Assembly: GCA_018647605.1 (NCBI GenBank)
Contig: JABGSU010000012.1
Coordinates: 1-40,118 of the forward strand
Direction: 5' to 3'
Origin: Flavobacteriaceae bacterium
GTDB taxonomy: Bacteria > Bacteroidota > Bacteroidia > Flavobacteriales > Flavobacteriaceae
Length of the DNA: 40,118 nucleotides
Both the position numbers and the translations under genes were made by a program. Shown here one piece after another: positions 1 through 40,118 of this stretch (the stretch's first letter is position 1; the number at the start of each line of letters is the position of its first letter). A model generated the notes under the pieces. It worked only from the letters and a program-made list of their open reading frames with translations. It had not been told where the DNA came from and made no database searches.

Positions 1-764
1 ACACAATTCATTTGTGCTCTAAAGTGAGGCATGTAGGCAGAATGCAATACGTCCTGAGAGCGCATTTTAAAAATAACTTCTCTACCTGTAGGCAAGTGCA
101 ATTCTTGCACCACTACATCGTCAAAACCATTGGGGTCGGTAGCATCAATTCCAACGAGATTTTTTCCATCAAAATCTTGTAAAAAACGAACATTGGCATC
201 ACCCAAAACGCCATCTTCTCCAGCATAACGGGCTTTCCAATTGAACTGCTGAGCATATAGCTCTACCACCAAAGCATCTTCATTTTCTTCAACCGTCATG
301 ATATCTGTCCAAGTGTACAATCCGTATAGGATCAACCCTGCCAATGCAATTACAGGGATGATGGTCCAGATGGCTTCCAATCGGTCATTGTCTGCATAAA
401 ACAAAGCTTTTTTACCCTTTTCACCTCTGTATTTATAGGCAAAATAATGCAAAAGGGCTTGAGTAATCGTCTGTGTAAAAAAGATGATAGCAAACGAAAT
501 CCACATCAGATTGTCATACTCAATGCCGTGTTCTGATGATGCATCGGGCAAGAGTACATCTCCCCATTTCCAGAAGGAAAACAAGGTGATAGCATAAATG
601 AATATCAAAAAGGCAAACATCATCTGTCCGTTCCAACGGTTGTCATCGTCATCTGCTACCTGAGTGTTCTCTTTTTTAGGTTGAGACAATTCAAATATCT
701 TGGTGATTTGCCAGATGGCAATTGCGATCAACGCTAAAACCGTAAGTGTCAATAAAATCGTCAT
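1..764 (-). CDS. coxB: cytochrome c oxidase subunit II (3' part missing at window edge)
   Basis: Reverse-strand translation from ATG at 764: MTILLTLTVLALIAIAIWQITKIFEL...DNRWNGQMMFAF...WTIIPVIALAGLILYGLYTW...VVELYAQQFNWKARYAGEDGVLG...; two TM helices plus CuA-domain start; runs off the left edge; lies just after actF. Confidence 0.93.
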   Translation of the reverse strand, partial: MTILLTLTVLALIAIAIWQITKIFELSQPKKENTQVADDDDNRWNGQMMFAFLIFIYAITLFSFWKWGDVLLPDASSEHGIEYDNLMWISFAIIFFTQTITQALLHYFAYKYRGEKGKKALFYADNDRLEAIWTIIPVIALAGLILYGLYTWTDIMTVEENEDALVVELYAQQFNWKARYAGEDGVLGDANVRFLQDFDGKNLVGIDATDPNGFDDVVVQELHLPTGREVIFKMRSQDVLHSAYMPHFRAQMNC

Positions 765-783
765 TTATCTTACCATTAATTGA

Positions 784-2163
784 TTAATAGTGAAAGCGTT
801 CACTCTCTCCCATGAATGGATCTCCAACTGCATGAAGTGGTGCTTTCGAAATTTCTTTAAATACAACAAACAAGAACAGTCCAAAGAAGAATGAAAATCC
901 TCCCAATTCGGCAACACCAATGAACCACTGGTCTCCTACGGCCGAAGGCATGATCATGTTGAATACGTCTATATAATGCCCCAGTAGGATCACAATACCC
1001 GCCATAACAATAAAGTAATTGAGACGTTTGTAATCACTGTTCATCAAAATCAATAGTGGGAATATAAAATTCATGACCAACATACCGAAAAAAGGTAGGT
1101 TGTAGTCCTCAATTCGAGTGATGAAATAAGTCACCTCTTCAGGAATGTTGGAGTACCAAATGAGCATGAATTGTGAAAACCACAAATAGGTCCAGAAAAT
1201 ACTGACGCCAAACATAAATTTTCCTAAATCGTGGATGTGGCTGTCATTAACTTTTTCAAGATAGCCTTTCGACTTGAGGTAAATCGTGATCAAGGCAATA
1301 GTGGTTATACCTGATACAAACATACTGGCAAAAACATACCAGCCGAAGAGTGTACTGAACCAATGGGGATCAATAGACATCACCCAATCCCATGACATCA
1401 TGGATTCTGTTACAATAAAGAATACCAAAAATGCCGCTGAAATTCTAAAGTTCTTTTTGTGATTGGAGATGTCCTTGGCTTGGTCTTGCGCCAAAGAGAA
1501 TTTTCTCGAGAAATAACGATAGGTCGTCCATCCACCAATATAAATCAACGCGCGGGTTAAAAACCCTGGAACGTTGAGAAAGCCTACTTTTCCTTGAATC
1601 AATTTATCATGGGCCACCACTTCAGGATCCATCCAAATAAAAAGATGATTGAAATGCATTCCTGACAGTAGGAGGATTACAAAAACAACGAGTGCACCAG
1701 GCAACAAATAAGCGGTAATGCCTTCCATTACTCTAAAAAGAGTAGGAGACCAACCTGCCTGTGCGGCTCGGTTAACAGCATAAAAGGCTAGTGAACCTAG
1801 GGCAATCATCATAAAGAAGAAGGCCGCTACATAAAGAGCTGCCCATGGTCTATTTTGTAGTTGGTGTAACAAATGTTCACCGTGGTGATCTTCACCATGC
1901 TCCTCTCCATGTGTAGAAGCAGCTTGATGTTCTCCTTCTGCGTGGGAATCAACCTTATGATCGGCTCCATGACTATCAGCAGTTCCGTGTCCTTCACCGT
2001 GATGCGGATCGGCTACCATAGCGGTTGCTTCCTCAACAGTATCGGGAGCAGTTAAAAATCCATAGGTCAAACCTAGAAATCCAACAACCATCAAAATGAT
2101 GGAAAAGTTTCTTAATTTATTTGTAAAAGTATACATACCGCTGTTCAATAAATTATTTGTCAA
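784..2163 (-). CDS. actF: alternative complex III subunit ActF (quinol:cytochrome c oxidoreductase membrane subunit)
   Basis: 459-aa polytopic membrane protein with a His-rich N-terminal segment; position in actABCDEF-cox order. Confidence 0.88.
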   Translation of the reverse strand: MTNNLLNSGMYTFTNKLRNFSIILMVVGFLGLTYGFLTAPDTVEEATAMVADPHHGEGHGTADSHGADHKVDSHAEGEHQAASTHGEEHGEDHHGEHLLHQLQNRPWAALYVAAFFFMMIALGSLAFYAVNRAAQAGWSPTLFRVMEGITAYLLPGALVVFVILLLSGMHFNHLFIWMDPEVVAHDKLIQGKVGFLNVPGFLTRALIYIGGWTTYRYFSRKFSLAQDQAKDISNHKKNFRISAAFLVFFIVTESMMSWDWVMSIDPHWFSTLFGWYVFASMFVSGITTIALITIYLKSKGYLEKVNDSHIHDLGKFMFGVSIFWTYLWFSQFMLIWYSNIPEEVTYFITRIEDYNLPFFGMLVMNFIFPLLILMNSDYKRLNYFIVMAGIVILLGHYIDVFNMIMPSAVGDQWFIGVAELGGFSFFFGLFLFVVFKEISKAPLHAVGDPFMGESERFHY

Positions 2164-2707
2164 TTAGGTTTTCTCTCAACTCCGTAACATGTTGTGCAAT
2201 TTGCCACCTTTCGGTTGCATTAACTTGTCCAGCATGGGATCCCATTGCGTTTCTACCATACATTAATACGTGATAGATACTTCCGGGTGTAATGTCGCGA
2301 TCTGCATAATTGGGTACGCCCAAGTATTTTTCACGGGTCATCAATATGCCTTGTCCATCTCCTTTTTTTCCATGACAGACGGCACAATAGATAGCGTATA
2401 ATTCTTTGCCCTGATTGAGGTTATCTTCAGTGATTTCAATAGGAGATTTAAGATCTGCTTTGGCCGATTCATATCCTTCGTTACTATCGGGATAGTCGTA
2501 AGGAACCCACCCTCTGTTAATCGAACCCTCTACAGGGAGCTGGGCTTCAATACCGTTAGCAAAAGCATCGGAATCTGCATAAGTTTCATATCCCACTGGT
2601 TCATACATATTAGGGAAATATTGATAATTGGGTTTAGATGGGTTGAAACAAGATTGTAAGCTCAACAGCAGTGCCATAAGCACCCAAAAAGAAGTTGTTC
2701 TATTCAT
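2153..2707 (-). CDS. actE: alternative complex III subunit ActE, mono-heme cytochrome c lipoprotein
   Basis: MNRTTSFWVLMALLLSLQSC lipobox; one CAVCH heme motif; start placed at the internal ATG (2707) giving a proper signal peptide. Confidence 0.88.
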   Translation of the reverse strand: MNRTTSFWVLMALLLSLQSCFNPSKPNYQYFPNMYEPVGYETYADSDAFANGIEAQLPVEGSINRGWVPYDYPDSNEGYESAKADLKSPIEITEDNLNQGKELYAIYCAVCHGKKGDGQGILMTREKYLGVPNYADRDITPGSIYHVLMYGRNAMGSHAGQVNATERWQIAQHVTELRENLIDK

Positions 2708-3239
2708 CATCGCCCTTTTTTTCAATGGTTGTAATATCAATGGCTCCCGTCTCTTTTAACAAGGATTTGATTTCTTTTTCGTTGTTGTGCAACTCAATTT
2801 CGATCAAAAATTTATCGTCAGTGGTCAGGGGGTTTGGATTTTCTGCTTCTTTAAATGGCCATAGCTTACTTCTTAGGTAAAAGGTAATGACCATTAAGTG
2901 AGCGGCAAAAAATACCGTCATTTCAAACATGATGGGAACGAAAGCAGGCATGTTTTCCAAATAGGAAAAACTTGGCTTCCCTCCGATATTTTGTGGCCAA
3001 TCTTCGATCATGATATAATTCATCATCATTACAGCCACGGCAAAACCTATACATCCGTATATAAAGGCCATGATCGAAATACGGGTTTCGGCCAATCCAA
3101 GGGCTTTGTCTAAACCATGGACTGGAAAAGGAGTGTAAACCTCTTCAATATGGTGCTTTTTCTCGCGGATCGATTTTACTGCAGACAACAGTACATCGTC
3201 GTCGTCGTATAAAGCGTGTATTACTTGATTACTGCTCAT
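2700..3239 (-). CDS. actD: alternative complex III subunit ActD (DUF3341)
   Basis: MSSNQVIHALYDDDDVLLSAVKSIREKKHHIEEVYTPFPVHGLDKALG...; start taken at 3239 rather than the ORF-track start 3413, which lies inside actC. Confidence 0.88.
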   Translation of the reverse strand: MSSNQVIHALYDDDDVLLSAVKSIREKKHHIEEVYTPFPVHGLDKALGLAETRISIMAFIYGCIGFAVAVMMMNYIMIEDWPQNIGGKPSFSYLENMPAFVPIMFEMTVFFAAHLMVITFYLRSKLWPFKEAENPNPLTTDDKFLIEIELHNNEKEIKSLLKETGAIDITTIEKKGDDE

Positions 3240-4621
3240 TCGCCGTCTCTTAATTTTTTGTAGTTCTCTCCAGAGGATTTTAAAATGGTTTTTACTTCTG
3301 CCTGAGCAATCACAGGGAATGTTCTGGAATAAAGCAAAAACAGTACAAAGAAAAATCCTATGGTACCTATAAATATTCCTATGTCCACAAAGGTGGGGGA
3401 AAACATGGTCCAAGAGGAAGGTAGATAATCCCTGTGCAATGAAGTCACAATGATTACAAATCGTTCAAACCACATACCAATGTTCACCACTATTGAAATT
3501 ATAAAGGAAAATACGATACTGGTTCTCAATTTTTTAAACCACATGAATTGTGGGGAGAAAACATTACAGGTCATCATGGACCAATAGGCCCACCAGTAGG
3601 GTCCTGTTGCTCTGTTAAGGAAGGCATACTGTTCGTATTCTACTCCTGAATACCAAGCGATAAACAACTCGGTAATATAGGCAACACCCACAATAGAGCC
3701 AGTGATCATGATAACGATATTCATCAACTCAATGTGTTGCACAGTGATATAGTCTTCCAAATGGGAAACCTTACGCATGATAATCAATAAGGTATTTACC
3801 ATAGCAAAGCCTGAAAATATAGCTCCAGCCACAAAATAGGGAGGGAAAATAGTGGTGTGCCAACCTGGAATAACTGAGGTGGCAAAGTCAAAAGATACAA
3901 TGGTATGAACGGAGAGTACCAATGGTGTAGCCAATCCTGCCAAAACCAATGAAACTTCTTCAAATCGTTGCCAATCTTTGGCCCTACCCGACCAACCAAA
4001 GCTCAAAAGACTGTATATTTTCTTTTGGAATGGCTTAATGGCTCGATCACGAATCATGGCAAAGTCAGGCAATAATCCCGTCCACCAAAAAACCAATGAA
4101 ACCGATAAATAGGTAGAAATGGCAAATACGTCCCACAAAAGCGGGGAGTTAAAATTCACCCAGAGGGAGCCGAACGTATTGGGAATGGGCAAAACCCAGT
4201 ATGCCAACCATGGTCGTCCCATGTGTATGATGGGAAATAATCCCGCTTGGATTACAGAGAATATGGTCATGGCTTCCGCAGATCGGTTGATGGCCATTCT
4301 CCATTTTTGTCTGAATAATAGAAGTACTGCAGAAATCAAAGTCCCTGCATGACCAATTCCTACCCACCATACAAAGTTGGTGATGTCCCAAGCCCAACCT
4401 ACTGTTTTATTCAAGCCCCACGTTCCTATTCCTGTACCTATGGTATAGGCAATACAGCCCAATCCCCATAGGAAGGCAGTTAGGGCAATACCGAAAACAA
4501 TCCACCATTGGCGATTGGCTTTTCCCTCTACGGGGGCCGCCACGTCAACTGTGACATCGTGATACGTCTTGTCGCCAGTTACTAAGGGTTTTCTTATAGG
4601 TGCTTCGTAATGAGATGCCAT
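3236..4621 (-). CDS. actC: alternative complex III subunit ActC (NrfD/PsrC-like membrane quinol-binding subunit)
   Basis: 461-aa NrfD-like polytopic protein (GIGHAGTLISAVLLLFRQKWR); operon position. Confidence 0.92.
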   Translation of the reverse strand: MASHYEAPIRKPLVTGDKTYHDVTVDVAAPVEGKANRQWWIVFGIALTAFLWGLGCIAYTIGTGIGTWGLNKTVGWAWDITNFVWWVGIGHAGTLISAVLLLFRQKWRMAINRSAEAMTIFSVIQAGLFPIIHMGRPWLAYWVLPIPNTFGSLWVNFNSPLLWDVFAISTYLSVSLVFWWTGLLPDFAMIRDRAIKPFQKKIYSLLSFGWSGRAKDWQRFEEVSLVLAGLATPLVLSVHTIVSFDFATSVIPGWHTTIFPPYFVAGAIFSGFAMVNTLLIIMRKVSHLEDYITVQHIELMNIVIMITGSIVGVAYITELFIAWYSGVEYEQYAFLNRATGPYWWAYWSMMTCNVFSPQFMWFKKLRTSIVFSFIISIVVNIGMWFERFVIIVTSLHRDYLPSSWTMFSPTFVDIGIFIGTIGFFFVLFLLYSRTFPVIAQAEVKTILKSSGENYKKLRDGE

Positions 4622-4640
4622 ACGATTGGTTTTTCTATTT

Positions 4641-7600
4641 CTAAGATTCGTCAGTGTTTCTTACCATGGTTTGATACATGACATTGGGTTTTGTCCCTAC
4701 GCTTTCCAGTAAATGATACATTCTATCTTCTTCTTTCAACGCAGCCACTTGGCTATCTTTATCGTTGATGTCTCCAAAAACAATCGCTCCGTTGCTGCAA
4801 GCATTGGAACATGCTGTCTGAAATTCTCCATCTTCAATAGGTCTTCCTTCCAACTTGGCATCCAATATGGTTTTTTGAGTCATCTGGATACACATGGAAC
4901 ATTTTTCCATTACCCCTCTTGATCGAACCACCACATCGGGATTCAGTACCATACGGCCCAAATCGTTATTCATGTGATAATCAAACTCATCATTTTTATT
5001 GTATAGGAACCAATTGAACCTTCTCACTTTATAAGGGCAGTTATTGGCACAATAACGCGTTCCAACACATCGGTTATAGGCCATATGATTTTGACCTTGT
5101 CGACCATGGGAAGAGGCCGCCACTGGGCAAACCGTTTCACAAGGAGCATGGTTACAGTGCTGACACATTACGGGTTGGAAAGCAACCTGTGGGTTTTCAG
5201 ATGCATTTTCCATCTCACCAAAAGTGGTCAATGAATCTCCTAAACCTGAAATATCTTCTTTGGTTTGATCGTCATCTCCAAAAGTTTCTCCAGAAGAATA
5301 ATAACGATCAATTCTCAACCAGTGCATATCTCTTGACTTTCTGATTTCTTGTTTTCCTACAACAGGAACATTGTTTTCAGAATGACAGGCAATCACACAA
5401 GCACCACAACCGGTACAGGCGTTTAGGTCGATAGACATATTAAAATGATGACCCACGGAACGGTCAAAAGCTTGCCACATGTCAACCTCTGGGGAAGTGA
5501 CTTCGTATTCCATATGGTTTTTAGAAACTTTTGGAATAGCGTTCCAGTATTTTTTATCCTTAGTGTTAAAAACCTCCAAGGTCGTCTCTTTGACGATGTC
5601 TCCCCTTCCCATTAGGGTGTTGTGCAATTGCACACAGGCAAACTCGTGAAAACCATCTGCAAGTGATATTCTTACTTCTTGGACAGCATCAAAATTATTG
5701 TATAAAGGGTAGGCATCAACACCCACTTGCATTTCATCTTGCAAACCTCTTTTTTCACCATATCCAAAGGCCAGACCTACTGTCCCTTTGGCTTGACCTG
5801 GTTGAATGATTACAGGAGCAACGAGGCTTTTGCTTCCTACGGTTACATTGGCATAACTTCCATTGAGAGCTCCATCGGCGACATTAACATTCTTGAGGCC
5901 AATGTTTTTAGCATCAGCAGCAGAAACGGTCAGGTAATTGTCCCATGACACCCTTGAAATAGGATCTGGAAATTCTTGTAACCAAGGGTTGTTGGACTGC
6001 TGACCATCACCCATTCCTGTTTTTGGATACAATACCAATGAAAGAGCAGATGAGGATACTTTTGATAATGTTTTGATCTGACGGCTAACGTCAAAAGAGA
6101 CTTGGTCATATTCCATTAGCTCTTTGGCTGAAAAGAAACCATCGTGTAATGTCTGATTCCAAGAATTTCCACTGAGCATATTTTCCGCCCAATTGGATTT
6201 GATTTCTTGATAGTAAGTGCTGCTATTTCCAGAAAGTTTTAAAAGTACATCCTGAAATTGTTGGGTATCAAATAAAGGGCGAATTGTCGGTTGTGCTAAA
6301 GCGTAATGTCCCTTTTTAAATTCATAATCTCCCCAACTCTCAAGATAATGTGGAGTTGCAGCAATATATTGAGAAGCTGCAGCTGTTTCATCCTCTTTGA
6401 GGGCGAAAGCAACAGACAATTCTAATTTTGAAAGTGCTACTGTAAAGGCCTCAGCATTGGGAAGGGTTAAACTTGGATTCACACCAGCAGTAATAAGACC
6501 TTTTACCTTTCCACTTTTCATATCGCCAATTAATTTATTGACGGCTTGGTTACTTCCTTGACGGATAAGCTTTGGCTGGGCAGTATCAATGACTTCTGAT
6601 TGAAGGTGATCGTTGATCGCCAAAATCACTTCTTGAACGGCAACATCATCTATACCTGAGACTACAACCGCTTTGGACCCTGATTTTTGGAGGCGACTAA
6701 CAGCTTTAGCAACTGCCTTTTTTATCTGAGGGTTTAGATCATTGGTCAACGAAACTCCCTGAAGTTGTGCATAAATCTGCGCAACGATTTTTTTCTGAGT
6801 AGCAGGATCGGTTGGAATTCTGCGATCAGATTTGGCACCCGATAGGGTCATATTGGATTCAAACTGAACGTGAAAAGACATTTCAGTCTTCCCATTGTGT
6901 TTTTTGGGAGCCCTACTTTTGGCATAACCACTATCATATCCACCACCTTGCCAATCACCTAGAATGTCTGCTCCAATCGATACAATAGTCTCAGCTTTGG
7001 AAAAGTCGTAGTCTGCCAAAGCCCTAACACCATAGATTTTTTCGAAGGCATCCAGTGCGGGACTAACAGATAGTACATCGTAAGTTACATGGCTGACATT
7101 GGGAAACTCCGCAATAAATTTATCAATGATCAGCTGTGTAGTCGGGCTTGCAAAGGTTTGGGTCAGCAAGACTACAGGCTTATCTGAAACGGCCATCGCC
7201 TTGAGTTTGGCACCTACTTGGTCGTAAAGACCCTTCCATCTAATGTCTTTTCCAGCTGCCTTAGGACCTTGCAATCTGTTGATGTCATACATGGACAGTA
7301 CCGATGCATGTACTCGTGCATTCCCATCTCCTAGCGTGGGGGCCTCTTTGTTGTTTTCGACCTTGATGGGTCGACCCTCTCGGGTTTTTATAATGACGCT
7401 CCTAAAGTCATAGCCATCAGCAATTACCGTGGCGTAATAGTTTGCAATTCCAGGAATGATTTGTTCTGGTTGTACCACATAGGGTACCGATTTTATGACA
7501 GGACCCTCACAGGCGGCTAAACTAGCAGCAGCAGTACTGAACCCCACATATTTGAGAAAATCCCTACGGTTAGTATTGGATTGACTCATGGTTTGTTCGT

Positions 7601-7721
7601 CTCCCAAAAACTCGTCTACTGGAATTTTATCTACAAATTCATTTTGTTCCAGCTTTTGAACCAACTCATTTTCTTTGTCGAGTTGCGCTACGCTTTTCCA
7701 ATAAACTTTATTTGATGACAT
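4641..7721 (-). CDS. actB: alternative complex III subunit ActB (molybdopterin-oxidoreductase-like plus Fe-S domain)
   Basis: NRRDFLKYVGFSTAAASLAAC Tat-like signal; CTGCGACVIACHSENN, CQHCNHAPCETVCP and CANNCPYKVRRFN Fe-S motifs; 1026 aa. Confidence 0.93.
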   Translation of the reverse strand: MSSNKVYWKSVAQLDKENELVQKLEQNEFVDKIPVDEFLGDEQTMSQSNTNRRDFLKYVGFSTAAASLAACEGPVIKSVPYVVQPEQIIPGIANYYATVIADGYDFRSVIIKTREGRPIKVENNKEAPTLGDGNARVHASVLSMYDINRLQGPKAAGKDIRWKGLYDQVGAKLKAMAVSDKPVVLLTQTFASPTTQLIIDKFIAEFPNVSHVTYDVLSVSPALDAFEKIYGVRALADYDFSKAETIVSIGADILGDWQGGGYDSGYAKSRAPKKHNGKTEMSFHVQFESNMTLSGAKSDRRIPTDPATQKKIVAQIYAQLQGVSLTNDLNPQIKKAVAKAVSRLQKSGSKAVVVSGIDDVAVQEVILAINDHLQSEVIDTAQPKLIRQGSNQAVNKLIGDMKSGKVKGLITAGVNPSLTLPNAEAFTVALSKLELSVAFALKEDETAAASQYIAATPHYLESWGDYEFKKGHYALAQPTIRPLFDTQQFQDVLLKLSGNSSTYYQEIKSNWAENMLSGNSWNQTLHDGFFSAKELMEYDQVSFDVSRQIKTLSKVSSSALSLVLYPKTGMGDGQQSNNPWLQEFPDPISRVSWDNYLTVSAADAKNIGLKNVNVADGALNGSYANVTVGSKSLVAPVIIQPGQAKGTVGLAFGYGEKRGLQDEMQVGVDAYPLYNNFDAVQEVRISLADGFHEFACVQLHNTLMGRGDIVKETTLEVFNTKDKKYWNAIPKVSKNHMEYEVTSPEVDMWQAFDRSVGHHFNMSIDLNACTGCGACVIACHSENNVPVVGKQEIRKSRDMHWLRIDRYYSSGETFGDDDQTKEDISGLGDSLTTFGEMENASENPQVAFQPVMCQHCNHAPCETVCPVAASSHGRQGQNHMAYNRCVGTRYCANNCPYKVRRFNWFLYNKNDEFDYHMNNDLGRMVLNPDVVVRSRGVMEKCSMCIQMTQKTILDAKLEGRPIEDGEFQTACSNACSNGAIVFGDINDKDSQVAALKEEDRMYHLLESVGTKPNVMYQTMVRNTDES

Positions 7722-7739
7722 AATGTTGTTTAAACGTAT

Positions 7740-9068
7740 TTAATAGTGACACTTACCACATTCCAAACCGCCCATTTGAGCAACAGTAAGTTTTTCAACT
7801 CCGTACTTCTTAGACAGCTCGTCGTGTATTTTGGCGTAGTATTCATTGTCCTCAACTTTTATATTGGTTTCTCTATGACAATTAATACACCATCCCATGG
7901 TCAATGATGAATGCTGATACATTATTTCCATTTCCTCTACAGGACCATGACAGGTTTGACATTCAACACCTCCCACCTGAACATGCTGAGCGTGATTGAA
8001 ATAAACAAAGTCTGGCAGATTGTGAATCCTTACCCATTTAACAGGCTTAGTATCGCCTGTATAGGCCTGATTTTCTTCATCCCAACCTACAGCATCGTAT
8101 AGTTTCTTGATCTCTTTGGTATAGAATTCTTTAGTATAACCATTTTCTAAATCTTCCTCACCGTTGTATTCTGCTATATTTTTGTGACAGTTCATACACA
8201 CATTCAATGATGGAATTCCTGAATGTTTGGAAACCCTAGCAGAGGAGTGACAATACTTACACTCAATTTGATTGGCTCCTGCGTGTATTTTGTGTGAATA
8301 ATGAATCGGTTGTACCGGGGCATATCCTTGATCTATTCCCACTTGCATGAGAAATCCATAAACAAAATAGGCGCTGCTCAACAATAAAGTAATCACAGAC
8401 AGGAAGATCAAAAATTGATTTTTAGCAATCACCTGCCATAAAGGAGGTCGCTGTTCCTTGACTGGAGGTGTGATATCAACACCACTGGCAATAGCTATCC
8501 GTTTTAAAGTTTTTTGTACCAAAAACAACATAACCACCAGTAAGATAAATACCAGTGATAAGGCCCCTAGAATAAGATCATTATTAACACCCGAGTCTGA
8601 AGTTGCAGCAGTCTGCTGTGTTACAGCAGAAGCTACAGGGGCAGGAGGAGTATAATCAGTATAGGCAAGAATGTTATCAATGTCGGCATTAGACAACAGA
8701 GGGAAAGCGTTCATGGCTACCTTATTGTATTCTTCCCAAACAGCTACCGCTTGTGGGTCGCCATCTTTGATCATGGCAGCACTGTTCTTGATCCAACTGT
8801 ACAACCATTCACGTTCGTATTTTGCAGAAACGCCTTTAAGTGCTGGACCTACTGCTTTCTTATTCAGTTTGTGACAAGCTGCACAATTAGCATTGAATAA
8901 CTTTTTCCCTGCTTGGACGTCTGCTTCTTGAGCAAAGCCAGAAAGGGATGATAAAGAAATTATTAGTGAAATTAAAAAGACGCTAAATCTATTAAGATGC
9001 GTTCGTTTCGGTGAAACTACGGTCAATCTGTTTGAAAGGGCTAACAATATGTTTTTTCTAAAATCCAC
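7740..9068 (-). CDS. actA: alternative complex III subunit ActA, multiheme cytochrome c with an N-terminal class I cytochrome c domain
   Basis: Six CXXCH motifs: CAACH, CKYCH, CMNCH, CQTCH, CINCH, CGKCH. Confidence 0.9.
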   Translation of the reverse strand: MDFRKNILLALSNRLTVVSPKRTHLNRFSVFLISLIISLSSLSGFAQEADVQAGKKLFNANCAACHKLNKKAVGPALKGVSAKYEREWLYSWIKNSAAMIKDGDPQAVAVWEEYNKVAMNAFPLLSNADIDNILAYTDYTPPAPVASAVTQQTAATSDSGVNNDLILGALSLVFILLVVMLFLVQKTLKRIAIASGVDITPPVKEQRPPLWQVIAKNQFLIFLSVITLLLSSAYFVYGFLMQVGIDQGYAPVQPIHYSHKIHAGANQIECKYCHSSARVSKHSGIPSLNVCMNCHKNIAEYNGEEDLENGYTKEFYTKEIKKLYDAVGWDEENQAYTGDTKPVKWVRIHNLPDFVYFNHAQHVQVGGVECQTCHGPVEEMEIMYQHSSLTMGWCINCHRETNIKVEDNEYYAKIHDELSKKYGVEKLTVAQMGGLECGKCHY

Positions 9069-9205
9069 AACAAATTTAAGTCATAGACTTGTTAACTTAA
9101 AACCTCCCATTTAACATTTTTATAATTTATACCAATTCTAAATAACTGTTTAATTTAATTGACATTTATAAAGAGCGTTTTTTGTTTTTTTTGTTCTTTT
9201 GTGAA

Positions 9206-9592
9206 ATGACAAAACCTGTTTACAAATGGCTATTTACAATCATTTTGATTCTTTTATCGGTAAGTGAATTAATGGCTCAAGCTCTTTCGGTAAAGATTCA
9301 ACAAGATTCTTCCATCACCCGGCTGATGGCTGCCAAAAAAAATATTGATACTGAAAATTATTCTTCAAAATTTTATACCATCCAATTGTTTTACGGAAAC
9401 AACAAAAGGGCAGAAGAACTGTATGAAAATTTCAAAAGGGATTTTCCAAATTGGGAGGTGGACTTGAGTTTCGAAACCCCAAACTACAAAGTCCAAGTGG
9501 GTAGATTTAAAGACTACTATTTCGGCCTAAACAAACTCAAAGAAATTAAAAAGGTTTATCCTGCCGCTTTTCTACTCGAAATAAAAGACTAA
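9206..9592 (+). CDS. SPOR-domain (sporulation-related repeat) secreted protein
   Basis: [25 protein letters not shown] signal peptide; [53 protein letters not shown]-like. Confidence 0.72.
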
Positions 9593-12279
9593 AGTTTCTT
9601 CTTTACAGCGATCTCTTGGAAGCATTCCAATACATCAGACTCCTTAATGTCGTTGTAATTCTTGATTTGGATACCACAATCGTAACCTTTAGCAACCTCT
9701 TTGACATCGTCTTTGAATCGCTTCAAGGAAGCAAGGTTTCCAGAGAAAATGACCACGCCTTCACGAATTAATCGGATTCCTGAGTTGCGATAAATTTTTC
9801 CAGTAGTGACCATACATCCTGCAATGGTTCCCACTTTGGATATTTTATATGTTTCACGAATTTCTGCAGTACCAGTGATTTCTTCTTTCATTTCGGGAGA
9901 CAGCATGCCTTCCATCGCGTCTTTTACATCATTGATCGCATCATAGATGATAGAATAAGATCGGATATCAATTTCTTCCTTATCAGCTATGCTTCTTGCA
10001 TTACCCATAGGCCTTACATTGAATCCTATTACAATCGCATCGGAGGCTGAAGCTAGTAATACATCAGATTCCGTAATCGCACCCACCCCTTTATGGATGA
10101 TATTAACTTGTATTTCGTCTGTAGAGAGTTTTTGTAAAGAATCAGTTAGAGCCTCTACAGAACCATCAACATCTCCCTTAAGAATCAAATTCAATTCTTT
10201 AAATTCACCTAAGGCAATTCTTCTTCCGATTTCATCCAGAGTAATGTGCCTTTGTGTCCTCACGTTTTGTTCTCTCAACAACTGAGTTCTTTTTGCAGCA
10301 ATTTGCTTGGCTTCTTTTTCGTCTTCCAAAACGTGGAAATTGTCTCCTGCTTGAGGAGCTCCATCCAAGCCCAAAATAGAAACTGGAGTTGAAGGCGGAA
10401 CAGATTCTAAGGGGTTTCCCCTTTCATCGAACATGGCTTTAATTTTTCCACTATGTTTTCCTGCTAAGATATAGTCTCCAATTTCAAGAGTACCATTTTG
10501 CACCAATATGGTCGAAACATAGCCACGACCTTTGTCTAAAAAAGCTTCAACTACCGTTCCTTTGGACTTTCGATTAGGATTCGCTTTTAACTCTAAAAGT
10601 TCAGCTTCTAACAACACCTTTTCTAACAATTCGCTAATCCCAGTACCCTTGAGAGCTGAAATATCCTGAGATTGGATTTTTCCTCCCCACTCTTCTACCA
10701 TCAAATTCATTCCTGCCAGTGCTTCCTTGATTTTATCAGGGTTTGCGTTGGGTTTGTCTACTTTATTAATGGCAAAAATCAAAGGTACACCAGCGGCTTG
10801 TGCATGACTGATGGCTTCTTTGGTTTGAGGCATGATATCGTCGTCTGCTGCAATCACAATGATCGCAATATCTGTAACTTGGGCTCCTCTGGCACGCATT
10901 GCTGTGAACGCTTCGTGACCAGGAGTATCGAGAAAGGTTATTTTTTGCTTGCCTTTCAAGGTTACGGAGTAAGCCCCTATATGTTGGGTGATTCCCCCCG
11001 ATTCTCCAGCAATTACATTTTCCTCCCTGATATAATCCAAAAGGGACGTTTTACCATGGTCAACGTGACCCATAACGGTTACAATTGGAGCACGAGGTTC
11101 CATGTCTTCCTCCTGATCCTCTGCTTCTACTATACTTTCCTCAAGTTCCGTTTTTACAAACTCTACTTGAAAACCAAATTCATCGGCTACAATGCTCAAG
11201 GTCTCTGCATCCAAACGTTGATTCATGGTAACCATGATCCCCAATGTCATACAAGCGGATATGATTTCGGTAGAACTGATCTCCATTAAAGTAGCAATCT
11301 CTCCTACAGTAATGAACTCTGTTACCTTTAAGATTTTGCTGCTGGCTTCTTGTTCTGCCTGCTCATCCTCCGACTTTTGACGGTGCTGATCTCTTTTATC
11401 TTTTCTGTACTTGGCTCCCTTAGATTTATTGGACTTTCCTTGAAGCTTTTCTAAGGTTTCACGGATCTGTTTTTGTACTTCTTCATCCGTAGGCTCAGCC
11501 TTAACGGCTTGTTGATTGGGTCGATTTCTTTGATTATTACCCTGACGGTTTTGATTGTTACCATTTCTGGAAGAGGGTTTGGAAGGAGGTTCTTTGCTGA
11601 TCCTTTTTCTCTTACGCTTACGCGCCTCTTCAACGCCCTTCTCCTTCTGTTTAAACTCTTCTAAATCTATCGTTTGTCCAGTCTTCTTAGGACCCGTTAA
11701 TGTTTTGTATTGCGTTTTTATAGCGTTAGACTCGCCTTCCGTCTCGACTGCTGGGGCTTCTTTTTTTTCAGTTTCAGGGGAAGAGACATCAGCTTTGGTC
11801 TTTTCCTCTACCTCTTTTTTTACCTCTGTGGCTTTTGCAGGGGCAGTTTGCTTGGGAGTACTTTCCTTTGCATCCGGTTTCTCATCTACCTTTTTGGGAG
11901 CAGGAGCAGGAGCAGGTTTTGGAACATCAAGATCAATTTTTCCTAAGGTAACAGGCTTAGTGATCGAAGCTTTGGCCTTGATGACCTCCTGTCTTTTTTG
12001 TTGCTGTTCTTGGCGCTCTAGCTCTTTCTTTTCCTGAAGAATTCGTAAGGTTTCTTTTTCCTTTCTTTTCTCTTCGCTGATCTCGTGTGAAGCGTCTTTC
12101 TTTGATTTGTCGGTCTCAAATTCATCCAAAAGAAATTGATAGACATCCCTAGAAATTTTGGAAGTGGGCCGGCCTTCAATTTCAATATTCTGCTGCGCCA
12201 AAAATTCTACAGCACGATCCAAAGAAATATTTAATTCCCTAAGCGCAACGTTAAATCTAATGGTTGAAGTGTCTGCCAT
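9589..12279 (-). CDS. infB: translation initiation factor IF-2
   Basis: [51 protein letters not shown] motifs; low-complexity N-terminus; start set at MADTSTIRF. Confidence 0.98.
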
Positions 12280-12320
12280 ATATTTCAATTCCTTTTCAAA
12301 AGTAGGGAAAATACCTACGA

Positions 12321-13553
12321 TTATTCTTCAAATTCTGCTTTTAAAATTCTAATTACCTCGGCAACGGTCTCTTCCTCAAGGTCGGTTCGCTTAATCAAAT
12401 CAGGAGAATCAAGCTCCAAAATACTCTTGGCCGTATCCAATCCTACCTTTTTAAACTCATCAATTACCCAAGCATCTATTTCATCTGTAAATTCGGTCAA
12501 TTCAACATCCTCCTCTACCCCTTCTCGGTAAACATCAATTTCATATCCCGTTAGTTTTCCTGCCAAACGAATGTTGTGTCCGCCTCTACCAATGGCTTTG
12601 GAAACCTCTTCGGGGTTCAGAAAAACCTGAACTCTTTTGGTATCCTCGTCAATTTTTAGGGAATTGATTTTGGCTGGACTCAAGGATCGGGTAATAAACA
12701 ACTGAAGGTTATTGGTATAGTTGATCACATCAATATTTTCATTCCCCAATTCTCTCACGATTCCGTGAATTCGAGAACCTTTCATCCCCACACAAGCACC
12801 CACAGGATCAATACGGTCATCGTAAGAATCTACAGCGACTTTCGCTTTTTCTCCAGGTATTCTCACAGCCTTCTTGATCGTAATCAATCCGTCGAAAACC
12901 TCTGGAATCTCTTGTTCAAATAATTTTTCTAAGAAAACAGGAGAAGTACGAGAAAGAATGATTCTGGGTTTGTTACCTCTCAATTCAACGAGGTCAATTA
13001 CACCCCTCACATTGTCTCCCTTGCGAAAAAAATCATTAGGGATTTGACGGTCTTTGGGAAGAATGATCTCGTTTCCATCATCATCAAGCAAAATTACCTC
13101 TCGATTTCTGATGTGGTGTACTTCGGCCGTAAAAAGCTCCCCGGTTCGGTCTTTAAATTGATTAAAAGTATTGGTACTATCGTGTTCAAATATTTTAGAA
13201 ATAAGATTTTGTCTCAAAGTTTGGATTGATCGTCGTCCCAAATCTATCAATTTCACTTCTTCAGAAACATCTTCACCTACCTCAAAATCGGGTTCAATTT
13301 TTTGAGCCTCGGTCAATTCTATTTCCTGATTGGGATCTTCAACTTCACCATCTTTAACCACTATTCTGTTTCTCCATATCTCCAAATCCCCTTTGTCAGG
13401 ATTGATAATGATATCAAAATTATCATCTGCTCCAAATTTTCTCTTGAGGGTGTTTCTAAACACCTCCTCTAAAATTACCATCAGGGTAACTCGGTCTATT
13501 AATTTCTCGTCTTTAAACTCTGAAAAAGACTCTATTAATGCTAAATTTTCCAT
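12321..13553 (-). CDS. nusA: transcription termination/antitermination factor NusA
   Basis: S1/KH architecture; [31 protein letters not shown]. Confidence 0.98.
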
Positions 13554-13563
13554 CTCTGAATAT

Positions 13564-14031
13564 TTAAAATTTGATCATCACCTTGGTTTGGCTTATTTCG
13601 TCAAACGATAGGGTTTTATTTTTTGTTACTGTTACTTTTCCTTTTCCAATGGGCTTGGGCTCTCGCTGTTTCCATTCCAATTCAATATGGTCTTCTGATA
13701 CTTTTGTCAATGCTCCTTCATATTTCAAGCCCTCTTTTGAAACAACCTCAAGCTTTCTGCCCATGTTTTTGAAATATTGTCTAGGAAACTTTAACGGACT
13801 TCCCACACCAGCAGAAGCCACTTCCAAACTAAAGTCCTCTTCTTCTCTATCCAATTCTCCTTCGATGGCTCTGCTGATATTGATGCAGTCTTTTACGTTG
13901 ACTTCTTCGTCTCCATCCAAAGTTACTCTTATCGATTTATCGGCAGATATTTTGAGTTCCACCAAAAAAATATTGGAATATTCCTCCAAAGCTAATGTCA
14001 ATAAATCTTGAACTTTTTTATTAAAATTCAT
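13564..14031 (-). CDS. rimP: ribosome maturation factor RimP
   Basis: DCINISRAIEGELDREEEDFSLEVASAGVGSPLKFPRQYFKNMGRKL; rimP-nusA-infB order. Confidence 0.96.
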   Translation of the reverse strand: MNFNKKVQDLLTLALEEYSNIFLVELKISADKSIRVTLDGDEEVNVKDCINISRAIEGELDREEEDFSLEVASAGVGSPLKFPRQYFKNMGRKLEVVSKEGLKYEGALTKVSEDHIELEWKQREPKPIGKGKVTVTKNKTLSFDEISQTKVMIKF

Positions 14032-14078
14032 TTCAAAAAAAAGAGGGACTCAATGGTCGCCTCTGATTGTTTTTTCAT
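14028..14078 (-). CDS. candidate 16-codon leader ORF (MKKQSEATIESLFFLK) overlapping the rimP start
   Basis: ATG at 14078; stop TGA (14028-14030) overlaps the rimP ATG (ATGA); too short for the supplied ORF track. Confidence 0.3.
   Translation of the reverse strand: MKKQSEATIESLFFLK
14035..14064 (-). terminator. hairpin plus U8 tract in the rimP leader (candidate attenuator)
   Basis: Minus strand AGAGG-c-GAC-CATTGA-GTC-CCTCT followed by TTTTTTTT, ending 3 nt before the rimP ATG. Confidence 0.45.
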
Positions 14079-14087
14079 AATGCGATG

Positions 14088-14095
14088 CAAATATA
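14088..14095 (-). promoter_or_regulatory. candidate Bacteroidota -7 element (TATATTTG) of rimP-nusA-infB
   Basis: Matches TAnnTTTG on the minus strand; no well-spaced -33 TTG found. Confidence 0.4.
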
Positions 14096-14144
14096 ACAAT
14101 TTTACGCACAACACGTTAAAATTTATCATACAACCCTATAGTAG

Positions 14145-14255
14145 TTAGGTTAATGACTTTTCAAATTCATAGGCAATTCCTTGGGCTCCAATTTCTGCAT
14201 TCAATACCACCACTTTGGTTTTATTTTGATTTATATTTGAAATAAATTGCCATAA
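14145..14255 (-). pseudogene. possible 3' gene remnant (LWQFISNINQNKTKVVVLNAEIGAQGIAYEFEKSLT*)
   Basis: 36 sense codons with protein-like composition, then TAA; no ATG/GTG start at its 5' end; family unknown. Confidence 0.35.
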
Positions 14256-14267
14256 TCACTGAATTGA

Positions 14268-15392
14268 ATGAATTTTTCTAACAGTAGAACTGGAATTTTA
14301 TTCCAACAATACCAGTCAGTAGATCAATCCCCTTTTGAAAAACTCTTCGAGATTTTTAAAGAATTGATTACCCATACTTCTGGTGACTTTGACGAGGCAA
14401 TACAGTGGCTTCGTGAGCTAGACGTAGAATACCAACTAACGGATGAAAACTATACCGTCGATGATTTTATTGAAGACCTACTGAATAAAGGTTTTGTAAA
14501 AGCTGAAATCAAACCCGATGGCAGCGAAAGTTCTATGGGCATTACTGCCAAGACCGAAAAAATCCTCAGAGAATATGCACTGAAGCAAATTTTTGGAAAA
14601 CTCAGAAAGTCCGGATTGGGCAATCACAACACCAAACACCAAGGAGCAGGCAATGAGATATCGGGAGAGCTGAATCACTTCCAATTTGGTGACCCCATCG
14701 AAAATATCGTACTGACCGAAAGCATCAAAAACGCTCAAATACATTCTGGTATTGATGACTTTCAACTCACCCAAGAAGACTTGGTCGTCGAAAAAAACCA
14801 CCACAAATCACAAATGAGCACAGTTTTGATGATCGACATCAGCCACAGCATGATTCTCTATGGAGAAGATCGAATTACCCCTGCCAAAAAAGTAGCGATG
14901 GCACTGGCAGAGTTCATCACGACTCGCTACCCCAAAGACACTCTCGATGTTTTGGTTTTTGGAAACGACGCTCGCCCTATTTCCATTGAAGAATTACCCT
15001 ATCTTCAAGTGGGACCCTATCACACCAACACAGTCGCTGGTTTAGAATTGGCCATGGACATGCTCCGAAGGAAAAGGAATACCAACAAACAAATCTTCAT
15101 GATTACCGATGGCAAACCCAGTTGCCTCAAAATGTCTGATGGCAGCTATTACAAGAACAGTGCTGGACTCGACAGATCTATAGTGGAAAAATGTTATCTA
15201 ATGGCTCGACAGGCCAAAAAAATCAAAATTCCCATCACCACTTTTATGATTGCCTCTGACCCCTATCTCAAACAATTTGTTCAAGAATTTACCAAGGCCA
15301 ATAACGGAAAAGCCTTTTTCACTGGACTCAATAACCTTGGTGAAATGATTTTTGAAGATTATGAAAAAAATAGAAAAAAACGCTTTGGATAG
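14268..15392 (+). CDS. VWA-domain protein (Mg-chelatase D / CoxE-like)
   Basis: MIDAS-like DISHSMILYGEDRITPAKKVAMALAEF and ITDGKPS. Confidence 0.85.
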   Translation: MNFSNSRTGILFQQYQSVDQSPFEKLFEIFKELITHTSGDFDEAIQWLRELDVEYQLTDENYTVDDFIEDLLNKGFVKAEIKPDGSESSMGITAKTEKILREYALKQIFGKLRKSGLGNHNTKHQGAGNEISGELNHFQFGDPIENIVLTESIKNAQIHSGIDDFQLTQEDLVVEKNHHKSQMSTVLMIDISHSMILYGEDRITPAKKVAMALAEFITTRYPKDTLDVLVFGNDARPISIEELPYLQVGPYHTNTVAGLELAMDMLRRKRNTNKQIFMITDGKPSCLKMSDGSYYKNSAGLDRSIVEKCYLMARQAKKIKIPITTFMIASDPYLKQFVQEFTKANNGKAFFTGLNNLGEMIFEDYEKNRKKRFG

Positions 15393-15395
15393 CCC

Positions 15396-16859
15396 ATGGA
15401 AAAACCAAAAATAACAACACTCAAGGAACTCAAAAAAACCAATTACCAACCTTCCAGCATTCAGAAAGAACTCGCTAAAAACCTCAGAGAAAAAATCAAA
15501 AAGGGGATCCCTACTTTTGATGGACTCATCGGTTATGAAAATACGGTGATTCCAGATGTAGAAAGGGCCATACTTTCAGGGCACAATATCAATCTTTTGG
15601 GATTGAGAGGCCAGGCCAAAACCAGGCTGGCCAGACAAATGACCGGACTACTCGATGAGTGGATTCCAATCATTGACGGATCTGAAATTAATGATGACCC
15701 TCTTCAACCCATCTCACGATGGGCTAAAGAAATCATTAAGGACATGGAAGAAGAGACCCCCATAACATGGATGCACCGCAGTGAACGTTTTTTTGAAAAA
15801 CTCGCCACCCCCGATGTGACAGTTGCCGATTTAATTGGCGACGTTGATCCCATCAAGGCCGCAACCCTCAAGTTGAGCTATGCCGATGAAAAAGTCATCC
15901 ACTACGGTATGATTCCCAGAGCCCATCGTTGTATTTTTGTAATCAACGAACTTCCCGATTTACAAGCGAGAATTCAGGTAGCACTGTTCTCTATTTTACA
16001 AGAGAAAGAAATTCAAATCAGAGGATTCAAACTCCGACTTCCCCTAGAGATTCAATTTGTATTCACTGCCAATCCAGAAGATTACACCAACAGAGGAAGT
16101 ATTGTAACTCCCCTAAAGGATAGAATCGGATCTCAAATTTTGACTCATTACCCACACAATGTTGAAATTGCTAAAACCATCACACAGCAGGAAGCTATCA
16201 TTAGTGAAGAAAATAAACTGCAAATCCATGTTCCCGAATTGGCAAAAGACCTTTTAGAACAAATTGGTTTTGAAGCTCGGAAAAGTGAGTATGTTGATGC
16301 CAAAAGTGGGGTAAGTACAAGAATGAGTATAACCGCATATGAGAACCTGATCAGTACTGCCGAAAGACGGTTATTGATTACCCGTGACACCAAAACAGCT
16401 GTACGAATGAGTGATTTTTTGGGGGTCATCACGGCCATTAATGGGAAAATAGAATTGGTTTATGAAGGAGAACAAGAAGGGGCTAGTGAAGTCGCTTACC
16501 ATCTTATTTCGAGTGCAATCAAAACCTTATTCCCACTCTATTTTCCCAAAATTGAAAAACTGGAAAAACCAAATGTGGAAGGCCCTTATGATGAACTTTT
16601 AAGGTGGTTTTTTAGAGAAAATGAATTGTTTATTGAGGACGACACGGATGAAAAAAACCATATAAAGTCATTAGACGTTATTCCCGCCATTAAAAAAATC
16701 ATGAAGAAATTCCAATCGGTAGTAGATCAAAAAGATTACTACTTTATGGTAGAATTTTTATTGTGGGGCTTAGAAGCGCAACAAAAATTAAATAAACTCA
16801 GGACTTTTGAAGGCATTCAATTCAAAGATTCTCTCGGAAGTTTTATCAATAGACTCTAA
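15396..16859 (+). CDS. AAA+ ATPase, Mg-chelatase I / MoxR-like
   Basis: Walker A GLRGQAKTRLAR; Walker B-like CIFVINELPDLQARIQVALFSILQEKEIQIRG; 4-nt gap to the VWA gene. Confidence 0.87.
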   Translation: MEKPKITTLKELKKTNYQPSSIQKELAKNLREKIKKGIPTFDGLIGYENTVIPDVERAILSGHNINLLGLRGQAKTRLARQMTGLLDEWIPIIDGSEINDDPLQPISRWAKEIIKDMEEETPITWMHRSERFFEKLATPDVTVADLIGDVDPIKAATLKLSYADEKVIHYGMIPRAHRCIFVINELPDLQARIQVALFSILQEKEIQIRGFKLRLPLEIQFVFTANPEDYTNRGSIVTPLKDRIGSQILTHYPHNVEIAKTITQQEAIISEENKLQIHVPELAKDLLEQIGFEARKSEYVDAKSGVSTRMSITAYENLISTAERRLLITRDTKTAVRMSDFLGVITAINGKIELVYEGEQEGASEVAYHLISSAIKTLFPLYFPKIEKLEKPNVEGPYDELLRWFFRENELFIEDDTDEKNHIKSLDVIPAIKKIMKKFQSVVDQKDYYFMVEFLLWGLEAQQKLNKLRTFEGIQFKDSLGSFINRL

Positions 16860-17272
16860 ACCTGATTGCGCATAGAGTCAATAGAAGTAGTCGTTAATAT
16901 GTCAAGGGTTTTATCTCGCACCTGCTCAAAAACATTCTTTATCTGACAACTTTCCTCTTCGCATTCTTCACAGGATGCATAATAATTCAATGAAACGCAA
17001 GGCAGCATGGCGATGGGACCATCTACTTGACGAATCAATTCTGCCAAATAAATATCTTTTGGGTCTTTAATGAGTCGATAGCCTCCAGTTTTTCCTCTTT
17101 GACTTTGCAAAAGCTTGAAATTCCGCAACTCTCTTAAAATCGTCTCCAAAAATTTTTTGGGGATCTTTTCTTGTTCAGCAATTTCTGAAGAAAAAATAGA
17201 GCGGTCATCGGACTGGTGATCCGCGAGGTATAACAGTGCCTTTATGGCATATTTACATTTTTTTGATATCAT
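16856..17272 (-). CDS. Rrf2-family transcriptional regulator
   Basis: MISKKCKYAIKALLYLADHQ...EIAEQEKIPKKFLETILRELRNFKLLQSQRGKTGGYRL; Cys-rich C-X8-C-X2-C-X4-C segment. Confidence 0.92.
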   Translation of the reverse strand: MISKKCKYAIKALLYLADHQSDDRSIFSSEIAEQEKIPKKFLETILRELRNFKLLQSQRGKTGGYRLIKDPKDIYLAELIRQVDGPIAMLPCVSLNYYASCEECEEESCQIKNVFEQVRDKTLDILTTTSIDSMRNQV

Positions 17273-17315
17273 AATAAACATCCCTAAGGTAAGAAATAAA
17301 TTAGGATAATGATTT

Positions 17316-17340
17316 AATTCCTATAAAGTTTATAGGAATT
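17316..17340. promoter_or_regulatory. perfect palindrome AATTCCTATAAA-G-TTTATAGGAATT, candidate Rrf2 operator
   Basis: 12-bp perfect arms, 1-nt centre; in the divergent intergenic region; extra half-site TTTATAGGATT at 17347-17357. Confidence 0.7.
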
Positions 17341-17341
17341 A

Positions 17342-17373
17342 TTTGTTTTATAGGATTTAAGTCCATAGTTTTG
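17342..17373 (+). promoter_or_regulatory. candidate Bacteroidota promoter: TTTG (17342-17345), N20, TAGTTTTG (17366-17373)
   Basis: Fits -33 TTG / -7 TAnnTTTG consensus; ATG of the first operon gene at 17395. Confidence 0.6.
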
Positions 17374-17394
17374 ACCCTTCAAAGTATAATCGTT

Positions 17395-17658
17395 ATGTTT
17401 TTAGACCTTCATTTAAACAGAAAAAAAAGCCGTCAAAACACTACTCCCACCAAGGAATCCATCTCTAGAAGCGCTCTAAAAGCCATCAGTTGGAGATTGG
17501 TTGGGACAATGGATACCATTCTTATCGCTTATATAATCACTGGTGCCATATCCCAAGCCCTTTCTATTGGTTTTGTTGAATGGGGAACCAAAATTGTACT
17601 TTATTTCTTTCACGAACGCCTTTGGAACAAACTCCAATGGGGTAAAAAAATAAAATAA
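17395..17658 (+). CDS. DUF2061-type small membrane protein
   Basis: SRSALKAISWRLVGTMDTILIAYIITGAISQALSIGFVEWGTKIVLYFFHERLWNKLQWG. Confidence 0.87.
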   Translation: MFLDLHLNRKKSRQNTTPTKESISRSALKAISWRLVGTMDTILIAYIITGAISQALSIGFVEWGTKIVLYFFHERLWNKLQWGKKIK

Positions 17659-17659
17659 C

Positions 17660-18370
17660 ATGGAAAATCATCGTATCGAAAAACTCAACCAAACTTTTAA
17701 AGATTATTCACTTGAAGAAGCTTTTGATCACCTACTAAAGTTGGGTTTTAAGAATATAGCTTTTTCTACCTCTTTTGGTCAAGAAGATCAAGTTATAACC
17801 GATGTTATTTTTAAAAATGATTATCCCATCGAAGTTTTTACTTTAGACACTGGAAGGCTGTTTGAAGAAACCCATAAAGTTTTTGGTGACACCCAAACCA
17901 AATACAATAAAAACATCATCACCTACTTTCCTAATAGCGATGCAGTACAAAAACTCATAAGTGAAAAAGGGCCCTACAGCTTCTATGAAAGTCCAGAAAA
18001 CAGAAAAGAGTGTTGCGGTATCAGAAAAGTAAATCCACTGCAAAAAGCACTCAAAGGGGTTGATCTTTGGATTACGGGCTTGCGTGCATCTCAAAGCAGC
18101 GCTCGACACGAAATAGAAATATTTGGCTATGACAATGCCTTTGGCCTCCCCAAATTCAATCCCTTGGCTCATTGGGATTTATCGACCGTAGAAAAATATT
18201 TAGAACAACATAACATTCCACAAAACAGTTTGCATCAGAAAGGATTTGTCAGTATTGGCTGTGCACCCTGTACCCGAGCAGTAAAAGCTGATGAAGACAT
18301 TCGCTCTGGTCGCTGGTGGTGGGAATCTAGTAAAAAAGAATGTGGATTACACCTCAACACTAAATCGTAA
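17660..18370 (+). CDS. cysH: adenylyl-sulfate (APS) reductase, Fe-S type CysH
   Basis: KECCGIRKVNPLQKAL, SIGCAPCTRAV and ECGLH: the four-Cys pattern of [4Fe-4S] APS reductases. Confidence 0.92.
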   Translation: MENHRIEKLNQTFKDYSLEEAFDHLLKLGFKNIAFSTSFGQEDQVITDVIFKNDYPIEVFTLDTGRLFEETHKVFGDTQTKYNKNIITYFPNSDAVQKLISEKGPYSFYESPENRKECCGIRKVNPLQKALKGVDLWITGLRASQSSARHEIEIFGYDNAFGLPKFNPLAHWDLSTVEKYLEQHNIPQNSLHQKGFVSIGCAPCTRAVKADEDIRSGRWWWESSKKECGLHLNTKS

Positions 18371-18374
18371 ATCA

Positions 18375-19262
18375 ATGAACACCCTATCCTATCTTGAGGA
18401 AGAGGCCATCTATATCATAAGAGAGGTGGTCGGGCAATTTAATAAACCCGTATTGCTGTTTTCGGGAGGAAAAGACTCTATTGTCTTGTTACACCTTTGT
18501 AAAAAAGCATTTCTGCCGGCAAAGATCCCTTTTCCGCTGCTTCACATCGACACAGGACACAATTTTCCTGAAACCATTGCCCTGAGAGATGAGTTGGTCA
18601 AACGTTATGAAGTACAATTACATATAGGCAGTGTCCAAGAAAGTATTGACCGAGGAAAAGTAGTTGAAGAAAAAGGCAAATACGCTAGTCGAAACAGCCT
18701 ACAAACCACCACCCTATTGGAAACCATCGAGCAGTACAAATTCGATGCCTGTATGGGGGGAGCAAGAAGAGACGAAGAAAAAGCTAGGGCCAAGGAACGG
18801 GTCTTTTCCGTTCGAGACGACTTTGGTCAGTGGAATGAAAAATTACAACGTCCAGAATTATTCGACATCCTTAACGGACAAATCCATTCGGGAGAAAACG
18901 TAAGAGCATTTCCGATCAGCAATTGGACAGAACTCGATGTATGGGAATACATCAGACATGAAAAACTCGAAATTCCTTCCATTTATTTTGCCCACCAACG
19001 CAATGTATTTAATAGAGATGGACAGTTAATGCCCTGTTCGGATTTTATCGTACACAATCCTGAAGAAGCTTTTGAGGAGACCGTTCGTTTCAGAACCGTA
19101 GGCGATATGAGCTGCACCGCAGCCGTTCCCTCTAAAGCCCTTGATCTAGACACAGTGATTAACGAAATCAAAGGCTCCTCGATTTCTGAACGCGGTGCAA
19201 GAATGGACGATAAACGCTCCGAAGGCGCAATGGAAGAAAGAAAAAAAGTAGGCTACTTCTAA
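18375..19262 (+). CDS. cysD: sulfate adenylyltransferase subunit 2
   Basis: PVLLFSGGKDSIVLLHLCKKAF PP-loop; start at MNTLSYLEEEAIY (ATG 18375). Confidence 0.97.
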   Translation: MNTLSYLEEEAIYIIREVVGQFNKPVLLFSGGKDSIVLLHLCKKAFLPAKIPFPLLHIDTGHNFPETIALRDELVKRYEVQLHIGSVQESIDRGKVVEEKGKYASRNSLQTTTLLETIEQYKFDACMGGARRDEEKARAKERVFSVRDDFGQWNEKLQRPELFDILNGQIHSGENVRAFPISNWTELDVWEYIRHEKLEIPSIYFAHQRNVFNRDGQLMPCSDFIVHNPEEAFEETVRFRTVGDMSCTAAVPSKALDLDTVINEIKGSSISERGARMDDKRSEGAMEERKKVGYF

Positions 19263-19271
19263 AAAAAATCA

Positions 19272-20510
19272 ATGGAAATTTTAAGAATAACAACCGCAGG
19301 AAGTGTGGATGACGGGAAAAGTACACTTATTGGAAGGCTACTTTACGAAACGGACTCCCTAAAAACAGACCAAGTAGAAACCATCGAAGCCAAAAGTAAA
19401 TCGCTAGGATACGACTATATCGATTTCTCTTTGGCAACAGATGGCCTTTTGACCGAACGAGAACAGGGCATTACAATAGACGTCTCTCACCTCTACTTCA
19501 GCACTCCCAAAAGAAGATTCATCATCGCTGATGCTCCAGGTCATGTGGAGTACACCAGAAACATGGTAACAGGCGCCTCCAATGTCAATGTAGCCATCAT
19601 ACTGTTGGATGCAAGAAAGGGAGTCATGGAACAAACCAAAAGACACCTCTATATCACCCAATTAATGGGGATCAAACACTTGATCTTTACCATCAACAAA
19701 ATGGATTTGATTGATTACGACGAGCAACAATTCAACAGCATTGTAACCGAAATAAAAAAGCTAGTCGATCAATACGATTGGAATCCCGAATTGGACTTTA
19801 TCCCTGTTTCTGCCCTCAAAGGGGACAATGTCATTCGTAAAAGTAATCAAATGTCGTGGTACAATGGTACAGACCTTTTGAACCTAATCAAATCATTGAC
19901 CATAACCGAAGACGTCAGTGGAGACGGCGTTTTACAAGTGCAATATGTCATCCGTCCCAAAACTGAAAAATTCCACGACTACAGAGGCTTTGCTGGTAAA
20001 GTCAAAAGTGGGGTCTTCCAAAAAGGAGACCAAATTGAAGTTTTTCCGTCTGGGCAAAAAACAACCGTTAAATCCATTGAAAAATACGGTCAAAACAAAG
20101 ATGAGGTTGTAGAAGGTGAAAATGCAACACTCTTGCTTGAAGATGAAATTGATGCCTCTAGGGGCAATGCAATTGTAAAAACCAAACACCGTTTAAAAAC
20201 CGATAAACAACTTCAGGCCAAAGTCTGTTGGATGCAATCCAGCGACCTCAATCCCAATAGCAAATATTGGTTGCAACAAGGAGTAAATAAAATCTTGGTC
20301 AAAGTCAACGACATCGCTTCCAAAATAGATTGGGAAGCATGGAAATCAGTGCCAACCAATCGCTTGACCATGAATGATATTGGAGCCGTCAATCTCCAAT
20401 TGGCACAACCCTTAATTTATGCCCCCTACAGCTCCAATAAAAGTTTAGGAGCATTTATTTTAATTGATGCACAAACCAATAATACTGCCGGTGTAGGCTT
20501 TATACTATAA
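19272..20510 (+). CDS. cysN: sulfate adenylyltransferase subunit 1 (GTPase), without a CysC domain
   Basis: TAGSVDDGKSTLIGRLLYETD, ADAPGHVEYTRNMVTGAS, INKMDL; 412 aa. Confidence 0.96.
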   Translation: MEILRITTAGSVDDGKSTLIGRLLYETDSLKTDQVETIEAKSKSLGYDYIDFSLATDGLLTEREQGITIDVSHLYFSTPKRRFIIADAPGHVEYTRNMVTGASNVNVAIILLDARKGVMEQTKRHLYITQLMGIKHLIFTINKMDLIDYDEQQFNSIVTEIKKLVDQYDWNPELDFIPVSALKGDNVIRKSNQMSWYNGTDLLNLIKSLTITEDVSGDGVLQVQYVIRPKTEKFHDYRGFAGKVKSGVFQKGDQIEVFPSGQKTTVKSIEKYGQNKDEVVEGENATLLLEDEIDASRGNAIVKTKHRLKTDKQLQAKVCWMQSSDLNPNSKYWLQQGVNKILVKVNDIASKIDWEAWKSVPTNRLTMNDIGAVNLQLAQPLIYAPYSSNKSLGAFILIDAQTNNTAGVGFIL

Positions 20511-20513
20511 ATA

Positions 20514-22592
20514 ATGAAAAGTTTTAGAACAGAAATAGAAAACCCTATTGTAGAGAAAGACATACTGGATTTGGAACAAAAAATCCATGACTTTCACAAC
20601 AACAACATAGACGAAGAAAAATTCAGAAGTTTAAGATTGGCAAGAGGGGTTTATGGGCAGCGTCAACAAGGCGTACAAATGATTCGCATCAAACTCCCAT
20701 TAGGGAAATTTACAGCCCAACAACTCCTTCGTATGGCAGAAGTTTCAGATGAGTTTGCTTCGGGAAACCTTCACATCACCACTCGCCAAGACATACAATT
20801 GCATTATGTTCCTCTGGACCGAACACCAGAACTATGGGCCACTTTGGAAAGGGATAAAATCACCTTGAGAGAAGCCTGTGGAAATACCGTTAGAAATGTC
20901 ACTGCATCAGTCTATGCTGGAGTGGATCCCAAAGAGGCCTTTGACCTTACTCCCTATGCTCAGGCATTTTTTGAGTACTTTCTCAGGAATCCCGTTTGTC
21001 AAGAAATGGGTCGAAAGTTCAAAGTTGCTTTTTCCAGTTCATCCGATGACCAAGCCCTGACTTTTATTCACGACCTAGGGTTTATTCCTAGGATAAAAGA
21101 TGGAAAAAGAGGTTTCCGTGTTCTACTGGGTGGTGGCATTGGATCACAACCCCTAGGTGGCAACGAAGTATTCGACTTTTTGGAAGCCGATCGTGTTATT
21201 CCTTTTAGTGAGGCCGTCATCAGGGTTTTTGACCGACATGGAGAACGCAACAGGCGAAACAAAGCCCGACTCAAATTTTTGATCAAAGAAATAGGTTTAG
21301 ATACCTTTCTACAATGGGTTAGCACCGAGGAAAAAAGCTTGATCCATACTTCCATTAACATTGAAGCCCCAGAAAGGGAACTTAAAGAACCCCTTTACAA
21401 AGAAGGTAAAATCCCAACAATCGATGATCCCGCTTTCGAAGATTGGAAAAAAACCAACCTCTATGCCCAAAAACAAGAAGGCTATTTTGCTGTAGGAATT
21501 CCAATAATCGTAGGAGACATAGATTCTAAAAAAGCTCGTCAACTAGCTAAAATCGTCCTGCAGTATACAAAAGACGACAATCGTTTTTCTTATGGACAAA
21601 GCATCTTGTTAAGAGATGTAAAAGAAGAACATATTCCTGCCCTATATTTGGCCCTCAAAGCCCTAGAATTTGACAGAGTGGGATTTCAGCGCATCAATGA
21701 CATCGTAGCCTGCCCTGGAACCGATACTTGTAATCTGGGAATTGCTAGCAGTACAGGATTGGCCAAGGTGCTCCAAAGAGTCATCGAAAAAGAATATCCT
21801 GAATTGATTCAAAAACACCAAATCGATATCAAAATCAGTGGGTGTATGAATGCTTGTGGACAGCACACCTTGGCCCATATTGGGTTCCAGGGCATGACCG
21901 TAAAATCCGATGGAAAAATTGCTCCAGCCACCCAAATCCTTCTCGGAGGGGGAGTGTTGGGCAATGGTACAGGAAGATTTGCCGATAAAGTCCTGAAAGT
22001 GCCTTCCAAAAGAACACCCGATGTATTGCGTTGGATTTTGGATAATTTTGAAAGTCACCGCCAAAACAATGAAGATTTTTTCACCTATTACGATCGAAAA
22101 ACCAAAGACTATTATTACCAAAATCTAAAACACTTCAGTGATGTTGATCAACTTACAGCTGATGATTTTATCGACTGGGGAGTCAAAGAAAAATATGAAA
22201 AAGCCATTGGCATAGGCGAATGTGCTGGCGTTACCATTGATCTGGTTCAAACCCTATTGTATGATGCCGAAGAAGCCCTAGGTTGGGCTCAAGAAGCCAT
22301 ACAAGAAAACCGTTTTTCAGATGCTACTTACCATGCATACAATGCAAGACTAAGAGCCGCCAAAGCGATTTTAACCAAAGGAAATGCCAAGATCAACAGT
22401 CAAGCTTCCATCATCGACGCTTTTGATCCCGAATATCCTGAGTATTTACAAGAAAACGGCTTGACTTTTAAAGAGGATATTTTAAAAATACAAAAGGAAA
22501 AACCCACAGCCCCCTTCTCCAAAAAATACGTAGAACAAACACAACCCCTACTGTTGTGGATTGAAAACCATTGTCATGTTAAGAGTGAATAA
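20514..22592 (+). CDS. ferredoxin-type sulfite (nitrite) reductase with a HEPN-like C-terminal extension
   Basis: CPGTDTCNLGIASS and SGCMNACGQHTLAHIGFQG siroheme/4Fe-4S motifs; C-terminal DAEEALGWAQEAIQENRFSDATYHAYNARLRAAKAIL resembles HEPN. Confidence 0.9.
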   Translation: MKSFRTEIENPIVEKDILDLEQKIHDFHNNNIDEEKFRSLRLARGVYGQRQQGVQMIRIKLPLGKFTAQQLLRMAEVSDEFASGNLHITTRQDIQLHYVPLDRTPELWATLERDKITLREACGNTVRNVTASVYAGVDPKEAFDLTPYAQAFFEYFLRNPVCQEMGRKFKVAFSSSSDDQALTFIHDLGFIPRIKDGKRGFRVLLGGGIGSQPLGGNEVFDFLEADRVIPFSEAVIRVFDRHGERNRRNKARLKFLIKEIGLDTFLQWVSTEEKSLIHTSINIEAPERELKEPLYKEGKIPTIDDPAFEDWKKTNLYAQKQEGYFAVGIPIIVGDIDSKKARQLAKIVLQYTKDDNRFSYGQSILLRDVKEEHIPALYLALKALEFDRVGFQRINDIVACPGTDTCNLGIASSTGLAKVLQRVIEKEYPELIQKHQIDIKISGCMNACGQHTLAHIGFQGMTVKSDGKIAPATQILLGGGVLGNGTGRFADKVLKVPSKRTPDVLRWILDNFESHRQNNEDFFTYYDRKTKDYYYQNLKHFSDVDQLTADDFIDWGVKEKYEKAIGIGECAGVTIDLVQTLLYDAEEALGWAQEAIQENRFSDATYHAYNARLRAAKAILTKGNAKINSQASIIDAFDPEYPEYLQENGLTFKEDILKIQKEKPTAPFSKKYVEQTQPLLLWIENHCHVKSE

Positions 22593-23343
22593 AGGGTCAG
22601 TAACCCTAGTAGGGGCTGGACCTGGTGATCCAGATCTATTGACCCTTAAAGGGCTCAAAGCCATTCAAAAATCAGATGTCATTCTCTATGACGCTTTGAT
22701 CAATCCAGTGCTATTGGAACACAATCCGACTGCCAAAAAAATCTTTGTGGGAAAAAGAAGAGACTTTGTCAAAAAAACCCAAGCGGAAATCAACGCACTT
22801 ATCATTGCATACGCCTCCAAGGGTTTGGATGTTGTTCGTTTAAAAGGAGGAGACCCTATGGTTTTTGGAAGGGCTTGTGAAGAACTGGAAGCCGCACAAA
22901 AAGTAGGACTTTCCACTACTGTAGTAGCTGGGATTGCCTCCTATGCTGGCATAGCGGCACAGTATCAAATACCGTTGACCAAAAGAGCCGAGCACGAAAG
23001 TTTTTGGGTGGTCACTGGACATACCCGATCTGGGAAACTATCCTCAGATATTGCCTTAGCAGCGCAATCTTCTGCTACCATTGTCGTGTTGATGGGTATG
23101 AAATTTCTTCCCGAGATCGTGGCTAATTTCAAAAAACACAAAACTGGAAACCACCCCGTAGCAGTGATCCAAAATGGAACCACTGCTGCCGAAAAATTAT
23201 TGGTGGCTGACCTGAATACCATCGTAGAACAAGTTGATCAATATGGAATCCAAAACCCTGCAGTACTCATCTTTGGAATGGCTGCCAACGATCCTGTTAC
23301 AAATTATAAAAATTGGGTTCAAAAAGAAGCCGTAGCCCTATGA
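22576..23343 (+). CDS. cobA: uroporphyrinogen-III C-methyltransferase (SUMT)
   Basis: VTLVGAGPGDPDLLTLKGLKAI, VRLKGGDPMVFGR; overlaps the end of the preceding gene. Confidence 0.95.
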   Translation: MLRVNKGSVTLVGAGPGDPDLLTLKGLKAIQKSDVILYDALINPVLLEHNPTAKKIFVGKRRDFVKKTQAEINALIIAYASKGLDVVRLKGGDPMVFGRACEELEAAQKVGLSTTVVAGIASYAGIAAQYQIPLTKRAEHESFWVVTGHTRSGKLSSDIALAAQSSATIVVLMGMKFLPEIVANFKKHKTGNHPVAVIQNGTTAAEKLLVADLNTIVEQVDQYGIQNPAVLIFGMAANDPVTNYKNWVQKEAVAL

Positions 23344-23906
23344 ATACCCTCTATCCTATTTTTATCAAAGCCCACCAGTTACAATTCCTTATTGTAGGGG
23401 GTGGTTTTGTAGCCCTTGAAAAGCTGGAGTTTTTATACAAATCCAGTCCAGAGGCACAGGTCACTTTGGTGGCTCCTTTTATAAGGGAGGAAACCTTGGC
23501 TTTTATCGAGAACAAAGCCGTCAAGGTCATTCCCAAAAAATACCACAAGCGGTACCTCAAGAATAAAAATATCGTTATTGCTACTACAGACAATCCAGCG
23601 ATAAACCTTAAAGTTAACGCAGATTGTAAAAAACGTCACATTCTGGTCAATGTAGCCGATACACCTGACCAATGTGATTTTTATATGGGAGGCATTGTTA
23701 CCAAGGGAAATTTAAAAATCGGTATTTCCACCAACGGGAAATCCCCTACCCTAGCCAAAAGATTACGTCAATGGCTTGAAGCCATCCTTCCTGAGGAAAT
23801 TGACCCACTGCTAGAAACTTTGAGAAAATACAGAAAAACATTAAAAAATGACTTTGAATACAAAGTCAAGGAAATGAATAAAGTAACCGAATCACTAATC
23901 AAATAG
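23340..23906 (+). CDS. siroheme synthase, precorrin-2 dehydrogenase/ferrochelatase domain (Met8/CysG-N-like)
   Basis: QFLIVGGGFVALEKLEFLYKSSPEAQVTLVAP; NVADTPDQCDFYMGGIVTKGNLKIGISTNGKSPTLAKRLRQWLE. Confidence 0.92.
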   Translation: MNTLYPIFIKAHQLQFLIVGGGFVALEKLEFLYKSSPEAQVTLVAPFIREETLAFIENKAVKVIPKKYHKRYLKNKNIVIATTDNPAINLKVNADCKKRHILVNVADTPDQCDFYMGGIVTKGNLKIGISTNGKSPTLAKRLRQWLEAILPEEIDPLLETLRKYRKTLKNDFEYKVKEMNKVTESLIK

Positions 23907-23909
23907 AAA

Positions 23910-24932
23910 ATGATCAAAACAGATATCATCATTATTGGAGCAGGGCCCGTAGGGCTATTTACGATTTTTGAAGCAGGACTGATGAAATTACATTGTCATG
24001 TGATCGATGCCATTCCGCAAGTTGGGGGTCAACTCAAAGAAATCTATCCCAAGAAACCCATCTATGACATTCCAGGTTTTCCCAGTGTTTTAGCGGGTGA
24101 CCTTATCGATAATTTAGAAAAACAAGCCGAACCCTTCCAACCCGGATTTACCCTTGGGGAAAGAGCAGAAAATATTGAAAAACAAGAAGACGGAAGTTTT
24201 ATCGTTACCACCAATGAAGGCACACAGCATCACGCCCCGTCAGTCATTATCGCAGGAGGTTTGGGAAGTTTTGAACCCCGTAAACCTTTGGTTGAAAACC
24301 TTTCGGATTTTGAGAAAAAAGGAATTGAATACATGGTCAGGGAGCCAGAAACTTTTTTAAACAAACGCCTGTTCATTTCGGGGGGAGGAGACTCTGCACT
24401 GGACTGGTCCATTTACTTCGCTGAAAACAGCAATCTGCCTGTGGGACTCGTCCATCGATCCGATATGTTCCGCGGGCACAAAGACTCCGTAGAACAGGTT
24501 TACCAACTTCAGGAAAAAGGTAAAATCGAATTGTACACTCATGCCGAAATCAAAAAAGTGACTGGAAATGAGATTTTGGAATCCATCGAGCTACATCAAA
24601 AAGAGCGAGAGCCCAAGATCATAGCAGTAGATTATTGGTTGCCTTTATTTGGACTGTCTCCCAAACTGGGGCCCATCGGAGATTGGGGATTAGAAATTGA
24701 GAAAAACGCCATTAAGGTTGACCATACTTTGGACTACCAAACCAATACAAAAGGGGTTTTTGCTGTGGGAGATGTCAACACCTATCCAGGCAAACTAAAA
24801 TTGATCCTCTGTGGTTTTCACGAAGCCACTTTGGCCGTCCAGTCTTGCTACAAGATCATCAATCCCGATAAAAAATTTACGATGAAATACACCACTGTAC
24901 AGGGAGTACAGGGCTTTGAAAAAGTGGTATAA
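23910..24932 (+). CDS. ferredoxin--NADP+ reductase, thioredoxin-reductase-like type
   Basis: DIIIIGAGPVGLFTIFEAGLM; GGQLKEIYPKKPIYDIPGFP; GVFAVGDVNTYPGKLKLILCGFHEA. Confidence 0.93.
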   Translation: MIKTDIIIIGAGPVGLFTIFEAGLMKLHCHVIDAIPQVGGQLKEIYPKKPIYDIPGFPSVLAGDLIDNLEKQAEPFQPGFTLGERAENIEKQEDGSFIVTTNEGTQHHAPSVIIAGGLGSFEPRKPLVENLSDFEKKGIEYMVREPETFLNKRLFISGGGDSALDWSIYFAENSNLPVGLVHRSDMFRGHKDSVEQVYQLQEKGKIELYTHAEIKKVTGNEILESIELHQKEREPKIIAVDYWLPLFGLSPKLGPIGDWGLEIEKNAIKVDHTLDYQTNTKGVFAVGDVNTYPGKLKLILCGFHEATLAVQSCYKIINPDKKFTMKYTTVQGVQGFEKVV

Positions 24933-24938
24933 CCCCTC

Positions 24939-25022
24939 CTATAATCTGGACTGAATCACGGCTACAACACCGAGAACTATACAAACGACTAGGGAAGCGA
25001 GTACAATATTTCCTAAACCCAT
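24939..25022 (-). CDS. candidate 27-aa single-pass membrane sORF (MGLGNIVLASLVVCIVLGVVAVIQSRL)
   Basis: ATG at 25022, TAG at 24939-24941; one hydrophobic helix with a basic tail; 21 bp after the stop of the upstream same-strand gene. Confidence 0.45.
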   Translation of the reverse strand: MGLGNIVLASLVVCIVLGVVAVIQSRL

Positions 25023-25043
25023 TGTTTTTTTTCAAAGTTAGTA

Positions 25044-26696
25044 TTAATTTGAGATTTCCAAAGAATCAATCATTGAAAAGCTTTCGACTTCAGAAGGTAT
25101 TTTTAACTGCTGATTAACATCCCAGTTGGCCTTGAGTTCAATTGTATCTGGGGAGAAATAAACCATTTCGGGTTGAATTTTTTTAAGGTAATTTCCAGTA
25201 TCCCATTTTTTATTACCATTTCGGTCTTTAGTATAACGAAATAAATAACTTCCGGGCAATAAGTATTTGAATTCATAAGCATCGTATTCACTGACCTCAT
25301 CAAATCTCCTTAGTGCCTCCCCTTTGAGATTGACCAATTCCAATATAAAAGGATCTTCGTCGTCTCTAATGATCTCTACGATAATATTACCATAGTCAGC
25401 GATGGGCTTAGTTTTACTTCTAAATCTCAAAGTATCGTGGGTATTTCCCCAAAAATCCACCAAGGCATTGGGTAACAATTGAATTTTATAATCATCATTT
25501 GGCAACCAGTCGTAGAAAAGTGATAGCCTATCATAATTTTTATCCAAAGAAGCTTTAAAAGAAATGGGCAACGAATCCAAGCCTTTGATTTTGATCAAAT
25601 CCAAATTGATTTTGACCAAAGGTAAATTCGATTCGATCTTAAAACTATCCAATAATCCCATAGATCCCGACGTCAGTAGCTTGATTTGAAGTGAATCCCT
25701 CAACACTTTTTTAAACTTGATATTATATGTTTTGGTCGTGTCTTTTTCTTTAATACCAAACTTTAAGGAGTCTAACTCAGGCCCTCTAAACCAAAAATTC
25801 AAAGTATCCGTCTTTCGGTTGTGATTGATCAAATATCTAAAATTTCGAGCCACTTTACTTTTTACTTCAATAGCACTTAGGTCGGGTTCTCCGTAGTAAC
25901 CAAAACCGATTTGACTGGAATTGATAAAAAAGGGTCTTGCCCAGAAAAGATTGGGGATTTCATTAAAAATCCTGAAGTTGAGAATACTGTCTCGAGGCAG
26001 AGTGATTGGTTTTTCCAAAAAGCCAATTTTATCCTCATTTTGATCAAAAAAATAGTTTCCACCTACATCTTTTATTGCAATGATTTCATAAGCGCCAGGA
26101 CGTAGATTTTTAAAATTATAGACCACCGAATCCAACGTACTTGTGGCATAAAAAGGTTTTTTGAGGAAAATCGTAGAATCCGAAAATGTACTATCTATCG
26201 GATACAAATGAATCGAAGTGTAGGGTTTAGTAATTCGATCAAAAGCATCCGTTATTTTTCCTTTTATTTCTAGAGAGTCTATAATGGGTCCAGTGGAAAG
26301 CGTATATTGAAAAAAAGGCAGGCCATTACCCTCATTATTATCGATTATACTTTCCCCAAAATTAAAAGTGTAAGTCGTTTCCGCTCGTAGTGAATCCAGA
26401 AGCTCTATCTGTATTTTTTTGGAAACCGTTCCTTGAGGTTTGATCTTGAATTGATCGGGTTCCAAAGGGGGCGAAATGATCAATTGTTTGGAAATATCCT
26501 TCAATTTGATGAACTCATCGAAAGTAATGGTGATCTTTTCTTTATCAAAAAAAGTGGTATTCATCTTGGGAGAAGCATTTACCATCACGGGTGGCAGGGT
26601 GTCTTTAAGCCCCCCCGTAGGAGAAGATCTTTTGGCACATTGCACAAGGGAAATCACAATCAAAAAAAGTAAAAGATGCTTTCCGAATTTATTCAT
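25044..26696 (-). CDS. lipoprotein with an N-terminal Ig-like (Big_5/SbsA-like) domain
   Basis: LLLFLIVISLVQCAKRSSPTGGLKDTLPPVMVNASPKMNTTFFDKEKITITFDEFIKLKD, typical of Bacteroidota Ig-like lipoproteins. Confidence 0.82.
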   Translation of the reverse strand: MNKFGKHLLLFLIVISLVQCAKRSSPTGGLKDTLPPVMVNASPKMNTTFFDKEKITITFDEFIKLKDISKQLIISPPLEPDQFKIKPQGTVSKKIQIELLDSLRAETTYTFNFGESIIDNNEGNGLPFFQYTLSTGPIIDSLEIKGKITDAFDRITKPYTSIHLYPIDSTFSDSTIFLKKPFYATSTLDSVVYNFKNLRPGAYEIIAIKDVGGNYFFDQNEDKIGFLEKPITLPRDSILNFRIFNEIPNLFWARPFFINSSQIGFGYYGEPDLSAIEVKSKVARNFRYLINHNRKTDTLNFWFRGPELDSLKFGIKEKDTTKTYNIKFKKVLRDSLQIKLLTSGSMGLLDSFKIESNLPLVKINLDLIKIKGLDSLPISFKASLDKNYDRLSLFYDWLPNDDYKIQLLPNALVDFWGNTHDTLRFRSKTKPIADYGNIIVEIIRDDEDPFILELVNLKGEALRRFDEVSEYDAYEFKYLLPGSYLFRYTKDRNGNKKWDTGNYLKKIQPEMVYFSPDTIELKANWDVNQQLKIPSEVESFSMIDSLEISN

Positions 26697-26732
26697 ACCC
26701 ATCCATTATGCAAACAAAATAACGCAATATTC

Positions 26733-27437
26733 TCAAGACAACCTACTGGCAAGCGACACAATACTAATGCGACCCCCGCAAGCTTGTAAAATAGCATTTC
26801 CACAACTGGAAAGGGTTGCCCCAGTGTTAATCACATCGTCCAACAACAACCAATGTTTAAAAGAATAGCTTTTCTTGCGATTAACTGCAAAAACCTGATC
26901 TACCTCTTCACATCGATCAGCGGTTTGCATTTTGGCCAGTTGTCGGGTTCGTTTCTTTCGATAGACCAAATCGTCAACTAAAGGGAGTTTCAGGTGTTTT
27001 GCCAAACTTTCTGAAAATAATTGTATTTGATTGTATCCTCTTTGTTTCAATCTCTTGGGATGCAACGGTAATGGCAAAACAGCATCCACTCCACCAAAAA
27101 CTTTTGACACCTTCAACTCGGGTGCCTACCAGTTTCTCAAGAAAGACCCTATTTCTTGTTGATCTTGATATTTTAATTGATGAAATAAGGACTGAACTCT
27201 GCTGTTTTTTTGGAAATTGAATAAAGCCATTGCCCGCTCCACTCTGAGGTGATCATTCATCTTTTTCCACAGGGTATTGTGATGAACCCATGGGTGATCG
27301 GTTTGAGGAAGTGACAATTGACAATCAAAACAAATCACCTTTTCGGCACCACAAAGGGGGGTCATACACGCCGGGCAAAGCTTGGAAAAAAAAAGAGAAA
27401 CAAATGCACGAAGGCTGGGCAAAACTAAATTTTTCAT
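26733..27437 (-). pseudogene. comF: ComF-family amidophosphoribosyltransferase interrupted by an in-frame TAG (27126-27128)
   Basis: N-part: CPACMTPLCGAEKVICFDCQLSLP...ALFNFQKNSRVQSLFHQLKYQDQQEIGSFLRNW*; same frame continues APELKVSKVFGGVDAVLPLPLHPKRLKQRGYNQ...LLDDVINTGATLSSCGNAIL. Confidence 0.82.
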
Positions 27438-27492
27438 CGAAATAGATTCTAGGCACTTTAAAAATACGAAAAAGAGTTATTTTTGCCACATT

Positions 27493-29031
27493 ATGCAACA
27501 ATCTGAGATCTTTAAAAAAGTAATTTCCCATGCCAAAGAGTATGGTTTCATCTTCCAATCCAGTGAAATATATGACGGTCTAAGTGCTGTTTACGACTAT
27601 GGACAAAATGGGGTCGCCCTCAAAAAAAATATTCGCGACTACTGGTGGAAAGCCATGGTTCAACTCAACGAAAACATTGTAGGGATCGATGCCGCCATTT
27701 TTATGCACCCTACCACTTGGAAGGCCTCTGGCCACGTCGATGCTTTTAACGATCCGTTGATTGATAATAAAGACTCCAAAAAAAGATATCGTGCCGACGT
27801 ATTGATAGAGGATTATATTGCCAAAATAGAAAACAAAATCAATAAAGAAGTCACCAAGGCCGCCAAGCGTTTTGGAAACACTTTTGACAAAAATCAATTT
27901 CTTTCCACCAACCCACGAGTAGTGGAATACCAAGCCAAAGCTGACAGCATTCTCAAACGTATGGGCCAATCGCTCGAAAAGGAAGATTTGGCCGATGTAA
28001 AAGCCTTGATCGAAGAACTGGAAATCGCCTGTCCCGAATCGGGCTCTCGCAATTGGACCGATGTTAAGCAATTCAACCTTATGTTTGGTACCAAACTGGG
28101 GGCTTCTGCCGATACGGCCATGGATCTCTATTTACGACCCGAAACAGCACAAGGAATTTTTGTAAACTTCCTCAATGTACAAAAGTCAGGAAGGATGAAA
28201 CTTCCATTTGGGATTGCACAAACTGGAAAAGCATTTCGAAATGAAATCGTTGCCCGACAATTCATCTTCCGTATGCGTGAATTTGAACAAATGGAAATGC
28301 AATTTTTCATCCCCCCGGGAACTCAAAAAGAGTGGTACGAACACTGGAAAGAAAAGCGATTGAAATGGCATCAGTCTCTTGGACTGGGGAGTGAAAACTA
28401 CCGTTTTCACGATCACGATAAGCTGGCACATTATGCCGATGCCGCTACCGATATCGAATTTAACTTCCCCTTCGGTTTCAAAGAATTGGAAGGTATCCAT
28501 TCCAGAACCGATTTTGACTTGGGAAACCACGAAAAATTCGCAGGAAAAAAACTACAGTATTTCGATCCAGAGCGTAACGATAATTATGTCCCTTATGTTG
28601 TCGAAACCTCCATCGGTTTAGACCGAATGTTCTTGGCTGTATTTTCCAAATCCTTGCAAGAAGAAACCCTAGAAGATGGCTCTAAACGTACAGTGCTAAA
28701 ACTCCCCCCCGTTTTGGCTCCCACACAACTAGCGGTTTTTCCATTGGTTAAAAAAGATGGACTTCCTGAGATTGCCCGAAAAATCGTTACCGATATGAAA
28801 TTGGATTTTGCCGTGGTCTATGATGAAAAAGACGCTGTGGGCCGACGCTACCGAAGACAAGATGCACTAGGGACTCCATTTTGCATTACCATAGATCACC
28901 AAACTATTGATGATCAAACAGTTACTATCAGAGATCGGGATAGCATGACACAAGAACGTATAGGCATCGCTCGGTTGGATGAATTACTCAAAGAAAAGTT
29001 ATCCCTGAGTAAATTGTTGAAAAAGCTTTAA
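27493..29031 (+). CDS. glyS: glycyl-tRNA synthetase
   Basis: KEYGFIFQSSEIYDGLSAVYDYGQNGVALKKNIRDYWW; LYLRPETAQGIFVNF; start at ATG 27493. Confidence 0.97.
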   Translation: MQQSEIFKKVISHAKEYGFIFQSSEIYDGLSAVYDYGQNGVALKKNIRDYWWKAMVQLNENIVGIDAAIFMHPTTWKASGHVDAFNDPLIDNKDSKKRYRADVLIEDYIAKIENKINKEVTKAAKRFGNTFDKNQFLSTNPRVVEYQAKADSILKRMGQSLEKEDLADVKALIEELEIACPESGSRNWTDVKQFNLMFGTKLGASADTAMDLYLRPETAQGIFVNFLNVQKSGRMKLPFGIAQTGKAFRNEIVARQFIFRMREFEQMEMQFFIPPGTQKEWYEHWKEKRLKWHQSLGLGSENYRFHDHDKLAHYADAATDIEFNFPFGFKELEGIHSRTDFDLGNHEKFAGKKLQYFDPERNDNYVPYVVETSIGLDRMFLAVFSKSLQEETLEDGSKRTVLKLPPVLAPTQLAVFPLVKKDGLPEIARKIVTDMKLDFAVVYDEKDAVGRRYRRQDALGTPFCITIDHQTIDDQTVTIRDRDSMTQERIGIARLDELLKEKLSLSKLLKKL

Positions 29032-29104
29032 AATCTTCTGTCCTACCAAGCCGTTTTAAGTTTTCTTACCGTACTTGTTTTTATATTTTTGTAAAAAATA
29101 AAGT

Positions 29105-29866
29105 TTGAAGATCCTTTCCTATAACGTAAACGGCATTCGTGCCGCCCTCAATAAAGGTTTTGCTGAATGGCTTGAGGCCGCCGCCCCAGATGTCCTCTGT
29201 TTGCAGGAAACCAAAGCCATGAAGGAACAGGTAGACGCCGCTGTGTTTGATGCTTTGGGTTATCAACATCACTGGCACTCTGCCCAAAAAAAAGGGTACA
29301 GTGGTGTTGCTATTTTGACCAAAACCAAACCGCTTCACATTGAGGAAGGAACAGGAATAGATCACATGGATTTCGAAGGTAGAGTCATTCGTGCTGATTT
29401 CGAAAAAGTTTCTGTCATCAGTCTTTACTTACCCTCGGGAACCAACCTCGACCGCCTAGAATACAAGTTCCAGTTTATGGACGATTTTCAAAATTATATC
29501 GATACCCTCAAAAAAAAGTACCCTCGTTTGGTAATCTGTGGCGATTACAACATTTGCCACCGTGCCATCGACATACATGATCCCATTCGCAATAAAAAAG
29601 TTTCTGGTTTTTTACCCGAAGAACGAGAATGGATTGATGGATTTATCAACAGTGGATTTGTCGACTCCTTTCGTCACCTCAATCCAGACCCGCACCAATA
29701 CAGCTGGTGGAGTTATCGAGCCAATGCAAGAAACAACAACAAAGGTTGGCGTATTGATTATAACCTCGTCAGTGAAAACCTAAAAAACAACATTAATCGT
29801 TCCTACCTACTTCCCGATGCCAAACATTCAGACCATTGCCCTGTTGGAGTAGAGCTCGAATTTTAA
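29105..29866 (+). CDS. xth: exodeoxyribonuclease III (TTG start)
   Basis: MKILSYNVNGIRAALNKGFAEWL...DVLCLQETKA; GDYNICHRAIDIHDP; KHSDHCPVGVEL. Confidence 0.95.
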   Translation: MKILSYNVNGIRAALNKGFAEWLEAAAPDVLCLQETKAMKEQVDAAVFDALGYQHHWHSAQKKGYSGVAILTKTKPLHIEEGTGIDHMDFEGRVIRADFEKVSVISLYLPSGTNLDRLEYKFQFMDDFQNYIDTLKKKYPRLVICGDYNICHRAIDIHDPIRNKKVSGFLPEEREWIDGFINSGFVDSFRHLNPDPHQYSWWSYRANARNNNKGWRIDYNLVSENLKNNINRSYLLPDAKHSDHCPVGVELEF

Positions 29867-29875
29867 TTGAAACTC

Positions 29876-30772
29876 ATGAAAAAAACTGTAACCTTTATCA
29901 TCGTCGCATTTTCTCTCAATGCCTGTGTTTCCAATCGCGTTTTTAATGATTTGGAATTCCGTTATGCCGATCTCAAAACGAACTTCAACCAACAAACGAA
30001 AACCATCGAATCTCTCAATATCGAATTAAAGGATTTGACCGATAAATTTGTCGCCCAAGAAACTGCTTTACAACAAGTTGAAGATAGCCTTAACCAAAAG
30101 CAACAAAAGCTAGAACAAATGGAATCCTCTTTGGATTTACTCAAACTGAACAGTGAAACGGCCCTTCAAGAACGTATCACTGAAAACGAGGCACTATTGG
30201 AAAAAATTGCAGAACGAGAAAATGAATTGGCCGATCGTATGGCTCGAGTAGATGAGTTGGAAGGACTGATCGCCCGCCAACAAGAGGCCATGCGTACCCT
30301 AAAAGAAAAACTGTCAGATGCCCTGCTCAATTTTGAAGACAAAGGCTTGACGGTGGTAGCACGAGATGGAAAAGTATACGTCTCCATGGAAAACAAACTC
30401 TTATTCCAATCTGGTAGTTGGACCGTCGAAAATGAAGGACAAAGAGCCATCGACGGTTTAGGAAGTGTATTGGCTGACAATCCCGATATTGCAGTTTTGA
30501 TCGAAGGGCATACCGACAATGTTCCCTACAGTGGAAAAGGCCCCCTAAAAGGCAACTGGGATCTGTCCACCAAACGCGCCACAGCCATCGTTAACCAATT
30601 GCTTGAAAATCCCAATATTCTTCCCCAAAACCTTACCGCTGCTGGAAGAGGGCAATACCTGCCCATTGCCCCCAACGCTACACGTGAAGGTCGCGCCGCT
30701 AACCGCAGAATAGAGGTGGTCCTAAGTCCTCAATTAGACGAAATCAAACAAATCATCAATACGATAGACTAG
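29876..30772 (+). CDS. OmpA-family protein (coiled coil plus OmpA C-terminal domain)
   Basis: Lipobox-like FSLNAC; VLIEGHTDNVPYSGKGPLKGNWDLSTKRATAIVNQL; AAGRGQYLPIAPNATREGRAANRRIEVVL. Confidence 0.93.
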   Translation: MKKTVTFIIVAFSLNACVSNRVFNDLEFRYADLKTNFNQQTKTIESLNIELKDLTDKFVAQETALQQVEDSLNQKQQKLEQMESSLDLLKLNSETALQERITENEALLEKIAERENELADRMARVDELEGLIARQQEAMRTLKEKLSDALLNFEDKGLTVVARDGKVYVSMENKLLFQSGSWTVENEGQRAIDGLGSVLADNPDIAVLIEGHTDNVPYSGKGPLKGNWDLSTKRATAIVNQLLENPNILPQNLTAAGRGQYLPIAPNATREGRAANRRIEVVLSPQLDEIKQIINTID

Positions 30773-30775
30773 ATT

Positions 30776-31813
30776 ATGGATTACAATCTTTTGCCCAATA
30801 CTGATATCAAAGTCAGTAAAATATGTTTGGGTACCATGACTTGGGGGAGACAAAATACAGAAGCTGAAGGACACGAGCAGATGGATTTCGCACTGGAGCA
30901 AGGTGTTAACTTTTTTGATGTAGCCGAACTCTATCCCGTTCCCGCCAATGCAGAAACCCAAGGAGAGACCGAACGCATCATCGGAACTTGGTTCAAAAAA
31001 ACAGCCCATCGGGACAAGGTCATCTTGGCTACCAAAGTCGCTGGACCGGGTGATTATACCAAACACATCCGCAAAAACCTCAGCTTTAAAAAAGCCCATA
31101 TCGACGAGGCCATCGATAAAAGCCTTAAAAGACTGCAAACCGATTATATCGACCTCTATCAATTGCATTGGCCAGAAAGAAAAACCAACACCTTTGGGGT
31201 GAGAAGTTTTCAATATGACCTCAACGATCCTTGGAAAGAAAATTTTGAGACCGTCCTAGACGCACTCGATCAAAATATCAAAGCGGGTAAGATCAGGCAC
31301 GTTGGCCTGTCCAATGAAAATCCCTGGGGGATCATGCGTTTTTTACAAGCCTCAAAATCTCCTACCACCAAAATGATTACCGTCCAAAATCCCTATTCCT
31401 TGCTCAATCGGCTCTTTGAAATCGGAAGCTCCGAGATCTGCCACAGGGAAAATATCGGACTTTTAGCTTATTCCCCCCTTGGCTTTGGAGTCCTGTCTGG
31501 GAAATACCGCAACGGAAAAATCCCGCCCAACAGTCGCTTAGCGCTGTTTGAACGTTTGGCAAGATATAGTGGAAAAAATTCCTTTCAAGCCACCGATCGC
31601 TACGCCGAATTGGCGGAAGAAGTGGGCCTTTCACCAACCGATTTGTCACTTGCATTTGTCAATGACCGAAGCTTTGTTACCTCCAATATCATTGGAGCCA
31701 CCACCATGGATCAACTCAAGGAAAATATCGCTACTTATCAAGTCAAGCTCTCTAAGGACGTCCTTAAAGCCATTGATGAAATCCATGAAGACATTCCCAA
31801 TCCTGCTCCTTAA
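30776..31813 (+). CDS. aldo/keto reductase (Tas-like)
   Basis: VSKICLGTMTWGRQNTEAEGHEQMDFALEQGVNFFDVAELYPVP; YIDLYQLHWPER; ITVQNPYSLLNR. Confidence 0.95.
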   Translation: MDYNLLPNTDIKVSKICLGTMTWGRQNTEAEGHEQMDFALEQGVNFFDVAELYPVPANAETQGETERIIGTWFKKTAHRDKVILATKVAGPGDYTKHIRKNLSFKKAHIDEAIDKSLKRLQTDYIDLYQLHWPERKTNTFGVRSFQYDLNDPWKENFETVLDALDQNIKAGKIRHVGLSNENPWGIMRFLQASKSPTTKMITVQNPYSLLNRLFEIGSSEICHRENIGLLAYSPLGFGVLSGKYRNGKIPPNSRLALFERLARYSGKNSFQATDRYAELAEEVGLSPTDLSLAFVNDRSFVTSNIIGATTMDQLKENIATYQVKLSKDVLKAIDEIHEDIPNPAP

Positions 31814-31906
31814 ACTAGGCTTCGGGCTTTTTTTCTTTTGTTCTCTTCTAAACAAAAAACAAATCTAGAATAAACTAACTTTGGCGTGCACCAAATCTCG
31901 CTACTG

Positions 31907-32050
31907 TTATGAAAAATCTATTTTTCTACAAGCTGGGTTATCTTCTTTTTTGTGACTTAAGAATACACAAGGTTGATTCTTTCTCTCTTGTTTTTCGAAA
32001 ATCCTAGACAATTCATCAAGTATCCCTGCTTTATCATATCCTTTAGTCAT
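31907..32050 (-). pseudogene. truncated N-terminus of a TIR-like domain protein (MTKGYDKAGILDELSRIFEKQERKNQPCVFLSHKKEDNPACRKIDFS*)
   Basis: PCVFLSHKKEDNPACRKI matches the beta-A/box-1 style start of bacterial TIR domains; the frame ends right after it; not in the supplied ORF list. Confidence 0.5.
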
Positions 32051-32119
32051 TGAATTTTGAGTGGTTCTGTTCACTTAAACACAACTAGTAGATAAACACC
32101 ATATAGCGTTTATATTCCT

Positions 32120-32280
32120 TTATTCACGCTTTTTATATTGTTTAGCTTCCTTATCTCCCAACAAAGCATAAAAACCAAAACCATTCATGGTAGTAGTAAG
32201 ATCGGGGGCTTATAAGTATATAAATTTTTTGGGGTAATTGCCAAACCCAACAAACACTTAATCTGTTGTATTACAACATT
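32120..32280 (-). pseudogene. C-terminal remnant of an unidentified gene with a frameshift at C5/G5 (32204-32208)
   Basis: Frame 1 NVVIQQIKCLLGLAITPKNLYTYKPP joins frame 2 DLTTTMNGFGFYALLGDKEAKQYKKRE* if one C is added. Confidence 0.4.
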
Positions 32281-32311
32281 TTATATGTGTTATTAACTAT
32301 ATTTATTGATG

Positions 32312-33991
32312 TTAAATCTTGGGCAAAGCCGAGATCAATTCTTGGGTATAAGGCTCTTGGGGGTGGAAGTACAGCTCATCGGCTTCACCTTCTTCTACCA
32401 AAACTCCTTTTTCCATAACCAAGATACGATCGACCATATATTTGACCACATTCAAGTCGTGGGAGATAAAGAGGTAAGACAATTGTAGTGCTTCTTTAAG
32501 GTCATTGAGTAAATTGAGTACCTGTGCCTGAACAGAGATATCGAGTGCTGCAACAGATTCGTCCAGCAGTAGCAATTGCGGCTCTGTTGCCAGAGCTCGT
32601 GCAATGACCACCCTTTGGCGTTGACCTCCTGACAGTTGATGGGGATAACGATGGTAATATTCAGCTCCCATTCCTACCTGTTCGAGCAACTGAAAAACCC
32701 TTGCTTTTTGGGCGGCTTTTCCGCTGACCAATTCGTGAACATAAAGCGGCTCAGCAATGGCATCTCCTATAAATTTAAGTGGGTGAAGAGCCGCAAAAGG
32801 GTCTTGAAAAACCAATTGGATTTCCCTACGAAGTGCCCTCAACTCCTTGGAGTTTAGTCCCACAATCGAACGCCCTTTGTAATGAATATCACCAGCAGAA
32901 GGCGCATCAAGATGGACCAAAGCCCTGCTGATAGTCGATTTTCCGCAACCTGATTCTCCCACCAAACCCAAGGTCTCTCCGGGGTAAAGGTCAAAACTTA
33001 CCTCATTCACTGCTTTCAGGCTTTCGTTTTCCTGAAACCAATGTCGTGTGAGAGGGTATTCTTTGACCAAACCTCTGACTTCCAATAGTGGTTTTTGAGA
33101 ATAAAGCGTTTTGTGTCTTTTGGCTCTCGACGCTTTGGAAATAGATTTAAAAGTATTTTGTTTTTGAGAAAAATCGGCTACAGTCGGCAAGCGCTCCAAA
33201 CGTTTGTCGGGTTGCGGACGAGCATACAATAAACCTTGAGTGTAAGGTTCTTGAGGGTTTTTAAAAATGTCCTCCACGGTCCCGCTTTCCACCAGCTTGC
33301 CCTCGTGCATCACCAAAACACGATCGGCAAATTGAGCCACCACACTCAGGTCGTGGGAAATGAATAAAACGCTCATTTTGTGGATTTTTTGCTGTTGCTT
33401 GATCAAAGACAGTATTTCTTTTTGAACGGTTACGTCCAGTGCAGTCGTTGGCTCATCGGCAATCAACAATTGGGGGGCACCGATCAATGCCATTGCAATC
33501 ATCACCCTTTGCTTTTGCCCACCACTCAGCTCGTGGGGATAGGCTTTAAAAATACGTTCTGGTTTTGGCAGTTGTACTTGTTCAAAAGCCTCCAGCACCC
33601 TATCATGCTGATCTTTGGGCGTCCCTATTTTATTTTTCTGCAAGCGTTCCATCACTTGAGGTCCACAGCGCATACTCGGATTAAGACTCGATTGGGGTTC
33701 CTGAAAGATCATTCCCAATTCCCTCCCCCGAATAATTTGCCAATCTTTGGTTGACAATTGGGAAAGGTCCTGTCCGCCCAACTCCATTTTTTGACTGCTA
33801 ATAGACAAGGGCAATTGGAACAATAAACCCGCAATGGAAAGGGCAGTGAGTGACTTTCCACTGCCTGACTCTCCCACAATGGCTACAATTTCATTTGAAT
33901 TGACCGTAAAAGAAAGTCCATTCAAAAGCAACCGCTCTTGAGATGAAACGGACAATCCTTCTACTGCTAACAATGGTTTTTTTCCTTTCAT
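32312..33991 (-). CDS. ABC transporter ATP-binding protein, two fused peptide-type ATPase domains (DppD-DppF / YejF-like)
   Basis: Two Walker A (GESGSGKS, GESGCGKS) and two LSGGQ(K/R)QRV signatures; 559 aa. Confidence 0.95.
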   Translation of the reverse strand: MKGKKPLLAVEGLSVSSQERLLLNGLSFTVNSNEIVAIVGESGSGKSLTALSIAGLLFQLPLSISSQKMELGGQDLSQLSTKDWQIIRGRELGMIFQEPQSSLNPSMRCGPQVMERLQKNKIGTPKDQHDRVLEAFEQVQLPKPERIFKAYPHELSGGQKQRVMIAMALIGAPQLLIADEPTTALDVTVQKEILSLIKQQQKIHKMSVLFISHDLSVVAQFADRVLVMHEGKLVESGTVEDIFKNPQEPYTQGLLYARPQPDKRLERLPTVADFSQKQNTFKSISKASRAKRHKTLYSQKPLLEVRGLVKEYPLTRHWFQENESLKAVNEVSFDLYPGETLGLVGESGCGKSTISRALVHLDAPSAGDIHYKGRSIVGLNSKELRALRREIQLVFQDPFAALHPLKFIGDAIAEPLYVHELVSGKAAQKARVFQLLEQVGMGAEYYHRYPHQLSGGQRQRVVIARALATEPQLLLLDESVAALDISVQAQVLNLLNDLKEALQLSYLFISHDLNVVKYMVDRILVMEKGVLVEEGEADELYFHPQEPYTQELISALPKI

Positions 33992-34701
33992 GAATGAATA
34001 ATTTCGTCCGCCGTCAAAAGGGCTTTATTTCGTAAACGCAAAACAACTTGGGCAATGGTGATCACGTCCTTTTCGCAATAGATTATAATGCGATCGATGT
34101 TTTTTTCTTCGTAATAGACTTGAGCCACTTGACTTCCGTTAATATCATCTTTGGGAGTAGGAATACCCAATACATGAGCCATCAGGGAGAGAGAAGTGTA
34201 ATTCTTATAGTCTCCAAACCGCCACAAATAAAGGGTATCCAAATGGGGAACTTCCCATGGTTTTTTATTAAAGAGATTGAGTTTAGCAGGTAAATCAACC
34301 CCTTGAATGATCATCCGCCGGGCGATATAGGGAAAGTCAAACTCTTTTCCATTGTGGGCACAAAGTAAATGTGCTGGTTGATTGAAATGCTGCTCTAATA
34401 AATTTTTAAATTGAATTAAAAGTTCTTTTTCGGGGCCATAAAAACTCTTAACTCTAAATTCGGGAGGGTTGGAGTTGGGATTGAAAAAACCTACAGAAAT
34501 ACAAACGATTTTACCAAACTCAGCCCATATTCCTGCTCTTTCATAGAAAGATGCTGGTGTTTGCTCATCAGAACGTTGGTATTGGGTTTTGGCGGCAAAT
34601 AGCTCTTTTTCCGTATCGGAAAGTTCATCAAAAGTTGCTTTTTCTGGAACAGTCTCTATGTCCAAAAACAAAATTTTGTGGAGGTCAATTTTTTGAAACA
34701 T
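33988..34701 (-). CDS. 3'-5' exonuclease, PolB-like / RNase H fold
   Basis: ILFLDIETVPEKATFDELSD; LLCAHNGKEFDFPYIARRMI; YCEKDVITIAQVVLRL. Confidence 0.88.
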   Translation of the reverse strand: MFQKIDLHKILFLDIETVPEKATFDELSDTEKELFAAKTQYQRSDEQTPASFYERAGIWAEFGKIVCISVGFFNPNSNPPEFRVKSFYGPEKELLIQFKNLLEQHFNQPAHLLCAHNGKEFDFPYIARRMIIQGVDLPAKLNLFNKKPWEVPHLDTLYLWRFGDYKNYTSLSLMAHVLGIPTPKDDINGSQVAQVYYEEKNIDRIIIYCEKDVITIAQVVLRLRNKALLTADEIIHS

Positions 34702-35863
34702 TTTTAATCATTTCCAATCCCCCCTCAAGGTAAACATAAATGTCTTTTGTAAAAGATTCTCCTCCAGAAGTTTTGCCTTCAATTTCTTTTTCTCGGTCTT
34801 TGAGATGGCCCAAACGTGCCACAATCAGATCCTCCTCTGGAACAACCAAGACATATTGCCCCAAATGCCCGCGCATCATAAATACTTTTTTACCCTCAAA
34901 AACTTCCAACCACCAGCCATAGCCATATTCGGGACTTTCTTCAAATCGCGGTTTGACAGATAGAGCCACAAAAGTGGAGTCCAATAGCTGTTTGTCATTC
35001 CATCGGCCATGATTTTTATAGAGTTTTCCAAATCGCGCAAAATCTCGGGCATTGGTAGCCAAACAACAAAAGGCTTTTTCCATTTCATTATCGGAACTGT
35101 CCCGCTGCCACAAAGCAGTTTGTTCTGCTCCCATTGGTTGCCAAAGTTTTTCGGTCAGATAGGTACTTAGTTTTTTTCCCGTAGCCCTTTTGATAACCAT
35201 CCCCAAGAGTTGGGTAGTACCACTTTGATAATGGAATTTTTTTCCTGGTTTTTCAATAATGGGTTGATCCAAGATCAGAGCGTCAAGATCTTTGACAAAA
35301 TAGGAAGCCGATGTTACGGAAAAAGGATTGTAATACTCTTCACTCCATTTTTGCCCAGAGGCCATACTAGATAGGTCACCCACAGTTACCTCATTGGAAT
35401 AGGGACCTTTAAGTTCGGGAATAAAATCCACTACCTTCTGATCTAAACTTTTTATCGCTCCTTCTTGAATGGCGATACCCATCAAAGCGGAAACAACACT
35501 TTTTACTACCGAAAAGGAATTACTTCTGGAGTTCACTCCAAAAGAATCATAATATTTTTCATACAGTATGCTGTCATTTTTAATGACCAAGTAGGCTACT
35601 GTTTTTCGGTCTTTGTGATAATCTTCTAAGCTTTTACTGGTGGCGAATTGATTGTATTTAGAATGTAATGGCCATGCTTGGGGCTGAACCGCTGCATAAA
35701 CGCTGTCATTGGAAAAACTTTCGTAATCCGTCAAAAAAGCTGTGGTATGCCCTGTCAGGTAAATGGTACTAATCCCCCTCAGCAAGTAGCTATATGGGGA
35801 GATATAAAGAATAGAAAACAATGCAATCAGAAGAAAGCCCAAGCGGAAGAAAAATCGTTTCAT
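34685..35863 (-). CDS. serine hydrolase (class C beta-lactamase / PBP-like)
   Basis: SFSVVKSVVSALMGIAIQEG (SxxK); FHYQSGTTQLLGMVIKRATGK; signal anchor. Confidence 0.9.
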   Translation of the reverse strand: MKRFFFRLGFLLIALFSILYISPYSYLLRGISTIYLTGHTTAFLTDYESFSNDSVYAAVQPQAWPLHSKYNQFATSKSLEDYHKDRKTVAYLVIKNDSILYEKYYDSFGVNSRSNSFSVVKSVVSALMGIAIQEGAIKSLDQKVVDFIPELKGPYSNEVTVGDLSSMASGQKWSEEYYNPFSVTSASYFVKDLDALILDQPIIEKPGKKFHYQSGTTQLLGMVIKRATGKKLSTYLTEKLWQPMGAEQTALWQRDSSDNEMEKAFCCLATNARDFARFGKLYKNHGRWNDKQLLDSTFVALSVKPRFEESPEYGYGWWLEVFEGKKVFMMRGHLGQYVLVVPEEDLIVARLGHLKDREKEIEGKTSGGESFTKDIYVYLEGGLEMIKNVSKN

Positions 35864-35879
35864 TACTTTTTTTTAAATA

Positions 35880-36352
35880 TTAAAGTACAGTAAGTTGTTT
35901 AGGGTAGCCTTCCAGTTCTAGAAGTCGGCGCTTGGTGGTAATCCCACCAGAATAGCCTACCAATGATCCATCACTACCGACCACTCGATGACAAGGAATG
36001 ACAATCAGCAAGGGGTTTTTGGCAATAGCACCTGCTATTGCCCTGACCATTTTGGCATCGCCATAGGCCTGTGCTACCTTGACATAGGCCAAAGATGTTC
36101 CATAGGGTATACGAGAAAGCAATTTCCAGACCTTTACCTGAAAATCTGTTCCCTTTGGACGAATGGGAAAAGTAAACTCTCGACGCTTTCCGTGAAAATA
36201 TTCGTCAATTTGTTTGATAACACCTCTCATTAAAGGAGAAGTGGGTAACGGGATTTTTTCAATTTCCTCTACAAAAAAAAACGCGTAACTTCTTGATTTT
36301 CAATATTTACAGATACAACTCCCGCCTCACTTTTGTAATAACCTACCTCCAT
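35880..36352 (-). pseudogene. ogt: methylated-DNA--protein-cysteine methyltransferase with a frameshift at a T9 tract (36273-36281)
   Basis: ATG 36352: MEVGYYKSEAGVVSVNIENQEVTRFFL*; next frame VEEIEKIPLPTSPLMRGVIKQIDEYFHGKRREF...IPCHRVVGSDGSLVGYSGG. The ORF track shows only the 3' part (35880-36230). Confidence 0.8.
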
Positions 36353-36438
36353 ATAGTTAACATAATCAGTTTAAAAATACAATTAAAAAATATACAAAAA
36401 TTATATTTTTTGCTTTTCTGTTTAAGATTAAAAGAATT

Positions 36439-37413
36439 TTAAGCGAGCAATTGAGCGGCTTCTTTGGCGTGATAAGTAGCGATAAGATTGGCTCCTGCCC
36501 TTTTGAATGCAAGCAGTTGCTCCATCATCACAGCATCGTGGTCCAACCAACCTTTATCGGCGGCCGCTTTAAGCATGGCGTATTCTCCACTGACTTGATA
36601 GGCAGCAATGGGTACTTCAACATTTTCACGGATATCTCTGATGATATCGAGATAAGCCAATCCAGGTTTGACCATTACCATGTCTGCACCCTCCTCAATA
36701 TCTCTAAGGGTCTCTGTGAGGGCTTCTAAACGATTGGCAGGATCCATTTGGTAGGTTTTCTTGTCACCAAAGCCAGGAGCCGAGTCAAGCGCTTCCCGAA
36801 AAGGACCGTAAAAGGCAGAAGCGTACTTGGCACTGTAACTCATAATACCCGTATCGGTTAAACCTGCGGATTCCAAAACAGTTCTGATCTTCTGAATACG
36901 GCCATCCATCATATCGCTAGGGGCTACAAAATCAGCTCCCGCTTGGGCATGACTCAATGCCATTTGAGCCAAAACCTCCACGGTAGGATCATTTAAAATC
37001 TTTCCTTTTTCAACAATACCATCGTGACCATAGGAAGAATAAGGATCCAATGCCACATCGGTCATTACCACCATTTCGGGGGTTGTAGTTTTGACTTTTC
37101 TCACTGCGCGCTGCATCAATCCCTCGGGATTCAATGCTTCAGTTCCTTTGTTGTCTTTGAGTGCATCGTCGACCATCACGAATAACAGTAAAGCTTTGAT
37201 CCCCATATCGGAAACCGATTTCACCTCCTCCTGAAGAAGGTCCAAACTTAAGCGATAACATCCTGGCATGGCTGAAATAGGCTCTTTAACTTGGGTACCT
37301 TCCGTAACAAATAAAGGCAACATCATATCGTTGACGGTCAATTGACTTTCACTGACCAGTTGTCGGATGGCGGGGCTCTGTCGGAGTCTTCTGTTTCTTT
37401 GGTTGGGATGCAT
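36439..37413 (-). CDS. hemB: delta-aminolevulinic acid dehydratase
   Basis: GADFVAPSDMMDGRIQKIR; SYSAKYASAFYGPFREA; MVKPGLAYLDIIRDI. Confidence 0.98.
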   Translation of the reverse strand: MHPNQRNRRLRQSPAIRQLVSESQLTVNDMMLPLFVTEGTQVKEPISAMPGCYRLSLDLLQEEVKSVSDMGIKALLLFVMVDDALKDNKGTEALNPEGLMQRAVRKVKTTTPEMVVMTDVALDPYSSYGHDGIVEKGKILNDPTVEVLAQMALSHAQAGADFVAPSDMMDGRIQKIRTVLESAGLTDTGIMSYSAKYASAFYGPFREALDSAPGFGDKKTYQMDPANRLEALTETLRDIEEGADMVMVKPGLAYLDIIRDIRENVEVPIAAYQVSGEYAMLKAAADKGWLDHDAVMMEQLLAFKRAGANLIATYHAKEAAQLLA

Positions 37414-37440
37414 AGGATAAATTTAAATGTTCTTAGTGGC

Positions 37441-38343
37441 TCACACCCACGCTCTGGGATTTTCAAGAACGTTGACCAGTTCTTCCTCTTTGCCATTGGG
37501 CAGGGGCTTGTGGTTGTATTGCCACTGCACATGAGGGGGAAGGCTCATCAAAATACTTTCGATCCTACCATTGGTTTTCAATCCAAAAAGGGTTCCCTTG
37601 TCGTGGATCAAATTGAACTCAACATAGCGTCCTCTTCGGATCTCCTGCCACTCTCGCTGGGCATCGGTGTAGTTAATGTTTTTTCTTTTTTCAACAATTG
37701 GAACATAGGCTTCCAAAAAATGATCGCCCACTTTAGTCACAAAATCATACCTGTTTTCGGCGGTGTATTTTTCGTCTGGTCTTAGGTAATCAAAAAACAA
37801 TCCTCCAATTCCGCGAGCCTCTCCGCGGTGGGCGTTCCAAAAATATTCATCACAACGTTTTTTGTATTCAGAATAAAAATTTTTGTCGTGGGCATCACAG
37901 GCTTTTTTACAAACTTGATGAAAGTGCTGGGCGTCTTCTTCAAAAAGATAATAAGGAGTCAAATCTTGTCCTCCCCCAAACCATTGGTCTTGTAATTCCC
38001 CTTGATCATTGTAGAGTTCAAAATACCGCCAGTTGGCATGAACCGTGGGAACAAATGGATTTTTAGGATGAAGTACCATACTCAAGCCACAAGCAAAAAA
38101 ATCACCCGCTTTAACCTTAAAATAGTTTTTCATACTCTCGGGTAATTCACCGTGAACAGCAGAGACATTAACGCCTCCTTTTTCGAAAACAGCACCATCT
38201 TCTATCACTCGGGTTCGGCCACCGCCGCCACCCGATCGTTCCCAAAAGTCTTCTTTAAAGCGGGCTTTTCCATCCACTTCGGCCAATTTCTTGGTAATTC
38301 GGTCTTGTAGGTTTTCAATGTAACGATTGAATTTTTTTTTCAT
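37441..38343 (-). CDS. hemF: oxygen-dependent coproporphyrinogen III oxidase
   Basis: SGGGGGRTRVIEDGAVFEKGGVNVSAVHG; FGGGQDLTPYY; GRYVEFNLIHDKGTLFGLKTNGRIESILMSLPPHVQW. Confidence 0.98.
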   Translation of the reverse strand: MKKKFNRYIENLQDRITKKLAEVDGKARFKEDFWERSGGGGGRTRVIEDGAVFEKGGVNVSAVHGELPESMKNYFKVKAGDFFACGLSMVLHPKNPFVPTVHANWRYFELYNDQGELQDQWFGGGQDLTPYYLFEEDAQHFHQVCKKACDAHDKNFYSEYKKRCDEYFWNAHRGEARGIGGLFFDYLRPDEKYTAENRYDFVTKVGDHFLEAYVPIVEKRKNINYTDAQREWQEIRRGRYVEFNLIHDKGTLFGLKTNGRIESILMSLPPHVQWQYNHKPLPNGKEEELVNVLENPRAWV

Positions 38344-38361
38344 GGAATTTTAACTTAGGGG

Positions 38362-39384
38362 TTAAGGTTGGTATTCTTTAACAGCATCCACAAAAGCCTT
38401 GGCGTGATCCACGGGAATATTAGGTAAAATACCGTGTCCCAAATTGACAATGTAACGGTCTTTACCAAAGGCATTGATCATTTGCTTGACTTGGGTTTTG
38501 ATTTCGGGTATGGGAGACAGTAATCGGGAAGGATCAAAATTTCCTTGAAGGGTAATCTGTCCACCAGAAAGATAACGCGCATTGCGAGCGGTACAGGTCC
38601 AATCAATACCCAAAGCCGCTGCGCCAGATTTACTCATTTCTTGTAGGGCAAACCAGCACCCTTTTCCAAAAACGATGACGGGAACGGTTCCGCTCAAGGC
38701 ATCGATGATTTGCTGAATATAGGGCCAAGAGAATTCTTGATAATCTGAGGGGGAAAGTAGTCCTCCCCATGAATCAAATAGCTGAATCACATCGGCACCC
38801 GCTTTGACTTTTTCTCTCAAATAGGCAATGGTAGTTGTAGTGATTTTTTGGAGCAACTCTTTGGCCATGGCTGGCTCTTGAAAACAAAAGGCTTTGGCCT
38901 TATCAAAGTTTTTCGACCCTTGCCCCTGCACCGCATAGCACAGCAAAGTCCATGGTGCCCCTGCAAAACCAATCAAAGGAACTCGCTCGTTAAGTTCGTT
39001 TTTGGTCATCCGTACGGCCTCAAAAACATATCCTAATTCTTCTTCTACATCTGGCAAAATGACCTGATCCAAAGAAGCTTTATCTATTATAGGTTTGGGA
39101 AGGTAGGGACCGATACCATCACGCATTTCAACTTCTATGTTCATGGCTTGTAATACCACCAAGATATCGCTGAAGATGATGGCAGCATCAACTCCAATTT
39201 GATCAATGGGCATGAGGGTAATTTCTGTAGCCATCTCAGGTGTCTGACAACGGGTGAAGAAATCGTATTTCTCTTTCAATTTCATAAAATCAGGCAAATA
39301 ACGCCCTGCTTGACGCATCATCCAAACAGGAGGGCGTGCTACAGTTTCACCTTTTAAGGCTTTTAAAAACAATTCATTCTTCAT
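38362..39384 (-). CDS. hemE: uroporphyrinogen decarboxylase
   Basis: [58 protein letters not shown]. Confidence 0.98.
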
Positions 39385-40045
39385 GAAGGGTAATATGATT
39401 TTTTAGTGATAGTAAAAGTTGAGAAGATGTAGGGTCTTTGGCTACCGTGTATTGCGACGTATACAGTGCTACTTGTTTGGCGGTAGTGGTTCCCAAACAA
39501 AAACTATGGGTATCATCAAAGTTGTTGCTCAAGGCATAACCCCTTACCCCGCTGGGACTAAAAAAAAGTATCCCATCGAAGTGGCCTTTAATAACATGAT
39601 CCTTTAAATGGGTTTCGTAAACTTCAATAGGATTTATTGTGATACCATGGGAGGGTAAAATGTCCTCCAAATCGTTCGTGCGAAGCTTTCCGCAAAAATA
39701 TGAAAAAGACTCATTTTTATACTTTTTTGCTAAATAATAAGCTAATTCTGACGAATTATGAGCAATTTTTGCCACTTTTTGTCCATTTTCAGTCAAAAGG
39801 GCTGCTGTCTTTTTTCCTACACAATAGCTTGTTTTTCCCGCTATCATTTTTGAAATTTTGGAAGAAGATAATACGGCATTAACTGCATTCTGACTGGTAA
39901 AAATAAGCGAATCAAAAACAGAATTAATTTTGGGGGTTTTAATGGGGAAAATCTGTATGAAGGACTGTTCGACCAAACTGAATTGATGAAAGAGTAAACG
40001 GTCTCTAAAATCTTGTGATAATATTTTGGTGGAGAGCAACCTCAT
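39374..40045 (-). CDS. hemD: uroporphyrinogen-III synthase
   Basis: [48 protein letters not shown]; lies between hemC and hemE. Confidence 0.88.
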
Positions 40046-40118
40046 TCTTTACTATATTTAATAGTCTTCATGATTTCATCTCCTCCATTGGACAAGACCT
40101 CTTGAGCGGCATAGGCGG
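40042..40118 (-). CDS. hemC: porphobilinogen deaminase, C-terminal end only
   Basis: [28 protein letters not shown] overlap with the hemD start; hem operon order. Confidence 0.75.
   Translation of the reverse strand, partial: AYAAQEVLSNGGDEIMKTIKYSKE

What the first reader, a model, noticed from the sequence alone, without database searches (positions are those of the whole stretch)
31907..32050. Hidden truncated TIR-like gene start in an otherwise blank intergenic region
Seen: the largest intergenic gap (about 500 bp, 31814-32311) holds a minus-strand ORF, MTKGYDKAGILDELSRIFEKQERKNQPCVFLSHKKEDNPACRKIDFS*. An alpha-helical lead-in followed by CVFLSHKKEDNPACRKI looks like the start of a bacterial TIR domain. 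The frame diverges and stops where the domain should continue. Established: bacterial TIR proteins are often NADase or signalling components of anti-phage systems such as Thoeris. Inference: this is the scar of a lost defence gene; related genomes may carry an intact version at this site.
Basis: partly seen in the sequence, partly recalled or inferred. Interest (0 to 1): 0.62.

Follow-up and report, generated by a model that had tools for sequence, protein, structure and literature searches.

The report
Broken-off start of a TIR gene
A Flavobacteriia-type genome keeps only the first 44 codons of what in other Bacteroidota and a Chlorobiota genome is a 193-codon TIR (immune-signalling) gene, so the stretch is the dead remnant of a lost, probably anti-phage gene rather than a working gene.

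Summary
The minus-strand ORF 31907-32050 is real, and residues 1-44 are 70-73% identical to the N-termini of intact 193-aa TIR proteins in Marinifilum flexuosum and a Chlorobiota MAG. Similarity stops exactly after residue 44 of 193; the last three residues and the stop come from DNA that continues the 3' flank of the neighbouring AKR gene, shared with congener G005. The two homologies meet within about 4 bp (31918-31921), as in an end-joining deletion. The rest of the TIR gene, and any ThsB_TIR or TIR_2 match, is absent from the held assembly (84% complete). The lost part includes the putative catalytic Glu, so the peptide cannot be a TIR enzyme. None of 18 congeners has a TIR at this site; the AKR-ABC interval is an 18 bp to 3.7 kb site of changing cargo. 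Thus 'an intact version at this site in relatives' is not supported within the sampled genus; intact copies lie elsewhere, paired with a ThsB-like TIR gene. Ordinary in kind: a pseudogene remnant of a known domain family. Not excluded: an assembly error at the join.

The parts
31907..32050 (-). 47-aa ORF (55 aa if the GTG at 32074 is used): remnant of a TIR gene plus a 3-codon foreign tail and stop
31919..32050 (-). codons 1-44 of the former TIR gene (of 193): N-terminal helix region, CVFLSHKKED first-strand motif, start of the next helix
   Evidence: 70% (Marinifilum) and 73% (Chlorobiota MAG) identity over residues 1-44; codon comparison
31907..31918 (-). tail DFS* : antisense of the AKR 3' flank, not TIR sequence
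   Evidence: alignment of window 31794-31921 with G005 (L068)
31918..31921 (.). inferred recombination join: AKR-flank homology runs to 31921, TIR homology begins at 31918/31919 (up to 4 shared bases)
31814..31921 (+). 3' flank of the AKR gene, shared with congener G005 at the same place
32051..32081 (-). leader of the former TIR gene (weakly alignable with the DNA upstream of the Marinifilum and Chlorobiota genes)
   Evidence: tentative
32082..32150 (+). repeated element bordering the TIR leader: 51 bp at 96% at G000:C207:3208-3258, 70 bp at 93% at G010:C55:11434-11503 just upstream of a 473-aa gene
   Evidence: hairpin z -3.2
32191..32284 (+). 94-bp segment present at 86% in inverted orientation in the same interval of congener G021
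32293..32315 (+). dispersed 23-mer TTAACTATATTTATTRATGTTAA, overlapping the ABC-ATPase stop codon
30776..31813 (+). aldo/keto reductase gene: conserved left border of the interval
32312..33991 (-). ABC-transporter ATPase gene (two ATPase halves): conserved right border of the interval

Best explanation
31907-32050 is the 5' remnant of a horizontally acquired TIR gene of the TIR_2/ThsB-like kind. The intact gene (193 codons in its nearest relatives) lay between the AKR and ABC-ATPase genes, a site whose cargo changes in this genus, pointing towards AKR. An end-joining deletion with about 4 bp of shared sequence removed codons 45-193 and anything downstream (in relatives a second, ThsB-like TIR gene), and fused codon 44 to the AKR 3' flank, which supplies three codons and a stop. 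In relatives the intact protein probably works like a ThsB TIR, cutting or cyclising NAD+ on phage infection together with its partner TIR. The remnant has lost the putative catalytic Glu and cannot do that. Shown: homology, break point, flank continuity, absence of the rest from the held assembly. Inferred: horizontal origin, deletion in place, defence role, loss of function.
For: Residues 1-44 match intact 193-aa proteins at 70% (Marinifilum flexuosum) and 73% (Chlorobiota MAG), and 53% in a Flavobacteriales MAG (195 aa); all matches end at residue 44. The intact protein finds only this fragment in the window's assembly (residues 1-45, E 1.4e-14) and no convincing match in 21 congeners (best other E 0.16). 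TIR_2 and ThsB_TIR profiles find nothing in the assembly and one gene in one congener. Window 31794-31921 aligns with the AKR flank of G005 and stops where TIR homology starts. 11 of 24 differing codons against Marinifilum are synonymous and 16 of 28 base changes fall at third positions, as expected of once-coding DNA. Intact relatives carry TIR_2 and ThsB_TIR domains, score to PADLOC ThsB models and sit beside ThsB-like TIR genes.
Against: The genome is a 208-contig assembly at 84% completeness and no reads were seen, so a collapsed strain variant or misjoin at 31918-31921 is possible. Only one congener (G005) shares the AKR flank. The 44 codons hold no internal stop or frameshift, so continued translation cannot be excluded. 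No relative carries a TIR at this site, so 'deletion in place' against 'arrival of an already cut fragment' is undecided.
Confidence: 0.92

Rival explanations
1. Assembly artefact: the real population carries the intact TIR gene, and the assembler joined the AKR flank to the middle of the gene.
For: Assembly of 208 contigs, 84% complete, 4% contamination; no read data available here.
Against: The other 149 codons and any TIR_2 or ThsB_TIR match are nowhere in the assembly; both borders continue into conserved genes in the conserved order; the break falls where homology to a real congener flank begins.
Confidence: 0.08
2. The fragment arrived as such: a DNA piece already cut after codon 44 was inserted next to the AKR gene, rather than an intact gene being deleted in place.
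For: No congener has an intact copy at this site; the site takes up and loses varied cargo; a repeated element borders the TIR leader.
Against: The gene's start and apparently its leader are kept, which deletion from the 3' side explains directly; the rival needs two coincident break points.
Confidence: 0.25
3. A living small gene: the 47-aa peptide is still made and acts, for instance as a decoy that blocks TIR assembly.
For: Start codon and open frame intact; no internal stop in 44 codons.
Against: Not conserved: no match better than E 0.02 among 150 relatives; no TIR partner in the assembly to act on; the tail is antisense flank DNA.
Confidence: 0.03
4. Chance ORF that only resembles TIR.
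For: Pfam gives no match to the 55-aa peptide; PDB hits are repeat-protein artefacts summed over many weak repeats.
Against: 70-73% identity over 44 residues; score 166-167 against a shuffle maximum of 48.
Confidence: 0.005

Closest known systems
Intact TIR protein of Marinifilum flexuosum (NZ_RAPQ01000008.1, L085:4001-4582) and of Chlorobiota MAG JAADEE010000102.1 (L086:147-728)
   Same: 70-73% identity over residues 1-44, same start codon position, same CVFLSHKKED motif
   Different: 193 aa with full TIR domain and invariant W103/E107; followed by a ThsB-like TIR gene and a third gene; not at an AKR-ABC site
ThsB (TIR protein of Thoeris; PF08937, PADLOC ThsB models)
   Same: Intact homologues match PF08937 (E 4e-9) and several PADLOC ThsB models (E to 4e-14). 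A two-TIR arrangement is known from S. aureus Thoeris (ThsB1+ThsB2, PMC12578639). Spacing of Phe30 to Glu107 (77) resembles F6 to E81 (75) of ThsB2 in that paper
   Different: No ThsA was recognised beside the homologues examined; the window has only a quarter of one TIR gene and no effector
SpbK (TIR anti-phage protein of Bacillus subtilis, PMC12847820)
   Same: Only PADLOC model touched by the fragment itself (E 0.006, 26 residues)
   Different: SpbK carries its TIR after a long N-terminal region (match at model 141-166 of 308); here the TIR starts at residue 28
Small TIR_2 protein of same-family genome G074 (L007) and Aureispira plasmid protein WP_309555583.1
   Same: Same short lead-in plus CxFxSH motif; set among ThsB-like TIR genes
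   Different: 33-38% identity to the fragment

Membership tests
TIR_2 domain protein (PF13676) | Homology of the N-terminal part to proteins that carry the domain | tested here: met
   70-73% identity over 44 residues to proteins with PF13676 (Marinifilum: E 5.8e-12)
TIR_2 domain protein (PF13676) | Whole domain present, above the curated cut-off | tested here: not met
   No Pfam match to the peptide; only about 17 residues of the domain remain
TIR_2 domain protein (PF13676) | Catalytic glutamate (E107 in the intact homologues, by analogy) | tested here: not met
   Homologous sequence ends at residue 44 of 193
Thoeris system | ThsB TIR gene in the genome | tested here: not met
   PF08937: no match in the held assembly (84% complete)
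Thoeris system | ThsA effector beside the intact homologues | tested here: inconclusive
   No SIR2 or macro protein among the neighbours scanned in L085-L087; a SLATT protein and an NB-ARC protein in L087; flanks only 4 kb
Pseudogene remnant | Homology to a longer gene that ends abruptly, rest missing | tested here: met
Conserved small ORF | Same short ORF kept in relatives | tested here: not met

The most novel reading that the evidence does not exclude
The intact relatives point to an uncharacterised Thoeris-like module: a small TIR_2 protein plus a ThsB-like TIR plus a third, unannotated protein (L085, L086), spread between phyla and without a recognised ThsA. The window would then be the scar of one such module in a genus that otherwise almost lacks TIR genes.
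Probability: 0.35. Interest if true: 0.45.

Novelty: new member of a known kind. Interest (0 to 1): 0.3.

Why it matters
It gives a base-resolved example of loss of a TIR gene, probably a defence gene, from a small (about 1.9 Mb held) genome. It also marks the AKR-ABC interval as a changing-cargo site in this genus and points to intact two-TIR gene sets whose effector is not obvious. As a pseudogene remnant it is ordinary.

Tried and rejected
Pfam and PDB sequence searches with the short peptide alone were uninformative; the PPR hits are sums of many weak repeat matches. Phage and plasmid tblastn with the peptide gave only marginal hits, one of which (Aureispira) led on to the family. A scan of viral contigs found no relative. 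An AlphaFold model of the intact Marinifilum protein from four sequences is too poor to use (mean pLDDT 44.7), so no fold search was made. Rfam: nothing in the window. The idea that the dispersed 23-mer is an in-frame insertion was tested on DapF of the own genome and rejected there: congeners have no gap at that place.

Full report
Observation. The gap between the aldo/keto reductase gene (30776-31813, +) and the ABC-transporter ATPase gene (32312-33991, -) is 498 bp. It holds a minus-strand ORF, ATG at 32050, stop at 31907, MTKGYDKAGILDELSRIFEKQERKNQPCVFLSHKKEDNPACRKIDFS*.

What it is. The peptide alone is too short for Pfam and gives only a weak PADLOC SpbK match (E 0.006). The first real lead was two small TIR proteins with the same lead-in and CxFxSH motif, in G074 of the same family (L007) and on an Aureispira plasmid. 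An alignment of these with the peptide, run against 84,980 species genomes, returned four loci: Marinifilum flexuosum, 70% identical over residues 1-44; a Chlorobiota MAG, 73% over residues 1-44; a Flavobacteriales MAG, 53%; a Sphingobacteriales MAG, 55% over residues 23-44. The encoded proteins are 183 to 195 aa (the Flavobacteriales one counted from its homologous start codon) and carry TIR_2 and ThsB_TIR domains (the two nearest). Against shuffles and against all other ORFs of the window the match is far above chance.

Where it breaks. All matches stop after residue 44 (codon at 31919-31921). From the other side, the AKR 3' flank of the window aligns with that of congener G005 up to 31921. 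The two homologies overlap by about 4 bases, 31918-31921. The residues DFS and the stop are therefore antisense AKR-flank DNA. This is the signature of an end-joining event; that it was a deletion in place rather than insertion of a cut piece is inference.

What is gone. The intact protein finds only residues 1-45 in the held assembly. TIR_2 and ThsB_TIR profiles find nothing in it; the assembly is 84% complete, so absence is not proof. In intact relatives the residues W103 and E107 are invariant; the spacing of F30 to E107 resembles the catalytic Phe-Glu pair described for S. aureus ThsB2 (PMC12578639, read). The remnant keeps the Phe and lacks the Glu.

The site. The AKR-ABC order is conserved in the congeners that hold AKR. 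The interval ranges from 18 bp to about 3.7 kb with unrelated contents: FG-GAP-like proteins, a DUF5916-like protein, a glycerophosphodiesterase-like gene, YdcF- and HAD-like genes (names by eye from the translations, not tested). None of the 18 other intervals holds a TIR match. With 70-73% identity to proteins from another order of Bacteroidota and from a Chlorobiota MAG, and almost no TIR genes in the genus, horizontal arrival is the natural reading (inference).

What the intact gene probably does. In Marinifilum and Chlorobiota it is followed by a ThsB-like TIR gene and a third gene with no Pfam match; in UBA2798 it sits with a ThsB-like gene, a SLATT protein and an NB-ARC protein; in G074 among ThsB-like genes within what reads as a type I restriction locus. 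This resembles the ThsB1/ThsB2 pair of staphylococcal Thoeris (PMC12578639), but no ThsA was recognised. A defence role is therefore likely but untested.

Borders. The upstream side of the remnant runs into repeated DNA: a 51-70 bp element also present downstream of ychF in the own genome and next to a 473-aa gene in G010; a 94-bp piece found inverted in G021; and a 23-mer with 15 copies in G021, 6 in G010 and 3 here. Their nature is unresolved.

Verdict. Confirmed remnant of a TIR gene; ordinary in kind; low to moderate interest.

Noticed in passing
window 32082-32150; L073 (G000:C207:3208-3258); L066 7435-7504 (G010:C55): A 51-70 bp hairpin-forming repeat (z -3.2) that lies next to the start of different genes in two genomes and downstream of ychF in the own genome; found in only 2 of 80 genomes searched.
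   Followed up: partly
window 32293-32315; L108-L127: Dispersed 23-mer TTAACTATATTTATTRATGTTAA: 15 copies in G021, 6 in G010, 3 in the own genome, 1 each in G016 and G001, none in the other congeners or in the reversed control. Two direct copies flank the cargo of the same AKR-ABC interval in G021. In DapF it is not an insertion.
   Followed up: partly
L066 5989-7410 (G010:C55): A 473-aa ORF without Pfam, PADLOC or NCBIfam match whose upstream DNA is the same repeat that borders the TIR remnant.
   Followed up: partly
window 31814-32311 and the same interval in 18 congeners: AKR-ABC interval is a site of changing cargo in this genus, 18 bp to 3.7 kb.
   Followed up: yes
L085 4001-5870, L086 147-1875: Conserved three-gene set: small TIR_2 protein, ThsB-like TIR protein, third protein of unknown family, in Marinifilum and a Chlorobiota MAG.
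   Followed up: partly
L038 (G011) and L070 (G001), AKR-ABC interval: A second decaying gene at this site: an intact 107-aa ORF in G001 appears to have a degraded relative in G011 (seen by eye in the translations).
   Followed up: no
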